The translations under genes and the position numbers were made by a program. A stretch of 64,000 nucleotides of DNA, from positions 1 to 64,000 of the IMG/VR virus record IMGVR_UViG_3300048582_000168. One strand, written 5' to 3'. The first letter of the stretch is position 1; the number at the start of each line of letters is the position of its first letter. Of the stretch, positions 1-64,000 are shown one piece after another. Below the pieces are notes generated by a model. That model did not search any database. It saw only the letters and a list, made by a program, of their open reading frames with translations, and was not told the DNA's origin. Source of the stretch: a virus.

Positions 1-1
1 C

Positions 2-1117
2 TTTGACGACCTCGACAAGGTGACGTTCGACGGCCCGTCCGGCCTGATGCGGCTGGTCGAGCGGTTCCCGCACAAGGTCAAGAAAGTCCTGCGCAAGCCG
101 TGGCGGATCGACTTCGTGAACGGCAGCCGCATCAACAGCTTCACCGCAGAGGCAGCCGAGCGTCTGCGCGGCCCGGAACACAACGGGGCATGGCTGGACG
201 AACTCGCGGGCATGGGCAAAAAGGCCGATGAGGTTTACACTCAGGCCAGCTTCGGTTTACGCCGGATGGGCCCGAACCGCGAACAGCCCCGGATGCTGTT
301 GACGTCGACCCCCAAGCCTCTGCCCCTGTTCCGCACCCTGAATGCCCGGTTCAAGGATGGCGACCCGGCGGTCGTCGTGACCCGGGCGTCCACGATGGAC
401 AACATCGCCAACCTCTCGGAATTCGCGGTCAACGAACTGCGCGGGCGCTACGAGGGCACGCGGCTGGGGCGGCAGGAACTCCTTGGGGAACTGCTGACGG
501 ACATTCCCGGCGCCCTCTGGTCGGCGGACATGTTCCAGCGGTCGTCGATGCCGCCGCGCCTTGACCGGGTGGTGGTCGCGGTCGACCCGTCGGGCGCGGG
601 CAGCGCAACCTCGACCAGCGACGCCATCGGCATCGTTGTGGTAGGCGTGATCTTCGGCAAGACGAAAGAGGAAGACCGGTTCTTCATCATCGAAGACGCG
701 ACGCTGGTGGCCAGCCCGAAGGACTGGGCCATGCGGGTCTCCAAGGCTTACGACGACTGGGACGCGGACCGGGTGGTGGCGGAATCGAACTTTGGCGGCG
801 CGATGGTCGAGAGCGTGATCAAGAACGCGGCGCCGAACATCCCCGTGAAGCTGGTCACCGCGACGCGGGGCAAGGTCGTCCGGGCAGAGCCGGTGGCGGC
901 CCTCTACGAACTCGGGCGCGTGCAACACGTCGGCACCTTCCCTGACCTCGAGGATCAGATGATGGCGATGACGGTCACCGGCTACGTCGGAGAAGGCAGC
1001 CCGGACCGCGCGGACGCGGCCATCTGGGGCCTGACGGACCTCATGACCCGGGTGGTCGCACCGAATGCGGCGGTCGGCGGCGGGGTGCGCCCGAGCGCAT
1101 GGCGCCCGAACCTCTGA
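2..1117 (+). CDS. terL: terminase large subunit, 5' end cut by window
   Basis: This is the packaging motor ATPase and nuclease that cuts concatemeric DNA and pumps it into the prohead. The open frame runs off the left edge, so the Walker A part is missing; the first in-window start-like codon is a GTG at 20, but codons before it are open and look native. Counting from that GTG, a Walker B-like segment AWLDE lies at about residues 57-61. The RNase H-fold nuclease acids are visible as D189 in VAVDPSG, E255 in VAESNF and D332 in RADAAIW. Gene order (terminase, portal, MuF-like protein) is classical. Identification is firm; only the N-terminus is unknown. Confidence 0.95.
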   Translation, partial: FDDLDKVTFDGPSGLMRLVERFPHKVKKVLRKPWRIDFVNGSRINSFTAEAAERLRGPEHNGAWLDELAGMGKKADEVYTQASFGLRRMGPNREQPRMLLTSTPKPLPLFRTLNARFKDGDPAVVVTRASTMDNIANLSEFAVNELRGRYEGTRLGRQELLGELLTDIPGALWSADMFQRSSMPPRLDRVVVAVDPSGAGSATSTSDAIGIVVVGVIFGKTKEEDRFFIIEDATLVASPKDWAMRVSKAYDDWDADRVVAESNFGGAMVESVIKNAAPNIPVKLVTATRGKVVRAEPVAALYELGRVQHVGTFPDLEDQMMAMTVTGYVGEGSPDRADAAIWGLTDLMTRVVAPNAAVGGGVRPSAWRPNL

Positions 1118-1136
1118 GGGCGTGCAACACGCCACC

Positions 1137-1165
1137 TTGTCCGAATGGCCGAACCTGCGCTAAGG
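1137..1165 (+). promoter_or_regulatory. candidate promoter upstream of portal gene
   Basis: TTGTCC at 1137-1142 and CTAAGG at 1160-1165 are separated by 17 bp in the 88-bp gap before the portal gene. A closely similar arrangement (TTGTGC, 16 bp, CTAAGG) occurs at 22674-22701. The -10 hexamer is a poor match to TATAAT, so this is a candidate only. Confidence 0.3.
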
Positions 1166-1205
1166 TGCGCGGCAACGACAGCCGATCAGTTGGGGCGTTT
1201 AACAC

Positions 1206-2681
1206 ATGGCGGACTTCAACGAAGCCGAGGCCAAGCGTCCATATCCGCTGGCAACCCGCATCGGCACGTCCGGCCTTCGGAACTTTTCAGGCTACATTCG
1301 CGAGGAATACCAGCGCGAACTGGTCGGTCGAAAAGGGCGGCAGACCTACTTCGAAATGGCGAACGGCGACTCCACGGCGGGCGCCATCCTCTTCTCGATC
1401 ACGATGCTCCTGCGGTCGGTCCGGTGGACCTTTCTGGCGTCGGACCCGGACAACGAGGAAGCCGTCGATGCCGCCAAGCTGGTCGAAGACATGCTGGTCA
1501 GCGACATGCAGCAAAGCTGGCCGGAGGTGATCGACAGCGCATGTTCGATGTTCACCTACGGGTTCGCGGTCAGCGAAATTCTCTGGAAAAAGCGAAACGG
1601 GTTCAACGCGACAAAGCCGTGGCTTTCGTCGGACTTCGATGATGGGCTCTGGGCACCGCGCGCCATTGCCAGCCGGTCGCAGCGCACCATCGACCGGTGG
1701 GTCTACGATGAGGAAGAAAACCTGCTGGGGTTTGTGCAGACCCCGCACGACGGCCCGCAGGTGGTCGTCCCGATCAGGCGCTGCCTCCATTTCCGCACAA
1801 CCGCCGAACTCGACAACCCGGAGGGACGCCCCGCACTCCGGTCAGCCTACCGGGCGTATTACTTCCTGAAGCGGCTGCAGGAAATCGAGGGAATCGGGAT
1901 CGAGCGCGACCTCGCCGGTTATCCCGTCCTGAAGGTGCCGAGCGACGTGCTGGACCCGACGAAGGGACCGGAGGCTCAGGCGGCCCGGGTCAGTTACGAG
2001 GCGTTCCTGAAGAACGTCCGCCGGGATGAGCAAGAGGGCGTCCTCCTGCCGTCCGACCGCGACGACAAGGGCAACGCGTTCTACGAATTCAGCCTGATCT
2101 CGTCGGGCGGCAGCCGGGCGCTGAAGATCGACGAAAGCATCAACCGCTACCAGCGCGACATTGCCCGGTCGGTCATGGCCGACTTCATCTTCCTCGGGGC
2201 CGACGGCGGTGGGTCGCTGGCGCTGGGCAAGTCGAAAATCCAGACCTTCGGCGTGGCCATGCGGTCCTACCTCGACCACATCGCGGCGGTGGTGAACGAA
2301 AGCCTGATCCCCCAGATTTGGCGCGTGAACGGGCTGAACGACGAACTGCGCCCCAAAGCGCAGCCGGGCGAGATCGAGCCTGCAGACCTGCAGTCCTTGG
2401 GGGCGTTCCTGACCTCCATGGCGGGCGTCGGCTTCAACCTCGCGGGCGACCGCGCCCTCGAGAACCTGCTGCGCGCCAAGGCCGAACTCACCCCGGCGCC
2501 GGACCCAGAGGATCTGGAAGACTTCGCTCCGACCGGCCCGGCGGCACCGGGCGAGGAGCCGCCGGACGAAAACCCGGACGATGAACTGGACGTCGAGGAA
2601 GGCGCGGACGAAGACGCGACCGATGACGACGTGCGCAAGGGCGACTGGTCGTCCATCTTGGAGGGCTTCGATGCACGCTGA
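1206..2681 (+). CDS. portal protein (DUF935/Mu gp29-like)
   Basis: This 491-residue protein should form the dodecameric portal at the unique capsid vertex, through which DNA enters and leaves. The assignment rests on its position directly after the terminase, a length normal for the family, and the N-terminal segment around residues 15-75 (GLRNFSGYIREEY... followed by TAGAILFSITMLLRSVRW), which is typical of DUF935-type portals. The last 60 residues are a proline-rich and very acidic tail (DDELDVEEGADEDATDDD). The ATG at 1206 is the first start after a short gap; no strong Shine-Dalgarno is visible. The next gene starts inside the last codons of this one. Confidence 0.85.
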   Translation: MADFNEAEAKRPYPLATRIGTSGLRNFSGYIREEYQRELVGRKGRQTYFEMANGDSTAGAILFSITMLLRSVRWTFLASDPDNEEAVDAAKLVEDMLVSDMQQSWPEVIDSACSMFTYGFAVSEILWKKRNGFNATKPWLSSDFDDGLWAPRAIASRSQRTIDRWVYDEEENLLGFVQTPHDGPQVVVPIRRCLHFRTTAELDNPEGRPALRSAYRAYYFLKRLQEIEGIGIERDLAGYPVLKVPSDVLDPTKGPEAQAARVSYEAFLKNVRRDEQEGVLLPSDRDDKGNAFYEFSLISSGGSRALKIDESINRYQRDIARSVMADFIFLGADGGGSLALGKSKIQTFGVAMRSYLDHIAAVVNESLIPQIWRVNGLNDELRPKAQPGEIEPADLQSLGAFLTSMAGVGFNLAGDRALENLLRAKAELTPAPDPEDLEDFAPTGPAAPGEEPPDENPDDELDVEEGADEDATDDDVRKGDWSSILEGFDAR

Positions 2682-3540
2682 TCCGCGCGATTTCGGCAAG
2701 GCCCTGCGGCAGCGGGTCGAGGAAGCGGCGGCGGCGGTCGCCAAGTCGACGGTGCAGGGGCACTTCGACACCTTCGGGGATGACGTCCTGAAGCGGGTCG
2801 AGGTCATCACGACCCAAGAGGCCCGCAAGGCCATGGCCGACGTGAAGGCCGACCTGCACGCGGAGGCGCGGTTCACAACCCGCATGATCGAACAGATCGA
2901 ACAGCGGCTGGGCGAGGCGGTGGCGAAGCTGGCTGCCGTCGACATCACCCGGATCGAGGTGCGGCAGTTGGAGGCGGACGCGGACGTCCAGCGCCTGCTG
3001 AAACAGCGCGCCGATCTGGCGGCGGACCTCGTCGGGATCCGGAAGGCAGAGAGCGAACTCCGGCAGCTTGCCACGGCCCTGATCGGGCAGACCGAACAGG
3101 TCGATCACGTTGCCAAGACCATCGGTGCCCAGATCGCCAAGCTGCAGCAAGAGACCGAAGACCGCGCCACGGCGGCGGCCAACCTCGCGGTCACCGGCAT
3201 GCAGGCGACCGTCTTGCAGAAAATGCAAGACGACTTCGGCGCGATGCGAGAGGAACTCGAGACACACTTCCTCGCCAAGCTGCGTGACGACCTGAGCGAG
3301 ATTTTCGGGCACGGCATCGCGGACGCATTCAAGGGCCCGCACGTCGAAGGTGACACATACAAGCGCGGTGATATGGTGATGTTCCTCGGGTCGACGTGGA
3401 TCGCCAAGCGCGAGACGGACATGAAGCCGTCGATCTCCGAGGGCAAGGATGCGCCGTGGGGGCTTCTCGCGGCGGGCGGGTTCGGTCACAAGCTGATCGA
3501 GAAGAACAAGCGGGCAGCGTCCGGCGGGCGCAAGGGGTAG
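2671..3540 (+). CDS. coiled-coil head-region protein with CBM5/12-like C-terminus
   Basis: The 289-residue product starts at ATG 2671, ten bases before the portal stop ends, behind a good GGAGG. Residues 1 to about 215 are highly helical and charged with heptad-like spacing, so a long coiled coil is likely. The C-terminal 60 residues contain GDTYKRGDMVMFLGSTWIA followed by a T-x-x-x-P pattern, which resembles the small carbohydrate-binding modules of families 5/12 that are often found on phage virion proteins. It could be a head-associated fibre or whisker that contacts host surface sugar, or an accessory of the portal. The role is inferred; no family name is certain. Confidence 0.6.
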   Translation: MHADPRDFGKALRQRVEEAAAAVAKSTVQGHFDTFGDDVLKRVEVITTQEARKAMADVKADLHAEARFTTRMIEQIEQRLGEAVAKLAAVDITRIEVRQLEADADVQRLLKQRADLAADLVGIRKAESELRQLATALIGQTEQVDHVAKTIGAQIAKLQQETEDRATAAANLAVTGMQATVLQKMQDDFGAMREELETHFLAKLRDDLSEIFGHGIADAFKGPHVEGDTYKRGDMVMFLGSTWIAKRETDMKPSISEGKDAPWGLLAAGGFGHKLIEKNKRAASGGRKG

Positions 3541-3541
3541 G

Positions 3542-3772
3542 ATGGTGGCCAGCAACATCATCGCGTTCAGGGCTGAGGAAGGCTTCAGGAACGCCGTCGA
3601 GAAGGCAGCGACATTTCACGGGACGAACCGGTCGCTGCTGCTGAAGTCGTGGATCGTCGACCGGCTGGTCGCCGAAGGTTTCGCAGTCATAGAGGATATC
3701 ACCGATGAGCAGGATCAGGCCGGGGACGACCGCATGGACGAAAGCGATGCGGAACTTGCAGGGGTCGACTGA
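3542..3772 (+). CDS. small ribbon-helix-helix-like protein
   Basis: The 76-residue product starts two bases after the previous gene, with AGGGGTAGG immediately upstream. The first 45 residues have the pattern of a ribbon-helix-helix (Arc/CopG type) fold: a short strand IIAFRAEE, then two helices around a GTNRS turn and LLKSWIVDRL. The tail is acidic. It may be a DNA-binding regulator or simply a small structural protein. It overlaps the next gene by 68 bases, in a different frame, which makes one of the two start choices slightly uncertain. Confidence 0.55.
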   Translation: MVASNIIAFRAEEGFRNAVEKAATFHGTNRSLLLKSWIVDRLVAEGFAVIEDITDEQDQAGDDRMDESDAELAGVD

Positions 3773-4472
3773 CACGGCCCTAGATCAGAGCATGGGGCGC
3801 AAGGCGGCCCGGCTGGCGAGGAAGCCGCACGTCGTGGGTAGCATCGCGCTGGACCAGAGGCTGCGGCGCGGTCCTCCTCGTGGGGAACCGACGATCACCA
3901 TCGGCGGTGTCGGCACGGCGGTAGCGACAATCACGTTCGACCTGCCGCCCGGGACGGTCTGTCACGACGGAGAGATCAACCTTAATCGGATGACGGTCGA
4001 CGGTTTCAACCGCGACCTCGACGCGCGAAGCGAACCCATCAGCAACCCGGACTTCTGGATTGGCTGGTTTAACGGGCAGGACGGGCAGCCTTCGGTAGCA
4101 GGGCTGACGGCTGTCGAACTTGCCGCGCTTTGGCACTACGACGGCACGTTTCCCAGCACGGGCAGCGATACAGAAGTGACCTGCAGGGCTGCCGGGAACG
4201 TGGTGACCATCACCGAAGTCGACGGCAAGATCATTTCCTTCCTTCAGGTCGACTGGACCAAGGCTGCCCCGGCGGCGGCACAGGTCGACCCGGTGACGGA
4301 CCCGGTCAGCTTCCCGTGGGACACGATGACGACCCATGCCCAGATCGACGGCTGGGCGGACGCGCAAGGCGTCGCCCGGGGTGCGGACTGGGGGCAGATG
4401 ACGCTGGCCAGCAAGCGGCAATGGCTGGTCGCCTACTATGACGGCGCGACGCCGTGGATCACCGGAAACTGA
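3705..4472 (+). CDS. virion-associated protein with shared N-terminal module
   Basis: The 255-residue product starts at ATG 3705 behind GAGG. Its first 55 residues closely match the N-terminus of the next gene product (common pattern RI-PG---W--AMR-L-G--DT---SMGRK, then PH--G---LD-RLR). After this module the two proteins diverge. Here the rest is mainly beta-rich, with no family I recognise. A shared N-terminal module on otherwise different proteins usually means a common docking site, so this is probably a second appendage attached to the same head or neck partner. The function of the C-terminal part is unknown. Confidence 0.6.
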   Translation: MSRIRPGTTAWTKAMRNLQGSTDTALDQSMGRKAARLARKPHVVGSIALDQRLRRGPPRGEPTITIGGVGTAVATITFDLPPGTVCHDGEINLNRMTVDGFNRDLDARSEPISNPDFWIGWFNGQDGQPSVAGLTAVELAALWHYDGTFPSTGSDTEVTCRAAGNVVTITEVDGKIISFLQVDWTKAAPAAAQVDPVTDPVSFPWDTMTTHAQIDGWADAQGVARGADWGQMTLASKRQWLVAYYDGATPWITGN

Positions 4473-4482
4473 GGGGGCTGGC

Positions 4483-7212
4483 ATGGCATCGGGGCGCATT
4501 CAACCCGGATCGCGGCAATGGGTCGAGGCCATGCGCCGCCTTTCAGGCACCGAAGACACGACGGTCGACATGTCGATGGGGCGCAAGGTGTCCCGCGACG
4601 CGGCCATCCCGCACGGCATGGGCACGGCGACACTTGACACCCGGCTGAGGGGTGCTGGCGCCTTTGTTCCGGTTGACCTGATCACTCCGGCGGTCCTTGC
4701 CTTGTCGGAAGATGAAGACGCCTTGACCTATACGCAGGGCGTCTGGTCGGGCGTGCCAGAGCCGGTAATCACCGGAAACCTGAACGTGGTCGGCGGTCCG
4801 TCTGGAATTTCGGTTCAGCCGGGCCCTATTCCTATCGATGATGCATGGCGTGGACGGCGGGTAAGCATCCTCGAGGGCGCGACCAATGATGGCGGCGCGA
4901 CAGGGATGCAGCAGGTCAGTAATTCTCTGGTGGTCCCTGCATTCCCAGCCTTGGATGCCGACGTGCGGGCTATCGTCGAGGGGCGGGGTTTCGTCTTTGA
5001 CCCGTCCGACCTCTCCACCCTCCGCGACAGCACGGGAGGCCCTATCACGGGGCCTGACCTTATTGGTCGGATCAACGGCAAGTGGGGTGCAGGGACCGAG
5101 AACCTCTCCCTCCAGAGCCCCTTCCCTTCGCTGACCGCAGAGAGTGACCTTAGCTTCTTGCGGGGGCTTGGGTTTGCGGGCTTCAACTTCCGGGGTGGGG
5201 ATGCCTACTGCGTGACGCTGGGCTTCAGGGTTCCCGCCCTTAATGCCGGAACTCTTCTCTATCGCCGTGAGCGAGGCAGCGGCAACGAGATGCTGGACGT
5301 CGTCCTGAACCCTGACGGGACGGTCACGGTCCTGATCGCCGGGTCTGATCAGCAGCGGGCGAACTCCGTCACGATCACTACCACCGACAGGGTGCAGCCG
5401 GGGGAATTCTTCTCGATCACCGCGCTGGCAAACTTCACGGCAAACACCGCCGAGGTCTGGCTGAACGGTGTAAGCCAAGGGACCGGCACCTTCTCGAGCG
5501 CCGCCGGGCCTGCGACCAGCATGACCCAGACGTGGGTGGTTCTGTATGCCATCGAACAGACCCTGTTCCGCCGGGTGGTCGAGTATGCTGGCCTGCCGAC
5601 GGCAGACGAGCGCGACCTGTTCGAGCGGTGGGTCACTCAGTCCGCCGGGGTGGGCCGGTCTCTGAGCGACAAGGTTCAGGCGATCATCGGCACGACGGCT
5701 GGCTTCGCCTTCGACCCTTTCGACTTCGCGACCAACCTGACCACGGGCAACGTTCCGGCGACTGCCCTCGGGCAGCCCATCCTGCGGCAGAACGCCAAGT
5801 GGGGCAGCGCGCCGGGGTTCTTCAGCGGCGGCGGCGTGCGACCCGTGATCGAGGCGCAAGGGCTGATCAACCCGGTGTCGGCGACCACCAACCCGACGAC
5901 GAACGCAGACGCCATCCTGCGGGGGTTTTTCCGCAACCGGTCGGCAATCTTCATCTGTCAGGCGATGCAGGTGCCGCGCCGCCCGGCATCCCGTGCGCAC
6001 GCCATCGCCTGCTCGCAAGTCAGCGGCGCGCTGGGCAGGCTGACCCTCCACACCGACTACGACCTGTCGGTCACGTTCAACTATCGCCGGACCGATCTGG
6101 GCGATGGGGCTGGCAAGGTCGAACTGCCGCCGAACACGCTGGTGCCCGGAGAGCGGACCGTCGTCTCCTGCGCGGTGGACTTTGCGAACGGCGGCGCCCG
6201 CATCTGGAAGGACGGCGTGCTTGGGGACAGCAGCGCCGTCCCGGCGGCGGGCGGAAACCTCGAGGATACCCTGCCGACCCGTGTGCGGTCGGGGGCTTTC
6301 GTCGCGGGCGGCGTCAACGAATTCTTCGAAGGCGGGCTGGGGCGGGCGGTCTATCTGCCGTTCATCCCGACTGCAGCCCAGCAAAAGGTGATCGAGGCAT
6401 GGGCGGCGGAGCCTCCAGAGGTGGAGTTGCCGACGGTCGCCAACCCGACCCTGACCGAGCGCGTGCAGGCCATCCTGCGGCAGACGAAGGGCTTCGCGCT
6501 GGACCCGCAAGACCTGACCCTGCTGTGGCAGGATGATGAAGCGATCACCCCGGTCACGGCGCCCGGGCAGCCGGTCGGCGCCATCCGGTCCAAGTTTGGC
6601 AACACCTCCTACACCTACCGGGCAGCCGACCCCATCGTGACGGCCTACGAAGGCGGGGCAATCTCGTTCGACGGGGCTGACGGCGGCCTGATCAACCCGA
6701 GCGACAACTTCACGACGAGCAACACCGGCATGCTTGTGGTGGCCCGGGTCGCAGCAGTGGCAGGTCAGCAGGATGACGCGCCCGTGGTGGCCTTCCTTGG
6801 CGTCGGCGGCGGCACGCGGATGGCGCTGGAACTGAAGTCAGACCTGCGCCCGGCCTTCTCGGTCGCGAGGCCGGACGCGAACGAACTGCAGATCACCGGC
6901 ACCGCACCCCTGACGCCCGGGCAGGCGCACACCCTGTCGGTCCGTGCCCTTTTCTTGGGCGCCCCCGCCCCCGTGCAGGGGTTCCTCGATGGCGTCCTCG
7001 CGGCAGAGGGCGTCCTCACCGGCACGCCTGCCGTGACCGATGCGCCCGTCGCGCCTTACGGTGGGCTCGGTCAGTGGGGTGACACCGCGCTGCAGTTTTC
7101 GGGCTACGTCGGGCGGGTGGTCTGCGCGCACTTTTTCCAGACCGACAAGGACCGGCAGGTATTCGAGGCATGGGTCGCCGAAGGACCGTGGCCAGCGGTT
7201 CCGCCGGGCTGA
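4483..7212 (+). CDS. large head-region fibre protein with three LamG-like modules
   Basis: The 909-residue product starts at ATG 4483 behind GAGGGGG. Residues 1-55 repeat the docking module of the preceding protein. Three related modules follow, beginning near residues 159, 394 and 657. Each opens with a V-AI-----GF-FDP-D sequence and continues as a beta-sandwich of the concanavalin A/LamG type, with segments such as VWLNGVSQGTG, RIWKDGVLGDSS and GFLDGVLAAEG; each ends near a FE-WV-/AWAAEPP sequence. These folds usually bind carbohydrate. A LamG protein between portal and MuF genes, instead of among tail fibres, suggests a capsid-borne adhesin. That location is inferred from gene order only. 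Confidence 0.65.
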   Translation: MASGRIQPGSRQWVEAMRRLSGTEDTTVDMSMGRKVSRDAAIPHGMGTATLDTRLRGAGAFVPVDLITPAVLALSEDEDALTYTQGVWSGVPEPVITGNLNVVGGPSGISVQPGPIPIDDAWRGRRVSILEGATNDGGATGMQQVSNSLVVPAFPALDADVRAIVEGRGFVFDPSDLSTLRDSTGGPITGPDLIGRINGKWGAGTENLSLQSPFPSLTAESDLSFLRGLGFAGFNFRGGDAYCVTLGFRVPALNAGTLLYRRERGSGNEMLDVVLNPDGTVTVLIAGSDQQRANSVTITTTDRVQPGEFFSITALANFTANTAEVWLNGVSQGTGTFSSAAGPATSMTQTWVVLYAIEQTLFRRVVEYAGLPTADERDLFERWVTQSAGVGRSLSDKVQAIIGTTAGFAFDPFDFATNLTTGNVPATALGQPILRQNAKWGSAPGFFSGGGVRPVIEAQGLINPVSATTNPTTNADAILRGFFRNRSAIFICQAMQVPRRPASRAHAIACSQVSGALGRLTLHTDYDLSVTFNYRRTDLGDGAGKVELPPNTLVPGERTVVSCAVDFANGGARIWKDGVLGDSSAVPAAGGNLEDTLPTRVRSGAFVAGGVNEFFEGGLGRAVYLPFIPTAAQQKVIEAWAAEPPEVELPTVANPTLTERVQAILRQTKGFALDPQDLTLLWQDDEAITPVTAPGQPVGAIRSKFGNTSYTYRAADPIVTAYEGGAISFDGADGGLINPSDNFTTSNTGMLVVARVAAVAGQQDDAPVVAFLGVGGGTRMALELKSDLRPAFSVARPDANELQITGTAPLTPGQAHTLSVRALFLGAPAPVQGFLDGVLAAEGVLTGTPAVTDAPVAPYGGLGQWGDTALQFSGYVGRVVCAHFFQTDKDRQVFEAWVAEGPWPAVPPG

Positions 7213-7224
7213 ACAGGGGCACAC

Positions 7225-8682
7225 GTGGATCCGAAACTCGCCGAAGTGCTGTCGAAATACGAGCCGCAGCTTCGGGCAGCGGTCGAGGCGATGCTGGCCA
7301 AGGTCCAGTCGAGCGCAAGCCTTGCCCAGATCGAGGCATTCATCCTGCAGGGCGACATTGCCGGGCTGGTGGGCTACGTCCAGAAACTCTACGCGGCGGC
7401 GGCACCGGAGATGATCGCGGTTCTGTCCGCCATCGTCGCGGCGGCAGGCACGGCGGCAGAGGCGGACATTCGGTCGGCGGCGGCCAAGGCGGTGCGGGAA
7501 AACCAGCGGCTGGCGGCGGCAGGGCTGCGGCTGATGCCGGTCCCCATCGGGTCACCCCAGATGCCTGCGAGCGGCGCGGGGATCACGTTCTATGGTGAGG
7601 GCAAGACGCCGGACAGCCCGGGCTACCGGTTCAACCCGATCAACCCCAAGACCATTGCGGCCACCCGGACGTGGCAGGGCAACCTTATCCAAGAGATGCT
7701 GCCGCCCGGTCGAGAGGACATCATGGCCATGGTGCGCGAGGGCTTGCTGGCGGGCGAGAACCCCCGCACGACCGCGCGCAAGATCAGGGTGGGGCTTGAC
7801 CTGACAACGTCGCAAAAGGGCCACGTCGAAAACTTCGGTGCCACCATCGATGAGATTGTCGCGGGGGCGAAGAACATCGACGCCTCATGGGGGCTTTACA
7901 CCCCCGAGATGATCGAGCGGATGCGGAAGGACAACCCGGTCAAATTCCGGCAGATGAACTTCACCCCGGGCGAGATCAAGGGCGGTCGCCAGTGGGCCAA
8001 GATAAGCCGGGCAGCGGGAGGTGTCGGCGGGCAGGGCCCTATCGGCTTTCAGGGCGGCGGCGACCAGATGCCGAAGACCTTCACGACGCAATACATGGAT
8101 GCCACCGGCCAGATCAGGACGCGGACCCATAGCTTCGTGCAGACCGGGGAAAGCGCCTTCCGCGTCGACGCGAAGGGCAACCCTCTGGACGGGATCACAT
8201 CGTTTCGACTGCGCGACAAGCGGCTGGATCCCTACCTCTACGAGGTGATGGCGGCCAAGACGCCCGAGGCGAAGGCGTTCGCGCAAAAGCAACTCGACGC
8301 CGTCGCCGGGCAGATGAAGAAACGCTACCATGAGCGATACACCAAGCATCGCAGCATGGTGATCGCGCGGACCGAAGCCTTGCGCGCGGCCAACCTCGGG
8401 TCATACGAGGCGTGGCGGCAGGCGCTGGAAGACAACAGCCTGTTCGAACCGGGGCAGGTCCGCGCCTATTGGACGACCGCGAAAGACGACCGCGTGCGGC
8501 CAGACCACGTCTCGCTGGGCAGGAAGTATGGTCGAGGGACGAAGGGCGTCCCGTTCGGAACCCCCTTCACCGCCCCCGGTCGGTTGGCAAATGACCCGCC
8601 GCGCCCGGTCATGTTCCCGCCGCTGGATCCCAACTGCCGGTGCGTCCTGACCTATGGGGTGGACCTCACCCCCACGACGTAG
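7225..8682 (+). CDS. MuF-like minor head / head morphogenesis protein
   Basis: This 485-residue protein belongs to the Mu gpF / SPP1 gp7 group of minor head proteins that sit inside the capsid near the portal. The diagnostic block is at the C-terminus: RSMVIARTEALRAANLGSY, then AKDDRVRPDH, GTPF-APGR, and the end pattern PPLDPNCRCVLTYG. The N-terminal third is helical and alanine-rich. The start is GTG 7225, thirteen bases after the previous stop, with AGGGGC upstream. The 3' end overlaps the end of a convergent leftward gene by 17 bases. Confidence 0.85.
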   Translation: MDPKLAEVLSKYEPQLRAAVEAMLAKVQSSASLAQIEAFILQGDIAGLVGYVQKLYAAAAPEMIAVLSAIVAAAGTAAEADIRSAAAKAVRENQRLAAAGLRLMPVPIGSPQMPASGAGITFYGEGKTPDSPGYRFNPINPKTIAATRTWQGNLIQEMLPPGREDIMAMVREGLLAGENPRTTARKIRVGLDLTTSQKGHVENFGATIDEIVAGAKNIDASWGLYTPEMIERMRKDNPVKFRQMNFTPGEIKGGRQWAKISRAAGGVGGQGPIGFQGGGDQMPKTFTTQYMDATGQIRTRTHSFVQTGESAFRVDAKGNPLDGITSFRLRDKRLDPYLYEVMAAKTPEAKAFAQKQLDAVAGQMKKRYHERYTKHRSMVIARTEALRAANLGSYEAWRQALEDNSLFEPGQVRAYWTTAKDDRVRPDHVSLGRKYGRGTKGVPFGTPFTAPGRLANDPPRPVMFPPLDPNCRCVLTYGVDLTPTT

Positions 8683-9430
8683 GGCTGGACGGCGCCAGAA
8701 TCTGGCTACCAAGGACGTCCCGGTCAAAGACCTCCGTCCCGCCCCGGGATGACAGGAACTCTGTCGGAAAGACGCGGTGTTTTTCATTCGCCCGCAAGAC
8801 CCTTTCCTCCTCCAAGCAGGCGTCGAACCGAGAGGGGAACAGGACGCACTGCAGCGGCGTCAAAGTGGCCAGCTTTTCCCCCTGAAACCGAAGTGAAAAA
8901 CCGACACTTGTGATCCCGATCTTGAACCCGGTGACGCCACTCATGTGGTCGACGCGAGCGTAATAAAGCCAAGTCGGCGGTCCGCATTCGGCGGGGCGAT
9001 TAAGCAGTTTTGCGTGCAGCTTTGCCGACAGGTAGTGCGGGTCGTAGAGGGCGGAATATCGGGCGGCAGTCGTGTCCCGCCATTCGTATCGCAGGCCATG
9101 CATGAAGGAAAAGACACCCCCATTATGGGTCAGATCACCCTCATGGACCCAGACGTTCCGATAGTCGAATCGCGGGTCATTTGGAAAACCGGTGCGGGTG
9201 TCGGCGAGGGTGTGGCAGGCTTCCAGCGCGGCCCTATGTGCGGTCTCGGCTTTCGACTTGTCCGCAAAAGAGTTTCCGACACCAGCGCGTCCGACGTTCC
9301 ATTTTCCCTCGGGGACGGACGTCATGGGTGCGCGGCGCGTTGATGAATAGTGGGGGCTGCCGCAGACATAGCCTCCGGAAAAGAGCCCATGGATGGCTGA
9401 GTCAGCGTTACCGGAAAGGAAGTCTAGCAT
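8666..9430 (-). CDS. GIY-YIG/T5orf172-like nuclease-domain protein
   Basis: The 254-residue product is the last gene of a leftward cassette inside the late block. Residues 154-245 read like a GIY-YIG-superfamily (T5orf172/Mug113 type) module: WLYYARV (YY at 156-157), GFKIGIT (170-174), SLRF (R181), then the LEEER helix (207-210) with a candidate metal-binding glutamate, and LSSRGGTEVF. The N-terminal 150 residues are unknown. ATG 9430 overlaps the stop of the upstream gene (TGATG); GTG 9433 is an alternative. Such proteins can be free-standing homing-type endonucleases. The domain call is by pattern only. Confidence 0.5.
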   Translation of the reverse strand: MLDFLSGNADSAIHGLFSGGYVCGSPHYSSTRRAPMTSVPEGKWNVGRAGVGNSFADKSKAETAHRAALEACHTLADTRTGFPNDPRFDYRNVWVHEGDLTHNGGVFSFMHGLRYEWRDTTAARYSALYDPHYLSAKLHAKLLNRPAECGPPTWLYYARVDHMSGVTGFKIGITSVGFSLRFQGEKLATLTPLQCVLFPSRFDACLEEERVLRANEKHRVFPTEFLSSRGGTEVFDRDVLGSQILAPSSPTSWG

Positions 9431-9567
9431 CACTCCTCACGCTCCCAGCCGACGGTCGGCCAGATGCCCAGTCGCAGGTAGGTCCAGAACGGGATGCGCC
9501 ACCAGAGGCGGCCAATGTAGCCCTCCCATGCGGTGGCGCCCCGGAAAGCGTTCATCTTCATCTTCAT
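9430..9567 (-). CDS. 45-residue tryptophan-rich small protein
   Basis: A short frame of 45 codons begins with MKMKMNAFRG and ends with GWEREE. Its ATG overlaps the stop of the preceding leftward gene (TGATG at 9569-9565), and its stop overlaps the next start in the same way. This coupling is the main support that it is real. The middle (WWRIPFWTYLRLGIWPTVGW) is very rich in Trp and hydrophobic residues, so it is probably membrane-associated. Function unknown. Confidence 0.55.
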   Translation of the reverse strand: MKMKMNAFRGATAWEGYIGRLWWRIPFWTYLRLGIWPTVGWEREE

Positions 9568-9998
9568 CAGCGGTCGCCCTCCCAATCCTGCGAGGGTTTC
9601 TCGGTTGCGATGGGGAACGCGCCACCGACGTCGCGCAAAAGCACCCGCCGGGCCTGTTCTTCCTGCACCGCAGCGACGATGGCCTGCGAGGCGAAGGCCA
9701 GCCGACCGCCATGGGTGGCCAGCGTGTCGATCAGACCGTCATCGCTCAGGGTGCGCAACTGCAGGCCCCGGGTGGCGGAATCGATATCAGACTGGTGGAT
9801 GGCGCGGGACGGCTTGCCCAGCGCGACGTCCGGAATCAGCAACTCCTTGAAGCGCCGGATGGTGGCCAGCTTGGCCCCGAACGCGATGGCGTCACCGACC
9901 CCGATGCCAGCCTTCTGGGCAGCGTGAGCCTCGGCGGTGATCGTGTCGACGGCCATGCAGACCTGCTCGGTCCGCGCGAGGGATTGAAGGAAGTCCAT
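9567..9998 (-). CDS. unknown protein of leftward cassette
   Basis: The 143-residue product starts at ATG 9998, overlapping the TGA of the upstream gene, so the two are translationally coupled. The sequence is helical with no transmembrane segment or cysteine motif, and I do not recognise a family. It sits between a membrane-anchored protein and the Trp-rich small protein in a four-gene cassette that has its own leftward promoter. Confidence 0.7.
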   Translation of the reverse strand: MDFLQSLARTEQVCMAVDTITAEAHAAQKAGIGVGDAIAFGAKLATIRRFKELLIPDVALGKPSRAIHQSDIDSATRGLQLRTLSDDGLIDTLATHGGRLAFASQAIVAAVQEEQARRVLLRDVGGAFPIATEKPSQDWEGDR

Positions 9999-10222
9999 CA
10001 GGAACACCCGGCCTTGACGCGCTTGCGTTCGGTCGCCTCGTGATCGACAGGCTCACCCATCGTGGTTTTCAGGTCGTCAAGCGACACTTGGGCCCGGTAG
10101 GCGTGGCATTGCAGCGAATCGTCGGCAGCCGACTGGGTGTAGGAATCCAAGAGGCGAGGGCCGAAGCCTGCGACAGCACCGGCCACAAGAATCGCGAGCG
10201 GGATGATGAGACGGTTATCCAT
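9998..10222 (-). CDS. small membrane-anchored protein, first gene of leftward cassette
   Basis: The 74-residue product begins MDNRLIIPLAILVAGAVAGF, a single N-terminal membrane segment, followed by about 50 polar residues. The leader contains CTGAAAGG at 10241-10234 (leftward), the same element found before most genes of the early region far to the right. The polar part would lie on one side of the inner membrane. A spanin or superinfection-exclusion role is possible but nothing in the sequence decides this. Confidence 0.65.
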   Translation of the reverse strand: MDNRLIIPLAILVAGAVAGFGPRLLDSYTQSAADDSLQCHAYRAQVSLDDLKTTMGEPVDHEATERKRVKAGCS

Positions 10223-10271
10223 GAGCGAAGCATCCTTTCAGGGGCAGGACAGATCGTCCCGCGATGGAAGG

Positions 10272-10313
10272 CAGGTAAGCAGAGCCGCAGAACTTGTCAA
10301 GTCCAGACTTGAC
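10272..10313 (-). promoter_or_regulatory. leftward promoter with perfect 8-2-8 operator palindrome
   Basis: GTCAAGTCCAGACTTGAC at 10296-10313 is an 8-2-8 perfect inverted repeat. Read leftward it contains the -35 TTGACA (10300-10295), followed after 17 bp by TACCTG (10277-10272). It would drive the four-gene leftward cassette. The palindrome is the most complete copy of a family found on leftward promoters between 35.8 and 50.3 kb. Confidence 0.65.
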
Positions 10314-10388
10314 GAAAACGGGTGCTTTCCGCAGGCCCCATCACAGGCTATTCTAGGCGCAACCGAAACCGCCCGAAACGAGGCTCCC

Positions 10389-13300
10389 ATGAACGCTCCG
10401 GTCGACCGCCGCCTCCCCGCCAAGCGCGCCAAGGCGGCGCTGGCAGGCCTCGAACTTGCCACGGCCATGGCCCGGACGACGGTCGCCAAGAGCATCGAAC
10501 CGAAACCCCTCTACGTCCGCCGCGACCTGTTGAACGCAGCCGATCTGGTGGCGTGGGCAAAGCGGGCAGGGATCCCGAACATCGTCGCCCCGAGCGAGAT
10601 GCACGTCACGGTGTGCTACAGCCGCGCCCCGGTGGACTGGATGGCCATCGGCAACGATTACCGCGACACGGTCATCGTCGGGAAGGGCGGCCCCCGGGCT
10701 CTTGCTCGGTTCGGCAAGACGGACGCCAAGGTGGCGGTGCTGGCCTTCGCCTCGAGCGACCTCGAGTGGCGGCACCGCGAGATGATCGAGCGCGGCGCGT
10801 CGTTCGACTACACGACCTACCGCCCGCACGTCACCATCGGCCTGAACCTGCCCCCGGATTTCGACCTCGATGCGGTGGAGCCCTACCAAGGCGCCCTGCG
10901 GTTCGGTCCCGAGGTGTTCCAAGAGATTGACGATGATTTCACGGTGCGCATGGCCAAGGCAGGCTGGTCGATGCAGCCCCGCGTCCCCAGCGGCCCCAAG
11001 GGCGGCCAGTGGACCGCAGGCGGCTACGGCGGCGGCGCGCTGGCAGTCCCGGTGGCCCCGAAGCTGACCCTGCCGTGGCTTGGGCAGGACGACGTGGCAA
11101 CCCATCGGTTCAAGGGAGACCCGCAACAGGCGGCCTTCATGAAGCCGATGAAGGAAAGCGAGATGACCGGCCAGCCCGCGTGGCTGGGCAATGACGAAGG
11201 CATCGTCCTGAAGAACCCCCAGAAGCCGACCTCGCCCGAGAACAATGACAACCCCGATGATCGGGCAACCTTCGTCGCCGGGCACTCCCCGGGCGAGGGG
11301 CTGAACGGCGTCCCGTTCAAGCCGTGGGATGGGCCCGAGGGCGGCGACTGGGCCAAGGTCGGCGGCACGGGCGACTTCGATGAGCCGGACCTGCCCGCGA
11401 CCAAGGGCAAGCGTCTGGGCGCGGGCGTGGTCATCACCGAACCCGACGGGCGGGTGTGGACCCTGACCCCGACAAACCACTTCGGCGGCTATTTCGAGAC
11501 CCTGCCGAAGGGCGGGATCGAGCCCGGCCTGAACCTGCGCCAGACGGCGATCAAGGAAGCGTGGGAGGAAAGCGGCCTGCAGGTCAGGCTGACCGGCTAC
11601 ATCGGCGACTTCGAACGCAACACCAGCGTCGCGCGCTACTACCGGGCAGAGCGGATCGGCGGCGACCCGACCGATTACCACTGGGAGACGGCGGCGTCGC
11701 ACCTCGTGCCGATGGACGACCTCGACGACGCCTTGCATCATGTGAACGACAAGCCCATACTTGCCAGACTGAAAGGTGAATCGGACACGGTCATCAAGCT
11801 GGCACTCGGCTTCGCAGACCTCGTCGAACTGCTGGGAGACATCGTTGAAAAGGGCAAGGCTTGGTCATCCCAGCCGCGCGTCCCTTCCGGCTTCCCCACG
11901 GGAGGCCGCTGGATGAAGGGCGGCTATGGCGGCGGCGGGTGGGGCGGCATGTTCGCAGAGAACGCGACCGCTCTGACCCTGCAGAAGCACGGCGGCACCG
12001 GCCCTCAGTCCGAGGCGCTGAACGCCAAGATCAAGATGTTCGAAGACGCGGCAAACCAAGGCTACGTCCACCCGGCAGCCCAGAAACTGATCCTGAAGCC
12101 GAAGCCTGCCCAGACCTACAGCGCGGCAGCGTGGGAGAGCGCGAACGAAGCCGCGACCTACGTCCACGCGATGAAGGGGATGGGCAAGAAGTTTGCAGGC
12201 GCCTCGATGGGGCTCGGCAGCGGCACGACGAAGCCCGCCAAGCCGAAGGCGCCGGACGCGGACCTCTACACCCAGCCCATCGGCACCTTCAAGGATCCGA
12301 TGAAGTTGTCGGACATGACCAAGGTCGGCGCGAAGCCGGGCGGGTCGGCAGCCGGTGCGCTTTACAAGGATGCGGCGGGCGACACTTGGATGGTGAAGTC
12401 CTACGACACCGCCGGGATGGCCTTCAACGAAGTGACGGCGGCCAAACTCTACGGGATGATGGGCGTCGCCGTTCCCGAGATGAAGCTGATCAATCTCGGC
12501 GAGGCGCACAAGGGCGGCATCGGCGTGGCGTCCAAGATGATGGACCTGAAGCCGTTCGACCAGAACAATGCCGCGCACGTCAAGGCAGCGCAGGAAGACT
12601 TCGCAGCGCACGCGCTGATGGCGAACTGGGATGCCGTCGGCCTGTCGTTCGACAACCTGATGATCGACGCGACGACCGGCAAGACGGTCATGGTCGACCC
12701 CGGCGGATCGATGCTCTACCGCGCCCAAGGCGGCCTGAAAGGCGATGCCTTCAAGAGCAACGTCACCGAACTCGACACCTTGCGCGACGCGACCAAGAAC
12801 CCGACCGCCGCGAAGGTGTTCGGCAAGATGACGCAGGAACAGATCGTCAACAGCATGCAGAAGGCCCTCGCGGGTCTGGGCGAGACCGACGAACTGGGCG
12901 GCACCATCCTGAAGCAGGAAGCCGTCAGCGCCATGGTGAACCATTGGGATAAGGCCCAAAACACCACGATGACGAACCTCCAACTGAAGATGGAGGACCG
13001 GGTGATGGACATGTCCGTCAAGGCGAAAGCCATGACGGCAGACTTCGCCTCGACGGCCAGCCTCGACATTGCGACCACCGGCACGACCAAGGACGGTTTC
13101 GCGCACCCGGACCCGAACGTCCAGATGCTGGCCAACCTGCATGATGCGAAGAACCTCGACACGGTCATTCAGGCGCAGACCATCGAGGCCATGAACTTCG
13201 AAGCCAAGATGACGGGGTCGTCCGCGAACTTTTACAGTCAGAAGCTGGAAAAGGCGTCGAAGGCGGCCTTCGCAGGCGACACGACGGGCGTCGCGGCGAC

Positions 13301-15143
13301 CTTCTATGTCCCGACCTCGACCAAGGCCAAGCTGTCGGCGAACTACGGGCTCTACAAACAGGCATTCAAGAGCGTCCAGAGCGTCGGTGAAGCGCAGGCC
13401 GCCCTCAAGCTGCAGGACGCGGCAAAGGCAGGCGACGGCGGGCTGGTGACCGGAGCAAACAAGGTGACCCCGGCAAACGTCACCATGGCCCTGAAAGAGA
13501 GCGGGATGACCGCGCCCGGGACGAACATGCTTCACCCGGACTGGGCGGCGAAGGGCGACCCGACGAACCTCGGAGCCCAGATCGAAGCGGCCAACCTTGC
13601 AGAGACGGCGGCGTCGAGCGTGCCGAAACCGGCAGCCCAGCCGGTGCTGACGGTCCCGACCGCCATGCCGGTCATGCCGAAACTGTCGTCGCCCGCGAAC
13701 CCGAACCTGAAGCTGAACGCGCTGGCAAACGAGATCGCCAAGATCGCGACATCCGGGGAGCCGGACGCGGCGGTGAAGGTTCAGGCCCTCTCGGCCATGA
13801 TCAAGGGCAGCAACAGCTTCTCGATGAAGGCCAAGACCTATGCCGCGAACGTCGTCGCGGCCCTTGGCGGGCAGGCGGCCATCGACGCCACCCCGGCGGC
13901 CCCGAAGAAAAAGGCCCAAGAGGCGGCGATCAGCATCGGCGCGGATGCCCTGACCGGCAAGACCGCGAAGACGGTCAACCTGCCCGACGGGTCGAAGGTC
14001 GAGACCTATACGACCGGCGGGGTGATCTACGAAAAGACCACCTCCATCGTCCAGTTTGACGCCAAGGGCATCCCCGAGCCGCCGAACTTCGCGGCCTTCA
14101 ACGGTGGCAACCCTCTGTCGTCCAAGCCCGAGGTGAACGACGCGAACAACGCCAGCGTGCAGGCCCTCTACGCCAAGGCGATGAAGAACGACATCAAGGG
14201 CCTGATGGAACTCGACATCACGGTCCCGGGCTACGCCAGCCTGCCGGACAGCGTGAAACAGAGCCTCCCCGGCGGCGCGAACAAGCACGTCTCGGGCTAC
14301 AAGTCGCACCTGATCGGCTACCTGCAGAGCGTCGGTCAGGCGATCACGACCGAGAAGGTGATCGGCTTCGAAGGCGGCGGGTCGATTGGCAGCGCGATGG
14401 CCGGGATTTCGGCCAAATTCAAGTCCAAGGGCCCGTGGACGCCCGGCGCGTCGAAGATCGGCGGCTACATCAAGAGCGGGTCGGTCGGCGGCGCACAGGC
14501 GAAGGCGTTCTGGGACAGCCTGCCGATGACCGTCCTGAAGCCCAACACGGCGCTGGCGGGCAAGCTGAAGGACATGACCTACAGCCAACCCGTGAAGGCT
14601 CAGAAGGCCATGAAGGCGCACGTCAGCGGCAAGAGCGACGCCGGGTGGTCGCAGATGCAGGCGGCCCTCTTCACCGGCAAGAAAGGGGACAAGCTGTTCG
14701 ACACCGCCATGCAGAACGCGAAAGACCTGAGCGAAGGTGTCTACGAGATGCCGCCGGGGCTGGTGGTCGGGCGGAAAATCCCGGCCTACGCCAGCGTGAA
14801 GGAATGGCAGGCGTCCCTTGGCGACGTGCTGAACATCCCGGCCCTGTCGTCGACCTCGATCATGCCGGGGGTCTGGTATGGCGAGGTGGCGCTGAAGATG
14901 AAGTTTGCGCCGGGGGCGAAGGCTGCCTATGTCGGCCACACCGACAAGGCGACGAAGACCTCGTCCGTCGGACAGATCGGGCTCGGCAGCGAACACGAGA
15001 TCATCCTGCCGAAAAACACCAAGATCATCCCGGTCAAGGTCTACACCAGCGACGGAAATGACGACTTCTTCGGCAACAGCATGAAGGGGAAGACCATCGT
15101 CGAGGTGCTTGTCATCGGCAACGATGATCCGGAAATTCACTGA
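10389..15143 (+). CDS. giant multi-enzyme protein: Acb1-like, Nudix, kinase-like, ADP-ribosyltransferase-like
   Basis: The 1584-residue product starts at ATG 10389 behind GAGG; frames open further upstream cross the leftward promoter and are unlikely. Residues 40-155 match Acb1-like 2H phosphoesterases, known as phage anti-CBASS enzymes that cut cyclic nucleotide signals: the paired motifs are H72-x-T74 and H147-x-T149. Residues 340-460 form a Nudix domain with its box at about 375-397 (KEAWEESGL; the first Glu of the box is replaced by Leu). Residues 645-800 look like an ATP-grasping kinase fold (K670, E681, DN at 755-756, VDPGG at 769-773). The C-terminus has an STS motif at 1488-1490 and E1535-x-E1537, as in ADP-ribosyltransferases. 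Two QPRVPSG...GGYGGG linkers (near 197 and 495) separate domains. The gene lies next to the MuF-type protein, so it may be packaged and injected. Confidence 0.8.
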   Translation: MNAPVDRRLPAKRAKAALAGLELATAMARTTVAKSIEPKPLYVRRDLLNAADLVAWAKRAGIPNIVAPSEMHVTVCYSRAPVDWMAIGNDYRDTVIVGKGGPRALARFGKTDAKVAVLAFASSDLEWRHREMIERGASFDYTTYRPHVTIGLNLPPDFDLDAVEPYQGALRFGPEVFQEIDDDFTVRMAKAGWSMQPRVPSGPKGGQWTAGGYGGGALAVPVAPKLTLPWLGQDDVATHRFKGDPQQAAFMKPMKESEMTGQPAWLGNDEGIVLKNPQKPTSPENNDNPDDRATFVAGHSPGEGLNGVPFKPWDGPEGGDWAKVGGTGDFDEPDLPATKGKRLGAGVVITEPDGRVWTLTPTNHFGGYFETLPKGGIEPGLNLRQTAIKEAWEESGLQVRLTGYIGDFERNTSVARYYRAERIGGDPTDYHWETAASHLVPMDDLDDALHHVNDKPILARLKGESDTVIKLALGFADLVELLGDIVEKGKAWSSQPRVPSGFPTGGRWMKGGYGGGGWGGMFAENATALTLQKHGGTGPQSEALNAKIKMFEDAANQGYVHPAAQKLILKPKPAQTYSAAAWESANEAATYVHAMKGMGKKFAGASMGLGSGTTKPAKPKAPDADLYTQPIGTFKDPMKLSDMTKVGAKPGGSAAGALYKDAAGDTWMVKSYDTAGMAFNEVTAAKLYGMMGVAVPEMKLINLGEAHKGGIGVASKMMDLKPFDQNNAAHVKAAQEDFAAHALMANWDAVGLSFDNLMIDATTGKTVMVDPGGSMLYRAQGGLKGDAFKSNVTELDTLRDATKNPTAAKVFGKMTQEQIVNSMQKALAGLGETDELGGTILKQEAVSAMVNHWDKAQNTTMTNLQLKMEDRVMDMSVKAKAMTADFASTASLDIATTGTTKDGFAHPDPNVQMLANLHDAKNLDTVIQAQTIEAMNFEAKMTGSSANFYSQKLEKASKAAFAGDTTGVAATFYVPTSTKAKLSANYGLYKQAFKSVQSVGEAQAALKLQDAAKAGDGGLVTGANKVTPANVTMALKESGMTAPGTNMLHPDWAAKGDPTNLGAQIEAANLAETAASSVPKPAAQPVLTVPTAMPVMPKLSSPANPNLKLNALANEIAKIATSGEPDAAVKVQALSAMIKGSNSFSMKAKTYAANVVAALGGQAAIDATPAAPKKKAQEAAISIGADALTGKTAKTVNLPDGSKVETYTTGGVIYEKTTSIVQFDAKGIPEPPNFAAFNGGNPLSSKPEVNDANNASVQALYAKAMKNDIKGLMELDITVPGYASLPDSVKQSLPGGANKHVSGYKSHLIGYLQSVGQAITTEKVIGFEGGGSIGSAMAGISAKFKSKGPWTPGASKIGGYIKSGSVGGAQAKAFWDSLPMTVLKPNTALAGKLKDMTYSQPVKAQKAMKAHVSGKSDAGWSQMQAALFTGKKGDKLFDTAMQNAKDLSEGVYEMPPGLVVGRKIPAYASVKEWQASLGDVLNIPALSSTSIMPGVWYGEVALKMKFAPGAKAAYVGHTDKATKTSSVGQIGLGSEHEIILPKNTKIIPVKVYTSDGNDDFFGNSMKGKTIVEVLVIGNDDPEIH

Positions 15144-15643
15144 TGGAGGATGGCATGACGCCTGACTGGATTGCGCCGGACATGCCCTTCGGGCTGCCGC
15201 GCGGAGACGACCGCGACTATTACCTCGGCAGCCCGGCGGTGATCGAGGCGCTGATCCGCAACACGATGGCGAAGATCTATGCCGACCGCGAGCGGGCGGA
15301 CAGCGGAGCCGAGCCGGAGAACGGCCCGGACTTCGTGCGGGTGCTGATCGACAACGCCGTGCAGATCCTGCTGGGGCGGCAGAACCGCTACCTGCCCGTG
15401 AGCGACGTCTGGAACGCCGATGACCCGGGCTCGGGCATCGTTCGCAGCGTCGAGGCGCACTACGGCCTGTCGGGGCAGACCCCGGCGGAGACCATCGGCT
15501 TCCCGTTCTACATGCTGCTGGAAACGGCAATGATGGCCGAAGACCTCGAGGCCGCAGGCGAGGATTGGGAACACCTGATCGACGGCGACGTCGAAAAGGC
15601 GGTCGCGGCCTTTCTTGGCACCCCGCCGGACGACCGCGTTTAA
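15143..15643 (+). CDS. unknown head-region protein
   Basis: The 166-residue product begins at ATG 15143, which overlaps the stop of the giant protein (TGATG). A second ATG at 15155 has GGAGG at an ideal distance (the GGAGG lies inside the first codons of the longer form), so translation may really start there, giving 162 residues. The protein is acidic and helical and I do not recognise it. It lies just before the prohead protease, but does not look like a scaffold. Confidence 0.7.
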   Translation: MEDGMTPDWIAPDMPFGLPRGDDRDYYLGSPAVIEALIRNTMAKIYADRERADSGAEPENGPDFVRVLIDNAVQILLGRQNRYLPVSDVWNADDPGSGIVRSVEAHYGLSGQTPAETIGFPFYMLLETAMMAEDLEAAGEDWEHLIDGDVEKAVAAFLGTPPDDRV

Positions 15644-15712
15644 CAGAACGTTTTTTCTTGCCTTGCTTGTGCAAGCAATGGTGAAACCGTCGCACACAGA
15701 AGCGGCGGACGA

Positions 15713-16126
15713 ATGGACGACTTCAAGATCAACGTGGACTTTGCCAAGGCGGCCCGGGATCCGGACCGTCGGCTGGTGGGCGGATACGCCTACGTCAGCA
15801 AGGCGAAGGGCACGCTCTTGCACGACACGCAAGGCGACGCCATCGACCCGGAAGACCTGCGCGAGGCGGTCCACGAATTCATGAAAAGCGGGCGGACGAT
15901 GGGCGTGATGCACATCCCCGGCCCGGACGGCAAGCCGATTGCCGGTGGCGAGATCGTCGAGATGGCAGTCCTCGCCGGAGACTTCCGCCCCCCGCACATG
16001 AGCGCAGACGTCGACGCCCTCTGGGTGGTCGCCAAGGTCCACGACCAGCTTGTCTGGGACATGATCAAGGACGGCACCCTCGCGGCGTTTTCGATTGGCG
16101 GCAAAGGCACGAGGACACCGGTATGA
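15713..16126 (+). CDS. prohead protease, XkdF-like, catalytic part
   Basis: The 137-residue product matches the XkdF-type putative serine protease that trims capsid and scaffold: RLVGGYAYVSKAKGT, GDAIDPEDLREAVHEFMKSGR, GVMHIPGP, GGEIVEMAVLAGDF and the end pattern DGTLAAFSIGGKGTR. Members of this family normally continue with an LNEISIVDAGADP-type strand. Here that strand is missing and instead starts the next gene, which overlaps by four bases (ATGA). The likely catalytic His is in GVMHIP and the Ser in AFSIGG. It starts 69 bases after the previous gene. Confidence 0.75.
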   Translation: MDDFKINVDFAKAARDPDRRLVGGYAYVSKAKGTLLHDTQGDAIDPEDLREAVHEFMKSGRTMGVMHIPGPDGKPIAGGEIVEMAVLAGDFRPPHMSADVDALWVVAKVHDQLVWDMIKDGTLAAFSIGGKGTRTPV

Positions 16127-16896
16127 CCCAGAAACGCTACCGGCTGACCAAGCTGCGCCTGAACGAGATTTCCATTGTCGACGCGGGGGCAGACCCGAAC
16201 GCCGTCGTGACGATTTTCAAGCGGGATGACCGCAGTAACGGAGGGAAACCGATGACCGATCTGGAAAAGATGGTCGCGCAAATGGGGGAGGCGACGAAGA
16301 CCATCGCTGACCTTCAGGCGAGCGTGACCAAAGCCAATGCGGACAGCGCAACGAAGGACGCGACCATCGCGGACCTTCAGAAGCGTCTGGCCGTGGCTGA
16401 AGCCGCCAAGGGCTCCGGCGCCGACGACGAAGACCCCATCCTGAAGGCCGCCGACCCTCTGGTCGCAGCCGAGATCGTCAAGCTGCGCAAGGCCAATGCG
16501 GCTGCCGCGAAGCAACTGGCGCAACTCGATGAGGAACGCGAGATCAAGAAGGTCGCGACCCAGATCGAGACCGACATGCGCGGTCTTCCGGTCAAGGCCG
16601 CCGACTTCGCCCCCATCCTGAAGCGCGCCATGGGCGCCATGGATGAGGCCGACAGCAAGGAACTGGTGCGCGTCCTCAAGGCGGCATCGAACACGGTCGA
16701 GGACGCGATGCGGTCCACCGGCCTGCCTGCACACCTCGTGCAGAAAAGCAATGCCGAGGCCGAGATCGAAGAACTCGCCAAGGCGAAACAGAAGGCTGAG
16801 AACATCACCTTCGCCAAGGCTTACGATCAGGTTCTGGCACAGAACCCGGCACTCTACAGCCGGTTCCTTGCCGAGCGTGATCAGGCCATGAACTGA
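16123..16896 (+). CDS. protease C-terminal strand fused to scaffold-like coiled coil
   Basis: The 257-residue product opens with YRLTKLRLNEISIVDAGADP, the segment that closes the fold of XkdF/HK97-type proteases. It continues as a long charged coiled coil with repeated TIADLQ motifs and a helical C-terminus, as expected for a capsid scaffold. It is coupled to the protease gene by an ATGA overlap. The two products probably assemble into one protease-scaffold unit, or the strand marks the cleavable N-terminus of the scaffold. Confidence 0.7.
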   Translation: MTQKRYRLTKLRLNEISIVDAGADPNAVVTIFKRDDRSNGGKPMTDLEKMVAQMGEATKTIADLQASVTKANADSATKDATIADLQKRLAVAEAAKGSGADDEDPILKAADPLVAAEIVKLRKANAAAAKQLAQLDEEREIKKVATQIETDMRGLPVKAADFAPILKRAMGAMDEADSKELVRVLKAASNTVEDAMRSTGLPAHLVQKSNAEAEIEELAKAKQKAENITFAKAYDQVLAQNPALYSRFLAERDQAMN

Positions 16897-16909
16897 GGGA
16901 GGGTTCACA

Positions 16910-17257
16910 ATGGCACTTCAGGAAGGCATTCAGGCCGTATCCTACGAAGCGGGCTCCGCGCTGGAGCAATTCGTCTTCGTAAAGGCATCGACCACGAAGC
17001 CCCGGACCGCCGATCTGGCGACCGACGTCGATGACAACATCATCGGCGTCACCCTGATCAATGCGCTGGAGGCAGGTCATGCCGTCGGCGTGGTGATCGG
17101 CGGCATCGCCAAAGTCCGGGCAGGCGGCCCCGTCGCCATCGGCGCCATGGTGGGAGCGAACGCGAACGGTGAAGCCGTCGCGGGCGGGACCGCCGGAACC
17201 GCAATCGTCGGAGCGACGGTCGCGGGCGAGATCATCGAAGTCCAGCTTGCAGTCTGA
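16910..17257 (+). CDS. head decoration protein (DUF2190-like)
   Basis: The 115-residue product starts behind a strong GAGGGAGG. It is rich in Gly, Ala and Val, with the repeated pattern of a small beta-barrel: EQFVFVKAS, NIIGVTLINALEAGHAVGVVIGG, PVAIGAMVGANANGEA and a final strand AGEIIEVQLAV. This is typical of capsid decoration proteins encoded just before the major capsid gene. It would bind outside the shell and stabilise it. Confidence 0.75.
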   Translation: MALQEGIQAVSYEAGSALEQFVFVKASTTKPRTADLATDVDDNIIGVTLINALEAGHAVGVVIGGIAKVRAGGPVAIGAMVGANANGEAVAGGTAGTAIVGATVAGEIIEVQLAV

Positions 17258-17271
17258 GGGAGGACGCACAA

Positions 17272-18294
17272 ATGCTTAATGTCGCACAGGCGTCCGGGGT
17301 CGTTCGCAAGACCATCACCCCCTCCGACGTCCACGTTAACCGCCCGCTGACCAATATCAGCTTGGCGATGATGCAAGCCGCATCGATGTTCGTCTCCGAC
17401 CGCATTTTCCCGCGCGTTCCGGTGATGAAGCAGTCCGACCTTTACATCGTGTATCCGCACGGTGACTGGAACCGGGATGAGATGAAGAAGCGCGCACCCT
17501 CCACCGAGACGGCGGGCGGCGGCTACAACATCGAGATGCAGCCCTACTACTGCCCGGTCTGGGGCGTTCACCGCGATGTGGATGACCAGCTTCGTGCGAA
17601 CGCTGACGAACCGATCAACGTCGACCGCGAGGCGACGATGTGGGTGACCCAGAAGGGCCTCATCCGCCGGGAAGTCGAATTCGCGACGAAATACTTCACC
17701 CCGGGCGCGTGGACGAACTACGTTCAGGGCGTCTCCGGCACTCCGGCTGCGGGTGAATTCCTGCAGTGGAATGACGCGGCCTCGGAACCCGTGAAGGACA
17801 TCAAGCGGTGGCGGGATCAATTCCTCCTCCGCAACGGCGTCGCCGCGAACGTCCTCCTGCTCGGCCACGAGACCTACACGGCACTGACCGAGAACGACGC
17901 GATCATCGACCGGATCAAGTATGGCCAGACGCCCGGTGCGCCTGCCATGGTGACCCGGCAGGCTCTGGCCGCGCTGTTCGAAATCGACCGCATCGAAGTC
18001 ATGTCGGCCATCGTCAACACCGCGCCCGAAGGCGTGCCGCACTCGAACGCCTTCATCGGCAATTCGAAAGGCGCGCTGCTGGTCCACGCGGCACCGACCC
18101 CCGGCCTGATGACCCCGTCGGCAGGCTACAGCTTCGTCTGGGCAGGCTATGCGGGCGCGGGCGAATACGGCCAGCGGGTGTCGTCCTTCCGGATGGACCC
18201 GATCCGGTCCGACCGCTTCGAACTGGAACTGGCGTTCACCCACGAGAAAGTGGCGGACGATCTGGGCCTGTTCATCGAAGACGCCATCGCCTGA
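17272..18294 (+). CDS. major capsid protein
   Basis: The 340-residue product starts behind GAGGGAGG, directly after the decoration protein, in the normal position and size for a major capsid protein. The segment around residues 35-60 (ASMFVSDRIFPRVPVMKQSDLY) and the C-terminal part (HEKVADDLGLFIEDAIA) are typical of HK97-fold capsid proteins of the type found with DUF2190-like decoration proteins. It forms the hexamers and pentamers of the icosahedral shell. A 14-bp hairpin lies just behind it. Confidence 0.9.
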   Translation: MLNVAQASGVVRKTITPSDVHVNRPLTNISLAMMQAASMFVSDRIFPRVPVMKQSDLYIVYPHGDWNRDEMKKRAPSTETAGGGYNIEMQPYYCPVWGVHRDVDDQLRANADEPINVDREATMWVTQKGLIRREVEFATKYFTPGAWTNYVQGVSGTPAAGEFLQWNDAASEPVKDIKRWRDQFLLRNGVAANVLLLGHETYTALTENDAIIDRIKYGQTPGAPAMVTRQALAALFEIDRIEVMSAIVNTAPEGVPHSNAFIGNSKGALLVHAAPTPGLMTPSAGYSFVWAGYAGAGEYGQRVSSFRMDPIRSDRFELELAFTHEKVADDLGLFIEDAIA

Positions 18295-18324
18295 CGCGGG
18301 ACACCCCGCGTCGGACCATTACGG

Positions 18325-18365
18325 GCCCGGCAGGCAGGAGCGGCCTGCTTGCCGGGCTCTTTCAT
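18325..18365 (+). terminator. hairpin after major capsid gene
   Basis: GCCCGGCAGGCAGG at 18325-18338 pairs with CCTGCTTGCCGGGC at 18344-18357 (one G-T pair), followed by TCTTTCATT. The U-tract is weak, so it is probably a partial terminator that makes capsid mRNA more abundant than the genes behind it. Confidence 0.6.
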
Positions 18366-18382
18366 TCAAGGGAGAGCCGACC

Positions 18383-18931
18383 ATGGAAGCACAGATCACG
18401 ACCCGCTACCGCGCCAAATACGCGGTCACCATCATGGGTAAGGGTTACGCGCCCGGCGACGAGATTGTCGACCCGGGGATCGACGGCAAGGTGCTGCGGC
18501 GCCTCGCGGACAATGGGCGGGTCATTCTGGTCCCGCACGTTCACGTCCCGGCCCCGATGCAGGCAGGCGAATTCGGTGACGACGACCTCGATGACGACGA
18601 AGATGACGACGACAAGCCCGAGGGAGACGCGCCAGCGGCCCCTGTGGCCCCGGCAGAGGGCGGTGAGCCCGCAGACGTCGAAGGCGTCGCGGTGGCCGCC
18701 GTTAAGGCTGCAGCGGCCCCTGTGGCGGCCAAGGGCCCCATTCTCACCGGGTCCGCGCTGAACGTGGCGTGGAAGGCGGCCTTCGCCAAGCACCGCGAGA
18801 ACGGGGAGACCCTGAAGGGCTACCTGCAGCGCGTCCTGCAGGAACATCAGATCAAGGCGAACGGCCCGGTTCAGGAACTGGTCAACCGTCTCGCCAGCGC
18901 AGGAGTGCAGCCGGGTGTCGCTGGTCATTGA
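18383..18931 (+). CDS. unknown acidic protein behind capsid gene
   Basis: The 182-residue product starts at ATG 18383 behind GGGAGAG. Residues 10-60 contain GKGYAPGDEIVDPG and LRRLADNGRV, a small beta domain frequently found in short proteins of head-tail modules. A run of aspartates follows (DDDLDDDEDDDD), then an Ala/Pro linker and a helical C-terminus. It overlaps the next gene by 17 bases. No enzymatic motif is seen; a head-tail joining role is possible. Confidence 0.65.
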   Translation: MEAQITTRYRAKYAVTIMGKGYAPGDEIVDPGIDGKVLRRLADNGRVILVPHVHVPAPMQAGEFGDDDLDDDEDDDDKPEGDAPAAPVAPAEGGEPADVEGVAVAAVKAAAAPVAAKGPILTGSALNVAWKAAFAKHRENGETLKGYLQRVLQEHQIKANGPVQELVNRLASAGVQPGVAGH

Positions 18932-19637
18932 AACCGGACAGGGCGTCGCGGACGCCAACAGCTTCGTCACGGTGGCGGAAGCCGACCGCTGGCTGGCGGC
19001 CATGGGCGACGAACTCTGGTCGACCCTCGATGAGCCCACGAAAGAGCGGCACCTTGTCCAAGGTGCCCTCTACGTCTCGAACGGGCAAATCTACTACTTC
19101 AGCGGCGGGCGCGCGACGGTCGAACAGACCCTCGCATGGCCTCGCGTCGGCGGGCGTTACCGCAACGGCGGCCCGACCGTCCCGAGCGACAAGATCCCGA
19201 ACGATGTGAAGCTGGCCCAGATCGTCGCGGCCAAGGCGAGCGCCTACGGGTTCCTGCCGGTCACCACGGGCGGCGGCGGCGGCGAATTCGAGAACGGCAG
19301 GCGGCGTGCCGAAGTGCAAACGGAAAAGGTCGGCGACCTGTCGGTCACCTATTTCGACCCGCTCCGCAACTCATCCAAGGGAGAGGCCGCAATCCCTCCC
19401 CCCTTGGGCGGGGGTGCCGTGACGGACCTCGGCCTCCCAGCCGTCACCGGCATCCTCGCACCCCTCCTGAACGAAGACATCTACATGCCCGGGCGCCCGC
19501 CTATCGTGGGCCCCAGCTTCGCCCGTCCGACCCCGCGCAACTTCTCGCACGGGATGAACGACGCGGACATCGGCGGGGCGGCAGGGCTGCCAAACACGGC
19601 TGGAATGCGCGCCATCCGCGCGATGATGGGGGACTGA
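18915..19637 (+). CDS. head-tail connector (DnaT-like fold)
   Basis: The 240-residue product starts at GTG 18915, reading VSLVIETGQGVADANSFVTVAEADRWL. That ANSF-(T/V)-EAD pattern is characteristic of the DnaT-like head-tail adaptor proteins encoded behind major capsid genes. It would form the ring under the portal. The C-terminal 80 residues are proline- and glycine-rich and look disordered. The coding overlap with the previous gene is 17 bases. Confidence 0.7.
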   Translation: MSLVIETGQGVADANSFVTVAEADRWLAAMGDELWSTLDEPTKERHLVQGALYVSNGQIYYFSGGRATVEQTLAWPRVGGRYRNGGPTVPSDKIPNDVKLAQIVAAKASAYGFLPVTTGGGGGEFENGRRRAEVQTEKVGDLSVTYFDPLRNSSKGEAAIPPPLGGGAVTDLGLPAVTGILAPLLNEDIYMPGRPPIVGPSFARPTPRNFSHGMNDADIGGAAGLPNTAGMRAIRAMMGD

Positions 19638-19643
19638 CCGGCG

Positions 19644-20024
19644 ATGCCGAACTATGACCGCATGCGCGAGACCGCAGAGAGGCTGATCGCCTCTTTCGGG
19701 TCGGGCACGGTCGTGACGCTGGTCCAGTTTGACAGGGCGGCCTTCGACCCGATCACCTCCGCACAGGCGGTGACCGAGATCCCGCACGCGGTGGTGGGCG
19801 TCTTCTTGAACCGGGGGCCAGACCTCACCATGCAGGCGGACCTTCTCTACCGCGACAACCGCCGCATCCTCCTGCCAGCCAAGGGGATGCCGGTGGACCC
19901 CAAGCCGGGCGACGCCATCGACTGGCCGGGCGACGGGCGATGGACGGTGACGGACGTGAAGACGACCGCGCCGGATGGAAAGCCGATCTACCACGACTGC
20001 CGGGTCCGAAAGGAAGCCGCATGA
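19644..20024 (+). CDS. head closure / stopper protein
   Basis: The 126-residue product lies between the adaptor and the HK97 gp10-like gene, where siphoviruses place the head-closure ring protein. It shows the usual beta-barrel pattern: a hydrophobic strand VVGVFLNRG, a YRDNRRILLPAKG strand, PKPGDAIDWPGDGRWTVTDVK, and a short final strand HDCRVRK. The PGD-I--G-----V pattern is common to head-tail joining proteins. Confidence 0.7.
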   Translation: MPNYDRMRETAERLIASFGSGTVVTLVQFDRAAFDPITSAQAVTEIPHAVVGVFLNRGPDLTMQADLLYRDNRRILLPAKGMPVDPKPGDAIDWPGDGRWTVTDVKTTAPDGKPIYHDCRVRKEAA

Positions 20025-20437
20025 TCACGGTCACCATGGACCCGAACTGGGCGGCCAAGATCGACGCCGTCGGCGCGGACCTCGACAAGATGATCGTCGC
20101 GACGAACGTCGACCTCTGGAACGACGTGGTCGAGGGCACACCGGTCGACACCGGCTTTGCCCGGGCAAGCTGGTGGGCAGCCCTTGGGGAGCCCGGAGCG
20201 CACCCGGCGCCACCATCCGAGGGGGACGGGCCCGGGTCGGTCCCTGCCCCGCCGTTCGCGAGCGCCCTCTTGACCAGCGCCGGGAAGGTGCTGTCCATTG
20301 CCAACAGCGCAGCCTACATCTTCCGGCTGGAATACGACGGCTGGTCAGCCCAGAACTCCGGCTGGATCCGGGCGGCGGCGGCGAAATACGGAATCAACCT
20401 TTCGCGACATGCGGTGTCGCTGGGATACAAGGCATGA
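20021..20437 (+). CDS. tail completion/neck protein, HK97 gp10-like
   Basis: The 138-residue product starts at ATG 20021, overlapping the previous stop (ATGA). The motif TPVDTGFARASWW at about residues 40-52 is the signature of HK97 gp10-like proteins (the family pattern is TPVDTG-LR-S). Proteins of this family sit at the junction of head and tail. The downstream ATG overlaps its stop as well, so this stretch is a tightly coupled set. Confidence 0.85.
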   Translation: MITVTMDPNWAAKIDAVGADLDKMIVATNVDLWNDVVEGTPVDTGFARASWWAALGEPGAHPAPPSEGDGPGSVPAPPFASALLTSAGKVLSIANSAAYIFRLEYDGWSAQNSGWIRAAAAKYGINLSRHAVSLGYKA

Positions 20438-20853
20438 ACGTGATGGGGCCCCTGCAGAGCGACCTGCGCCACCGGCTGCGGCTGGTGCCGGGTCTGCCGC
20501 AGGTCTTCCATTGGCAGGGCGTGCCGTTCGAACGGCAGCGCGGCGTGGCCTATGTGCAAGAGCGCCTGCAGCCGGTGGCAGCCGACGTCGTGAGCCTCGG
20601 CACCTATGGCAACACCCGCGAGACCTTCAACTACCTGATCGACGTTTATGCCCCGGCAGAGGGGCCTCTCTTCGACCTCTACGCCCTCGGCGACGCGATC
20701 AGGGGGCACTTCTTTTCGGGCTCGGGCGTCGGCCCACCCTCCGCATTCGGGCGCGTGACGAACGCGGTGGTAACCGCTATGATCGCGCAAACCGACTGGT
20801 TTCAGCTTCCGGTGACGATCACCGGTTTCGTCCACAGGGAGACAGTTTCATGA
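20434..20853 (+). CDS. tail terminator protein
   Basis: The 139-residue product starts at ATG 20434, overlapping the previous stop. Its size and place, directly before the tail tube gene, fit the tail terminator that caps the tail tube and binds the neck (lambda gpU-like). The sequence has a plausible alternation of strands with NTRETFNYLIDVYAPAEG and a C-terminal VTITGFVHRETVS. Family membership is by context and pattern, not by a decisive motif. Confidence 0.65.
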   Translation: MNVMGPLQSDLRHRLRLVPGLPQVFHWQGVPFERQRGVAYVQERLQPVAADVVSLGTYGNTRETFNYLIDVYAPAEGPLFDLYALGDAIRGHFFSGSGVGPPSAFGRVTNAVVTAMIAQTDWFQLPVTITGFVHRETVS

Positions 20854-22673
20854 ACGCAACCTGCAGCCCCATCGTAGCGTCCGGCAGCTTGGCCGACCTT
20901 GGCTATGCCGAGGAAGTCTGCGCTGGCAAGCCTATCGTCGACCCGCAACTGAAGGTGTTCCGGCGCCGCAGCACCACGCTCGCGCTGACCAAGGATGCCT
21001 ACGACAGCGAGGAAATCCGCAGCGACCGGATGGTGAGCGACAGCCGCCACGGCATCCGCCGGGTCGGGGGCGAGATCGTCTCCGAGGTGAGCCCTGCCAG
21101 CCATGACGATGCCTACGCGGCGCTGATGGGCGGCTTCTGGCGCGCGGGCGCCTCGGTGGACCTCCTGCTGAACGCGGTGACCATCAACGCGAACGGCGTG
21201 GCGCAGCTTCCCGTCGCAGGCAACTGGGTGGCCCTCGGGTTCCGCATCGGCGACCGGATCACCTTCGCCGGGACGGGCAACATCGACTATGACGGTCGGT
21301 CGTTCACCATTCTGGGCCTGCGGACGGATGACCCCCGGAACGCCACCCTGTCGAGCGAAAAGGGCTTCACCTTCCAAGCGACCACGCTGGCGCTGGGGAC
21401 CGTGCGCGTCGCGGGCAAGAAACTCGGCATCGGGAACATTCTGCGCAGCTTCGTCTTCGAACGGGCGTTCACCGATATCGGTCGGTTCATCACCTATCGG
21501 GGCGTGCGGTTCAACAGCGCGGCCTTCGCGCTGCCTCCGACGGGCATCGCGACGGTGAACTTCGGCCTGATCGGGACCGATGCGGACCCGGTGGCGCTGG
21601 CGTCCATCGATGGCGTGCCCGAGGTGGTCAAGGGACCGGCAGACTTCGGCACCCTGACCTTCGACGCGACGGCCCGGACGGTGACGGTCTCCGACAGCGA
21701 CTGGGAAACCGAGGGCTTCGGCGTCGGCGATCTGGTGGTCTTCACCGGGATGAGCGTCGCGCCGCAGAATAACAACCCGCGCCACATCACGGCGGTGGAC
21801 GGCGAGACCATCACGGTCGCAGAGGCCATCCAGACGGCGGTCGAGCCCGCCTTCAGCGTCCGCAAGGTCGCCCTGCCGGACTACGATGAGGTGAGCGAGG
21901 AAGGCGTGCTGGTCGCGGTCTCGGGGACCGTCGTCATCGGTGGGCGCCAGATCGGCGTCGTCACCGCGTTCGACATGACCATCAACAACAACATGGCCGG
22001 GTCGGAAGTCGTCGGATCGAACATCATCCCGACGATCACTTGGGGCAACCAGCAAACCGTGCAGGGCAGCCTGACCATTCTGTTCGACGCGGATGCGGGC
22101 CTTGAAGCCTACAACCGGTTCGACCTCGAGCAAGAGGCGCTGGTCGCCATGCGGATGGACAGCGCGGACGGGCAAGCCTTCCTGCAGATCACCCTGCCCC
22201 GCTGCAAATTCAACAGCGGCACCATCGGCGACGCGGTCGCCACCGGCCTGCCGATCACCATGGACATTCGCGGCCTGCAGCCGACGGACCCGGTGGCGGA
22301 CAACAGTCAGGTGGTCATCCAGACGGCCTACGCGGGCATGGCGATGCCGGTGACCTCTCCGCCCTCGTCCGGCGCCCCGATCACGTTCAGCGTGACGGGC
22401 GTGGGCACGTCGACGGTCGGCCTGAGCGTCGGCGGCGGACCGGCCCCCCGGGCAGCGACCGCGACGGTGATCTACCAAGTCGACACGGATCCGGAGAATG
22501 AGACCGAGGTGGACATCTTCGCGGGCGACACCCCGGATGATGTGGCGGCTGCCATCGCGGCTGCCATCGATGCGACCTCGGACCTCAACGCGGTCGATCA
22601 GAACGGCAACGCCGTGCTGGTGACCCCCGAGAGCGGCACGCTGATCTCCGGGCTTCGGGTCGAGATCGCCTGA
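20850..22673 (+). CDS. major tail tube protein, large form
   Basis: The 607-residue product is long for a tail tube protein. Two copies of the same small beta domain are visible, one near residues 105-190 (GFRIGDRITFAGTGN) and one near 260-345 (GFGVGDLVVFTGMSV), both with a G-x-GD-(I/V)-F-G turn followed by N. The tube core includes DMTINNNMAG (near residue 375) and RFDLEQEALVAMR. The last 100 residues form an additional Ig-like or decoration domain joined by a PPSSGAP linker. The gene starts at ATG 20850 with ATGA coupling and ends 33 bases before a perfect terminator. Confidence 0.8.
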   Translation: MNATCSPIVASGSLADLGYAEEVCAGKPIVDPQLKVFRRRSTTLALTKDAYDSEEIRSDRMVSDSRHGIRRVGGEIVSEVSPASHDDAYAALMGGFWRAGASVDLLLNAVTINANGVAQLPVAGNWVALGFRIGDRITFAGTGNIDYDGRSFTILGLRTDDPRNATLSSEKGFTFQATTLALGTVRVAGKKLGIGNILRSFVFERAFTDIGRFITYRGVRFNSAAFALPPTGIATVNFGLIGTDADPVALASIDGVPEVVKGPADFGTLTFDATARTVTVSDSDWETEGFGVGDLVVFTGMSVAPQNNNPRHITAVDGETITVAEAIQTAVEPAFSVRKVALPDYDEVSEEGVLVAVSGTVVIGGRQIGVVTAFDMTINNNMAGSEVVGSNIIPTITWGNQQTVQGSLTILFDADAGLEAYNRFDLEQEALVAMRMDSADGQAFLQITLPRCKFNSGTIGDAVATGLPITMDIRGLQPTDPVADNSQVVIQTAYAGMAMPVTSPPSSGAPITFSVTGVGTSTVGLSVGGGPAPRAATATVIYQVDTDPENETEVDIFAGDTPDDVAAAIAAAIDATSDLNAVDQNGNAVLVTPESGTLISGLRVEIA

Positions 22674-22705
22674 TTGTGCGAGTGTTAAACACCCGCTAAG
22701 GTGAA

Positions 22706-22733
22706 GGGGCGCCATGGGAGGCGCCCCTTTTTT
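22706..22733 (+). terminator. Rho-independent terminator after tail tube gene
   Basis: GGGGCGCC (22706-22713) and GGCGCCCC (22720-22727) form a perfect 8-bp stem with a 6-base loop, followed by six Ts (22728-22733). It would lower expression of the tail chaperone and later genes relative to tail tube. Confidence 0.85.
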
Positions 22734-22747
22734 CTTTGGAGAAGCGC

Positions 22748-23200
22748 ATGGACCTTTCGACCCTGATGGTGACCGACGAAGCGAAAGCCGTCGATCTCGT
22801 TCACCCCGTTTCATTCCGCCCGCTCGGCACGCCGGAGGCGCCGGTCCGGGTGATGATCGTTCCCCCGTCGCACCCGCGCATGCGCGCGGTCGAGCGCCGC
22901 ATTGCAGACCAGCGCGTGCAGAACGCCATGGTCGCCCGGGGCAGGATGAAGCTGTCGGCGGATGAGATCGAGGCGGAGGCGGTGGACCGGCTGGTGGCCT
23001 GCATCGAAAGCTGGGAGGGGATCAGCATCGAAGGCAAGCCCCTGAAGGTCTCGGCAGAGAACGCCCGGATGCTGATGACGAACCCGGCCCTGCGCTGGCT
23101 GCGTGACCAGATCGACGTCGCGCTGGGGGATCACGGCACTTTTTTGCAGAAGCCCGAATCGACGACTTCGAATCCTTCTGCCGGTTCCACTTCGGCCTGA
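22748..23200 (+). CDS. tail assembly chaperone, short form (gpG-like)
   Basis: The 150-residue product starts at ATG 22748 behind GGAGAAG, just after the terminator. It lies between tail tube and tape measure genes, where lambda gpG-like chaperones are encoded, and it carries a run of six Ts followed by G near its end (23140-23146). The overlapping second frame continues the protein in the -1 frame. The short form ends ...TSNPSAGSTSA. Confidence 0.8.
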   Translation: MDLSTLMVTDEAKAVDLVHPVSFRPLGTPEAPVRVMIVPPSHPRMRAVERRIADQRVQNAMVARGRMKLSADEIEAEAVDRLVACIESWEGISIEGKPLKVSAENARMLMTNPALRWLRDQIDVALGDHGTFLQKPESTTSNPSAGSTSA

Positions 23201-23535
23201 ATGTGGTGACGGACGGGGTTTCCGTCCGCGAGCATCTGGAAGCGGTCGAACGGCAGACCGGCATAACCCCGAAGGCCCTGCGTGGGCCGGACTGCCCGTT
23301 CGAATTCGACCGGGTGTTCCTTCTCTGGTCAGAGATCCACGCGGGGCGGTCGAGCAACGGGATGGGGCTGACGCCCCTGACTTGGGTCGACATTGCCGCA
23401 TGGCGCGACCTGACAGGGGAACTGGTGACGCCGGACGAAATCCGGGTTATTCGTAAGGTGGACGGCTGGTGGCTGGACATCATGACGGCGGAGCGCAAGG
23501 CAGATGGTCGACATTCCCCTGATCGTAAACGCTGA
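22748..23535 (+). CDS. tail assembly chaperone, frameshift fusion (gpGT-like)
   Basis: The long form joins the first 132 or so residues of the short form to the -1 frame. After the slip it reads FFAEARIDDFESFCRF and continues through HLEAVERQTGITPKAL and CPFEFDRVFLLWSEIH. This second half has no convincing start of its own: codons upstream of a GTG at 23203 are open back to the slippery site and clearly continue the protein. In lambda and many siphoviruses the G/GT ratio controls assembly of the tail around the tape measure. The 3' end overlaps the tape measure start by 32 bases. Confidence 0.75.
23140..23146 (+). promoter_or_regulatory. -1 ribosomal frameshift site T TTT TTG
   Basis: In the frame of the short chaperone the codons read ACT TTT TTG, giving the slippery heptamer T TTT TTG (pattern X XXY YYZ). 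A slip of -1 here gives codons TTT TTT GCA and joins the second frame, which is open to 23535. Confidence 0.75.
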
Positions 23536-26500
23536 CACTTCCTCGGTCGTGAAGGGGAAGACGGACCTCGCGGGGTTCAAAGAGGCGCTGGGGGGAGTAA
23601 AGACCCAGACGGACGCGGTGACGGGGGCCTCCCAGCGCGGCAGGGACGCACAGGGGCGCTACACGGCCTCCCAGCAACAAGGCAGCCGTGCAGCCCAAGA
23701 GGCGACCCGTGCGGCCCGGGAACAGGCGGTAGCGGTCGACCGGGTGGCGCAAGCCTACAAGCTGGCCAAGGGCGCCATCGTGGGCTTCGTCGGTCTCGCC
23801 ATCGTCCGCGACCTGCAGAACACCACAATGCAACTGCAGAAGATCAATATGACCTTCACGGCGGTGACCGGCAGCGCGTCGGGCGCGCGGCGGGAAATGG
23901 ACTATGTCCGCGAGACAGCCGACAGGCTCGGACAGGACGTCCTGACGGCGGCGGGCGCCTACGCCAAGCTGCTGGCTGCGACCAAGGGGACGAACATCAC
24001 CCTCGAGGAAAGCCGGACGGTCTTCGAAGGGATCACGGCGGCGGCCACGGCCTACGGCCTGTCGCAATACGAACTCGAGGGCGCCTTGATGGCGGTCCAG
24101 CAGATGATCTCCAAGGGGTCGGTGCAGGCCGAAGAACTGCGCGGGCAGTTGGGCGAGCGGCTGCCGGGCGCCTTCCAGATTGCAGCCCGGGCGATGGGTA
24201 TGTCGACACAGGAACTGTCGAAAGCCTTGGAACTGGGGCAGGTGGCGGCGGACGACTTCGTGCGGGCGTTCGGGCAGCAACTGCAGCAAGAGTTTGCCGG
24301 GTTTGCCTCGCAGACCCGCACGACTGCGACGGCGATCAGCGAACTCGAAAACTCGATGCTGGCCCTGAAGGAAGCGGTCATCGCGGGCGGTTTCCAGAAG
24401 GCCCTATTCACGGTTCTGGAAGCCCTGAACCGGCTGGCGCAGTCAAAGGCGGCGGTCGCAGCGGCAGAAGCCCTCGGGGCGGCGTTCAACATGCTGGCCG
24501 ACGTGGTCTCCTACCTTCTCGGGATCGTCGAGAGCGTCGCCAATAACGACATGCTGGCCGGGTTCTTCAACCTGATCGCGGACAACGTCGAGGTGGCGAC
24601 GGTCGCGGTCCTCGCCCTTTACGCGGCGATGAAGACCGGGCTCCTGACCGCCATCGGGACGGTCATCGCAACCGGCGGCGGGCTGACCGGGGTCTTTGCG
24701 ATGATGGCCACGTCCATCGCTGGTGCAGCGGGCGCGGTCGCAGGCTTCATCGTGGCCTTGGGCCCCATCGGCTGGGCGGTGACGGCGGTCGCGGCCCTCG
24801 CGGCTGGGTTCTTCCTGCTGCGGGACGGAACGAAGGATCTGGAAACGGCCCAGCGCGACGTGCAGGCATCCATGCAGGCGACGGTCGAGGCATCCGACAA
24901 GCTGACGGCGCTGAACGACACCCTGATCCAGCAACACCGCGACCTTGGCACGGCGGCGGCGGAAGGCAGCGCCGCGCAAGAGGCGGCGTCCCGGGTGGCC
25001 ATCGACCGCACCCTCGAGGAAATCCGCGTCCAGAACCAGCTTCTGGAAGCCCGGCGGCAAGTGATGATGGCCGATCAGGCGGCCCTGAAGGTCAGCATCG
25101 GGGAAGCCCGTGGCGGTCTGGGTGACAGCGCCCGCGACGCCTTGATGGGCGGCGCGGCGAACCGGGGTGACGTCGCAAAGATCGGCATGATGGGCGACGA
25201 TGAGGCTATCGAGAAAGCCCAAGCCCTGATCGAGAAGCAGCAGGCGCTGAATGCGGTGCTAACCGACCGCCAGCGCATCTTCCTTGATGAGACCGCCGCC
25301 CTCGCCGAAGCCGAACAGTCCTACATCGACAACGGCAATGCGATCTCCCAGATGGGCGACGCCTTGGCGACGGCGGCAGAGGAACAGGCCAAGCTGCTGA
25401 ATGAGACCAAGCGGCTGGCAGACATCAAGTCCGGGTTCGCGGACGCGGTGAACGCGCTGGACGACATGGTCTGGTCGATGGGGCTGGTCGCGGGGGATGC
25501 ACAGGCCCTGCAGGCGGCGCTGGACGCGGCCTTCGCGGCAGAAAGCCCGCAGGAGATGGCGAATGAAGTCCGCAAGGTGCAGGACATCCTGAAGCGCACC
25601 GGCAACGCGGGCGGCGAGTTGGACGGCATCCTCGGCTACGTTCTGTCGACCTTGGGGCAGATGGCGGGCGTCGATATCGCCAGCCCGATCTGGGCCGGTG
25701 CGGCGGCAGCCGGGGCGATGGCAGACAACCTCGCGGCGGCATCGAAGAACTACTCCGCCCTGCGCGAGCGGACGGGGCAGAGCGGCCCGGACGCGGCGCG
25801 GTCGGCAACCCAATTCGGGCAGGTGACGCTGGACGGCGAAGTCATCACCCCGGGCGTCTTCGGCGCCGGGCTGGCTTCGCCGGTCACGGGCTCGTCCGGC
25901 GGCGGTGGCGGCGGCGCGACGCGGGATGCCTACAAGGAACAGCAACTCGACCTGACCAAGCGGCTGACCGAGGCGGAGCGCGAGCGGGCAGCCGTCCTCG
26001 CAGGCGAAGACATGGAGCGGTATGCTGCCGTTCAACAGGCGATCAACGCGGCCACGGCAGAGGGCACTGAACTCACCGAAGGCCAGATCGACGCGATCAC
26101 CCAACAGGCGAATGCGGTCTTCGACCTCGAGGAAAACGTCAAGAGCCTGAAGAACGCCTTCGACGCCATCGAGAGCGCGGCGGTGTCGTTCGGGTCAGCG
26201 ATGGGCAAGGCCCTCGGGGACAGCCTGTTCGGCATCGGCAACTTCAAGGACGCGGCGAAGGCGGCATTCAAGGATCTGGTCTCGACCGTCCTCGAGGAAC
26301 TCGGCAAGCTGGCGGCGTCGAAGATGCTGCAGATGATCCTTGGCGGCGCCATGGGTGGCGGCGGGTTCAGCCTCGGCAGTCTCGGCCTTGGCAATCTCAG
26401 TTTCGGGCTTGCGAATGGCGGGGTTCTGGAGGCCCCCACCTTTGCGATGACGTCGAGCGGTCGGATGGGGCAGGTGGCGGAGAACGGCCCCGAGGCGGTG

Positions 26501-26746
26501 CTGCCTTTGTCGCGCGGCCCGGACGGCAAGCTGGGTGTCCAGAATGCGGGCGGCGGGGGTGGGGTGACCATCAACATCACGAATAACGCGCCGGTCGAAG
26601 TGGCGACATCGCAGCGCGATGACGGCGGGATCGACATCGTCATCAGCGCGGCGGCCAAGGCCACGGCGGACGGCGTCGCACGCGGCACGGGCGACCTCGC
26701 CCGGGTTCTGGAAAGCACCTATGGCCTGCGCAGGCAGGGACGGTAA
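23504..26746 (+). CDS. tape measure protein
   Basis: The 1080-residue protein sets tail length and is ejected during infection. Residues 90-280 carry a tape-measure N-terminal domain (AYAKLLAATKGTN, EELRGQLGERLPGAFQIAARAMGMS). Hydrophobic helices lie at about 365-442 and are followed by long helical stretches. The end region (near 965-1020) has GLANGGVLEAPTFAM and GQVAENGPEAVLPLSR, a typical C-terminal signature. At about 1.5 angstrom per residue the length predicts a tail of about 160 nm; this is a rule-of-thumb estimate. Confidence 0.93.
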   Translation: MVDIPLIVNADTSSVVKGKTDLAGFKEALGGVKTQTDAVTGASQRGRDAQGRYTASQQQGSRAAQEATRAAREQAVAVDRVAQAYKLAKGAIVGFVGLAIVRDLQNTTMQLQKINMTFTAVTGSASGARREMDYVRETADRLGQDVLTAAGAYAKLLAATKGTNITLEESRTVFEGITAAATAYGLSQYELEGALMAVQQMISKGSVQAEELRGQLGERLPGAFQIAARAMGMSTQELSKALELGQVAADDFVRAFGQQLQQEFAGFASQTRTTATAISELENSMLALKEAVIAGGFQKALFTVLEALNRLAQSKAAVAAAEALGAAFNMLADVVSYLLGIVESVANNDMLAGFFNLIADNVEVATVAVLALYAAMKTGLLTAIGTVIATGGGLTGVFAMMATSIAGAAGAVAGFIVALGPIGWAVTAVAALAAGFFLLRDGTKDLETAQRDVQASMQATVEASDKLTALNDTLIQQHRDLGTAAAEGSAAQEAASRVAIDRTLEEIRVQNQLLEARRQVMMADQAALKVSIGEARGGLGDSARDALMGGAANRGDVAKIGMMGDDEAIEKAQALIEKQQALNAVLTDRQRIFLDETAALAEAEQSYIDNGNAISQMGDALATAAEEQAKLLNETKRLADIKSGFADAVNALDDMVWSMGLVAGDAQALQAALDAAFAAESPQEMANEVRKVQDILKRTGNAGGELDGILGYVLSTLGQMAGVDIASPIWAGAAAAGAMADNLAAASKNYSALRERTGQSGPDAARSATQFGQVTLDGEVITPGVFGAGLASPVTGSSGGGGGGATRDAYKEQQLDLTKRLTEAERERAAVLAGEDMERYAAVQQAINAATAEGTELTEGQIDAITQQANAVFDLEENVKSLKNAFDAIESAAVSFGSAMGKALGDSLFGIGNFKDAAKAAFKDLVSTVLEELGKLAASKMLQMILGGAMGGGGFSLGSLGLGNLSFGLANGGVLEAPTFAMTSSGRMGQVAENGPEAVLPLSRGPDGKLGVQNAGGGGGVTINITNNAPVEVATSQRDDGGIDIVISAAAKATADGVARGTGDLARVLESTYGLRRQGR

Positions 26747-26749
26747 AGC

Positions 26750-27244
26750 ATGCCCCTGACAGAAACCCAGAAGCGCATCTACGCCAGCGCCCCGGTCCGG
26801 TCGATCATCCGGCAGGCCATCGTCCTGCGGCATCCGAGTTTCAGCCGGGAATTCCTGCTGACGAACTCGCCGGTCGGGTTTTTCGCCATCTGGCAGGCGC
26901 AGTCGCGGGAATTCTTGCCGGTGCCTTTCGAGGTGATCGAGCCGCGCCGGGACGACACGTCGCAGCAGGACTTGCGGCTGAAGATCGACAACGTCGACCC
27001 GAACATCATGTTCGAACTCGAGAACGCGGCAACCGACTTCGGGTCAGCCATCGAATGCACCTATCTGGTCTTTGCCGACGATGACCCCCGTCCGCAGCAA
27101 GACCCGCCGCTGGTGCTGTTCCTGAGCGCCCTCGAGGTGACCCCCGAGGCGGTGGTCGGCACCGCGACCCGTGCGGACGTCGTGAATGCCGAGTTTCCCC
27201 GGCGCTACTACCGCATCAACGAATTCCCGGGGATGGCGCGATGA
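26750..27244 (+). CDS. tail protein, DUF1833 family
   Basis: The 164-residue product matches the DUF1833 family of tail-tip proteins: ETQKRIYASAPVRSIIRQAIVLRHPSF-like start, then PFEVIEPRRDDTSQQDLRLKIDN and a C-terminal FPRRYYRINEFPGM. It lies between tape measure and NlpC/P60 genes, as in other siphoviruses with this tail-tip set. It overlaps the next gene by four bases (ATGA). Confidence 0.8.
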   Translation: MPLTETQKRIYASAPVRSIIRQAIVLRHPSFSREFLLTNSPVGFFAIWQAQSREFLPVPFEVIEPRRDDTSQQDLRLKIDNVDPNIMFELENAATDFGSAIECTYLVFADDDPRPQQDPPLVLFLSALEVTPEAVVGTATRADVVNAEFPRRYYRINEFPGMAR

Positions 27245-27702
27245 CTTGCACAGAAAAGCAACTCGACCAAATTGCACAAAATGCACAAGTCACTGAACAA
27301 GTCGGGGCTTCTGTGCGCGACCCGTCGGTCCTGATCGGCAGGCCCTACCGCGTCGGCGCACGCGGACCGGACGCCTTCGACTGCTGGGGGCTGATCGTCG
27401 CCTGCTGCCCTTGGCTGCCGGACGATTGGGCCGATGAGGGGCTGGCGGTGCGCCGGGTGATCCGGATTATCGAGGAACAAGAGACGGACGGGCGCTGGCG
27501 GCGCGAGGACGGGCCCTGCGCAGGGGCCATCGCTATTTTCGGGACGGGGGCCCGGGCATCGCACACCGGCCTCGTGTGGCCCGTTTCTGAGGGGTTCCGC
27601 GTCGTTCACGCTTTGCCGGGGGTCGGGGTGGTTTCCCACCAGTTGCCGATGATGGAGAGGATGGGGCTGCGGCTGAAGGGAATCTACACATGGCACGGGT
27701 GA
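27241..27702 (+). CDS. tail-associated NlpC/P60 peptidase
   Basis: The 153-residue product is a papain-like cell-wall peptidase at the tail tip (lambda gpK-like). The active-site Cys is C48 in AFDCWGL and the His is H108 in SHTGLVW, both in the usual context. The first 25 residues are an unusual Gln-rich extension. It likely opens peptidoglycan during DNA entry. Its last 13 bases overlap the next gene. Confidence 0.88.
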   Translation: MTCTEKQLDQIAQNAQVTEQVGASVRDPSVLIGRPYRVGARGPDAFDCWGLIVACCPWLPDDWADEGLAVRRVIRIIEEQETDGRWRREDGPCAGAIAIFGTGARASHTGLVWPVSEGFRVVHALPGVGVVSHQLPMMERMGLRLKGIYTWHG

Positions 27703-29849
27703 TCTACTCGAACAACCCGATGCACCCGCGCGAGGGTGCGCAGATGTTCACCGCAGAGGGGCGGTTCATCGACGTCCTCGAAAGGCGGTTCCCGCACGGG
27801 TTCCAGCACCCCTATGTTGTCTACCGCCGGAACGGGGCGGAGCGGGTCGAGTTGGATGACTTCGACTTCCAGATGGAACCAGAGGAAGTGGTCGCCATTC
27901 TGGAATACCCCGGCGGCGCCATCGTGCCGCTGCTGGTCCAGATCGCGGTGAACTTCCTCGTGACCTTCGCGATCACGCTGATCATCAACCTCCTGTTCCC
28001 GCCCCCGAGAGGCCCCGGTTCGGGTGGGCAGGCGTCGCCCGTCTACAGCTTTCAGGCCCGGCAGAACCAAGCCCGCCTTGGCGAGCCCATCCCGACGATC
28101 TACGGGCGGATGATCACTTACCCGAACATCATCTCTCAGCCCTACTACCGCTACGAGAACAACCAGCAATACCTGAACATGGTCCTCGCCATCGGCCACG
28201 GCTGGCACCAGTTGCACCGCGTCCTGATCGAGAACGACGACATCGCCCGCCTGCCAGCCGGGACCATCAGCGCGTGGATGTTCACGCCCGACCAGCACCA
28301 GAAGAAGATCGGCCCCATCGAAGCACAGACCGGGGTCTGGGAAGACGCGGTCACCAGCCCGCAGGTCGCAGGCCAGCGCCTGATCGGCAACGCGGGGTGG
28401 ATTGGCTGGTTCGAGACGAACGCCGAAGGCACCTCCGCGACGGTGCTGGAATTCGACTTCCTGATGCCGAACGGTCTCTATTGGGTGGACAGCGACGGAA
28501 ACTACCGAGGGTGGAACACGACCGCACGCATGGAAGTGCAACAGATCGACGATCTGGGGAACCCCATCGGCGCGTCGTCGATCTATGACGCGACCTATGG
28601 AGCGGCAAGCCGGACCCCCATCCGCGCCACCTATGCCATCGGCCTTCCCGGCGGCAGGTGGCGGGCGCGTGTTCGGCGGCAGGTGTGGACAGCCGATAAC
28701 CGCGTGATCGAGGAAATGCAGGTCATCGGCATGCGGGCGCGGTTGGAGCGCACCGGGCAGGCGGCCTACGGCGACACGACCATTCTAGTGGTGAAGATCA
28801 AGGCAAACGAGGCGATCTCGGACGCAGCCCAGCGCCGCATCCGGGCAGAGGTGACCCGTCTCTGCCCAACATGGCGCGGCCCGGGGCTGGTGGCGACGTC
28901 GAACCCGGCAGACCATTTCTATGACATCATGACCGACCCGGTGAACGGCGCCGGACGGCCTGTGAGCGAAGTCGACACCGCGACGCTGGAAGCCCTCCGG
29001 CAGCGGTGGGCGAGCCGGTCCGGGTTCAACGGCCAATTCGACCAGCGCGGGACGGTTCTGGGCGGCATCGCGGCGGTGACGGCGGTCGAGCGCGCCCGCC
29101 CGGTCTCTATCGGCGGCACCATGTCGGCCATCGCGGACGGGCCCCAGACGATGCGGACGGCACTGTTCACGCCCGAGAACATCAAGGAAGGCAGCTTCTC
29201 GCTGCGCTACCTCTTCAAGCAGGATGACCCCTACGACGGATACGAAGTCGAATTCTTCGACGCGCGGGACTTCACCCAAGACGTCCGGGTCTGGCCGAAG
29301 TCCTCCGTCCGCCCTCGCACCATCCCCCTTCTGGGCTGCACGAATGCGACGCAAGCGGAGCAATACGCCCGATGGCTTTGGCAACAGGACGTCTACACCC
29401 GCAAGTCGGTGGTTTTCGAGACCGAGATGGAAGGGCTGATCTACGCTCTGGGCGAGCGGTTCGGCGTCGCGCACCCCTTGCCGAACTGGGGCGCCGCCGC
29501 CCGGGTGACGCGGGTGAGCGGGCGCGTCCTTCTTCTGGACAAGGCGTTCGGGCCGGTGACGAACCCCTACGTCTTCCTGCGCAGCGAGACCGGCGGCGTG
29601 AGCGCGCCCATCGGGATCACCATGCGGGACGACACCGACCTGATGGTGACCGAGATCACCCTGAACTCGAACCCGCCGTTTCCGCTGTTCGGCAGGGGCA
29701 ATCAGGAGCCGACGTTCGTCGCCATCGGCAGCGGACAGGACTTCGTGCAGGATTTCATCTTCTCGGAGATTGAGCCCCTGCAGCAAGGGACTGTCCGGAT
29801 CACCGGCATCCTGTATGATACCCGCGTCTGGGGAGGGATCACGACCTGA
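27690..29849 (+). CDS. tail tip / host-specificity protein J-like
   Basis: The 719-residue protein is the central tail-tip component, related to lambda gpJ. It has an N-terminal beta domain, a hydrophobic segment at about residues 78-105 (LLVQIAVNFLVTFAITLII) typical for this family, then LGEPIPTIYGR and the HDII-type region with TTARMEVQQID. The C-terminal part is beta-rich (TEITLNSNPPFPLFG). The gene start overlaps the NlpC/P60 gene, and the stop overlaps the next start (TGATG). Confidence 0.85.
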   Translation: MARVIYSNNPMHPREGAQMFTAEGRFIDVLERRFPHGFQHPYVVYRRNGAERVELDDFDFQMEPEEVVAILEYPGGAIVPLLVQIAVNFLVTFAITLIINLLFPPPRGPGSGGQASPVYSFQARQNQARLGEPIPTIYGRMITYPNIISQPYYRYENNQQYLNMVLAIGHGWHQLHRVLIENDDIARLPAGTISAWMFTPDQHQKKIGPIEAQTGVWEDAVTSPQVAGQRLIGNAGWIGWFETNAEGTSATVLEFDFLMPNGLYWVDSDGNYRGWNTTARMEVQQIDDLGNPIGASSIYDATYGAASRTPIRATYAIGLPGGRWRARVRRQVWTADNRVIEEMQVIGMRARLERTGQAAYGDTTILVVKIKANEAISDAAQRRIRAEVTRLCPTWRGPGLVATSNPADHFYDIMTDPVNGAGRPVSEVDTATLEALRQRWASRSGFNGQFDQRGTVLGGIAAVTAVERARPVSIGGTMSAIADGPQTMRTALFTPENIKEGSFSLRYLFKQDDPYDGYEVEFFDARDFTQDVRVWPKSSVRPRTIPLLGCTNATQAEQYARWLWQQDVYTRKSVVFETEMEGLIYALGERFGVAHPLPNWGAAARVTRVSGRVLLLDKAFGPVTNPYVFLRSETGGVSAPIGITMRDDTDLMVTEITLNSNPPFPLFGRGNQEPTFVAIGSGQDFVQDFIFSEIEPLQQGTVRITGILYDTRVWGGITT

Positions 29850-30337
29850 TGGCCACCACGCTTGCAGTCTTTCCGATGGACGATCTGGGCGCCCCGCTGC
29901 GGGCGAGTTACCGCTATGCGGTGGACATGGGCTTGATCCGGACCCCCTTCGAAAGCGGCGCCGTCCGGCAGCGGCGGAAATACCTGAACCAGCCTGCGGC
30001 CCTCAGCCTCGCATGGGATTTCAACACCGCACAGGTCGCCCGGTTCGGCGGCTTTGCCGATCTGAACGGCTACTCGTGGTTCGCGATGGCGCTACCGTCG
30101 ATCCAGACCCCGGGGAACGAAGTGGACCCGCCGGTCTACGTCACTCCCATCGAACTGCGGTTTTCGACGAACTACGTCGTCAGCGCCACCGGGTTCGACC
30201 GGTTCAAGGTCGAGGTGGCGGCAGAGGTAGCGTCCATGCGCAGCCTGCAGGACTTCCTGCGCCTCTACTGGTCCGACGACGGCAAGGAATTCTATTTCGC
30301 CGACGACGCGACCGGCGTCTACCTCGGGAGAGACTGA
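29849..30337 (+). CDS. tail-tip associated protein of unknown function
   Basis: The 162-residue product is translationally coupled to both neighbours (TGATG at each end). It is compact, aromatic-rich and beta-prone, with no motif I recognise. Encoded between the tail tip and the first fibre protein, it is likely a small structural component or fibre adaptor. Confidence 0.7.
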   Translation: MATTLAVFPMDDLGAPLRASYRYAVDMGLIRTPFESGAVRQRRKYLNQPAALSLAWDFNTAQVARFGGFADLNGYSWFAMALPSIQTPGNEVDPPVYVTPIELRFSTNYVVSATGFDRFKVEVAAEVASMRSLQDFLRLYWSDDGKEFYFADDATGVYLGRD

Positions 30338-31206
30338 TGACCATCAACCGCGACCTTCTGGTTCCGCTCGACACCATCCAAGCCGAATTCCGGGGCGAAC
30401 TCGGGCGGTTTGTCGATGCCTTCAACGCGCTGGTCTCGACCTACGTCGCCCTGCAGTTTGCCACCCTTGCCGAGATCAACGCCGGGACCGAGGCGGGCAA
30501 GGCGATCAGCCCGGCGGGGCTTGCGCAGCACCTGAACACCCAGAGGTTCACCGCAGGCACAGTCAGCGGCGGCGAGGTGGACGGAACGAAGTCCCCGCGC
30601 CTGACCGCGACCGGCAGGCTCGACAGCAGCTTCCTCTCGCTGGCGTCGGCACAGGACATGGCCCAAGGGCAGAACGGCACGGTGCTGGTCACCGCCCTCA
30701 CGTTCGCGGTCGAGGTGTCGGCCCGGATCACGGCAGCCCTCACCGCGCGGATTTCGGCGGGCCCCACGTCGGCTGGCGCGGCGGATGAGGGCAGGGCGCC
30801 GGTCCTGAACGCGGACGGCAGGCTGGACCCGTCCTACCTGATCCCGGTGGCCTCGCTCTACGTCGGCGCGATGAACGCGACGCAGCCGGGTGGCGGGATC
30901 ACTCCCCCGATCATCAACGGGTCGAACCAGCATCAGGTGGGTGCCTACACGATTGTCATGGTCGAGGGGGTCTATGACTTTTCTCGGGGCGAGCCTTCGC
31001 CGACAGGCGTCCCGCTGACGCCTCTGGACTTCATCTATTTCAACGGATCGACGTGGGACGTGATTTCAAACCCGATGGAAGTAGACGACTTCATGCGGCG
31101 CGACGGGTCGACAGCGATGACCGGAGACCTCATGTTCGCGATGGCGGGGCAGTCGGTGCCCCAGCTTCGGATCACCGGGGCGATCATCGACTGCGGCACA
31201 TTCTGA
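30337..31206 (+). CDS. tail fibre-like protein
   Basis: The 289-residue product has a helical N-terminus, then low-complexity stretches with repeated ADGRLDPSYL / ATGRLDSSFLSLA motifs, which are common in fibre shafts. The C-terminal part contains DFIYFNGSTWDVIS and MRRDGSTAMTGDL, the latter typical of short fibre repeats. It is coupled to the previous gene by TGATG. Confidence 0.7.
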   Translation: MTINRDLLVPLDTIQAEFRGELGRFVDAFNALVSTYVALQFATLAEINAGTEAGKAISPAGLAQHLNTQRFTAGTVSGGEVDGTKSPRLTATGRLDSSFLSLASAQDMAQGQNGTVLVTALTFAVEVSARITAALTARISAGPTSAGAADEGRAPVLNADGRLDPSYLIPVASLYVGAMNATQPGGGITPPIINGSNQHQVGAYTIVMVEGVYDFSRGEPSPTGVPLTPLDFIYFNGSTWDVISNPMEVDDFMRRDGSTAMTGDLMFAMAGQSVPQLRITGAIIDCGTF

Positions 31207-31222
31207 CGGGGCAGGGAGCGAG

Positions 31223-32761
31223 ATGAACAACATCGTCCAGACCAAGAGAACCCCGGTCGCAGGCCGCAGGCCGACAGGGCTCATGGCCGGGGAACTCTAT
31301 TTCAACTTCGCGGACCGGACCATCGGCTGCGTCGATGAGAACGGAACCCCCATCGATATCGCGACCGCGATCTCGGTGTCCGCGCTGCCACCCGCAAGCC
31401 CGGTCCCGGGGCTCTTGTGGTATCGCACCGCCGTCCCTGCCGGGCTTTACATCTGGTTCGTCGATGCCGACAGCGCGCAATGGGTGCAGGTAGCGGGCGG
31501 TGGGTCTGGCGGTTCCGGCGGCGGAGGTGGTGGCGGTGGTGGCGACACCAGCGTCCCGGTCGGCCCCAGCCCACCAGCGGACCCGATTGACGGCGACCTG
31601 TGGTTCAGCACGGTCGAGCCCGTGGGGCTGTTTATCTGGGTGACAGACGAAGACGGGGCGGAATGGGTTCCGGTCGGGGGAGCGCCTGCCGAGAACATGC
31701 CTATCGGCGCGGTCTCCTACTTTGCGGGTCCGACCGTGCCGGACGGCTGGCTTCTGTGCGACAATCAAGCCGTCTCATCCCTCTATCCGGATCTGCGCGA
31801 TTACCTCATCGCGGCAGGAAGTCCGTTCGGCATGTCTGGCGCTGACCCGCGCGTCCCTGACCTCCGGGGCGAATTCATCCGGGGCTGGGATGACGGACGG
31901 GGGGTGGACGCAGCACGCGTCTTCGGGTCGGCGCAGCTTGACCAGTTGCAGCGGCTGGTCGGGCAACTTTCATCGGTGCAGACAGTCGGCACGGGCCTGA
32001 TCACGTCCGGCATTCTGCGCCAGTTGGCGTCGACCGCCTCGGCAATCTGGCAGGGCGCGACGTCGGTCAACCGCAACACGACCATGCAGCTTGACACCCT
32101 GTTCGACCCGACGGTTCGGTCGGGCGATGAGACCCGGCCCCGGAACGTCGCCCTCCTGCCCTGCATCAAGGCGTTCGACGCGGTCTCTATCACCGGCATG
32201 GCAGACCTTGCCGAACTGCTGACCGCCATCGCGACCGAGGCAGAGGCCCGGGCGGGGATCAGCAACGAAAAGCTGATGACCCCGGCGATGGTTCAGGCAC
32301 GCAGCGGGGCGCAATTCTTGGCACTGACGGGGCAGACGTCGGCGACCTTCGATCAGGTGCCGAACGAGGCGAACGAAATCGACCTCATCATCAATGGCCT
32401 GAACTACCCGGCGAACGCTGCCGTTCGGCTGGACTGGTCGGGAGCCGCTGCAGCGCGGGCATGGTCGACCCGCATCCGTCACGACGCCGGGGCATACATC
32501 CCGCCGGGTGGGGATGACAACAACACGGTTTTCGTCCTTGATACCGCCGCGACCATTCAGGGGCTCTCCGGGCTGGTGAAGATGACCCGGGATCAGCGCG
32601 GGGGAACTTGGGCTATCGGGGGAAGCCTGCGCCGGTCGACAACGGCGATGCTGGTCTACTCGGGGGTCTTCAACATGCTCGGTGAGCAAACCGCATTCTT
32701 GCGCCTGTCCAGCACCATCGCCATGACGGCGGGCGGGGCTACAGCCCGCTGGAGGATCTGA
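31223..32761 (+). CDS. tail fibre with glycine-rich hinge and tail-collar domain
   Basis: The 512-residue product starts behind GGGAGCG. Residues 1-85 form a beta module, repeated around 115-150 (GLYIWFVDAD and GLFIWVTDED). Between them is a glycine-rich hinge of about 20 residues. Residues 160-235 form a phage tail-collar domain (PIGAVSYFAGPTVPDGWLLC and PRVPDLRGEFIRGWD). The C-terminal 240 residues probably contain the receptor-contact part. It is a main candidate for host recognition. Confidence 0.82.
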   Translation: MNNIVQTKRTPVAGRRPTGLMAGELYFNFADRTIGCVDENGTPIDIATAISVSALPPASPVPGLLWYRTAVPAGLYIWFVDADSAQWVQVAGGGSGGSGGGGGGGGGDTSVPVGPSPPADPIDGDLWFSTVEPVGLFIWVTDEDGAEWVPVGGAPAENMPIGAVSYFAGPTVPDGWLLCDNQAVSSLYPDLRDYLIAAGSPFGMSGADPRVPDLRGEFIRGWDDGRGVDAARVFGSAQLDQLQRLVGQLSSVQTVGTGLITSGILRQLASTASAIWQGATSVNRNTTMQLDTLFDPTVRSGDETRPRNVALLPCIKAFDAVSITGMADLAELLTAIATEAEARAGISNEKLMTPAMVQARSGAQFLALTGQTSATFDQVPNEANEIDLIINGLNYPANAAVRLDWSGAAAARAWSTRIRHDAGAYIPPGGDDNNTVFVLDTAATIQGLSGLVKMTRDQRGGTWAIGGSLRRSTTAMLVYSGVFNMLGEQTAFLRLSSTIAMTAGGATARWRI

Positions 32762-32764
32762 CCC

Positions 32765-33343
32765 ATGAACTTTCCGAACAACCCGACGGTCGGCGACATC
32801 TTCGACTACGCCGGGGTCAGCTTCGTCTGGAACGGGCAGGTCTGGGCTCTGGTCTCGAGCGAGACCGCCGGGGGCGGCGTGCCGCGCGGCGGCATCATCC
32901 TGTGGTCAGGGGCGGCAGACGCCATCCCGACAGGCTGGGCCCTCTGCGACGGGGGAAACGGAACGCCGGACCTGCGCGGGCGGTTTGTCGTGGGCGCGGG
33001 CGGGGTCTACAACCCCGGCGACACGGGCGGGGCTGAGAGCGTCACGCTGGCAGAGAGCCAGATCCCGGCCCACGCCCATGCGGTGAACCTGAACAGCGAC
33101 GCGAAGGGCGGTCACACCCATCAATACGCCCAAGCCCTCAGCTACAATTTTGTTCCAGTTTCGGGCTCGGTCACGAAGGGATTTGTGAACGGGGGTGGGT
33201 ATCCAAACGAGACGTTCAGGACTACGAATGACCCCGGCAATCACACCCATAACGTCAGCGGCAACACCGGGGCGAAGGGCGGCGGAGCGGCGCACGAGAA
33301 CCGTCCGCCATACTTCGCCCTTGCCTACATCATGCGGCTGTGA
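32765..33343 (+). CDS. second collar-type fibre with HxH metal-binding repeats
   Basis: The 192-residue product has a collar-like block (PTGWALCDGGNGTPDLRGRF) and three HxH motifs: AHAHAV, GHTHQY and NHTHNV. In T4 gp12/gp37-type tips such motifs from three chains hold metal ions along the fibre needle. The product ends RPPYFALAYIMRL, the usual end of this fibre type. It is 3 bases behind the previous gene. Confidence 0.8.
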   Translation: MNFPNNPTVGDIFDYAGVSFVWNGQVWALVSSETAGGGVPRGGIILWSGAADAIPTGWALCDGGNGTPDLRGRFVVGAGGVYNPGDTGGAESVTLAESQIPAHAHAVNLNSDAKGGHTHQYAQALSYNFVPVSGSVTKGFVNGGGYPNETFRTTNDPGNHTHNVSGNTGAKGGGAAHENRPPYFALAYIMRL

Positions 33344-33359
33344 GCGGGGCGGAGACCGG

Positions 33360-33674
33360 ATGCTGGACAAGAAAAACGCGGCATGGTTCCTGATGACCCT
33401 GATGTTGCTCCTGAGCGTCCTGATGATCTTTCACCTTTTGACCCTTTGGGTCGGGGTGGCGGTCTGCCGGGACTACGGGGCAGCCCTCCTGCAGCGCGTC
33501 GTCGCGGACCCGGCCTACCGCATCGCGGCGCCGTCGAACACCTGCGCGACCCTCGAATCGACCCTGAGCGAAGCCGTCGACAAATACCTGTCGGTGATCC
33601 TCTCCCTCATCGGCGGGGCAGCCGTCTCCGGCGGCGTGGCCGCCTCCAACCAGAGAAGGGATGACGAAGAATGA
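33360..33674 (+). CDS. putative holin, two membrane segments
   Basis: The 104-residue product starts at ATG 33360 behind GGAGA. Residues 8-35 (AWFLMTLMLLLSVLMIFHLLTLWV-type) and about 79-97 (VILSLIGGAAVSGGVAAS) are membrane segments; the tail is charged (QRRDDEE). The gene overlaps the M15 endolysin start by four bases, the normal arrangement of a lysis pair. The two-segment topology fits a holin, but this is inferred from position and hydropathy. Confidence 0.65.
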   Translation: MLDKKNAAWFLMTLMLLLSVLMIFHLLTLWVGVAVCRDYGAALLQRVVADPAYRIAAPSNTCATLESTLSEAVDKYLSVILSLIGGAAVSGGVAASNQRRDDEE

Positions 33675-34156
33675 GCGACCTCCTGAAACAGCTTGCCGCA
33701 TGGGCCGAGACCGAAGGGTTCGACCCGGACAAGGACTACACCCTGCCGATCAGCGAAGGCGATGAGCCCGAGGCAGCACCCCTGCCGCCCCCGCCGGTTC
33801 TGGCGCCGGGGCAGTTGTCGAAGAACTTCCATGAACGCGAATTCCGCTGCCGGGGCACCGGCACCCTGCCGCCCGGCGGGATGGACCCGCGCCTGATCGA
33901 CGTCCTGCAGCGGATCAGGGATCACTACGGCGCCCCAGTGACCATCAATTCGGGCTTCCGGTCGGCCTCGCACAACGCGGCGGTCGGCGGTGCAAGGAAC
34001 TCGCAGCACCTCCTCGGCACGGCGGCGGACTTCACGGTCCGGGGTGTCTCCCCGGCGCAGGTGTTCCGCGACCTTGACCCCCTGTGGCCGGGCGGCCTCG
34101 GGCGCTACAACGGGTTCACCCACATCGACACCCGGGCAGTCCGCACCCGCTGGTGA
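33671..34156 (+). CDS. endolysin, peptidase M15 family
   Basis: The 161-residue product is an M15A-type zinc peptidase that cuts peptide cross-links of the cell wall. Zinc ligands are visible as H113 and D120 in SQHLLGTAAD and H151 in GFTHID, with the family sequence NSGFRSASHNAAVGGA before them. A proline-rich linker (residues 30-46) precedes the domain. It is the last gene of the late block and faces the leftward terminator. Confidence 0.9.
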   Translation: MSDLLKQLAAWAETEGFDPDKDYTLPISEGDEPEAAPLPPPPVLAPGQLSKNFHEREFRCRGTGTLPPGGMDPRLIDVLQRIRDHYGAPVTINSGFRSASHNAAVGGARNSQHLLGTAADFTVRGVSPAQVFRDLDPLWPGGLGRYNGFTHIDTRAVRTRW

Positions 34157-34164
34157 CCCCATAG

Positions 34165-34195
34165 AAAAGCCCGCCGGTCTTTGCGACCGGCGGGC
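34165..34195 (-). terminator. terminator between convergent late and early blocks
   Basis: GCCCGCCGGTC (34169-34179) pairs perfectly with GACCGGCGGGC (34185-34195) over 11 bp with a 5-base loop. Read leftward, TTTTC follows the stem, so it is best suited to end early leftward transcription. It may also slow rightward transcription. Confidence 0.8.
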
Positions 34196-34246
34196 CCTCG
34201 CCGTCCCCCATGAAGTGAATCGATGATAGGCGCCCAGAGCGGGGCG

Positions 34247-34708
34247 TCAACCGGGGTCCGGGGTTTCCCGCGCATCCTCGGGCGGCAGGTGAGCGGAAAG
34301 CCCCTGCAGGAGCCGTTTGATGGCCTCCCGTTCCCGGCGGAACTTGTCCAGCGTGGTGATGACAAAGACCTTCTTGGGGTCGGCGTCCGGGTCAGTATCG
34401 AGGATCCGGAACAGGGAGCCCGAGAGGATGGTCGCCAGTGTTTCCCGTGAAACAATCGACACATCCGGGGCGGTCCCGGGCATAGCCTCGGCAGCGGTGG
34501 CGGTTTTCTTGGTCAGCACCCGTCCCGCCTGCTGGGGTTCAGGCGCCCGTTCGAACCTGTAGCCCATGGCGGCAAGCAGCTTGCGGACCTCATCGTGCGA
34601 GACTTGGTAGCGGTTCGAAATGGCCTGCAGGGCGGCGAAGGTGATGGCCCCGTCGTGCTTCGCGGCATCGCGGGAAATCAGCTTCCGCTTGGTGGCGGTG
34701 ATGGTCAT
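34247..34708 (-). CDS. unknown early protein carrying an internal parS-like site
   Basis: The 153-residue product is the last gene of the long leftward early operon. The N-terminal 50 residues (ITFAALQAISNRYQVSHDEVRKLLAAMGY) look like a small winged or helix-turn-helix domain. The C-terminal half is charged and helical. The part encoding IVSRETL contains a 16-bp site that differs from parS in one base. The protein itself is not recognised. Confidence 0.7.
   Translation of the reverse strand: MTITATKRKLISRDAAKHDGAITFAALQAISNRYQVSHDEVRKLLAAMGYRFERAPEPQQAGRVLTKKTATAAEAMPGTAPDVSIVSRETLATILSGSLFRILDTDPDADPKKVFVITTLDKFRREREAIKRLLQGLSAHLPPEDARETPDPG
34439..34454. promoter_or_regulatory. parS-like ParB binding site
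   Basis: TGTTTCCCGTGAAACA differs from the bacterial parS consensus TGTTTCACGTGAAACA at one position. It lies inside the coding sequence of the preceding entry. A one-mismatch 16-mer is not expected by chance in 64 kb. Confidence 0.6.
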
Positions 34709-34998
34709 GCGGACCCCCCTGCGCGCACGGGCTGGGACAGGGGAAAGCTGCCATGCCTTTTGACGAAGGCCATGCTGCAGCGACGGTCGAAATCCATTCC
34801 CGCAGCGGTCAGCGCATAGACCTCCGCGCCGCCGGGTTCGGTCGTCTTGCGCAGGAGGCCCGCACCGATCAACTCGTCAAGCGCGAGTGCCGCCTCATCG
34901 CTTGGCCGGGCTTCGACCATCTCGAACCGCAGGGTGAACCTGTCGATCATCCAAAGGCCGCCAAGCAGGGCCTTGGCGCGGTCGGAAATCGCACTCAT
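34705..34998 (-). CDS. unknown early protein, winged-helix-like
   Basis: The 97-residue product is coupled to both neighbours by ATGA-type overlaps. Residues 35-75 (LALDELIGAGLLRKT...GAEVYALTAAGMDFDRR) read like the recognition helix and wing of a winged-helix domain. There is no further motif. It might be a small DNA-binding protein of the early programme. Confidence 0.65.
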   Translation of the reverse strand: MSAISDRAKALLGGLWMIDRFTLRFEMVEARPSDEAALALDELIGAGLLRKTTEPGGAEVYALTAAGMDFDRRCSMAFVKRHGSFPLSQPVRAGGSA

Positions 34999-35366
34999 GC
35001 CGTCACCTTCCCCGGGGCCCGGCGGAGCGCAGCCAAGACGTCGGTGTCCCGCGCATCGACCAGTTTCTTGATCTCGGTCTGCCGGGTCTGCCAGAGGACG
35101 AAGGCCGCCGTGCAGTAGGCCATCCCCTCCTCTTTCGAGGCGAAGACGTGCAGGATTTCATCGTAGCGCGGGACGAAGAACTTGTCGGCCAGAGTGCCGT
35201 CGGGGTTCATCGGCGACAGCTTGACCTTCAGCCCGAGGCTGATGACCTGACAGGGGCGCGAGTAGGGACAGTTGTCCTTCCAGATGCGGTGGTAGATCGC
35301 CACCCAGTCGCCAACCTGCAGGACAGGCTGGCCGGGGGCGGACGGGGCGATGGGGGATTGGGTCAT
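34995..35366 (-). CDS. unknown early protein
   Basis: The 123-residue product starts at ATG 35366, overlapping the previous stop. It contains a small beta-barrel-like part (QVGDWVAIYHRIWKDN, CQVISLGLKVKLSP) of the kind seen in SH3-like or KOW-like modules, and a helical end. I do not recognise the family. Confidence 0.65.
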   Translation of the reverse strand: MTQSPIAPSAPGQPVLQVGDWVAIYHRIWKDNCPYSRPCQVISLGLKVKLSPMNPDGTLADKFFVPRYDEILHVFASKEEGMAYCTAAFVLWQTRQTEIKKLVDARDTDVLAALRRAPGKVTA

Positions 35367-35767
35367 TTGAAGGCTCTCGGGTTCAGGGTGGCGAGGGTTT
35401 CGGTGGCGAGGGTTCGGGGATCGTTGTGACCGGCGGCGATGGCCTGCAAGGCAGCGATCAGGGACGGAGTGGCCTGCGCCCGGGCAAAGCGGATGCGGTC
35501 GGGCTCCCACTTGGCCTCGTAGGCTGCCTGCGAGGCCACACGGCGGGCTTCGACGGCGGCAGGATCATGGATAGCGCAGTAGGCCGCCTCGGGCCCGTGG
35601 CCGCGCGATTTGGCGCACTGGCCGGGGATCATGGCGCGACCGGGCGGATAGACCTCCTCGCAGCACAAAGCCGGGTCAGGAGGGCAGCCGCGCGGGTTCC
35701 CAGCCCAGTCGCCATAGCGCCGCTTGTGGAGCGACGTCAGGGTGGTGAATTTCGGCTTCTTCGCCAT
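35363..35767 (-). CDS. small Cys/His-rich early protein
   Basis: The 134-residue product is the first gene after the 35.8-kb promoter and has CTGAAAGG in its leader. Residues 30-70 contain a CC pair, then GQCAKSRGHG and AAYCAIHDP, which together could bind one zinc. The C-terminus is helical with a repeated TLATETLATLNP. Function unknown. Confidence 0.7.
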   Translation of the reverse strand: MAKKPKFTTLTSLHKRRYGDWAGNPRGCPPDPALCCEEVYPPGRAMIPGQCAKSRGHGPEAAYCAIHDPAAVEARRVASQAAYEAKWEPDRIRFARAQATPSLIAALQAIAAGHNDPRTLATETLATLNPRAFK

Positions 35768-35796
35768 CGGCGTTACCTTTCAGGATCGATGCAGCC

Positions 35797-35836
35797 GAGT
35801 TAGACCGTCTTGCTTGGAAATGCAAGTCCAGACTTG
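35797..35836 (-). promoter_or_regulatory. leftward promoter with operator palindrome
   Basis: Read leftward: -35 TTGCAT (35825-35820), 17-bp spacer, -10 TAACTC (35802-35797). The -35 overlaps the palindrome CAAGTC-CA-GACTTG (35823-35836). CTGAAAGG follows at 35783-35776. Confidence 0.65.
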
Positions 35837-35841
35837 ACGAT

Positions 35842-36078
35842 TTAGCCGCCCCGCATGTCCGCCGCCCGTTCGACCTCATCGGCGTGACGGTCGATCATCC
35901 GGGCGATGTAGCGCAGCCCTTCGACCGGCAGGGCGGCCTCCTTGATCGCGGTGACCAGCGCGGCAGGCGACTGTTCAAGGCCGATGGCGGAGAGGATGCG
36001 AGGCAGGTCCAATTCGAGAGAGGACACGGCCCGCGCCTGCGCGGCGGAGAGGTGGTCGAGGCGGTCTTTGTCGGTCAT
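35842..36078 (-). CDS. unknown small helical early protein
   Basis: The 78-residue product starts at ATG 36078, coupled to the stop of the upstream gene. It is fully helical in appearance, with a C-terminal ARMIDRHADEVERAADM. Its stop lies just upstream of the 35.8-kb promoter palindrome. Function unknown. Confidence 0.65.
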   Translation of the reverse strand: MTDKDRLDHLSAAQARAVSSLELDLPRILSAIGLEQSPAALVTAIKEAALPVEGLRYIARMIDRHADEVERAADMRGG

Positions 36079-36344
36079 GGCAGGGAACTCACAGAATGAT
36101 TGATGGAAGGCTCGTGACGGGCAGAGAACCGCCAACTGATGCCCTTGGGGTCGATGATGACGATCAGGAAGGCGCTGTCTTGCGACCTCTCCCAGCCATC
36201 CCGGTCGTCGTAGTCAAGAGCGCAGGCGATTTCGGCGGCATCCTCCGCGTCGAGGATCCGGCGCCCGGTGCGCGACGTCAGCACCCGCGCGTCGTCAGCG
36301 CACTCGCCGTCCTCGGGATAGTAGGCTTTCCAGACGTCGGTCAT
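36075..36344 (-). CDS. unknown small acidic early protein
   Basis: The 89-residue product starts MTDVWKAYYPEDGECADDAR and is acidic. Coupling by ATGA-type overlap on both sides supports both ends. No motif is recognised. Confidence 0.65.
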   Translation of the reverse strand: MTDVWKAYYPEDGECADDARVLTSRTGRRILDAEDAAEIACALDYDDRDGWERSQDSAFLIVIIDPKGISWRFSARHEPSINHSVSSLP

Positions 36345-36784
36345 TGCATGCTCTCCAAGGTGGGAATGTCGCAACCCGCCCACCGGGCCACGGTTTCATC
36401 GAAGGAATACCAAGCGCCTTCGTCGATGATCGCCTGCAGGGTGTTTCGGAAGCGCAGCTTCACCTCCGCCTCGCAGCGCGCGAAGGCGTAGGGCTGCAGG
36501 ACCGCGATCTGGTCCAGCGCCTTGCGGTCGGCCTCATACTCGAGCGACCAGTAGGGCGAGACCGAAAGGACGCGGGTGTGCCCGGCGAGGATATGCACTT
36601 CCTCGTGCAGCAAGACGAACAGCCACATCCGGTGGTGGATTGAGCCGCAGACGGTGATGTGCTTGGCGCCGGTCTTAGGGTCTTCGAAGGCGACCCCGCT
36701 GACCGGGTGCGGCGTCGGTAGGACGAAGACCGTGATCCCGGCGGCCCGGACGCGGTGCAGGTGATGCCGGTAAAGAGCGATCAC
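36341..36784 (-). CDS. ImmA/IrrE-type zinc metallopeptidase
   Basis: The 147-residue product starts at GTG 36784, overlapping the upstream stop. The zinc motif is HEEVH at residues 60-64 (VLLHEEVHILAGH), and the third ligand is expected among the glutamates of WSLEYEADRKAL (82-84), exactly as in ImmA/IrrE peptidases. In ICEBs1 and related systems ImmA cleaves the immunity repressor. A phage early gene of this kind may cut a host or prophage repressor. The substrate is unknown. Confidence 0.75.
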   Translation of the reverse strand: MIALYRHHLHRVRAAGITVFVLPTPHPVSGVAFEDPKTGAKHITVCGSIHHRMWLFVLLHEEVHILAGHTRVLSVSPYWSLEYEADRKALDQIAVLQPYAFARCEAEVKLRFRNTLQAIIDEGAWYSFDETVARWAGCDIPTLESMQ

Positions 36785-36996
36785 CGAAGGCCCCCGATGA
36801 TCATGCCGATGGTCAGCCCGGATGCGAACAGGACGATGCCGAACAGCGGCCACATCTTGTGCAGCCAAGCCTTTTCGGCCAGACCGAAGGACAGGCCGAC
36901 CCGGTGGCCATGCTCGTAAGCGTCGCGGTAGATCGCCCCCAGAGCGAGGACCGCATCTTCGGGCAAGGTGAACTCGGAAATCTTTTCAGGGGTCAT
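36781..36996 (-). CDS. small protein with C-terminal membrane helix
   Basis: The 71-residue product starts at ATG 36996 on the upstream stop. The first 45 residues are soluble (EKISEFTLPEDAVLALGAIYR) and the end, WPLFGIVLFASGLTIGMIIGG, is one membrane helix. It is a tail-anchored type of topology. Function unknown. Confidence 0.65.
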   Translation of the reverse strand: MTPEKISEFTLPEDAVLALGAIYRDAYEHGHRVGLSFGLAEKAWLHKMWPLFGIVLFASGLTIGMIIGGLR

Positions 36997-37433
36997 CACA
37001 GGGTCCATCCGCAGGCAGAACAAAGGACGCGGGTCTCCGCCGCAACCTCGATTTTCATTGGCGAGCCGCACTCCCGGCAGAAGCCATAGTCGTCAGGGAC
37101 CGCATCTTCAGGCTGACCGAGGTAGGTCAAATCAGGCACCGGGTCGCCCGGGCGCGGCGGGTCGGAGACGAATCGCCGTTCGGGTTCAGCCCGGAGCCCG
37201 ACACCACGCTGGCCAAGGATGGGGCGCTGGTCCAGTCCACCCGCCGAAAGTTGGAGAGGGGCGGCCCGGGGCGACTTGGCGGGGGCAGCGCGGGTGTTCC
37301 ACACGTCGACCATAACGGCATGATGGCGGAGCGGGCACTTCCCGTTGTCGCCGATGTGGCGGGCATGGGTGTCCTGATCCCAAAGTTGCATCGCGTCGCC
37401 GCAGAACGGGCAGGGAATGAGGGTGGGCTTCAT
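36996..37433 (-). CDS. Lar-like zinc-ribbon protein (restriction alleviation type)
   Basis: The 145-residue product begins MKPTLIPCPFCGDAM and has C8, C11, C33 and a following His, then the VDVWNTRA end pattern, as in the Lar restriction-alleviation family. A second zinc ribbon lies at the C-terminus (C119, C122, C138, C141). Lar of the Rac prophage eases type I restriction; many phage proteins with this ribbon have unproved roles. The duplication of ribbons is unusual. Confidence 0.65.
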   Translation of the reverse strand: MKPTLIPCPFCGDAMQLWDQDTHARHIGDNGKCPLRHHAVMVDVWNTRAAPAKSPRAAPLQLSAGGLDQRPILGQRGVGLRAEPERRFVSDPPRPGDPVPDLTYLGQPEDAVPDDYGFCRECGSPMKIEVAAETRVLCSACGWTL

Positions 37434-37825
37434 TGGGCAGCCTTTCTCGAAAGCCATGCGATCTTGCGCCGCGCCGCCCGTTTCGGGCGAGCGATATCCT
37501 TCATGCCGTGCAGCGCGGCCTCGGCGCCGGACGACCAGACAGGCGTCGGGGGATCGTAGTCGAAGGTGGCGGGATCGACGGGGGTGATCCGCAGGGCCAA
37601 GAGGTTGTCAGCCCCGTGGGTCTTCACCCAGCCGCCGCAGAGGCACCCGTCCTTCTGGTGACACATGAAGATGCCGACGGCCCCAGCCATCGCCTGCGCG
37701 GCCATGTCGCCGTCGTAGTCCGGCAGCTTGGCATACTCGGAGTGGTGCCAGATGCCGGAGGGCACGTCGCGCCGGTAAGGGCAGGTCACGCAAGGCGCGC
37801 GGGCGGGCTTGGGCAGGCCGGTCAC
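37430..37825 (-). CDS. DUF6283-like Cys-rich protein
   Basis: The 131-residue product starts at GTG 37825, overlapping the upstream stop. The N-terminus APCVTCPYRRDVPSGIWH (C12, C15), the later GIFMCHQKDGCLCGGW and the spacing between them fit the DUF6283 family, whose members are common in phages and of unknown function. The cysteines and histidine could bind zinc or an iron-sulfur cluster. The C-terminus is basic. Confidence 0.6.
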   Translation of the reverse strand: MTGLPKPARAPCVTCPYRRDVPSGIWHHSEYAKLPDYDGDMAAQAMAGAVGIFMCHQKDGCLCGGWVKTHGADNLLALRITPVDPATFDYDPPTPVWSSGAEAALHGMKDIARPKRAARRKIAWLSRKAAQ

Positions 37826-38094
37826 GTCGCATCCTCCTGAAAATCGACCTCGATCACCCGCTCCCAAGCGGACGAATTGTAGCCCGGGGCGTCGAACTGC
37901 AGCCCGGCATTGCCCCACGGGGAGAAGCTGAAACCATACCAGACCTCGGAGAACCGGCCCATATGCCAAGCCCCATAGATCAGCGCCATGTAGTGCCGCC
38001 CGGGCACGATGTCGGGGTGGGTGTGCTTGTCACCGCGCGACAGGTCGATCTCGCGCAAGACGGGCAGGCGGGGAACAAGGGACAGGGCGGTCAT
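37822..38094 (-). CDS. unknown early protein
   Basis: The 90-residue product has CTGAAAGG in its leader (38110-38103). It is rich in aromatic residues (YGAWHMGRFSEVWYGFSFSPW) and compact. No family is recognised. A stable hairpin lies upstream (stem CCCCTGCCG at 38119-38127 with its complement ending at 38143). Confidence 0.65.
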   Translation of the reverse strand: MTALSLVPRLPVLREIDLSRGDKHTHPDIVPGRHYMALIYGAWHMGRFSEVWYGFSFSPWGNAGLQFDAPGYNSSAWERVIEVDFQEDAT

Positions 38095-38149
38095 CGGGAT
38101 ATCCTTTCAGGGGAGAGCCCCTGCCGCCCGGAGACGGCAGGGGAAGGGG

Positions 38150-38308
38150 TCAGGTCTTGCCCAGCCGCATGCCCAGATAGACGCAGCCGACCAGCGCCAC
38201 GTCGAACAGAACGTCGAGCGTGGTGGGCAGGAGGATCTGGATCACGACCAGCATGACCGCGAAGACCATCAGGTATTCCCGGGCGTGGGCTTTGATGAAC
38301 TCCGGCAT
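38150..38308 (-). CDS. 52-residue membrane protein
   Basis: A short frame starting MPEFIKAHAREYLMVFAVML overlaps the stop of the upstream TerB-like gene (TGATG at 38310-38306). It contains two adjoining hydrophobic stretches (residues 13-28 and 33-48) and ends LGMRLGKT. The coupling and hydropathy support a real small inner-membrane protein. Confidence 0.6.
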   Translation of the reverse strand: MPEFIKAHAREYLMVFAVMLVVIQILLPTTLDVLFDVALVGCVYLGMRLGKT

Positions 38309-38742
38309 CAGAGGTAGGAACTCAGGGTGAAGCCAAGGGTCTTGCCGAGCGTCTCCAACTCGACCTTTTCCTTGTCGCCGATATCCCCGTCGGCCATCGC
38401 GACGTCGATGACGATCATGAAGGCCATTTCCAACTCGTCGCTGGACCCCTTCGCCTTCATCTCCTCGACCTCCTTGCGGAGCGCGAGCCGTCCGGCCATC
38501 CCACCCTGAGCGCGGGCGATCTGCTTATTGACGCAGGTCTCGATCTGGCTGCCGGTGAAGGCTGCCGACAGGGCCTCGTGGTTCATGAGAGCGTTCAGGA
38601 CTGCCTCGACCTCCGACTCATCGATCTTGCCGTCGACCGAGGCGACGCGGGCAGCCGCAGCCGCGATGCCTTCAAGCAAGTCGGTCTTGCCGGACAGTTT
38701 CTTCGCGCCTCCACCGAGCCGCTCCTTCAGTTTTCCAAACAT
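38308..38742 (-). CDS. TerB-like domain protein
   Basis: The 144-residue product shows the TerB pattern: two related helical segments each with an acidic turn, ASVDGKIDESEVEAV (about 34-48) and AMADGDIGDKEKVELE (about 114-129). TerB of tellurite-resistance systems is a small helical, metal-binding protein associated with membrane complexes and phage resistance. In the operon it is coupled to a small membrane protein, which fits a membrane-associated unit. GGAAGG precedes the ATG. Confidence 0.75.
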   Translation of the reverse strand: MFGKLKERLGGGAKKLSGKTDLLEGIAAAAARVASVDGKIDESEVEAVLNALMNHEALSAAFTGSQIETCVNKQIARAQGGMAGRLALRKEVEEMKAKGSSDELEMAFMIVIDVAMADGDIGDKEKVELETLGKTLGFTLSSYL

Positions 38743-38778
38743 GGTTCAAGCCTTCCCAGATACGAACGGAACCGCCGT

Positions 38779-39102
38779 TCACGGTTGACGGGGGGAGAGA
38801 CCCGGCAAGGCCGGAAGTCGCCCCTCGATGCAATCATCCATTTCGACCAGAGCGGCCTCGCCACCCAGATCCCAGTCCGACATGGCGTCCCTCCACCGAA
38901 GGGCCAGAGCCGCCCCGATTTCGACCGCCACGGCCTCAGCAACGCGCGCCCAAGCCTCCTTCGTCGCCGGACAGGTGTGGGCCCGCATCGCAGCCGGAAG
39001 GGCCTCCGGCGGGCAATTCACCCATGCCGCGATGGCGACCCGGGCGAGATGGTCGCGGGGGTTTTCGGCAGACCACAGGTCGAGGCGTTCGCGTTCGCTC
39101 AC
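38779..39102 (-). CDS. unknown early protein
   Basis: The 107-residue product overlaps the upstream stop by four bases. It has a helical, Ala/Trp-rich body (VAIAAWVNCPPEALPAAMRAH) and an acidic C-terminal part. No domain is recognised. Confidence 0.65.
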   Translation of the reverse strand: MSERERLDLWSAENPRDHLARVAIAAWVNCPPEALPAAMRAHTCPATKEAWARVAEAVAVEIGAALALRWRDAMSDWDLGGEAALVEMDDCIEGRLPALPGLSPRQP

Positions 39103-39380
39103 GGCTTCACCGCCATGCAGAGCCCCATCTCCTTGCAGGCGTTCGGGGTGTCGCAGTCACATTCCGCCATGATCTGCCCCATGTAGCGTTCGCGCTGCAG
39201 GTGCGCGGCGGCGTTCCACAGGATGGCCGGGTCGCAATTCCAGCCGCGCGCCAAGGCATCCCCGCCCCGGATGAGATCACCCCGGAGCATCGGCAGATCG
39301 GTGACCACATCCCCCACCTCGATGAGACGGTGCGAAGACGGGCAGAGAAGACGGCAGAACCGGAGACGCAGGCGGAGCAT
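39099..39380 (-). CDS. unknown Cys-containing early protein
   Basis: The 93-residue product is the first gene behind the 39.4-kb promoter; CTGAAAGG lies at 39394-39387. The basic N-terminus MLRLRLRFCRLLCPSSHR is followed by a helical part and by CDCDTPNACKEMGLC near the end, a possible zinc site. Not recognised. Confidence 0.65.
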   Translation of the reverse strand: MLRLRLRFCRLLCPSSHRLIEVGDVVTDLPMLRGDLIRGGDALARGWNCDPAILWNAAAHLQRERYMGQIMAECDCDTPNACKEMGLCMAVKP

Positions 39381-39425
39381 CGTTTACCTTTCAGCGCGGG
39401 GAGAGGGCCCCGGAATCCCTGTCGC

Positions 39426-39467
39426 CAGTGAATCGGATTTGGCGAGGAAGTCAAGTCCAGCCTTCAC
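39426..39467 (-). promoter_or_regulatory. leftward promoter with degenerate operator
   Basis: Read leftward: -35 TTGACT (39454-39449), then TTCACT or TCACTG with 16-17 bp spacing. A degenerate palindrome copy (TCAAGTC-CA-GCCTTCA) covers the -35. It follows the terminator of the exported-protein genes. Confidence 0.5.
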
Positions 39468-39469
39468 AA

Positions 39470-39498
39470 TAAAAAGCCCCGCCGGGTGAGGGCGGGGC
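39470..39498 (-). terminator. leftward Rho-independent terminator
   Basis: Read leftward, GCCCCGCC (39498-39491) and GGCGGGGC (39483-39476) form a perfect 8-bp stem with a 7-base loop followed by five Ts (39475-39471). It ends the transcript of the two exported-protein genes. Confidence 0.85.
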
Positions 39499-39539
39499 CA
39501 GTCGAGGATGGAGGGAAGGCGAACTCCCTCCGGGCAGTA

Positions 39540-40199
39540 TCAGACGCCGAAGCGCGCCTTGCAGGCGGACAATTCGGCGTTGCGGGCGGGCTTCGACGTC
39601 GGCTGGAAAACCAGCTTGCGGCCCTGCAGGTCGCACTTGGCACCCCAGCCGGGGTTTGCGCTTTTCGAGGACGCGGTCTCGGCAGTCGCGGCAGGCTTCG
39701 ACCAGTCGCGGCCACCACCAAGGACACCACCGCCCCGGCGAGGCTCGTCGCAGCCGGTCACCAGACCGACCTGTTCCATGGCGCGGCAGGCACCCTTGTC
39801 GCGGCCCGCGATGACAAGCTGGGCGGCCTTGTAGGCGGCCTTGTCACCGGTCGCGCCCATGACCATGAGCATACAGGCGCTGTCGACCTTCATGCCGCCG
39901 ATGCCAGCGCCACCGCCGATCACGCTGATCTGTGCGGTTGCAGGCGAAAATGCGCAAGGATGACCTCCACCCAAACTCAATCCACCGAGAGACGGGGCAG
40001 ACGACACCTCGGCATAGACGGTGTTGTCCTTGCCAGCTTTCTGGCCGTAGTTGTTGATCTGCGACCCGGCAATCGCGCCGGTCGAGACTTCGACTTCAGA
40101 ATTCGCGCCAGAGATGGCGGTGCTTTCAGAGGATTGCGCCAGAACCGGACCCGCGATCAGCAGGGCCACAGAGGCGCAGACAGTCAGAAGGAATTTCAT
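39540..40199 (-). CDS. exported protein with signal peptide
   Basis: The 219-residue product starts at ATG 40199 behind AGGAG. Residues 1-22 (MKFLLTVCASVALLIAGPVLAQ) are a clear Sec signal peptide with an ALA-type cleavage site. The mature part contains IAGSQINNYGQKAGKD, a glycine-rich segment (SLGGLSLGGGHPCAF) and several Cys residues suited to periplasmic disulfides. The GSQ-(I/V)-N motif is shared with the neighbouring exported protein. It may change the envelope of the infected cell. No enzyme motif is seen. Confidence 0.7.
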   Translation of the reverse strand: MKFLLTVCASVALLIAGPVLAQSSESTAISGANSEVEVSTGAIAGSQINNYGQKAGKDNTVYAEVSSAPSLGGLSLGGGHPCAFSPATAQISVIGGGAGIGGMKVDSACMLMVMGATGDKAAYKAAQLVIAGRDKGACRAMEQVGLVTGCDEPRRGGGVLGGGRDWSKPAATAETASSKSANPGWGAKCDLQGRKLVFQPTSKPARNAELSACKARFGV

Positions 40200-40233
40200 G
40201 GGGATGACTCCTGCATGGGGGGAAGGAAGGGGA

Positions 40234-40268
40234 GGGGTGCGCGGCGTGACCATCCCATCGCGCACCCC
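40234..40268 (-). other. hairpin between the two exported-protein genes
   Basis: GGGGTGCGCG (40234-40243) pairs perfectly with CGCGCACCCC (40259-40268). No U-tract follows, so an mRNA stability or processing element is more likely than a terminator. Confidence 0.45.
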
Positions 40269-40316
40269 CGTCTTGTCACCACAGCCAACCGCGAAAGCGG
40301 TCAGCACCGGCTGCGG

Positions 40317-40703
40317 TCAGGGCTGAAAAACGCCGAGACCGCCAAAGGCGAAGGCGTTCGAACCGCTGCCACCGGCAGTCGCCGAACCCGAGAAGCCGCC
40401 AGCACCGCCGAGCGAAGCCGAGCCGTTCACGGCGGTGGTCTCGTTCGACGAGAAGGTCGAGGTGGTCGCACCCGACAAGAGGCCGATGGTGCCGCCGATG
40501 CCGATGCCAGCCGAATAGTTGCGGCTGTTCACCTGCGAGCCGGACACGGCAAGGCCGTTGCCAAGCGAACCGGCGCCGCCAAGGGTCGAGTATTCACCCT
40601 CTGCGCCGGACTGCGAGACAGCGCCGGTGCCGAAGACGACTTCAGCCGAGAGAACCGCAGCCGACAGGAACAGGGCGGCGGAAGCGAGAAGAATTTTCTT
40701 CAT
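40317..40703 (-). CDS. exported glycine/serine-rich protein
   Basis: The 128-residue product starts at ATG 40703 behind CAGGAG. Residues 1-22 (MKKILLASAALFLSAAVLSA) are a signal peptide. The mature protein consists almost only of Gly, Ser, Ala, Thr and Asn, with a GSQVN motif also present in the next gene product. Such composition suggests a surface or polymerising protein. It lacks cysteine. Why a phage early region would export it is unknown. Confidence 0.7.
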   Translation of the reverse strand: MKKILLASAALFLSAAVLSAEVVFGTGAVSQSGAEGEYSTLGGAGSLGNGLAVSGSQVNSRNYSAGIGIGGTIGLLSGATTSTFSSNETTAVNGSASLGGAGGFSGSATAGGSGSNAFAFGGLGVFQP

Positions 40704-40749
40704 GGTGGTCTCCTGTTGAACGCTGCCGGGCCAGCAGCGGGGGGTAGGT

Positions 40750-41190
40750 TCAGCCGGTGCCCGTCTCGCGGCTGAAATCGTCAAACTCGATGGTTTCCAG
40801 ATCGACCCGGATGGGGCGGTAGAAGAAATCCCCCGTCCGGCGCCCGGTCTCTTTTTCGATGGACCGCTCGTATTTCAACCAAGTGATCTCGTCGAATTCA
40901 AGGTCCGCCAAGGCCACGCCGGTCAAGAGAAGCATGATGGGGTCGCCCCCGGTCCAGAAGAATGCGTCGGTGTCCGGCCCCTCCACGTCCTCGAGTCGGG
41001 ACTGGATATCCCGCCGGGTGCCCATGATGTCCTCGTGGGCATAGACGCCGGAGCCCATGAGGGTCCGCAACTCGCCTCCCGTCTCGAGATGAGACAGGAC
41101 CGGGGTGACGTCAGGAATCGACCCGCCACGCGAAATCGTCGGCTGCTGGATCAGCCAGATACGCTGGAACTTGGGCGGCGGGTTCGACAT
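40750..41190 (-). CDS. unknown early protein
   Basis: The 146-residue product has CTGAAAGG at 41209-41202. It contains FWTGGDPIMLLLTGVALADLEF and a C-terminal RPIRVDLETIEFDDF, suggesting an alpha/beta domain. I do not recognise it. It precedes the exported proteins on the same transcript. Confidence 0.65.
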   Translation of the reverse strand: MSNPPPKFQRIWLIQQPTISRGGSIPDVTPVLSHLETGGELRTLMGSGVYAHEDIMGTRRDIQSRLEDVEGPDTDAFFWTGGDPIMLLLTGVALADLEFDEITWLKYERSIEKETGRRTGDFFYRPIRVDLETIEFDDFSRETGTG

Positions 41191-41232
41191 TTGGCAGGTA
41201 ACCTTTCAGGGAGACGCTCTCACGCCCGTGAT

Positions 41233-41262
41233 CAGTAAGACCCGGGCGCGGGCAGGTGTCAA
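41233..41262 (-). promoter_or_regulatory. leftward promoter without palindrome
   Basis: Read leftward: -35 TTGACA (41262-41257), 18-bp spacer, -10 TTACTG (41238-41233). It would drive the unknown gene and the two exported-protein genes. The AAGTC palindrome is absent, so control may differ from the other units. Confidence 0.55.
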
Positions 41263-41534
41263 GGCAACTTTGCAAGGCTGTCGAGAAGCTGGTTCATGAG
41301 GCCCCGGTAATGCTCCGCCGCAGCCGCCCGCTTTTCGGGCCGGATCGACTCGAACTCCGAGATCAGCAGGCGACCGATGATGATGTTGCGGACACACCGC
41401 TCGCACAGGTCGTTCGCCTTCGCGTTGAGCGTGGCCATTTCGACGCAGGCACCCGCGACCAGAGACAGGTGTTCGCGGTTGTGGCGCGGATCGTTCGGCC
41501 CGTCGCCGTGGCCGGGGTCTTCATCGAAGGGCAT
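41259..41534 (-). CDS. unknown small early protein
   Basis: The 91-residue product starts behind a CTGAAAGG element (41552-41545), which itself overlaps the stop of the upstream helicase gene. It is helical with three cysteines (CVEMATLNAKANDLCERCV) and no clear metal motif. Its 3' end covers the promoter of the next unit. Confidence 0.65.
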   Translation of the reverse strand: MPFDEDPGHGDGPNDPRHNREHLSLVAGACVEMATLNAKANDLCERCVRNIIIGRLLISEFESIRPEKRAAAAEHYRGLMNQLLDSLAKLP

Positions 41535-41548
41535 GGGGTGGCATCCTT

Positions 41549-43063
41549 TCAGAGCAAGAGGTTACGCAGGGTATCGACCGTCATGGTCCCGATATCGGTC
41601 TTGGCGGCGAGCGCCTTCAGGATGACCTCATCCATCGACCCGGTGGCCACGAAGTCGGTGTAGAAGCAAGGCGCCTTCTGGTCGCCCCGGTGAATCCGCT
41701 TGATCGACTGGATCCGGTGTTCAAGGTGAAAGCTGTTGGCGATGTAGAAGGCCCGCGAGGCCCATTGCATCCCGTCGACCCCCGTCCCGCCGGAGGCAGG
41801 GTTCGCGATCAGCACGCCCCCCTTGGCCTTCCAGACGTCCACGTCGGCCAGTGTCCGGAACCGGGTGCCGCCCTCGCCAAAGACCTCCTCGAGCCGGTTC
41901 AGAAGCGGGATGAAGGGAGCCCAGATCACCACCGGAGCGCCGCCAAGGTCTTCGACCGCCTCCTTGATGGCGTCGATCTTGGCGTCCGACAGCCAATGCA
42001 CGGTGCCGTCCTCATCGCGGACGAAGCCCGAGGCGATCTCCTGCAGGCGCAGAAGCTGGGTCAGCACGATCTGCGCGGTCACCACGGTCGAGCCCGTCGC
42101 GGTCCGCAGGCCCGCCATCATCAGGCTCTCCATCTGGCCGTAAGCCTTCAACTGCGCGCCTTCCATTTCGACCTCGTAGGTCTGGAAGACCTGCGCAGGC
42201 ATGTCGATGGCGTCGATATCGCGGACCCGAGAGGTGAAGGGCGCAATGCGCGCCATCAATTCGTCCTGATTTTTCGGCCCGATGATCCGCACGGCTTTAG
42301 GCTGGCCGGGGACCGGGGCGGTCTTGCAGAACTTGTCGCGGAACCGCACGAAGCTGTCCGCATCGCCTTTTCCGTCGGGGCCCGGGCGCGAGATGATCAG
42401 CTTGTCGAGGAAGGCGAACTGCGTCCACAAGTCCTGCACCCCCTGCAGGATGGGCGTGCCGGTCAATGTCCGGCGGACCTTGGCAGGATGCACCCCGTCG
42501 CGGGCATAGCGCAGCACGCCCCGGGTCTGCTGGGCCAGAGGATCCTTGATCCGGTGGGACTCGTCGACGCAGAGGTAAACCCCCCGTTTCGAGGTGGTCA
42601 TGATCCGGTCGAGAAGCTGGACCGCCGCAGGCAGGGGGACGTAGTGACCCTTCGTCGGTCGCCCGATGCGGATGGCCTCGAAGTTGAAGGCGAAGACCCG
42701 CAACTTGCGCTGGATTTCCCCGACCTGCAGTGCGACCTCGAACTCGTTCAGCCGCTTGCCGGACGCAAGCCCGCCCTTCGGCCAAAACCAGCCCTTCCAA
42801 GCGTAACCAGCCCAGCGCGGGAACTGCTTCTCGACCCATTGGCGGGAAACCCGGTTCGGGGCGATGATGACCAGCGTGTCGATATCCCCGTCGAGGAACA
42901 TCTCGCCCGCCTCCGCGATGACCGACAGGGTCTTGCCGGTCCCGGGGTCGTGCTGCAGGGCGAAGGCCGCCCGGTTGCGCGAGCGCGCCTTTGCCGACAC
43001 CTGATGGTGCCAAAGCGGACCTTTGACGGGCGAGGTGGCGGGCTGGGGAGCAGCAGCATTCAT
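41549..43063 (-). CDS. SNF2-like DNA helicase/translocase
   Basis: The 504-residue product is a superfamily 2 ATPase. Walker A is HDPGTGKT at about 38-45, motif Ia is LVIIAPNRV, the Walker B box is DESH at 167-170, motif III is TGTP at 201-204, and motifs V/VI are PASGGTGVDGMQWASR and IQSIKRIHRGDQ near the end. This is the pattern of SNF2-type translocases found in many phages, used in replication or recombination. No extra nuclease domain is seen. Its TGA lies inside the CTGAAAGG of the following gene. Confidence 0.9.
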   Translation of the reverse strand: MNAAAPQPATSPVKGPLWHHQVSAKARSRNRAAFALQHDPGTGKTLSVIAEAGEMFLDGDIDTLVIIAPNRVSRQWVEKQFPRWAGYAWKGWFWPKGGLASGKRLNEFEVALQVGEIQRKLRVFAFNFEAIRIGRPTKGHYVPLPAAVQLLDRIMTTSKRGVYLCVDESHRIKDPLAQQTRGVLRYARDGVHPAKVRRTLTGTPILQGVQDLWTQFAFLDKLIISRPGPDGKGDADSFVRFRDKFCKTAPVPGQPKAVRIIGPKNQDELMARIAPFTSRVRDIDAIDMPAQVFQTYEVEMEGAQLKAYGQMESLMMAGLRTATGSTVVTAQIVLTQLLRLQEIASGFVRDEDGTVHWLSDAKIDAIKEAVEDLGGAPVVIWAPFIPLLNRLEEVFGEGGTRFRTLADVDVWKAKGGVLIANPASGGTGVDGMQWASRAFYIANSFHLEHRIQSIKRIHRGDQKAPCFYTDFVATGSMDEVILKALAAKTDIGTMTVDTLRNLLL

Positions 43064-43072
43064 CAGGTGACC

Positions 43073-43459
43073 TCAGACCATGATCGGCGGGGGAACGGGA
43101 AGCACCACGCCATGCGGGCGCCACAGGTGCAAGACGTAAGGGTGGACCGAGATATGATCGGCCTCGGGCATGCCATACTGGACGGTGACCTCGTCGGGCC
43201 GGAAGAACAGCCGGTGGATCAGCATCATTTCGCCCCACTCCGGGCAGCGCGCCTTGGTCGAGACCGAGACGTGATCCCAGCCGTCGCCGTTCGCAGCGAT
43301 GACCCGCAAGGCGGCCTTGGCCTTGTAGCCGTGGGCAGCCGTCCCGGCGGGGAACAAGAACGCCCCGCCATCCGACTCGGGGATCCCGAAAAACACACCC
43401 CGGGCGGCATCGCTGCGGTCGCGGAACCGCTGAAAGAGGGAGGCAGACAGGTCACGCAT
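43073..43459 (-). CDS. conserved phage protein, DUF7694-like
   Basis: The 128-residue product contains GWDHVSVSTKARCPEWGEM, LFFRPDEVTVQYG and ISVHPYVLHLWRPHG, a pattern I know from a widespread phage family of unknown function (DUF7694-like). The conserved W, H and Y residues suggest an active or binding site. It overlaps the upstream gene by eight bases. Confidence 0.6.
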   Translation of the reverse strand: MRDLSASLFQRFRDRSDAARGVFFGIPESDGGAFLFPAGTAAHGYKAKAALRVIAANGDGWDHVSVSTKARCPEWGEMMLIHRLFFRPDEVTVQYGMPEADHISVHPYVLHLWRPHGVVLPVPPPIMV

Positions 43460-43787
43460 CGGTGGCAACTCCGGTCCAAGACTTGATCGCGCCGCGCTTG
43501 AATGACAGCGACGGGGCGTGGTTGTGGAAGAACAGGGCATAGCGAAAGAGCGCATGCCGGTTGACGTCATCGGCCAGAGCGCATGCCTTGAACAGATCGC
43601 CCTCGATCACCGCCTCGAGGAAGTCGTCGTAGCACTCCCCGATGGTGACCCAAGCGACAACCGCGTGCAGCATGTGGGCCGGGATGTTGGTCGCCAGACC
43701 GGTCGCCCAATCGGGATTGAAGACCCGGGAATAGACCTCCACCGGGGTCTTTTTGTCCATGAGGGCGAGGATTTCGGTGCGGGTCAT
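43452..43787 (-). CDS. unknown early protein
   Basis: The 111-residue product begins MTRTEILALMDKKTPVEVY and is helical, with VVAWVTIGECYDDFLEAVIEGD in the middle. ATG 43787 overlaps the stop of the upstream gene. No family is recognised. Confidence 0.65.
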   Translation of the reverse strand: MTRTEILALMDKKTPVEVYSRVFNPDWATGLATNIPAHMLHAVVAWVTIGECYDDFLEAVIEGDLFKACALADDVNRHALFRYALFFHNHAPSLSFKRGAIKSWTGVATDA

Positions 43788-44392
43788 TTGCCTACTCCCA
43801 GACGACCCCAGCAAATGGGGCCGATACCACGTTGAACCGACAGCGGGTCGGTCAGGGTGCGACCGCAGCATCCGCAGATGCCGGTCGTTTTGCCGAAAAC
43901 TGCAAGAGCCCCGACGGCGTCATCGCCGAACTCCGACAGGGCGTCGATAATCGCATCGAAGGCCCGATGCGCGCCCTTGCGGCGGATCGAGTCGTCCGGC
44001 AGGGCGATGCCGACGTAAGCCCAGTCGAACCCCTTGGCCTTCGCGGCCTCGGTGTAGGACAGCTTCAGGTAGTCGCCCTTGGCACCCTTGCAGAGCATCA
44101 GGCGGACGCGGCCTTCACCGGCAAGCACCTGCACTTGCGGCCACTCGTTGTCGAGGTGCGCGGCGGTCGAGAAAGCAGCCCAGAGGCCGGGGACCGAAGC
44201 GTCCTCCTTGGCGGCAGGCTTGGCCTCATTGGTCAGCTTGTCGACCCAGACCCATTGCTTTTCCGAGAGAGAGCCCTTGGTGGTGAACTGCGCGACCAGC
44301 GACTGAACAAAGCTGTTCTTGCCACCGGTCGCGGCGACTAGAGCCTCGATGCGGGCGGCAGGCGAGGGGGCGGATTTGATTTCGGCGATCAT
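43784..44392 (-). CDS. protein with C-terminal zinc ribbon (DUF6011-like)
   Basis: The 202-residue product starts behind CTGAAAGG (44408-44401). The last 30 residues, GICGCCGRTLTDPLSVQRG-IGPICWGRLG, form the DUF6011-type ribbon found at the C-terminus of many phage and plasmid proteins. The first 150 residues have a mixed fold with VQVLAGEGRVRLMLCKGAKGD. A single-stranded nucleic acid role is plausible but not shown. Confidence 0.65.
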   Translation of the reverse strand: MIAEIKSAPSPAARIEALVAATGGKNSFVQSLVAQFTTKGSLSEKQWVWVDKLTNEAKPAAKEDASVPGLWAAFSTAAHLDNEWPQVQVLAGEGRVRLMLCKGAKGDYLKLSYTEAAKAKGFDWAYVGIALPDDSIRRKGAHRAFDAIIDALSEFGDDAVGALAVFGKTTGICGCCGRTLTDPLSVQRGIGPICWGRLGVGK

Positions 44393-44432
44393 GGCTTGAA
44401 CCTTTCAGGGGCCCATCGGTGGGCATACCCGG

Positions 44433-44472
44433 AAGTTAGGCCAAGGCGTTCCGTTCGTCAAGTCCAGACTTG
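44433..44472 (-). promoter_or_regulatory. leftward promoter with operator palindrome
   Basis: Read leftward: -35 TTGACG (44461-44456), 17-bp spacer, -10 TAACTT (44438-44433). CAAGTC-CA-GACTTG at 44459-44472 overlaps the -35. The site lies inside the 3' end of the HTH gene 44436-44699. Confidence 0.7.
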
Positions 44473-44699
44473 TCAGATTTCCGCTCTTTGCCCCTCGATT
44501 TTACCCGATCTGCCTTGATCTTGGCGTCGTTCGCCTTGGCATCGTCCAGCCAACCGCGAACAGCGCAGAACTGCCAGACCGCCTGCTTGGTGATCCCGAA
44601 CTCCGCCGCGATGGCAGTCATGCCCTTACCCCGGTCAAGGAGTTTGCGGACCTGCTTCTCGCGTTCGGCGCGCTGCGCGTGGGTAAAGGTGGTGGCCAT
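44436..44699 (-). CDS. small helix-turn-helix protein
   Basis: The 87-residue product has a basic N-terminal helix (RAEREKQVRKLLDRGKG) and a clear helix-turn-helix, MTAIAAEFGITKQAVWQFC, at about residues 27-45; the C-terminus is very basic. Its own 3' coding end contains the operator palindrome and promoter of the next operon. It is a natural candidate for the protein that reads the repeated palindrome, but there is no direct evidence. Confidence 0.75.
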   Translation of the reverse strand: MATTFTHAQRAEREKQVRKLLDRGKGMTAIAAEFGITKQAVWQFCAVRGWLDDAKANDAKIKADRVKSRGKERKSDKSGLDERNALA

Positions 44700-44722
44700 G
44701 GTTTTCTATCCCTTGTGGCGAA

Positions 44723-44748
44723 GGCCCGAGCGGTCACCCGCCCGGGCC
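44723..44748 (-). other. intercistronic hairpin
   Basis: GGCCCGAGCGG (44723-44733) pairs with CCGCCCGGGCC (44738-44748) apart from one mismatch. It lies between two leftward genes and has no U-tract. It may slow transcription or protect the 3' end of the upstream message. Confidence 0.35.
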
Positions 44749-44768
44749 GACAAGTTACTCGAGCCCGA

Positions 44769-45848
44769 TCAGTCCTGCACCATCGGGGCGGCGTCCAATT
44801 CGCCAGCCGAGAACTGCTGGGCATAGCGCGCGGCCTTGTGGAAGATGGCCGCCGTCGGAACCCGACCCTGATAGGTCGAGGTGAAGTTGAAGTAAGCCTC
44901 CGAGCCTTCACCCTCCCTCTTAGACCCGAGCGTGAACAGGTTCGCGTAGATCGGCGGGATATGCTCCGCCCCGTCGGGGCCGATGAGGATCTGCGACATG
45001 ATGACGGTGTTCATCCGCGCCGCGACCTTGGCCTTGGTGCCCGCCATACTGATGACCGCAGGGCGGTAGACCAGCCCGTCAGTCGACAGAAGGACAGCCC
45101 ACTCCGGCGTGTCGACGACCTCGACCAGACCGATCTTCTGATCCATGTAGGCACGCTTGCCGATGGAGACCTCCTCCAAGGTCTTGTATTCCGACTCCGG
45201 CACGTCCGGACGGACCAGACCGCCGCCGCCGCCCTTTTCGTCGCGCGGCTTCCACGCCACGAAGCGCCGCTTGTAGAAGACCGGCACGATGAACGCCTCG
45301 GTCATGAGCGCGTCCGGCCCTTCCTTGACGGTGTCCATCAGCATGCCCGCCTCGGCACCCTGAATGTAGGTCATGGTCCCCTTTTTCACCTGCGGGGAGT
45401 TGTCCTGCAGGAGCGCGATGCGGGGGATTTGCAGGTCGCGCGTCTCGAAATTCAGGCCGCGCCCGGCATGCTGCAGAAAGAGCGCGTCGAGATCGGACGG
45501 CGCACCCGTGGTCAGGGCCCCGCCGGTCGCGGCCTGTGCAACAGCCGTGCCTTTCGCGGGCTGCTTGGCGGGCGGCTTGGCAGCCTTGGCCTGATCCGAC
45601 AGCTTCTGCGTCGCGGCCTGAGCGGCAGCCTGAGCGGCGGCCTCCGCCTTGGCCTTCTGGTCGATTTCCTCCTCGGTCAGAGGCACCTCGTCAGCGACTT
45701 TGTGGACCGGCGCCGGGTCGGCAGCCGGGGCCGCCTGAGTGGCCCCCGTCAGCGCGGCCAGCTTGGCCTGCAGGGCGGCAATCTCGTCCTGCGGGTTTGC
45801 GGTAGTCTTGACCTCACCGGTCTCCGGGTCGATTTCTTCGATAGCCAT
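44769..45848 (-). CDS. conserved phage early protein of unknown function
   Basis: The 359-residue product starts at ATG 45848 behind AAGGAAG. Residues 1-110 are low-complexity, Ala/Gln/Lys-rich and probably flexible. The folded part starts at LNFETRDLQIPRIALLQ and has KKGTMTYIQGAEAGMLMDT, then VPVFYKRRFVAWKPRDEKGGG, a pattern conserved in many tailed phages near replication genes. I cannot name its activity. A DNA-binding or replication-support role is possible from context. Confidence 0.7.
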   Translation of the reverse strand: MAIEEIDPETGEVKTTANPQDEIAALQAKLAALTGATQAAPAADPAPVHKVADEVPLTEEEIDQKAKAEAAAQAAAQAATQKLSDQAKAAKPPAKQPAKGTAVAQAATGGALTTGAPSDLDALFLQHAGRGLNFETRDLQIPRIALLQDNSPQVKKGTMTYIQGAEAGMLMDTVKEGPDALMTEAFIVPVFYKRRFVAWKPRDEKGGGGGLVRPDVPESEYKTLEEVSIGKRAYMDQKIGLVEVVDTPEWAVLLSTDGLVYRPAVISMAGTKAKVAARMNTVIMSQILIGPDGAEHIPPIYANLFTLGSKREGEGSEAYFNFTSTYQGRVPTAAIFHKAARYAQQFSAGELDAAPMVQD

Positions 45849-45850
45849 GG

Positions 45851-46429
45851 TCACTTCCTTTTCACAGTGGCTTCAACCGAGGCGAACAGCCCCAGCATCC
45901 CAAGGTCGATGGGGGTTCCATCGGCCAGCTTTTCACGCCCGAACGCCTGCAGCGTCGAGGAATGAACTTTCCGCTCAAGCGCGACCTCACGGTTGAAGGT
46001 CGAGCCGATCAATTCGGCGACGCGGGTCGCCAAGTCTTCCTCGCCCGGACCGAACTCGACGGTCATGGTCGTGGCGATGCCGCCGGGGAAGCCCAACTGC
46101 TGGAGAAGCAGGAACGCCTTCTCGACGTCCGGCGCGGAACTGATCGCGCCCTTGACCTTGGTCTCGACCGCGACCCGCATCCCTTCACCCTCCCAAGCGC
46201 GAGCGCCAAGCTGGGCCATCAGGTCGGGGATGGTCTTCTGCTGCAGATCCCGAAGCTGCGTCCCGATGATCTTGTCGCGGTTGGCAAGCTGGGCGGACTC
46301 ATCCTTCAGGACAAGCACCTGCGCCGCGACGTCGGTCAGCTTTTCCGCCGGGGTCTTTTCGGCAGGCGGATCGACAGGCGGCAGGTTATGGCCGGGCCCC
46401 GCAGGACCGGCTTCGTCGGGTTCAGGCAT
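45851..46429 (-). CDS. unknown early protein, partner of next gene
   Basis: The 192-residue product is coupled to the following gene and has CTGAAAGG at 46449-46442. A proline-rich start (GPAGPGHNLPPVDPPAEKTP) precedes a coiled-coil part (LKDESAQLANRDKIIGTQLRDLQ) and a mixed C-terminus. In related phages two genes with this appearance stay together, which suggests a complex. Function unknown. Confidence 0.65.
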   Translation of the reverse strand: MPEPDEAGPAGPGHNLPPVDPPAEKTPAEKLTDVAAQVLVLKDESAQLANRDKIIGTQLRDLQQKTIPDLMAQLGARAWEGEGMRVAVETKVKGAISSAPDVEKAFLLLQQLGFPGGIATTMTVEFGPGEEDLATRVAELIGSTFNREVALERKVHSSTLQAFGREKLADGTPIDLGMLGLFASVEATVKRK

Positions 46430-46452
46430 GGTGGTCGTCTCCCTTTCAGAAC

Positions 46453-46488
46453 AAGTCTGGACTTTACCAGACGGGGGTGTGTTGGCAA
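46453..46488 (-). promoter_or_regulatory. leftward promoter with operator at -10
   Basis: Read leftward: -35 TTGCCA (46488-46483), 16-bp spacer, -10 TAAAGT (46466-46461). The palindrome AAGTCTGGACTT (46453-46464) overlaps the -10 and start region instead of the -35. Confidence 0.6.
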
Positions 46489-46494
46489 GCGCAA

Positions 46495-47790
46495 TCATGC
46501 CGTCACGGCGACCGGAGACATGAAAGCATAGCCCGCCGCAGCCGAGCCCCGGATATGCTCCGAGCGCCAGACCCGGAAGGCCCCGCAGGCGCACTCCTGC
46601 CGCCGTCCGGCCTCCCCGGCGGGGGTCCACAGGTGCGCGCAAGAGCCCGACCCGTGGCGCAGGTAATGCACCCAGTGGCCCCGCACCTGATGCTCCACCT
46701 TCAGCGACCGCGAGGGCCCCTGCGGAGCCTCGTCGCGCGGGCGGGTGACGATGAGGCGCGACAGGTCGATGCGGATGTTCGATACCGCCATGAAGGGCGT
46801 CCGGCGGTGCCCCACCATCCGCGACCCGGCAGGCCGGGTGGTCTCGATCACGGTCGAGCCGCTCTCGCCAAGGACCGCCATGATGGCGAGGATGATCCGG
46901 CCCGTCCCGCGCGCCTCCATGATCGGCTGGGTCATCATGTCGTCATCCCAGCCGTCCTTTCCGTCGAAGTCCCGGGGGGAACAGTAGGGCGACCAGACCG
47001 GGGTCATCGTGAGCCCGATGGACGCGGTATCGGCGGTCTCGGACCGAATCCGCTCGTTCCAATTCATGAGCCCGCCATCGGTCCCGAAGGACGGCGGCAG
47101 GAAGGCGTGGCCAAGCGTCCACGCATCCTCATGCGGGCGGCCAAGCATCATTTCCGACAGGACGGCCTCGACCGCCTTGCGGCTTTCAGGGGAGAGGCCG
47201 ATGAAGGACTCCTGTTCGTCGATCCGCATCTTCGCCCGGGCATGGATGGCCTCGAGGTTCGCGGTCATCCGACGGCGCACCGAATCGCGACAGCCGGGAT
47301 CCGGGTGCGGCAAGGTCTCGCCGGAAAAGTCGAAGCGGATCGAGACGGGCTCGACCGTGAGACCGACCATGGCGCCGGTCTGGGTGACCTTCATCCGACC
47401 CAGCGCAGACGCGGTCCCCCGGGCGCCGGTCTCGTCGGCGGTGATCAGGATGGGGAACTCGTTCGGCGCCTCCGGGTCGACCTCGCCTCCTCCGGTCGCG
47501 GTCAGCGACAGGAAGTGGGCGTAGTCGAAGATGCAGATCGACGCAGGCCACGGCATCCGGGCCGACAGGGCAGCCCTGAGAAGGTCGGAGGGGGGAAGGG
47601 ACGCGACAGAGGCAAGGACCGCCGTGGCGGCCTTGTCGAAGACCACGATGCGAGAGCGCAGCACGTCGGCCTTCAGCCGGTTGAAGACCCGGGACTGCGA
47701 GGCAGCGCCGCGCGCCCAGAGGGTGGTGTTCTTGGGGTCGGAGACAGCCCAGCGGATATAGTCCGGGGCGGACAGGTCATCGGGTTTCAT
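46495..47790 (-). CDS. large conserved phage protein with C-terminal Cys/His site
   Basis: The 431-residue product starts at ATG 47790 behind CTGAAAGG (47804-47797). It is a mixed alpha/beta protein; the end contains GHWVHYLRHGSGSCAHLW and ECACGAFRVWRSEHIRG, where Cys and His residues could bind zinc. Proteins with this tail occur in alphaproteobacterial phages and prophages, without known activity to my knowledge. It is one of the largest early genes, so probably important. Confidence 0.65.
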   Translation of the reverse strand: MKPDDLSAPDYIRWAVSDPKNTTLWARGAASQSRVFNRLKADVLRSRIVVFDKAATAVLASVASLPPSDLLRAALSARMPWPASICIFDYAHFLSLTATGGGEVDPEAPNEFPILITADETGARGTASALGRMKVTQTGAMVGLTVEPVSIRFDFSGETLPHPDPGCRDSVRRRMTANLEAIHARAKMRIDEQESFIGLSPESRKAVEAVLSEMMLGRPHEDAWTLGHAFLPPSFGTDGGLMNWNERIRSETADTASIGLTMTPVWSPYCSPRDFDGKDGWDDDMMTQPIMEARGTGRIILAIMAVLGESGSTVIETTRPAGSRMVGHRRTPFMAVSNIRIDLSRLIVTRPRDEAPQGPSRSLKVEHQVRGHWVHYLRHGSGSCAHLWTPAGEAGRRQECACGAFRVWRSEHIRGSAAAGYAFMSPVAVTA

Positions 47791-47824
47791 GCGCTTCCTT
47801 TCAGGGCCCGGGCAGGGCGGGCGT

Positions 47825-48055
47825 TCAGACGTCGGTCGGCACCTTTTCCTTGGCCCGCCCGACCCGGAACTCGACCCGTTCCGCAAGGAACTTCATCGAG
47901 GCGGCGTCGGTGCGGTTGCTGTCATGGATCAACCAGATCGCGAGATCGAGCCTGCCCGACCGGGACAGGCTGACCACCATTTCGGCAGTCCGGTCGATCT
48001 CGCGTTCCTTGGTGCCGAAGGTGGTGATGGCGGCAGGATCGAAGGGGGAGGGCAT
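47825..48055 (-). CDS. unknown small early protein
   Basis: The 76-residue product starts MPSPFDPAAITTFGTKEREID and has a helical body (AEMVVSLSRSGRLDLAIWLIHDS). ATG 48055 is coupled to the upstream stop. Not recognised. Confidence 0.6.
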   Translation of the reverse strand: MPSPFDPAAITTFGTKEREIDRTAEMVVSLSRSGRLDLAIWLIHDSNRTDAASMKFLAERVEFRVGRAKEKVPTDV

Positions 48056-48483
48056 CACACCTCCCGCATCGCGAAGGGGGCATTTCGCGCCCGGAACTTG
48101 TCGCTGACCCCGGACAGGGTGTTCGGATCGAACGCCTGCGCGGTGATCCACGCCTCCAAGTCGATCACGATGGGCAGGTCCGGATCATGGATATCCCAAG
48201 CCCGCACGTCGGCCATTCCAGACGCGATGATCGACGTCGAGGCAAGCCAATGGTCGACATCCCGGCGGCAAGCGGCCTCGGTCTTGATCCGACCCCACTC
48301 CGGGTGCCAGAGCGCAAGCAGGACGTGCCCGGCATCCCAGCCCATGGAAAACGAGCGTTCGACGTAGCCCGACGGGTGGTTCACCTTGGCGTCTTGGCCG
48401 AGAATGATGAAGCCCCGGAACTGGCGGAACTTGTCCCGCCAGTCATCGGTCACGGGCACGATGGGTTTGCGGTCCAGCGGCAT
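48055..48483 (-). CDS. unknown early protein
   Basis: The 142-residue product starts MPLDRKPIVPVTDDWRDKF and contains GWDAGHVLLALWHPEWGRI. The start is coupled to the stop of the next upstream gene. Aromatic and His content is high; no family is recognised. Confidence 0.65.
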   Translation of the reverse strand: MPLDRKPIVPVTDDWRDKFRQFRGFIILGQDAKVNHPSGYVERSFSMGWDAGHVLLALWHPEWGRIKTEAACRRDVDHWLASTSIIASGMADVRAWDIHDPDLPIVIDLEAWITAQAFDPNTLSGVSDKFRARNAPFAMREV

Positions 48484-49265
48484 CACACCCCCCGCCCGTG
48501 TTCCTTGACCATCTCCTCGCACTGGCGACGCTCCTCGGCGATCTCCGCGTCGGTGTAGCCCGCGTCGGCGTAGTCGGTCGCGCAGTCCGGGCAAAGGTCG
48601 TTGCCGTCGAGCGGGTGCGAGGCAGGCAGGTCAGAGGCACTCAGCCCGCAAGACCAGCACGCAGCTTCGCCCGCCGCCGTTGCGCCCGGCGTTTCCGAGA
48701 TTTGCTCTGCGAGGCTGACGCAGTCGGCGCAGAACCCGTCCTTGAGGGCTGCGACCCCGAAGCGCATGCCGCAGCCGTCACAAAAGGGATCGTGGCGCTT
48801 TGCCTTGCCCCCCTTCGGGATCCCGGCCACGACCGGCGTGCGATAGTCCGTCCAGTCGTGAGACCCGTAGAGCGAGCCCTGCCGGGTGTCGCCATAGCCG
48901 GACCGACCGTAGGGCCCGCCGGGCTGCAGCTTGCCGAAGACAGACCAGCCGGACATGCAGGCGTTGTAGATCGCCTTGTCTTCCTTCGGAAGCGACGACT
49001 TGAAGTTGCTGTAATTCATGGTCAGCGCCTCGCGGGCGAGAACCTGCGCGACTTCGAACCGGGTGGCGAAGACCCGGCCCGCATAGTCACCACCCGGGGT
49101 CGCGACATAATCGTGCAGCGGGAACAGCTTGACGGCATCTTCCTTGCGCCGGAAGCGGACCGAGAGGATGGCATCTTCACCGGGGCCCGAGGGCTTGCCA
49201 GCGGCGTCCTTGGCGACGACGGACGCGAAGCCGCCGCCGTTTTCATTCGAGAATAGAATCCACAT
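48483..49265 (-). CDS. early protein with two zinc ribbons
   Basis: The 260-residue product starts MWILFSNENGGGFASVVAKD; CTGAAAGG lies at 49284-49277. Residues 1-110 look like an alpha/beta domain. The second half has two CxxC pairs each: FCDGCGMRF...FCADCVSL and ACWSCGLSA...LCPDCATDY, so two zinc ribbons. A nucleic acid or protein-binding role is likely; the exact function is unknown. Its leader consists of a triple 12-bp repeat. Confidence 0.7.
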   Translation of the reverse strand: MWILFSNENGGGFASVVAKDAAGKPSGPGEDAILSVRFRRKEDAVKLFPLHDYVATPGGDYAGRVFATRFEVAQVLAREALTMNYSNFKSSLPKEDKAIYNACMSGWSVFGKLQPGGPYGRSGYGDTRQGSLYGSHDWTDYRTPVVAGIPKGGKAKRHDPFCDGCGMRFGVAALKDGFCADCVSLAEQISETPGATAAGEAACWSCGLSASDLPASHPLDGNDLCPDCATDYADAGYTDAEIAEERRQCEEMVKEHGRGV

Positions 49266-49282
49266 GGGATGGGTGTCCTTTC

Positions 49283-49318
49283 AGGGAGTAAGGCAGGGAG
49301 TAAGGCAGGGAGTAAGGC
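49283..49318. repeat. three tandem 12-bp repeats in leader
   Basis: AGGGAGTAAGGC occurs three times without a gap (49283-49294, 49295-49306, 49307-49318), followed by a partial fourth. It fills the distance between the -10 (49328-49323) and CTGAAAGG, so it forms almost the whole mRNA leader. Confidence 0.85.
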
Positions 49319-49322
49319 AGGG

Positions 49323-49361
49323 AACATGGTCCCCGCCGTTGATTTTGTCAAGTCCAGACTT
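49323..49361 (-). promoter_or_regulatory. leftward promoter with operator palindrome
   Basis: Read leftward: -35 TTGACA (49351-49346), 17-bp spacer, -10 CATGTT (49328-49323). AAGTCCAGACTT at 49350-49361 touches the -35. Confidence 0.65.
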
Positions 49362-49728
49362 AACGCTTTGCGCCGGGCTTGCCGGTAACCGGCTGCAAGG
49401 CAGCGATGACATTCGCCTCGAAATTCAGGTCGTCGAGAAGCGCCCCGGCCTCGGTCGCGAACTTCAGGAACCGCGCCTGCGCGGCCTCGGGCGGCATGGT
49501 CGAACCCTGCATCCGCTTGGACACCAGACCCGACAGCCAAAGCGTCGCCTCGCAGGCGGTGCCGGTCGCCCGGTGCGCCTTGTTGACGGACTGCATCTTG
49601 CGTTCGGTCCTGCGGTCCTTGGCAGCCCGGGCCTTTATGGCGGCAGAGTCGCCAGCTTGGTGCGACTTGCGCGCAAGGTCCACGACGTAGGAGAGGGCGG
49701 CGTTGATCTGCTTTATGGCGTCGGTCAT
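49360..49728 (-). CDS. unknown helical early protein
   Basis: The 122-residue product has CTGAAAGG at 49745-49738. It is helical and basic in the middle (KARAAKDRRTERKMQSVNKAHR). Its last codons overlap the operator of the next unit. Function unknown. Confidence 0.65.
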   Translation of the reverse strand: MTDAIKQINAALSYVVDLARKSHQAGDSAAIKARAAKDRRTERKMQSVNKAHRATGTACEATLWLSGLVSKRMQGSTMPPEAAQARFLKFATEAGALLDDLNFEANVIAALQPVTGKPGAKR

Positions 49729-49940
49729 TTTTCGGATCCTTTCAGGGCGCGGCGGATTTCGCTTCGGAAGTTTCGCAGGGTTCGAAAGTCGGATGGGGTG
49801 AAGGACGTGCAGAAGACCCGTCGGAGCCCCGAGGGGTGGGAGGCTTTCACCACAAGATGCTTGCCGTAGCGCACCTCGTCCACGGTGAAGCCTTCCGCCT
49901 TGATGACGCCGAGAGCGGCGGCGACGTGCCGGGTCGTCAC
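49725..49940 (-). CDS. HicA-like small protein
   Basis: The 71-residue product starts at GTG 49940, overlapping the upstream stop. The pattern GFTVDEVRYGKHLVVKAS, then FCTSFTPSDFRTLRNFRSEIRR resembles short HicA/YcfA-type dsRNA-binding-fold proteins; the His in GKH is the position of the catalytic His of HicA. No HicB-like antitoxin is next to it. It may be an orphan RNA-binding protein rather than a toxin. Confidence 0.55.
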   Translation of the reverse strand: MTTRHVAAALGVIKAEGFTVDEVRYGKHLVVKASHPSGLRRVFCTSFTPSDFRTLRNFRSEIRRALKGSEK

Positions 49941-50248
49941 GACACCGCCTCGCCCATCAGGGTCTTGGCGGCCTTGAACGCGGCGGCCTCGGTGACGTAG
50001 TCGATGCAGTAGAACCCCTGCACGCATTCCCCGCCCGGGTGAGCCGCGACAGGCGCGTCCGGCAGGTAGACGACCAGCCAACCGGTGAAGGCGGAGGTGC
50101 GACGGAAAGAGGCGGTCTTCACGACCCAGACCAGCGTCGGGTCAATGGCCTCGATGGCGACGACTTGGGTCTTGCATTCGAGGTGATCGTGCGGCGCGAG
50201 GTGCATCAAGGCAATGTCGGCGACGCGGGATAGAGACAGCGGTGTCAT
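49937..50248 (-). CDS. unknown early protein
   Basis: The 103-residue product starts at ATG 50248 behind CTGAAAGG (50265-50258). It contains DIALMHLAPHDHLECKTQVVA and CVQGFYCIDYVTEAAAF, an alpha/beta pattern. It precedes the HicA-like gene in the same transcript, but it does not look like HicB. Confidence 0.6.
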   Translation of the reverse strand: MTPLSLSRVADIALMHLAPHDHLECKTQVVAIEAIDPTLVWVVKTASFRRTSAFTGWLVVYLPDAPVAAHPGGECVQGFYCIDYVTEAAAFKAAKTLMGEAVS

Positions 50249-50298
50249 GGGGCAGGAACCTTTCAGAAGCGACAGGACCACCCCGTCGCATGAGAGAC

Positions 50299-50337
50299 AA
50301 GGTGGTCCATTCCGATCTGGTTGTCAAGTCCAGACTT
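50299..50337 (-). promoter_or_regulatory. leftward promoter with operator palindrome
   Basis: Read leftward: -35 TTGACA (50327-50322), 17 bp, then CACCTT, a poor -10. AAGTCCAGACTT lies at 50326-50337. The operator and -35 are clear, but the -10 is weak. Confidence 0.5.
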
Positions 50338-50791
50338 AACGATTGCAGTAGCCCGAAGACGGCAGGGACGCCTTCGCCCGGGGCGTTTCCAGCCCGGAAT
50401 AGCGCCCGCCGGAGTAGCGCGGGCAGTCGAGCGCCAGCCCGTCGGCGATCAGAAGCGCGCCGATATCGTAACCCTCCTGCGGCCCGGTCGCGAGGTAGCA
50501 GACCCCCACCCGCCGGTCGTAGGACTCACCCGCGAGGTGGCAGTCAAGCTGGCGTCCGTCGACGATCTCGTAAAGCCCGAGCCGGGCCCGGCGGCCCGCA
50601 TCGGTGTCCATTTCGGGGGCGTCCACCCCGTCGAGCCGGATCTTCACGCCGGAGACCCAGAGGGTGTCGCCGTCCACCACTTTCGAGGCAGGGCCGGTAA
50701 TCGTCTCGGCCTCCGCCGGACCGGCGACTTGCAGAAAAAAGCAACACGCCACAACCGCACGACCGACGGTCGAGAGGGAATCGATGAGCAT
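50336..50791 (-). CDS. secreted thermonuclease-like (SNase) protein
   Basis: The 151-residue product has an N-terminal signal peptide (about residues 1-28, AVVACCFFLQVAGPAEA). The SNase fold follows: KVVDGDTLWV (D40, D42, T43), IRLDGVDAPE (R52, E60) and DRRVG (R93-R94), matching the catalytic set. It ends GYCNR, with several Cys residues for disulfides. An exported phage nuclease could act in the periplasm on incoming or released DNA. CTGAAAGG lies at 50806-50799. Confidence 0.85.
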   Translation of the reverse strand: MLIDSLSTVGRAVVACCFFLQVAGPAEAETITGPASKVVDGDTLWVSGVKIRLDGVDAPEMDTDAGRRARLGLYEIVDGRQLDCHLAGESYDRRVGVCYLATGPQEGYDIGALLIADGLALDCPRYSGGRYSGLETPRAKASLPSSGYCNR

Positions 50792-50802
50792 CGGGGAACC
50801 TT

Positions 50803-50904
50803 TCAGAAGATCAGGGAGAGGATGACACCCCAGATCAGGGTGCCAGCGACGATGGCGAAGACCAGCCAACCGCCATAACTGAAGTCGAAGCGACGCCTGC
50901 CCAT
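50803..50904 (-). CDS. 33-residue membrane protein
   Basis: A frame of 33 codons starts at ATG 50904, overlapping the stop of the upstream gene. It reads MGRRRFDFSYGG followed by one membrane helix (WLVFAIVAGTLIWGVILSLIF). Its TGA lies inside the CTGAAAGG of the nuclease gene. The coupling and positive-inside charge pattern support it as a real small membrane protein. Confidence 0.6.
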   Translation of the reverse strand: MGRRRFDFSYGGWLVFAIVAGTLIWGVILSLIF

Positions 50905-51557
50905 CACGCCCCCAGAGAGACAGGAAGGGGCGCCTGCGTCGCGGCGGCGAAGTGGTCACCCAAGAGGACGCGGATGATGACCTCGGGGCTCACCACGGCA
51001 CGGTTCGCGCGGTCCTGAATTTCCTGCCACATCCAGTCCGGCAGACCCAGCGCCGCCTGAATCGGGTCGGCGTCGTCGGGCTGGTTGCCGACCAGATCGG
51101 CACTGACATCGTAGACTGCCGGAGGCAAGAACCCGTCGTCGACATAGTCGGTCGAGAGCAACTCTGCTGACACCCAGATGATGTCTCCGATATGCTTCTT
51201 GCCCGCCTGCAACACGCGAATGCGCAGGTCCAAAAGATGACGGACGTAGGCGACAGCGGTCAACTTCAGCGCAAAGTTTCCCAGCGCCGGGCGAAGATGG
51301 ACGTGCAGCACCGAATCGATGCCATCAAGAACCGGGTAGTCCTCGCCTTCACGGCGGAAGCCGATCCAGCCGGTGTTTGACGTGCGCAGCGCGACGGTGC
51401 GAGACGCGCCGCCCTTCGAGATGACGTAGACCTGCCGCTGCAGGGTGAACTGGTCAGCCGGGGCGCGTTGGATGGCGTAACCGGCATCATAAAGCTGACC
51501 GATAGCCATAGAGCGGAGCGCGCGGGTCGAGATTTCAGGCATAGAATCGTTTGACAT
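50904..51557 (-). CDS. unknown early protein
   Basis: The 217-residue product starts MSNDSMPEISTRALRSMAIG at ATG 51557, behind CTGAAAGG (51572-51565). An alpha/beta body (QVYVISKGGASRTVALRTSNTGWIGF) suggests an Mrr/restriction-like or unrelated small fold, but key catalytic residues cannot be assigned. It is the first gene behind a strong promoter. Confidence 0.65.
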   Translation of the reverse strand: MSNDSMPEISTRALRSMAIGQLYDAGYAIQRAPADQFTLQRQVYVISKGGASRTVALRTSNTGWIGFRREGEDYPVLDGIDSVLHVHLRPALGNFALKLTAVAYVRHLLDLRIRVLQAGKKHIGDIIWVSAELLSTDYVDDGFLPPAVYDVSADLVGNQPDDADPIQAALGLPDWMWQEIQDRANRAVVSPEVIIRVLLGDHFAAATQAPLPVSLGA

Positions 51558-51585
51558 TGTTTGTCCTTTCAGGGTCGATGCTTGC

Positions 51586-51614
51586 CACATATACAGCCTG
51601 ACAAAGATTGTCAA
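51586..51614 (-). promoter_or_regulatory. strong leftward promoter with TGACAA inverted repeat
   Basis: Read leftward: -35 TTGACA (51614-51609), 17-bp spacer, -10 TATGTG (51591-51586). A different inverted repeat, TGACAA-AGA-TTGTCA (51599-51613), covers the -35 and spacer, so another regulator may act here. Confidence 0.7.
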
Positions 51615-51635
51615 GAGATTGCTTTACCAAAGCGG

Positions 51636-51848
51636 TCAGACAACCCCTTTCAGATTGACGTCGACACACACCCACTCGCGCCCGGCGAAGCCCGCCTTGC
51701 GCGCGTTCTTGACCGCAAGGCTGATGGCAAGTGCCGCGTTCCGCCCAGTCCCGGTGAAGACCCGGGGAAAGTCGTCCTCCTGCGGGACAGACAGGGTCGC
51801 GATGGTATTCAGCCCCGTCGGCTGCAGCGTGATGGTCGAGGGCCTCAT
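51636..51848 (-). CDS. unknown small early protein
   Basis: The 70-residue product reads MRPSTITLQPTGLNTIATLS and contains FTGTGRNAALAISLAVKNARKAG. It is coupled to the upstream gene by an ATGA overlap. It looks like a small alpha/beta domain; function unknown. Confidence 0.6.
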   Translation of the reverse strand: MRPSTITLQPTGLNTIATLSVPQEDDFPRVFTGTGRNAALAISLAVKNARKAGFAGREWVCVDVNLKGVV

Positions 51849-52432
51849 TTCGCACCCTCCGACAGCTTCGAATTATGCTCAAACCACAACTGGCCCAGCG
51901 CCTGACTGAAGACCGAAACGCAGTCGCAATCCCACCGGCCATTACAACCGCAGATCGCGTCGATCCGCGCCTCCAAGTCGGCAGAGGTGAAGGGCTCCCG
52001 GCCCGTCATGATCCGCGCCGCACGGGCGCGCGGCGGCGGGGGCAGCCCGGCAGCCAGCATCTGCCCCCGGGCGGCAATGTCCTCGAGGCAGGTCGCGGCC
52101 AGATCGAGCGTCGGCTTGTGCAACACACCCGCCGTCGCATCCATCGACCGCAGCGTCTCCGCCCCGTTCTTCAGGCCCTGAACGTAAGCCCGCTGCTGAA
52201 GGCCGGTCCGTTCCGCCGTGAGCCGCGCGATCTCAACCTCCGCCGCGCGAAGCTGGACCTTCAGGCCCGGGTTCGGCGGGCGCACGACCAAGAGATGGCC
52301 GACCTTGCGCCGCCGGACAGTCGCCCGGACATAAGCGATGCCGACCCCCATCACGTCCGCGATCTGCTGGGCATCCCGAGTGCCGTCGCACAACTCGACA
52401 ACCCGGTCAGCGGTGATCCCGCGCGGCCTCAC
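51845..52432 (-). CDS. helix-turn-helix protein with coiled coil
   Basis: The 195-residue product starts with a helix-turn-helix (DRVVELCDGTRDAQQIADVMGVG and AYVRATVRRRKVG; about residues 9-45). A coiled coil (LRAAEVEIARLTAERTGLQQRAY) follows, with a CGCNGRWDCDC cluster near the end. It could be a transcription regulator of early genes. It overlaps both neighbours by four bases. Confidence 0.65.
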   Translation of the reverse strand: MRPRGITADRVVELCDGTRDAQQIADVMGVGIAYVRATVRRRKVGHLLVVRPPNPGLKVQLRAAEVEIARLTAERTGLQQRAYVQGLKNGAETLRSMDATAGVLHKPTLDLAATCLEDIAARGQMLAAGLPPPPRARAARIMTGREPFTSADLEARIDAICGCNGRWDCDCVSVFSQALGQLWFEHNSKLSEGAK

Positions 52433-52953
52433 GACACCACCTCGACGAAAGACAGCACCATCGCCTCGTAGGCAGCCTCCATCGCGGCCTTGGCGGCCAG
52501 CGCGTCGGGGAACTCGGCGTTCGACAGAGGCCAGATCGCCTCCCAGCCGCCCTTGTGCAGATGATGGATTTCGCAGGTGAACCCGAGCCCCGTCCCGACC
52601 AGCCGGTGACCCGGGTCAATCTCGCGCCACGAGAGCGGCTTCACCCGGACCCCGGCAGCCCTTGCCAGACGGACAGCGGGCGTCTCCACCCGCATGCGCT
52701 GGAAGTCAGCCTCGGTGGCCTCGGGAATTTCGGCCAGTGCAGCCTTGGCAGCAGCCTCAGCCGCCTCCTTGGCGATGAGCGCGTCCGACCAGTCCCGAAG
52801 CACGTTCAGGTCGTAGCCGGTCATGTTGTCCGGCACCTCCCGCACCGCGCGGATGGTCCGATGCCGCCCCGAGGCGGTGATCGCAGAGGGCTGCGAAGGT
52901 TCGGTCCGGGGCGACCAGCGCCCCAGAGCCGTCCGTTCCTCGTAATACCACAT
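52429..52953 (-). CDS. unknown early protein
   Basis: The 174-residue product starts MWYYEERTALGRWSPRTEPS at ATG 52953, overlapping the upstream stop. The middle is alanine-rich and helical; HRLVGTGLGFTCEIHHLHKGG near the end has several His residues. Not recognised. Confidence 0.65.
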   Translation of the reverse strand: MWYYEERTALGRWSPRTEPSQPSAITASGRHRTIRAVREVPDNMTGYDLNVLRDWSDALIAKEAAEAAAKAALAEIPEATEADFQRMRVETPAVRLARAAGVRVKPLSWREIDPGHRLVGTGLGFTCEIHHLHKGGWEAIWPLSNAEFPDALAAKAAMEAAYEAMVLSFVEVVS

Positions 52954-53492
52954 CAGCGACGCTCCCCTCGCAGCGCAGACCAGAAGGTCTCGACGTGAAA
53001 CTTGGTATAGGCGACGTTCCACCCGGCCTCGGGGCGCTGCAGGACGTGAACCCATTCCAAGGTCTCCGCCAGCTTGTCGAAGAACCGCACCCCGTCCCGG
53101 GTCTCCGGGGTGGGCTCGGGGATCCCCGCCGCGCCGCAGATCGCCCGGTCGAGCGCAAACTCGAGGTTCGCCAGCGCCGGGGTATGCTCGGAGAGATACC
53201 GCTTCACAGGCGCCGGGATATCGCCCGTGAACGCCTCGTGCATGTCGTGGTAGAGCGACCACTCGGTGACGCGGGGAGGCGCACAGGCGTCCATCGCCAG
53301 AGCCCAGACCACCCGGCTGTGAGCCGAGACGGTCAAGGCGAAGGGGTCGCCGGAGAACCGGCGGATGGACGCGATGCGGGCATGCACCGCGTCCAGATCG
53401 ACATCGTCAGGATGCGGGTCGGCAAGGTCGATCAGCTTGGTGCCGAACATCAGCGGGATGCGGCGGCGCGCATAGTCGGCTTCGGTGATCAT
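52953..53492 (-). CDS. HD-domain phosphohydrolase (YfbR-like)
   Basis: The 179-residue product carries the HD pattern of 5'-deoxynucleotidases: SAHSRVVWAL (H58), LYHDMHEAFTGDIPAPVKR (H82, D83, E86). The GDIPAPVK sequence is typical of YfbR-like enzymes that remove phosphate from deoxynucleoside monophosphates. In phages they balance nucleotide pools or protect modified precursors. The start is at ATG 53492, coupled to the upstream gene. Confidence 0.8.
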   Translation of the reverse strand: MITEADYARRRIPLMFGTKLIDLADPHPDDVDLDAVHARIASIRRFSGDPFALTVSAHSRVVWALAMDACAPPRVTEWSLYHDMHEAFTGDIPAPVKRYLSEHTPALANLEFALDRAICGAAGIPEPTPETRDGVRFFDKLAETLEWVHVLQRPEAGWNVAYTKFHVETFWSALRGERR

Positions 53493-54310
53493 TCGGTGAA
53501 GACCTCCCCGGCGGCGGAGATGAAGTCCTTGAAGGACACACCTTCGTCGTTCGCAAGCGCCTTGGCGAGATGAAGCGCCTCGGCCATGGTCGACGGCGGC
53601 GGCTGGTGCGACCACGCGAAGAACCCGCCCCAGACCCCGCCCGCATTCGTGCAGAGCATGTCATGGGTGATGCCAGCGTCGGCAGCGGCCTGCAGGGCCT
53701 TCTTCAGCTTCGGCAGCGCCTTGGCGACGGACGCGGCAATGTCGGGCTCGCCTTCGTCTTGCGCGATCTCGATCAGCCGCTTGATCTCCGCGAAGGCGTC
53801 GACCTGAGTGCAGCCGGTCTTTTCCGCCACCCCGTCGGCGGCGGCCTCGATATCCGGGTCATCGACCGAGTCGAGGATGGCAAGCGCGTCGGCCTCGACC
53901 TGACAGGACGATGCGAACAGGGCCCGCCATTTCTGCCGGATGTGGCGCGGTCCGGACGTCTCTTCGCCGATCTTCGCAGCCCGGTCGGGATACTCCGCCA
54001 ACCAGATGACGTCCGACCGCGCGGCGGCGGTGTCGAGACCGGGCATCTTGCTGATGCCGGACGCAAGGATCCACGCGCCGAAATCCTGATTGGACAGGCT
54101 GGACTCCCGGGCGATGAGAAGGTCGGCACCGATGGCGGCCCAGTGCGAGCGTTTCGAGACCTCGGAGTCCCGCAGGAAGATGGCCTGCGACTTGATCCGT
54201 TCGGCCAAAGCCGAGCGCATGGCGTCGGGATCGTTATGCAGGGTTTCGGGCGCCGATTGAGGTTCGGCTTCCTGCGCTTGGGTTTCGGGTTTCTTGGCAG
54301 CTTTCGCCAT
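53489..54310 (-). CDS. first gene of the early leftward operon, unknown
   Basis: The 273-residue product starts at ATG 54310, with CTGAAAGG at 54327-54320. The N-terminus is Lys/Glu/Pro-rich (KKPETQAQEAEPQSAPETLH), then helical parts (RIKSQAIFLRDSEVSKR, FGAWILASGISKMPGLD). It resembles small phage replication or partition accessory proteins in style, but I cannot assign it. Being first behind the control region it is likely among the earliest made. Confidence 0.65.
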   Translation of the reverse strand: MAKAAKKPETQAQEAEPQSAPETLHNDPDAMRSALAERIKSQAIFLRDSEVSKRSHWAAIGADLLIARESSLSNQDFGAWILASGISKMPGLDTAAARSDVIWLAEYPDRAAKIGEETSGPRHIRQKWRALFASSCQVEADALAILDSVDDPDIEAAADGVAEKTGCTQVDAFAEIKRLIEIAQDEGEPDIAASVAKALPKLKKALQAAADAGITHDMLCTNAGGVWGGFFAWSHQPPPSTMAEALHLAKALANDEGVSFKDFISAAGEVFTE

Positions 54311-54344
54311 GACTTCGGTCCTTTCAGAGTTGACTCGGAAAGCA

Positions 54345-54372
54345 GGTGTAAAGGCTTTTGCAGAAAAAGCAA
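54345..54372 (-). promoter_or_regulatory. candidate leftward early promoter
   Basis: Read leftward: -35 TTGCTT (54372-54367), 16-bp spacer, -10 TACACC (54350-54345). It overlaps the first TTGCAG...GCAAGA site, so a protein bound there would compete with polymerase. Confidence 0.45.
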
Positions 54373-54427
54373 GATCGCTCTTGCAGAAAAAGCAAGACGA
54401 AAAAGTTGCCAGAATGGACACAATGGG

Positions 54428-54483
54428 ACGGGAATGAACGGGAATGGACGGGAATGGACGCCACGCGCACACCACGCGCACAC
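54428..54483. repeat. 10-bp and 11-bp tandem repeats
   Basis: ACGGGAATGR is repeated three times at 54428-54457 with exact 10-bp period. CACGCGCACAC follows twice at 54462-54472 and 54473-54483. The same 11-mer begins the alternating tract at 60234. The tandem repeats resemble iterons of replication origins. Confidence 0.7.
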
Positions 54484-54495
54484 CACGGCCCCGCG

Positions 54496-54539
54496 TTCAT
54501 GGACTGAACCAGTCCATGAAGCGCCGCTCATGGACTGAA
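54496..54539. repeat. perfect 11-3-11 palindrome plus third half site
   Basis: TTCATGGACTG (54496-54506), three bases, and its exact reverse complement (54510-54520) are followed by a third half site, TCATGGACTGAA, at 54528-54539. A partial copy ATGGACTG lies at 54625-54632. This looks like an operator cluster. Confidence 0.8.
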
Positions 54540-54795
54540 ACGTCAGCGCGGGCGTCTTGCTTTTTTCTGCAAAACGCCAGCCCGAATCGGAATCACGATC
54601 AACAGGGGGCTGTAGAAAAAAGGTATGGACTGCGCGGAAAGGATAGGGCAGTCGTGAAAAAGGCCGGAGCGGGGTGGAGCCCGAACCGGCCTAGACTGGA
54701 ACCGAGGTGTGATCTCGATCCCAAGCCCTGTTGGCACGCATAGCCTGCAGCCGCCGGAAAGTCACGCCTCCTTGCAAACGCCAAGGAGCAACAGC

Positions 54796-55566
54796 ATGGC
54801 CGTCAAGAAAGCAGAAGTCGGGGAAGTCGTCATCGACACCCTGAAGACCGGAATGGTCCGCGCCCGCATCATCGGGCGCACCCCCCTCTACATGAACTCG
54901 ATGAGTGCGAAGACGAAGCGCACCCTGATGCTGGGCGGCGGGAAGAAAACCGCAGCCGAGAAAAAGGAACTGAAGCATCAGCCCTACGAGGAATTCGCGG
55001 ACTCGCTCTACCGCATCGGCGCCGGTCCGACCGCCCTCTGCTTCCCGGCCCCGGGCATCAAGGCCGCGATGGCGACCGCTGCCCTCGAGACGGCAGGCAT
55101 CACGAAGACCAGCGTCCAGCGCCTGATCTTCCTGCCCCAGCAGTCGGTCCCGATCTGGGGGCTGCCTTACCTGAAGATGGACGTAGTGCGGAGCGCAGAC
55201 ATGGCGCGGACCCCGGACGTGCGGACGCGCGGCTTCCTGCCCCGCTGGTGCGCGGAAATCGATATCACCTTCACCCAGCCCACCCTCAGTTACAAAGGCA
55301 TCCTGAGCCTCCTGTCGAACGCGGGCATCATCGTCGGCATCGGTGACTTCCGGCAGGAAAAGGGACGCGGGTCGTTCGGCACCTTCAACGTAGGCACCGA
55401 TCAGTCCGAAGGCGACTTCCTCGAGGAATGGAACGAAATCGTCGCCGAAGGTCGCACCGCGCAACTGACCGCGATGAAGAATCCGACCCCGATGCCGGAT
55501 GACTACGAGACCGAGAGCCTCCTGCAGATGTTCGATGAGGCCCTGAACAGCCGTCAGGCGGCCTGA
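54796..55566 (+). CDS. conserved phage replication-module protein, unknown
   Basis: The 256-residue product starts at ATG 54796 behind AAGGAG; a longer frame from 54709 has no RBS. The sequence RARIIGRTPLYMNSMS, the strand AEIDITFTQPTLSYKGILSLLSNAG and the GIGDFRQEKGRGSFGTF loop are conserved in related phages and slightly recall RAMP-fold (Cas7-like) glycine loops. It is the first gene of the rightward operon, before primase and helicase, so a single-strand binding or replication-complex role is likely but unproved. Confidence 0.7.
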   Translation: MAVKKAEVGEVVIDTLKTGMVRARIIGRTPLYMNSMSAKTKRTLMLGGGKKTAAEKKELKHQPYEEFADSLYRIGAGPTALCFPAPGIKAAMATAALETAGITKTSVQRLIFLPQQSVPIWGLPYLKMDVVRSADMARTPDVRTRGFLPRWCAEIDITFTQPTLSYKGILSLLSNAGIIVGIGDFRQEKGRGSFGTFNVGTDQSEGDFLEEWNEIVAEGRTAQLTAMKNPTPMPDDYETESLLQMFDEALNSRQAA

Positions 55567-55569
55567 CCG

Positions 55570-56094
55570 ATGGGGGCCCTCACGCGTGCAGACCGCCAGC
55601 GCATTCATGACGAATACCTGAATGCGACCGGAGCGAACAGCTTTGTCGCCGAAGACTTCGTCGATTGGCTGGAAGACAAGCCCACCCATGAAGCCTATGG
55701 GTGGTTCTTTGGAAAGACCGAGGCCGAAGCCGCGAAGGCTTGGCGCATCGGGCGCGCGAGGGCCTTTGTCAGCGACCTGCGGATCACGATCCGCAGGGTC
55801 GAACTGTCCCCCGAGGCGGTCAAGGTCAGGGTCATGCAGGCCCCGGCTGTCCTGTCGCACTACAGCAACCGGGTGAAGCCGAAAGGGGGCTACACCGCCT
55901 TCGACCCGTCGTCACCCGAGGATCAGGCCGAGTTGCAGCGGCACGCCAAGATGATGCTGAAGGGATGGCTTGGACGCCACGAATCGGCGGTCCTGCAGCG
56001 GCACGTCGACGCCATTCAGGGCGTGATCGACTGGCTGCAGACGCAGGAAATCCCACGGGACGACCATCCGGAGACGGACGCGAAGACCGGGTAA
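55570..56094 (+). CDS. unknown replication-module protein
   Basis: The 174-residue product starts 4 bases after the previous gene. It begins MGALTRADRQRIHDEYLNA and contains VAEDFVDWLEDKPTHEAYGWF, which looks helical, and a C-terminal part RHVDAIQGVIDWLQTQEIP. Related sequences occur beside the preceding gene in other phages, so the two may act together. It is directly followed by the pentameric array. Confidence 0.65.
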   Translation: MGALTRADRQRIHDEYLNATGANSFVAEDFVDWLEDKPTHEAYGWFFGKTEAEAAKAWRIGRARAFVSDLRITIRRVELSPEAVKVRVMQAPAVLSHYSNRVKPKGGYTAFDPSSPEDQAELQRHAKMMLKGWLGRHESAVLQRHVDAIQGVIDWLQTQEIPRDDHPETDAKTG

Positions 56095-56099
56095 CGATG

Positions 56100-56935
56100 C
56101 CGGGCGCGGGGTGACTTCGCGCCCGGATGGGCGAGGCACGGCGAGGTCGGGCGAGGTTTGGCGGGGCAGGGCAAAGCGGTCGCGATTTGGCGAGGCGGGG
56201 CGCGGCGAGGTTAGGCTCGGCGAGGCGGTCGTGGCACGGCGTGGCTTGGTGCGGCGCGGTTAGGCGCGGCGGGGCCGGGCGGTCATGGCGCGGCTGGGAA
56301 AGGCAGGGCAAGGCACGGCGGGGCCGGGCGGTCTTGGCGTGGCTCGGCACGGCATGGCACGGCGTGGCGGGGCTAGGCGGTCTTGGCGTGGCTTGGCCCG
56401 GCGCGGTCGGGTCAGGCGGGGCAAGGCGGTCGTGTTTTGGCACGGCGAGACCGGGCTGGGTCCGGCGAGGCGTGGCGGTCAAGGCGAGGCGCGGTGTGTC
56501 AAGGTGAGGCGCGGTCAGGCCGGGCATGGCCGGGCAAGGCTCGGCGGTCAAGGTCAGGTGGGGCCGGGCATGGCGCGGCGACCTGTGGCAAGGCGGTCGG
56601 GGTCGGTCTAGGTAGGGCGAGGTTTGGCGGGGCTGGGCGGTCGGGGTCGGACATGGCGAGGACAGGTGTGGCTGGGCGCGGTCAGGCGGTCAAGGTCTGG
56701 CAAGGTCTGGCCCGGTCGGGCTAGGCAAGGCGGTCGGGGCAAGGTTCGGACTGGCGAGGCGCGGCGTGGCAAGGCGGTCATGGCCAGACTGGGCTGGGTT
56801 AGGCACGGCGAGGACAGGCGGTCGAGGCTCGGCACGTCCGGGTTAGGCATGGCATGGTGGGGCGGTCTAGGCCCGGCAAGGCACGGCGCGGCGCGGCTTG
56901 GCCCGGTCGGGCTGGGCAACGCTGTCCCGGCTGGA
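56100..56935. repeat. G-rich array with 5-bp periodicity and about 47-bp super-repeat
   Basis: For over 800 bp the top strand follows GG-N-N-N with GG every five bases, mostly GGC plus two variable bases. About every 43-55 bp (once 72) the marker GCGGTC appears and shifts the phase by one base; copies lie near 56174, 56222, 56277, 56327, 56378, 56424, 56471, 56543, 56592, 56636, 56683, 56728, 56772, 56817 and 56860. The super-period is not a multiple of three and most frames on both strands stay open, so it is not a gene. Four successive GG steps fit a two-layer G-quadruplex motif. Confidence 0.9.
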
Positions 56936-56979
56936 TTTCAGATCGGGGTTCGGTCATCATGGCCGGACCCCAAACGGAA

Positions 56980-57015
56980 ACGGGGCAGGCCCGCCAGCCC
57001 GCCCCGTCCCTTTTT
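56980..57015 (+). terminator. terminator between array and primase gene
   Basis: ACGGGGC (56980-56986) pairs with GCCCCGT (57001-57007) and, after one mismatch, GGC with GCC; the loop is six bases. CCCTTTTTC follows. It would end transcripts that cross the G-rich array. Confidence 0.7.
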
Positions 57016-57045
57016 CACACAAGCCCTCGCGCAAGGAAGGCTCGC

Positions 57046-58404
57046 ATGCCACAAAATTTAGGCGAATCAGCCTATTCCGACAAGCCAAATCACCCTGAAA
57101 GTAACACCGGAGAACCGGACAAGGTTCCCCACGACCTCGACCCCAGCGCCTTCGTCGAAAACCTTGTCGGCAACGCGATCAACTGGGCCCACGAGCGCCC
57201 CGCCCTCTCTTGGACAATGCCGGACGGACGCCAGCCCGCCGTCGACTGGAACCCCGGCTCCATCGGACCGAAATTCACCCATGTCAGCGTCGGGCTCTTC
57301 CGGATCAATGACGTCGCCCAAGGGGCGAAGTTTTACCGCCGGGCAGAGAGTTGGACCGGGAACCTCGCCATCGTCCTTGACGACATCGGAGAGGAAAAGC
57401 ACGGCGTCGTCTTGATGCCCCCGAAGCTGGACCCTACGATTGTCATCGAGACGAAGCCCGGGTCGCAGCAATGGTGGTATGTTTTCAAAACCGCCCTGCG
57501 CAACGCCTCGACCATCGACCGGATGATGCGGTCCCTGATCGAGGCAGGCCACGGTGACAAGGGCGGGTCGACCGGCAAGACCAGCCTGATCCGCCTCGCC
57601 CGCCTGCCGGGCAGCGACCCGAAAGGACGCGGCATCCCCGCCCGGATCGTCTTCGAAGACTGGCGCCGCAGGTTCGTCCCCGATGCCGAGCGGCTGTTCC
57701 AGAAGGACGGCTTCAACCTGCCCCTCCTCAGCCCGCGCCCCGTCCTCACCGCGTCGAACGCGGTCCTGATCCTGCAGAACGGCGAAGACCCCCTGCTGGA
57801 CTGGCTGTCGGCCAATGGCCAGACCCTCGAACCCGCCCCGAACAGCCAAGGATGGATTGCCATCCGCTGCCCTTGGCACGGGGAGCATACCGGCGGCGCC
57901 CAAGGGGGCACCGGATACCGGTCAGCCCAGCCGAACGGCGTCTTCTGCTTTCACGGCGCCTGCGCCCACCGGCAGCCCCATGACTTCTTCGCCCATTGGA
58001 TGGCCAGCGGCGCCCCGGTGCTGCCAGAGGCAGGCCCTGTCGACCGCGATGAGGCCCTGATCAGGCTGGCCGGGCTTCTCGACCTGAGCGACGATATCCG
58101 GCAGCTTCACATCGCCAAGGAACCCCGCACGTCGGCGAACGCGATGCCGTTGGCGATGGCCCTCGCCCGCGCCCGGGTGCCGTGGGCCGATGCCGGGCAG
58201 ATGATCGCCTACTACTGGCTGGGGGACGAACGGCCCGCGATGCTGGCCCTCGCCCGCGTCATCGCGTGGCGCGCGGACCTGATGATGCTTGACGCCCGCG
58301 CCGAATACGACGCCATCGCAGATGCCCTGAAAGAGACGAATATCCCCAAACCAACTGAGGCGGCGATCAACGCCTTCCTTGCCAGCATGGAGCCTAGAGA
58401 ATGA
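57046..58404 (+). CDS. primase (RepB/AEP-like) with zinc-binding domain
   Basis: The 452-residue product starts at ATG 57046 behind AAGGAAGG; longer frames run back into the array. Residues 75-215 resemble the archaeo-eukaryotic/RepB-like primase core: the acidic pair in AIVLDDIG (D112-D113), WWYVFKTAL, and LIRLARLPGSDPKG. Residues 270-310 hold a zinc site of CHC2 type: CPWHGEH (C275, H278), CFHGAC (C301, C306). The C-terminus is helical. It should lay primers and works with the helicase encoded next. Confidence 0.8.
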   Translation: MPQNLGESAYSDKPNHPESNTGEPDKVPHDLDPSAFVENLVGNAINWAHERPALSWTMPDGRQPAVDWNPGSIGPKFTHVSVGLFRINDVAQGAKFYRRAESWTGNLAIVLDDIGEEKHGVVLMPPKLDPTIVIETKPGSQQWWYVFKTALRNASTIDRMMRSLIEAGHGDKGGSTGKTSLIRLARLPGSDPKGRGIPARIVFEDWRRRFVPDAERLFQKDGFNLPLLSPRPVLTASNAVLILQNGEDPLLDWLSANGQTLEPAPNSQGWIAIRCPWHGEHTGGAQGGTGYRSAQPNGVFCFHGACAHRQPHDFFAHWMASGAPVLPEAGPVDRDEALIRLAGLLDLSDDIRQLHIAKEPRTSANAMPLAMALARARVPWADAGQMIAYYWLGDERPAMLALARVIAWRADLMMLDARAEYDAIADALKETNIPKPTEAAINAFLASMEPRE

Positions 58405-60101
58405 CCGAGAACGCGGACGGATCAGCACCGAACCTGAGCCCCGTGCAGCTTGCCTACGCGAAACTGAACTCCAAGGCCCTGCCGCCGCAGAACGCGGACC
58501 AAAAACCGATGTTCGACTTGATGACCCTCGAACGCGCGTCGGTCTCATCCGAGATCCGGGGGATGATCTCGGCCAAGACGAACCCCTCGGTCTACCGGTT
58601 CGCAGACCAGCCGGTGCAGATCGTCGAGGCCGAAGTCGATGCCTTCCTCGATCCGGAAAAGAAGGTCCGCGCCAAGATCGCCCGCCCCGTCCCCTTGAAC
58701 CAGCACAGCGTCACCGGCCACGTCGAAGCCGTCGCCCGATGGTTCAAGGTCAACGCCGAAGGGGCTCAGGTGCCGAAGCCTATCCCCGACTGGATCCGGA
58801 ACCTTCTGATCGCGACCGGCGTCGATGAATTCCCGCTTCTGAAAGGCATCCTGCGCCACCCGGTCATCATGGATGGCAAAATGGTCATCGGTGACAAGGG
58901 ATACGACCGTGCCAGCAACTTCCTGATCAAGGCACACATGCCCGGCGGCATCCGCCCCCAAGTGCTGGAAGACCCGCCGGAATTGCTCCTGAAATGGCTG
59001 GTCGAGGATTGGCTGGGAGAAACGTCCTTCGACACCTACGAAGACGCCGTTCGCGCCCTCATGGTCCCCGCGACGATGCTCCTGACGAAGACCCACCTCA
59101 TGGCAGAGGGCAAGTTTCCGGGCTTTCTGATCAGCGCGCCGGACGCAGGGACCGGCAAAAGCGAACTGGCGCACGCGCTGGTCGAGGTGATCTCGGGCGA
59201 GGATATCGGCGACACGCCGTGGCCAGAGAAAGACGCGACGGAAATGCAAAAGCTGGTCACCAGCCTCGTCATGGCCGACGTCGACGTGATCCTCTGGGAT
59301 AACCTGCCGAACGGGATGACCCTGAAGAACTCGGTCTTCGACCAGTTGATGACCTCGGTCGTCTGGAGCGCGAGGATCCTCGGGCAAAGCCAGATCGTCA
59401 ACGCCCCGTCGAACGCCCTGAACGTCCTGACCGGGAACAACGTCCAGCCCTTCGCCGATACCGCGACCCGCATCCTCGAGGTGCGGCTGGTTCTGAAGGA
59501 TGGCAAGCCGCCAAGCTACAACCGCATCAGCCTGCGCCAGTGGACGAAGGAAAACCGGGCGTCGATCATCGTCGCCTTGGGGCGCATCCTGACCGAAACG
59601 ACCCTGCTGAAGCTGCCGCAGGTCGGGCGCTACCCGGGATGGTTCAACCGCATCGCCCTGCCCTTCATGAGCCTGACCGGCAAGACCGACCTTCTCGACA
59701 CATGGAAGCAGACCGCCCCGTCTTGGGATGGCTACGCTCTCGAGGCGTTCCTCGAGGAACTCCGCAAGGCTTCGGAGAAGATCCACCACAACCCGTCGGC
59801 CCCGATCACCATCGGCCAGATGCTGATGATCGCGCCGGACGCGACGGCGCACCTGTTCGGGATCGACGATGAGGCGGTAGCGCCCCTGATGCCCCGGTCG
59901 GCACCTTTTGCCAGCGAGGATGAGAAGGCCGCGCATTCGAGGGCGCATGCCAAGGCGCTGGGCAAGGTCGGCGCGATGATCGGGCTCAGGATGCACCGCT
60001 TCGCCGACCGGAGCGCGGGCGGGTTCCGGCTGCGCGTCGACAAGGGAAAGTCTGCGAAAGGTCAATCCCAAACGATGATCAGGGCGGAAATCATCGAATG
60101 A
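58401..60101 (+). CDS. replicative helicase (SF3/VirE-like AAA+ ATPase)
   Basis: The 566-residue product is coupled to the primase by an ATGA overlap. The P-loop is SAPDAGTGKSELA (lysine near 253), Walker B is VDVILWDN (about 294-301; Asn replaces the second acid) and the sensor region is LNVLTGNNVQP (about 340-350). The N-terminal 200 residues contain a beta-rich domain of the kind placed before DUF927/VirE-type helicases. It should unwind the fork. The C-terminal 100 residues carry a winged-helix-like end. Confidence 0.82.
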   Translation: MTENADGSAPNLSPVQLAYAKLNSKALPPQNADQKPMFDLMTLERASVSSEIRGMISAKTNPSVYRFADQPVQIVEAEVDAFLDPEKKVRAKIARPVPLNQHSVTGHVEAVARWFKVNAEGAQVPKPIPDWIRNLLIATGVDEFPLLKGILRHPVIMDGKMVIGDKGYDRASNFLIKAHMPGGIRPQVLEDPPELLLKWLVEDWLGETSFDTYEDAVRALMVPATMLLTKTHLMAEGKFPGFLISAPDAGTGKSELAHALVEVISGEDIGDTPWPEKDATEMQKLVTSLVMADVDVILWDNLPNGMTLKNSVFDQLMTSVVWSARILGQSQIVNAPSNALNVLTGNNVQPFADTATRILEVRLVLKDGKPPSYNRISLRQWTKENRASIIVALGRILTETTLLKLPQVGRYPGWFNRIALPFMSLTGKTDLLDTWKQTAPSWDGYALEAFLEELRKASEKIHHNPSAPITIGQMLMIAPDATAHLFGIDDEAVAPLMPRSAPFASEDEKAAHSRAHAKALGKVGAMIGLRMHRFADRSAGGFRLRVDKGKSAKGQSQTMIRAEIIE

Positions 60102-60289
60102 TGGCTTTTCATCTTGCGGTTGCGCTGGACTTGATGAATGGCCGATTTACCCCGGGGGGTCCGGGGGGTAACCCGGGGGTCCGCGCATCGCGCGTGCCAA
60201 AAAGTCTTAACCTGTGGTTGTGGAAGGACGGGTCACGCGCACACATGCGTATACGCGCGCGTGTGAGGGAAAATAGGCTGGTGCGATGA
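60098..60289 (+). CDS. small protein encoded across inverted-repeat arm, uncertain
   Basis: A 63-codon frame starts with ATGATG on the helicase stop and its own stop overlaps the next ATG (ATGA). This chain of couplings is the only support. The first arm of the 29-bp inverted repeat encodes TPGGPGGNPG, and the alternating tract encodes basic residues (HMRIRARVREN). It may be a real small basic protein or simply a path for ribosomes over structured RNA. Confidence 0.4.
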   Translation: MMAFHLAVALDLMNGRFTPGGPGGNPGVRASRVPKSLNLWLWKDGSRAHMRIRARVRENRLVR

Positions 60290-60322
60290 GAATACCCCCG
60301 GGTTACCCCCCGGACCCCCCGG
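60152..60322. repeat. perfect 29-bp inverted repeat
   Basis: The arm 60152-60180 (begins CCGGGGGGTCC, ends CCCGGGGGT) is the exact reverse complement of 60294-60322. The arms are separated by 113 bp and are nearly all G or C. The second arm lies eight bases after the ATG at 60286. As DNA it could form a cruciform; as RNA a 29-bp stem. Confidence 0.95.
60234..60265. other. 32-bp alternating pyrimidine-purine tract (Z-DNA type)
   Basis: All 32 bases alternate pyrimidine and purine; the tract starts CACGCGCACAC, has GCGTATACGC in the middle and ends CGCGTGTG. Such tracts flip to Z-DNA under negative supercoiling. It lies in the loop of the 29-bp inverted repeat. Confidence 0.85.
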
Positions 60323-60675
60323 AAAGCGAAAATGACGAAAAAACGGATGAAACGATCATGACAGACGCGGAACTCGCAGCCGAGAGCGCAGCGGCCATCG
60401 CGGCCCTCATCGCAGCCCTGCAGGCCAAAGACCCCATCGCCGAAGCCGCCGCCCGCGACAGGATGAAGGCAGCCGAGATCGAAACCCTCACCCGGCAGAT
60501 CGCGGCCCTGCAGCCCAAGGCAGCACCGCCCCCGGCAAAGCCCGTCAGCCGCTACGACGCCTTCTGCGACCAGTGCGAGCGGTGCAGGCATCACCACCCC
60601 TGCGCCTTCGCCAAGAACTCATCCCTGACCTGCCCCGGCCCGAAATACCGGGGCTTCACCTTCGAGGCAGCATGA
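60286..60675 (+). CDS. unknown Cys-rich protein after inverted repeat
   Basis: The 129-residue product starts at ATG 60286 if coupled to the small frame before it; its first residues (MRIPPGYPPDPPESEND) are then encoded by the second repeat arm. A second start at 60358 gives MTDAELAAESAAAIAALIAAL, which resembles the start of the next gene product and may be the true one. The C-terminus has FCDQCERCRHHHPCAF and LTCPG, a likely zinc site. Function unknown. Confidence 0.65.
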   Translation: MRIPPGYPPDPPESENDEKTDETIMTDAELAAESAAAIAALIAALQAKDPIAEAAARDRMKAAEIETLTRQIAALQPKAAPPPAKPVSRYDAFCDQCERCRHHHPCAFAKNSSLTCPGPKYRGFTFEAA

Positions 60676-61070
60676 CCAGCCCCGTGCCAGATCCCGAAAC
60701 CCTCACCGATGGGCAGATCGCCGTCGAACTCTCCCGCACGATCACCGCCCTCATGACCGCCATCGGCACCGGAAGCGCGATAGCCGACGTCCTGCGCAGG
60801 CGGGTGGCCACGCTGGAAGCGGCAAGCATCGCGCGCAGGAAGCGCCAAGAGGCGTGGGAGCGGTGGACCCTTGGGCACCGCGCCATCGTCCTCACCATGT
60901 GGCACGCCGAAGACCTCGCCCGGGCAGAGGGCAGCAACACCACGAAACCCGTCTGGCGGCCCGGAAACATTGGGCTGCGCACGGTGGCAGAGGCGCTGGG
61001 CGGACCGCCGCCCGTCCCGTTCACCACGCCAGAGAGCGGGGGCCCGGCACCGCCCGGGTTCGGGCTGTGA
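60672..61070 (+). CDS. unknown replication-module protein
   Basis: The 132-residue product starts at ATG 60672, overlapping the previous stop. The N-terminus (LTDGQIAVELSRTITALMTAIG) resembles the preceding protein, so the two genes may come from a duplication. A helical basic part (VATLEAASIARRKRQEAWER) follows. The C-terminal 50 residues include RTVAEALGGPPPVPF. No known domain is evident. Confidence 0.65.
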   Translation: MTSPVPDPETLTDGQIAVELSRTITALMTAIGTGSAIADVLRRRVATLEAASIARRKRQEAWERWTLGHRAIVLTMWHAEDLARAEGSNTTKPVWRPGNIGLRTVAEALGGPPPVPFTTPESGGPAPPGFGL

Positions 61071-61082
61071 CCGGCAACCCTC

Positions 61083-61111
61083 TTGCGCGGAAAGTCGGCC
61101 CGCTGTTAAAC
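61083..61111 (+). promoter_or_regulatory. candidate promoter before nuclease gene
   Basis: TTGCGC (61083-61088) and TTAAAC (61106-61111) are 17 bp apart. The -10 is within CTGTTAAACAG, a short perfect palindrome. The ATG follows eight bases later, so the leader would be nearly absent, which lowers confidence. Confidence 0.3.
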
Positions 61112-61118
61112 AGGGGGC

Positions 61119-61631
61119 ATGCGCACCCTGATCCGAACCGAATCCGACCTCTGGACCGCGATGGCTGAGATCATCGAAGCCCGTGGCTGGTTTGGCGAGC
61201 GGTTCGAAGACCGCACCCGGCAAGGGCTGCCGGACTGCTACCTCGGCTGCGGCAAGGCACACCGCGTCTGGGTCGAGTTGAAGGTCGAGAACCGGCCCTA
61301 CCGCACCGGACAGCAAGCGTGGGCGGTGCGCGCGGACAGCCGTGGCGAGACGACCCGGACCCTGCGCTGCATGTTCGACCAGAGGCTGGTCCTCACCGAT
61401 ACCGCCGCCGTCGCCCGGGCAGACCTCTTCGGCCACCCGACCCCGCGCCCGATCATCGAAACCACATCCCTCGCACGCGCGCTGGTGGCCGCCCTGCAGG
61501 GGCTCGCGGCCCTGCCACCACCAGAGCCCGGCCAAGACCACCCGTGGCAGCCCACCATCCCGCAATGGCCCGGCAAGGTGACGTGGCCCGGCCCGCGCGG
61601 GGCAGAGAAGGGATCACCCTATGGCAAGTGA
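61119..61631 (+). CDS. VRR-NUC-like nuclease
   Basis: The 170-residue product starts at ATG 61119 behind AGGGGG. The PD-(D/E)xK set is visible: RQGLPDCYLGCG (D39), VWVELKVE (E53, K55) and QQAW (Q65-Q66), with an upstream FGERFEDR Glu. This is the VRR-NUC arrangement of small phage nucleases and Holliday-junction-type resolvases. The C-terminal 60 residues are proline-rich and probably flexible. It may process replication or packaging intermediates. Confidence 0.78.
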   Translation: MRTLIRTESDLWTAMAEIIEARGWFGERFEDRTRQGLPDCYLGCGKAHRVWVELKVENRPYRTGQQAWAVRADSRGETTRTLRCMFDQRLVLTDTAAVARADLFGHPTPRPIIETTSLARALVAALQGLAALPPPEPGQDHPWQPTIPQWPGKVTWPGPRGAEKGSPYGK

Positions 61632-61875
61632 CCAGCCCGCCCCTGACCGCACCATCCAGATCACGGTCGAGCCCAGCCGGGGCGTATTCGTCGCCATCGC
61701 GACCTACGCCGTCGCCAGCCGAAAGCGCGAGCGCCGCGAGATCGCCACGACCCGCGTGCGCGCCCTGCATCGGGTCATCAGCCGCATGCGCCGCAACGGC
61801 CACGCCGGGCGGCCTTACAGCGCCACGGTGGACGATCAGATCATGACGGGCACCATCCCGCACCCGAACGCCTGA
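61621..61875 (+). CDS. unknown small basic protein
   Basis: The 84-residue product overlaps the nuclease end by 11 bases. It contains a beta-strand part (IQITVEPSRGVFVAIATYAVAS) and a basic helix (RVRALHRVISRMRRNGHAG). Nucleic acid binding is possible. No family is recognised. Confidence 0.6.
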   Translation: MASDQPAPDRTIQITVEPSRGVFVAIATYAVASRKRERREIATTRVRALHRVISRMRRNGHAGRPYSATVDDQIMTGTIPHPNA

Positions 61876-61883
61876 GAGGCCCC

Positions 61884-63122
61884 ATGCAGACCGTCCAGCG
61901 CGACCCGAAGACCCTGACCCCGCACCCGAAGAACAGCCGCAAGCACACCGCGACCCAGATCGAGATGCTGGCGGACGCGATGCTGGCCTTCGGCTTTCAC
62001 CAGCCGGTCGTCGTCGACGCGAACGACGTGATCCTGATCGGCCACGCGCGGACCGAGGCGGCCATCGCGGCAGGGCTCACCACCATCCCGGTCGTCGTCC
62101 GGTCCGACCTGACCGAAGCGCAGGCCCGCGCGCTGATCGTCGCGGACAACCGGCTGCACGAATTCGGCGCCGGGTGGGATGAGGCCATCCTCGGCGAAGA
62201 ACTCCGCGCGCTGATGGCCGAAGGCATCGACGTCACGGTGACAGGTTTCGATACCCCGGAGCCTGTTGCTAAAAAAAGCAAGACGGCAGACGAAGACGAT
62301 GTGCCGGAGCCCCCGGCCACGCCTCTCACGCAACCCGGCGACGTCTGGATCCTCGGGCAGCACCGGCTGCATTGCGGGGACTCGACCAGCCCGGACCTCT
62401 TGGCGGCCTGCATGGCAGCGAAGCCGGTCGCGATGGTCACAGACCCGCCCTACGGGGTGGTCTACGACGCGGCATGGCGCGACGAAGCTGGGATCGGCAG
62501 CGAAGGCTCGGCCAAGGGCGTCGTGCTGAACGACGACCGCGCGGACTGGCGCGAGGTGTGGGCAGGCTTCACCGGAGCGGCGGCCTTCGTCTGGCACGCG
62601 GGCACGAGGGCGCATGAAGTCCACGAGAGCCTCGTCGCGGCAGGGTTCGACGTGAAAGCGCAGATCGTCTGGGCCAAGAACCGGGCGGCCATCGGTCGCG
62701 GCCATTACCACCACGGCCATGAGCCCGCGTTCTATGCCACCCGCAAGAAAGCCAAGCCGAAGTGGCACGGCCCGGCGCTGTCCACCCTCTGGGAGATCGG
62801 GCACTCGCGGTCGCACACCGGCCACTCGACGCAAAAGCCGGTCGAGGCCATGCGCAGGCCCATCCTCGCCCTGACCGCGCCCGGGGACGTCGTGTTCGAA
62901 CCGTTCAGCGGGTCGGGCACCACCCTGATCGCCTGCGAGATGGTCGGGCGGACCTGCGTCGCCATCGAACTGAGCCCGGAATACTGCGACGTCGCTGCCA
63001 CGCGCTGGGCCCGCTGGACGGGCGAAAAGCCCAAGCTGATGCGGGCAGGCGTCGAGGTGGACCTGCCGGACCCCGCCGGGCAGGCAGGCAGCGAAGCGGG
63101 CGTGGTGGAGATTGCCGAATGA
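61884..63122 (+). CDS. ParB-like domain fused to DNA methyltransferase
   Basis: The 412-residue product begins with a ParB/Srx-like domain (LTPHPKNSRKHTATQI, PVVVDANDVILIGHARTEAA; residues 10-95). A linker rich in Glu and Pro follows. The methyltransferase has the beta-class order: DPPY at 187-190 (VTDPPYG), then the target-recognition part, HSTQKP at 315-320, and the SAM motif FEPFSGSGTT at 338-347 with E362. It would methylate adenine-N6 or cytosine-N4 in a short DNA motif and protect phage DNA or change regulation. No restriction partner is nearby. Confidence 0.9.
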   Translation: MQTVQRDPKTLTPHPKNSRKHTATQIEMLADAMLAFGFHQPVVVDANDVILIGHARTEAAIAAGLTTIPVVVRSDLTEAQARALIVADNRLHEFGAGWDEAILGEELRALMAEGIDVTVTGFDTPEPVAKKSKTADEDDVPEPPATPLTQPGDVWILGQHRLHCGDSTSPDLLAACMAAKPVAMVTDPPYGVVYDAAWRDEAGIGSEGSAKGVVLNDDRADWREVWAGFTGAAAFVWHAGTRAHEVHESLVAAGFDVKAQIVWAKNRAAIGRGHYHHGHEPAFYATRKKAKPKWHGPALSTLWEIGHSRSHTGHSTQKPVEAMRRPILALTAPGDVVFEPFSGSGTTLIACEMVGRTCVAIELSPEYCDVAATRWARWTGEKPKLMRAGVEVDLPDPAGQAGSEAGVVEIAE

Positions 63123-64000
63123 AGATCGCCGAAGTCGCCATCGAAGCCCTGATCCCGCACCCGCAGAACAGCCGGACCCATAGCGCCGAACAGGTCCGCG
63201 CGCTGGCCCGGGCGATCACCGAATGGGGCTGGACCCAGCCGGTCGTCATCGACGAAGCGAACGTCATTCTGATCGGGCACGGGCGCGTCGAGGCGGCCAA
63301 GACCCTCGGGCTGAAGACCGTCCCCTGCGTGCAGCGCGGCGATCTGAGCGACGCGGACAAGCGCGCCATGCTGATCAGCGACAACCGGCTGGCCGAAGTC
63401 GGGTCGTCGTGGGACAAGGACATTCTGGCCGAAGAACTGCGCTTCCTCGCCTTTGCGGACTTCGACGTCAGCCTGACCGCGTTCGACCTGCCGGAATTCG
63501 CCCCCACCCCGGAGCCGGAGCCCGCACTGCCGCGCCCGTCGACCGTCCAGAGCGGCGAAATCTGGAAGCTGGGCGCCAACCTCCTGATCTGCGCGGACGG
63601 CGGCGACCCGAGCGTCCTGCAGGCCATGGCACCGAAGGACGCGGCGCTGGTCGTCACCCGGATCCCTGACGACGTCGGCGCCGGGCTTCTGGCGCAACTC
63701 CTGAACCTGACCCCGGCCAAGATCGCCTACCTCTGGTCCTCCGGCCTGCGCAGCCATGTGGGCGGCCACGCGGCCCATGAGGCGGGGTTCGACGTCCGCG
63801 CCCAGATCATCATCCCGACCGAGGCCAAGCCCCGGGAAAAGGGCTTTGCGACGGGGCACAAGGCGGGGCTCTACTGCGCCAAGGCAGGCGGCCCGCCATG
63901 GGCCGGAGGCCGCAAGCAGACGACCGTCTGGGCATCCGAGGATGAGATGCCGCTGCAGCCCTTCGTGCGCCCGCTGCGGAACCACGTCCCGACCGGAGGC
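63119..64000 (+). CDS. ParB-methyltransferase paralogue without DPPY motif, 3' end cut
   Basis: This gene starts at ATG 63119, overlapping the previous stop, and runs off the window after 294 codons. Residues 1-125 match the ParB-like part of the preceding protein closely (LIPHPQNSRTHSAEQV, VILIGHGRVEAAK). The second part aligns with its methyltransferase, but where the first has VTDPPYG this one has VTRIPDDVG (residues 179-187), and about 25 following residues are missing. The rest (AHEAGFDVRAQIIIP, GHKAGLYCAKAGGPPW) is still recognisable. It is probably a catalytically inactive partner, or a DNA-binding derivative. The SAM motif would lie beyond the window. Confidence 0.8.
   Translation, partial: MKIAEVAIEALIPHPQNSRTHSAEQVRALARAITEWGWTQPVVIDEANVILIGHGRVEAAKTLGLKTVPCVQRGDLSDADKRAMLISDNRLAEVGSSWDKDILAEELRFLAFADFDVSLTAFDLPEFAPTPEPEPALPRPSTVQSGEIWKLGANLLICADGGDPSVLQAMAPKDAALVVTRIPDDVGAGLLAQLLNLTPAKIAYLWSSGLRSHVGGHAAHEAGFDVRAQIIIPTEAKPREKGFATGHKAGLYCAKAGGPPWAGGRKQTTVWASEDEMPLQPFVRPLRNHVPTGG

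Follow-up and report, generated by a model that had tools for sequence, protein, structure and literature searches.

The GG-rich array of the window (the whole stretch of 64,000 nucleotides that was analysed, positions 1 to 64,000 of IMG/VR record IMGVR_UViG_3300048582_000168) and the genes adjoining it are, with a probability of about 94%, a phage-borne VIPR system in which the array strings together some 16 guide RNAs. VIPR (Viral Interference Programmable Repeat), as outlined in a preprint of April 2026 (PMC13142463, bioRxiv 2026.04.26.720920), is a CRISPR-like system used by phages against rival phages; it comprises a RAMP protein (Vipr), accessory genes (vap), and vrRNAs in which GGY alternates with NN; the NN pairs read double-stranded DNA by skipping one target base, and repression of the target gene is demonstrated there for other VIPRs. 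VIPR as a kind is already known, and the statement of the first-pass annotation that no phage element of this kind had been described has been overtaken by the preprint; what is added here is the marker-delimited layout of the guides, the edges of the module, and a candidate target in a primase gene. The features of the locus are the following.

54796–55566, + strand: vipr gene, 256 aa from the ATG, RAMP/Cas7-like, phrog_4652 (PDB profile match, PHROG, AlphaFold2 model)
55570–56094, + strand: candidate vap (Vipr-accessory protein), 174 aa, with homologues beside vipr
56125–56923, + strand: guide (vrRNA) array comprising some 16 guides with 8–11 GGYNN units each, blocks starting with GTC-NN and ending with the 4-nt GGCG
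56175–56181, + strand: first phase-shift marker (AGCGGTC), followed by fourteen GGCGGTC markers
56331–56375, + strand: guide TT-GT-TC-AC-AT-AC-GT-GG-TA, candidate target in the primase gene of contig L228 (8983–9008, minus strand)
56945–57012, + strand: two hairpins, the second a terminator, in a conserved flank also found in the array-less L228
57046–58404, + strand: primase-like gene, phrog_4861, a neighbour outside the cassette
57430–57455, − strand: counterpart, in the primase gene of the window phage, of the 56331 guide's target site, 14/18 positions matched, 4 mismatches

The array is governed by a 5-base rhythm of GG: in the autocorrelation between 56096 and 56935, lag 5 gives 129 pairs and dinucleotide-shuffled sequence gives 50 (z 14.5), which bears out both the periodicity noticed at first pass and the view that selection really maintains a fixed spacing around variable filler. 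The further claim that selection acts on the spacing of GG and not on the sequence is right for the spacing and wrong for the sequence, because it is the variable NN pairs that hold the information, as a gapped guide code. Segmentation yields 149 pentamers of the form G-G/T-Y-N-N plus 4-nt units, with G at position 1 in 148/149 and at position 2 in 124/149, a pyrimidine (C/T) at position 3 in 144/149, and all four bases at positions 4 and 5; the top strand carries a strong G bias. The super-repeat, given earlier as about 47 bp, has this length only as an average: the peaks lie at 49 and 44, with the maximum at lag 49 (134 vs 47 in shuffles, z 15.3), lag 47 is depleted (16 vs 47), and the blocks measure 49 bp across the first half of the array (54 bp once) and 44 bp across the second. 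The fifteen phase-shift markers are confirmed as one AGCGGTC and fourteen GGCGGTC, and the few further GCGGTC strings are ordinary units in phase. Each marker is made up of GGCG, a 4-nt unit, and the start of the next pentamer, GTC-NN, and therefore the block lengths are 5n+4.

At 56478–56497 a four-unit remnant (AA-GA-GC-GT) precedes a GTC-type start devoid of its GGCG; it is apparently a truncated (or fused) guide, whose first three pairs are common to the next guide. The non-coding nature of the array stands, translation across it having been checked and rejected because blocks of 49 and 44 shift the frame and the codon-position composition is flat. A B-DNA half-turn phasing was also discarded, as spacings averaging 4.9 bp drift in the wrong direction for 10.5 bp/turn; of the protein array that GG every half helical turn had been supposed to guide, the ordered protein array was a good guess, because Vipr, a RAMP, presumably lines up on the RNA, while the phasing on DNA falls away, the functional form probably being RNA. 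Half-turn phasing also gives no account of the kept pyrimidine, of the RAMP gene linked to the array, or of target matches that follow the coding frame.

The neighbouring proteins of the arrays were compared all-against-all, which gave one family adjoining the arrays that was then used in profile searches. This vipr family is present in 85 of the 116 array loci listed, nearly always on the strand of the array and often with the gene ending 0–20 bp before it; the linkage is not built in, because the loci were gathered by DNA pattern alone. The family profile (alignment A1, 70 sequences, window protein included) matches PDB entry 36pp, "SUSP1 Vipr protein", over nearly its full length (E=5e-40), and the AlphaFold2 model of the window protein (mean pLDDT 73.5) finds its best structural matches by Foldseek in the CRISPR RAMPs Csm3 and type VII Cas7. 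The profile match, the RAMP-like model, and the position of the family beside the arrays together identify the system as VIPR. Searching viral and genome contigs with the window Vipr alone as a protein query gave no relatives, whereas the clade alignment A3 recovered them; among family members the PADLOC CRISPR models gave one match only, a weak one, and a Pfam search matched no CRISPR model. Short tandem repeats with units of 23 bp, 10 bp, and 11 bp are clustered just 5' of vipr (54354–54487).

A second family, whose window member is encoded at 55570–56094, occurs at 28–29 array-bearing loci among the 116 listed; the predicted model of the window protein combines helices and beta structure, its winged-helix matches are weak and non-significant, and the gene is a candidate vap. 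The edges of the cassette are defined by L228, a contig that shares synteny with the window phage (71–85% nucleotide identity over the aligned flank segments) in which other DNA replaces vipr, vap, and the array between conserved flanks, a modular replacement, and in which homology to the window resumes at 56924, the right edge of the array. The hairpins, terminator included, occur in this array-less contig and are therefore part of the flank; the array, said at first pass to end at a terminator, does have one downstream, but its own limit is 56923. The different DNA in the place of the cassette spans 6922–8477 of L228, a site that is possibly a cargo hot spot. Elsewhere in the window, a perfect tandem repeat of a 12-bp unit (CAGGGAGTAAGG, 3.5 copies) lies at 49282–49323, and one gene at 61884–63122 encodes both a ParB-like nuclease domain and a DNA methyltransferase (phrog_498, phrog_620).

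The array is not unique to the window phage: the strict pattern (GGYNN)x7-GG scanned over IMG/VR gave at least 120 loci, and BLAST revealed the same kind in Mycobacterium phages of the genus Cheoctovirus. At the 116 array loci among those listed, 4-nt units, mostly GGCA or GGCG, interrupt the series most often every 8–13 units. The large phage clade of the window array includes members in Pararhodobacter and other alphaproteobacteria, and one Vipr clade counts more than 500 candidate relatives. Mycobacterium phage Donkeykong (L129) carries a VIPR-type array at 5996–6346 with vipr directly downstream (gp49/gp54 in the Donkeykong/SwagPigglett pair, annotated as hypothetical protein), and gene 48 of Donkeykong, annotated over the array, is probably spurious; in the Cheoctovirus phage SwagPigglett (L130) the array (3001–3257) lies immediately 5' of a vipr likewise annotated as hypothetical protein. 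"Hypothetical" genes of the Gordonia phages UmaThurman, Pipp, Ecliptus, and ODay are Vipr homologues with 30–32% identity to the window Vipr. In another contig (L011, ~3060–3660, minus strand), GGYNN tracts alternate with a repeated constant element of ~60–70 nt resembling a structured tail or a ribozyme-type spacer.

The gapped code was examined in the clade by searching 2.1 Mb of fetched DNA, the arrays themselves excluded, for exact matches to all NN strings of all arrays; skips of 0–3 were allowed, and reversed strings served as a control. Exact matches of 8 units numbered 7, 54, 5, and 5 for skips 0, 1, 2, and 3, respectively, and those of 9 units 0, 13, 0, and 0; the 54 matches with a skip of one are not independent events, because they derive from 13 guide strings and many of the matches lie in related phages; the reversed strings gave no excess. 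The matches recurring in several related phages all keep the reading frame, the skipped base occupying the third (wobble) position of the codon; their targets are TerL (two sites), a prohead protease, and, within vipr itself, the codons of the G-loop, the names TerL and prohead protease being a reading of translations; matches occurring singly show no codon phase and are probably due to chance. The 1-nt-skip code of VIPR is in this way replicated independently of the published sequences.

The same comparison sets the boundaries of the guides. In two related arrays (L220 and L147) the part of the guide that matches the target begins with the first NN following GTC and stops at the last NN preceding GGCG, and the marker spacings are 5n+4 in 274/350 cases (109 distinct arrays of the clade); therefore, in this clade, one super-repeat bounded by GGCG|GTC markers is one guide. 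On balance, a broader picture is slightly favoured for this large clade, namely that the guide is one super-repeat set off by the 4-nt phase-shift marker (GGCG|GTC) rather than a separate tailed RNA, that as many as 16 guides could be contained in a single unbroken transcript, and that core replication and head genes of near relatives (primase, TerL, prohead protease, vipr) are hit while the own copies diverge at the coded positions.

As for the window itself, the guide at 56331 matches the antisense strand of the L228 primase gene at 16/18 positions with a 1-nt skip located at the wobble base; other skips leave 5 or 6 mismatches at best, and none of 400 shuffled guides equalled the match. Under the 1-nt rule no window guide has a target with 3 or fewer mismatches in its own window. 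A relaxed pattern of the 56331 guide, which was built around the L228 site, was found in two IMG/VR contigs only, L228 and the unrelated AT-rich L241, where the match is probably due to chance. No perfect natural target emerged for any window guide in the IMG/VR and Rhodobacteraceae scans: exact IMG/VR scans of guides 56228 and 56498 gave no matches, genome scans of the Rhodobacteraceae family and order gave no target, and the perfect target of the 56331 guide (sense reading xPTVIVETK) was absent from the searched sequences. The remaining 15 guides have no convincing target; two-mismatch matches of other window guides in L139, L141, L216, L136, and L213 were set aside, their codon phase not being convincing. 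The match of the 56331 guide to the L228 primase gene, one imperfect target, next to a diverged own copy, fits warfare between relatives with self-avoidance.

The array would be transcribed into vrRNAs, on which, to judge from the fold and from the published system (PMC13142463), successive Vipr copies may grip the GGY triplets and leave each NN pair exposed for base pairing. The complex would then find DNA matching the NN pairs, with one base skipped between pairs, usually the wobble base of a codon, and may repress the target gene as do other VIPRs (PMC13142463). The window phage probably turns this system on related competing phages, its own primase gene having diverged from the guide.

With the VIPR of Escherichia phage SUSP1 the locus has in common the Vipr RAMP, the alternation of GGY and NN, the 1-nt-skip code, wobble-aligned targets in competing phages, the location in a phage genome, and perhaps, in the candidate gene adjoining vipr, a vap; the array flanks vipr on the same strand, and its guides of 8–11 units stand against 9–16 in published VIPR (PMC13142463). 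The sequence features of VIPR are present except the constant 3' tail: no constant structured 3' tail was seen between the window guides, and only the 7-nt marker is common to them. The SUSP1 vrRNA units are ~100 nt long with a structured 3' tail, whereas the window guides run head to tail with the GGCG|GTC marker between them. Published vrRNAs of the SUSP1 and P. fulva clades have a structured invariable tail, which is not given as a defining trait of all seven types; array architectures differ between types, and the marker-delimited layout may be that of the "staggered arrays with overlapping vrRNAs" named in the preprint (PMC13142463). VIPR, proposed as a forerunner of CRISPR, shares with class 1 CRISPR-Cas (Cas7/Csm3) a RAMP fold with G-loop, RNA-guided recognition, and periodic unpaired positions. 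In contrast to the contiguous spacers of class 1 systems, the guide here consists of gapped NN pairs, and no cas genes, palindromic repeats, or constant repeats with unique spacers were seen at the window locus. TIGR-Tas (tandem interspaced guide RNA) systems are likewise phage-associated compact guide-RNA arrays; by description, their protein family and guide layout differ from those of VIPR.

A degenerate or decaying VIPR cassette, whose guides are no longer active, would agree with window guides that have no perfect target and with the fused or truncated guide at 56478–56497; it is nevertheless very unlikely, given that the GGY positions are strongly kept over 149 units, that the vipr and vap reading frames are both open, and that a guide still matches the primase gene of a relative, the own copy having diverged. 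A two-layer G-quadruplex tract that controls replication or transcription, the fold suggested at first pass, is compatible with the GG-N3 spacing, suited to two-tetrad quadruplexes, and with the G strand bias, but is not needed and leaves unexplained the third-base pyrimidine, the 5n+4 markers, the linked RAMP gene, and the NN-coded, single-skip matches to coding frames of related phages, by which the loops are not free; its probability is minimal. The TRAP 11-mer ring binds (G/U)AG-NN repeats, triplets with two free nucleotides between them as in the array, and an array bound by a ring-shaped protein of this type (9–11 triplets, 2-nt spacing) would account for the spacing and for blocks of 9–11 units, yet it is practically negligible because the block length changes within one array (8–10 units), the linked protein is a RAMP with no TRAP homologue present, and the variable NN bases hold target information.

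With the VIPR reading, a strange raw repeat is now placed in a newly described RNA-guided system, whose gapped code is replicated and whose guide boundaries are defined for marker-delimited arrays. The primase gene of a competitor as a candidate natural target, together with self-avoidance, makes inter-phage warfare directly testable. VIPR is common, with at least 120 contigs found by one strict pattern and one Vipr clade alone having more than 500 candidate relatives, and it also extends to well-studied Mycobacterium and Gordonia phages, in which the vipr genes are annotated as hypothetical.

Follow-up and report, generated by a model that had tools for sequence, protein, structure and literature searches.

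An intact ParB-methyltransferase and its motif-deficient paralogue in a tailed-phage genome: a candidate active/inactive heterodimer

Paracoccus phages are known to encode ParB-methyltransferases ahead of their terminase genes, with a packaging-linked role suggested for them (PMC6536676), and ParB domains in phage fusions of this sort can bind NTPs (PMC12704722). The related beta-class enzymes CcrM, M.RsrI, M1.HpyAVI and M.BceJIV are homodimers of identical active chains. The CcrM dimer is built mainly by its methyltransferase domains, with H134–D113 pairs and F130 in the interface, and its two monomers perform different work at one site: K118, E135 and Y34 hold the target adenine, and Loop-2B, which follows DPPY, is partly disordered in the noncatalyzing monomer (PMC6787082). 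The type III Mod2 dimer (EcoP15I) places its methyl groups on a single strand (PMC4490356); both Mod chains derive from one active gene, with no separate inactive paralogue. Such a paralogue, with eroded motifs, accompanies the active subunit in the MT-A70 heterodimers METTL3-METTL14 and MTA1-MTA9 and contributes there to the binding of substrate (PMC9174199, PMC9852454).

The window analyzed here is a stretch of 64,000 nucleotides, bases 1 to 64000 of a 65,305-bp virus record (IMGVR_UViG_3300048582_000168). Gene order runs primase-like, primase/helicase-like, small genes, gene A, gene B, a gene in the small-terminase position, large terminase, portal, and MuF. The C-terminal part of the large terminase lies at the start (2..1117, plus strand; Terminase_6N and 6C) and its N-terminal part at the record end, and window positions 1 to 142 overlap record positions 65164 to 65305 with two mismatches (142 bp), inside the terminase gene. 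Because the record end runs into its start, the A/B pair lies inside a tailed-phage genome that is probably represented almost in full; no exact terminal repeat of the record was found, and its ends may reflect either a circle that is nearly closed or a strain mixture. The high GC content (∼69%) and the occurrence of the pair's nearest relatives in Rhodobacterales suggest an alphaproteobacterial host. After the portal/MuF region, a 1646-amino acid protein (10203–15143, plus strand) carries an Acb1 (anti-CBASS phosphodiesterase) domain (residues 102–247; Pfam 4.9e-34) and a NUDIX domain (residues 403–522; 2.3e-13) and may be an injected multi-domain anti-defense protein. A SNF2-type helicase (Pfam 2.6e-13) is encoded on the minus strand (41549–43063) of this otherwise mostly plus-strand genome.

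Gene A (61884..63122, plus strand; 412 amino acids) encodes an intact beta-class N6/N4 DNA methyltransferase fused to an N-terminal ParB-N domain. Its motifs occur in the order IV…X–I of active beta-class enzymes: DPPY at residues 187 to 190 (62442..62453), TQKP at 316 to 319, and EPFSGSGTT at 339 to 347, including the motif I core FSGSG (residues 341–345; 62904..62918), so that the motifs are complete, as the initial annotation had stated. By alignment, the loop after DPPY (residues 191–221; 62454..62546) is equivalent to CcrM Loop-2B. DPPY is present without exception in 26 aligned DPPY homologues; the motif makes N6-adenine the most likely target. The protein matches Pfam N6_N4_Mtase (79.9 bits, 3.4e-22) and phrog_498 (6.9e-114), and its structural model matches CcrM and M.BceJIV with Z scores of 19.5 to 19.8. 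Nothing in its sequence sets gene A apart from the large phage ParB-methyltransferase family (phrog_498; ParB-Tls locus), whose domain order and pre-terminase position it shares.

Gene B (63119..64207 of the record, 63119..64000 in the window, plus strand; 362 amino acids) overlaps gene A by four bases (ATGA), and the two proteins align from end to end (33% identity, E 7e-59), in agreement with the earlier description of coupled genes sharing a ParB-like N terminus and a methyltransferase body. Its frame is open and free of internal stops. The ParB domain (residues 1–128; 63119..63502; Pfam ParB_N 2.5e-07, 31.1 bits against a cutoff of 26.3) retains a GHGR box with R56 intact. In contrast, N6_N4_Mtase scores only 12.5 bits, far below its cutoff of 26.7. 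The peptide RIPDDVG (63659..63679) stands where gene A has DPPYGV (TRIPDDVG aligned with TDPPYGV), and the next ∼30 residues are deleted, a replacement and loss correctly identified in the initial annotation. Since the window cuts gene B at residue 294 of 362, leaving 207 bp beyond its end, that annotation could not extend to the end of the gene, where a further loss is found: SAM-binding motif I reads DPFAGESLG, as compared to EPFSGSGTT in gene A. The lost motifs predict that gene B no longer binds SAM or catalyzes methyl transfer. No aligned or surveyed relative outside the B clade lacks both catalytic motifs, and in this respect B differs from other phage ParB-N6/N4 methyltransferases.

The fold of B appears to be retained, as originally proposed. 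Its AlphaFold2 model has a mean pLDDT of 85.5 (mostly 92–98 in the body) and matches CcrM (6pbd; Z 17.4, 187 residues, rmsd 3.2 Å) and 2zie (Z 17.4); the modeled body is a complete, Rossmann-like beta-class methyltransferase fold, nearly equaling gene A in its match. The ParB part resembles ParB-CTP/CDP structures (Z 12.5–13.6; 13.5 for the ParB-CDP structure 6sdk), and both A and B possess the ParB/Srx NTP-binding fold with its GxxR phosphate-binding box, in which R56 is invariant. Among the 26 DPPY relatives, 17 positions of the ParB domain and 84 of the methyltransferase body are near-invariant; the four B proteins described below all retain 16 of the former but only 22 of the latter, a contrast whose Fisher value is descriptive because the residues are not independent.

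Scans of viral contigs identified B orthologues in three further lineages, at 79% (L012/L013), 67% (L005/L006), and 43% (L015) identity, each accompanied by a matching A orthologue (87%, 79%, and 54%, respectively); three of the four lineages with the pair, the window included, are close. Adjacency of the two genes and their place ahead of the terminase genes are conserved, and the four-base overlap is present in three lineages. In L015, A and B lie ∼840 bp apart, and the interval contains an unrelated ORF of ∼170 amino acids (5362–5874) that starts like a signal peptide and has, at its C terminus, a PLPAAGFLLLGAIGGLGALARRR segment similar to VPLPA/PEP-CTERM sorting signals; a Pfam search with this ORF gave zero matches. 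The catalytic motif [DNS]PP[YFW] is missing from all four B proteins, and SAM-binding FxGxG is replaced by FAGES or LAAGG. The window B carries RIPDDVG and DPFAGES, its nearest relative (L012/L013) RVPDDVG and DLFAGES, L005/L006 EVPKALK and DPFAGES, and L015 QAFQSDV and DPLAAGG. The initial annotation had asked whether RIPDDVG is conserved; instead, it is the loss of DPPY that is conserved, and because the literal string is not, RIPDDVG probably does not act as a motif in its own right; with only the nearest relative being similar, that reading was rejected. No B relative with an intact DPPY, the sign of recent decay named in that annotation, was found among the four, nor does any of the four frames show the frameshift that an assembly error would leave.

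Beyond the four lineages, three scans of viral sequences and one of genomes for B yielded only ParB-only proteins or active enzymes, and a sample of ∼1,190 prokaryote genomes (E 1e-45) contained zero further B-like genes, the matches carrying DPPY or SPPY. DPPY is present in 80 other close gene A relatives and in those from prokaryote genomes. No degenerate B-type partner was found beside these ∼80 close DPPY relatives, indicating that A-type enzymes generally need no B partner. Of the 80 loci, 13 do show a second adjoining ParB-methyltransferase (in two cases truncated by the contig end), but with SPPY and an intact FxGxG; thus, degeneration marks a single clade and not tandem pairs in general. 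Tandems of this kind are carried by prophages and plasmids of Rhodobacterales (L017, L065, L119, L127, and others), where they likewise consist of two adjoining ParB-methyltransferases, one with DPPY, but differ from A/B in that the second gene keeps SPPY and EPFxGSG. In many Rhodobacterales-type prophages (the same four loci, L089, L139, L162, and others), DPPY and SPPY genes occur in either order; the SPPY partner is probably an N4-cytosine enzyme, giving two chemistries per tandem. In a tree of 43 proteins, SPPY genes form a separate clade, so that this pairing arose independently of B and an SPPY-type origin of B is ruled out.

The four B proteins form one clade in the same tree (support 100/99), joined with A in a single clade (98/98; A clade alone 83/79), and branching order is identical in the A and B trees: (L015,(L005,(window,L012))). 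The simplest history consistent with these sequences would be a single duplication of a DPPY gene, loss of catalysis by one copy before the L015 split, and subsequent co-inheritance. Among the window, L012 and L005, dN/dS by the Nei-Gojobori method, with the L015 comparisons left out as near saturation, is 0.30 to 0.33 for gene B (0.30–0.38 for the body alone) and 0.18 to 0.24 for gene A. By this measure gene B is under purifying selection and is maintained as a protein. Loss shared by four lineages, low dN/dS, one duplication, matching tree order and a retained fold together give good support to the earlier proposal that B is a selected noncatalytic paralogue.

To place A and B against the CcrM dimer, two CcrM homologues (L181 and L182) were aligned with them, and CcrM numbering was transferred by way of the pattern D113-x-x-W-R-K118…F130-x-x-x-H134-E135. 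CcrM D113, F130, and H134 correspond to Q260, Y275, and H279 of gene A and to Q229, F243, and H247 of the window B (residues 229–247; 63803..63859); across the four B proteins these positions read Q/Q/Q/Q, F/F/F/Y, and H/H/H/H. In contrast, none of the four keeps an equivalent of the residues that hold the target base, K118, E135, and Y34. Where gene A keeps K265 and E280 for K118 and E135, the B proteins have T/T/T/R and K/R/V/D (T234 and K248 in the window B), and the Loop-2B region is deleted. For three interface positions in a distant alignment, the pattern is suggestive, being that expected of a permanently noncatalytic dimer subunit, although B may have retained its Q and H because folding, and not a dimer face, requires them.

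The initial annotation had offered three functions for B: a heterodimer partner that might widen DNA recognition, a DNA-binding inhibitor, or a ParB-type partition factor. Since the equivalents of the CcrM interface are kept and the catalytic ones lost, a heterodimer partner fits best, and we put at about even the chance that A and B are an obligate or preferred beta-class heterodimer in which B, like METTL14 or MTA9, is the fixed noncatalytic subunit. The small number of lineages with the pair, the lack of such a partner beside the other ∼80 close DPPY relatives, and the ∼840-bp gap between the genes in L015 count against this reading. Partition is disfavored: no ParA-type ATPase (AAA_31) match was found in the record, and in B a methyltransferase body replaces the HTH and C-terminal dimerization domains, so the parA partner and HTH of a ParABS system are both missing. 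A different, if rather unlikely, explanation is that B alone acts as a ParB-type, NTP-dependent DNA-binding protein, loading for example at packaging sites by the terminase genes, with its body a scaffold or DNA platform and A no partner. B has kept its ParB domain better than any other part, down to R56 of the NTP pocket, the NTP binding reported for phage fusions (PMC12704722) is compatible with such a role, and ParB proteins that stand alone come next among the matches; the genes also lie in a ParB-TerL (ParB-Tls) locus, for which a guiding role in packaging-time modification has been put forward (PMC6536676). However, the body too is under purifying selection and retains a full fold, B was never found without A, and the lack of a recognizable ParA counts here as well.

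That B regulates or inhibits A, through inactive mixed dimers or competition for DNA, and so limits methylation of host DNA or delays methylation to late infection, is quite unlikely. A protein with the same fold, a likely dimer face, and a dead active site would make a dominant-negative subunit, and translation of the two genes is coupled, but an inhibitor would have no need of a conserved ParB domain, and conserved 1:1 translational coupling suits a stoichiometric subunit equally well or better. A gain of some other activity, such as binding of a new ligand in what was once the SAM pocket, or a nickase or NTPase function of the ParB domain, is improbable. Its appeal lies in FAGES, GLRSH, and a WAGGRKQTTVW block, all common to the three closer B proteins, and in a nicking ParB-methylase cited in PMC5512222; yet L015 has AAGG and EIGAL in place of FAGES and GLRSH, and zero new catalytic signatures were recognized in B. 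Lost catalytic motifs might also signify a decaying paralogue or an assembly error, which is highly improbable: in all four lineages the frame is intact and the same losses are found, and dN/dS is well under 1. Frameshift and recent decay were rejected on these grounds.

For the preferred heterodimer, we infer heterodimerization, activity, division of labor, target and biological purpose as follows. A would bind SAM, flip the target base and methylate it. B, a duplicate of A, would have given up SAM binding, catalysis and the catalytic DNA-entry loop and kept its fold, dimer face and own ParB domain, becoming a permanent version of the noncatalytic monomer that a CcrM-type homodimer presents at each DNA site. 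It might stabilize A, hold the nontarget strand or set recognition asymmetry, and its second NTP-binding ParB domain might help load or locate the complex on phage DNA before packaging. A/B resemble CcrM, M.RsrI, M1.HpyAVI and M.BceJIV in fold and dimer-face residues, unlike them in that those chains are identical and active, and share the beta-class fold with the Mod2 dimer of EcoP15I, from which a separate inactive paralogue distinguishes them.

The arrangement is reminiscent of METTL3-METTL14 and MTA1-MTA9: B is an inactive paralogue with an eroded catalytic motif, and its model matches METTL3 and MTA1 with Z scores of 12 to 13. Those pairs are MT-A70 enzymes, whereas B is a phage beta-class duplicate with a ParB domain, in a presumed complex; a Pfam search of A and B gave N6_N4_Mtase and ParB_N, not MT-A70. 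If partners, A and B would be a viral counterpart of the eukaryotic active/inactive pairs. No description of an inactive ParB-methyltransferase partner was found in the literature searched, in which subscription papers are sparsely covered. That an active/pseudoenzyme DNA methyltransferase heterodimer evolved in phages independently of eukaryotes, with the ParB NTP switch of B retained, we consider somewhat short of an even prospect. Should A and B prove to be one enzyme, the step from symmetric methyltransferase dimer to active/inactive pair, for which METTL3-METTL14 and MTA1-MTA9 are the usual examples, would have a small and genetically simple case in a virus. A and B being separately mutable, the role of the ParB NTP-binding domain in phage methyltransferases would also become testable.
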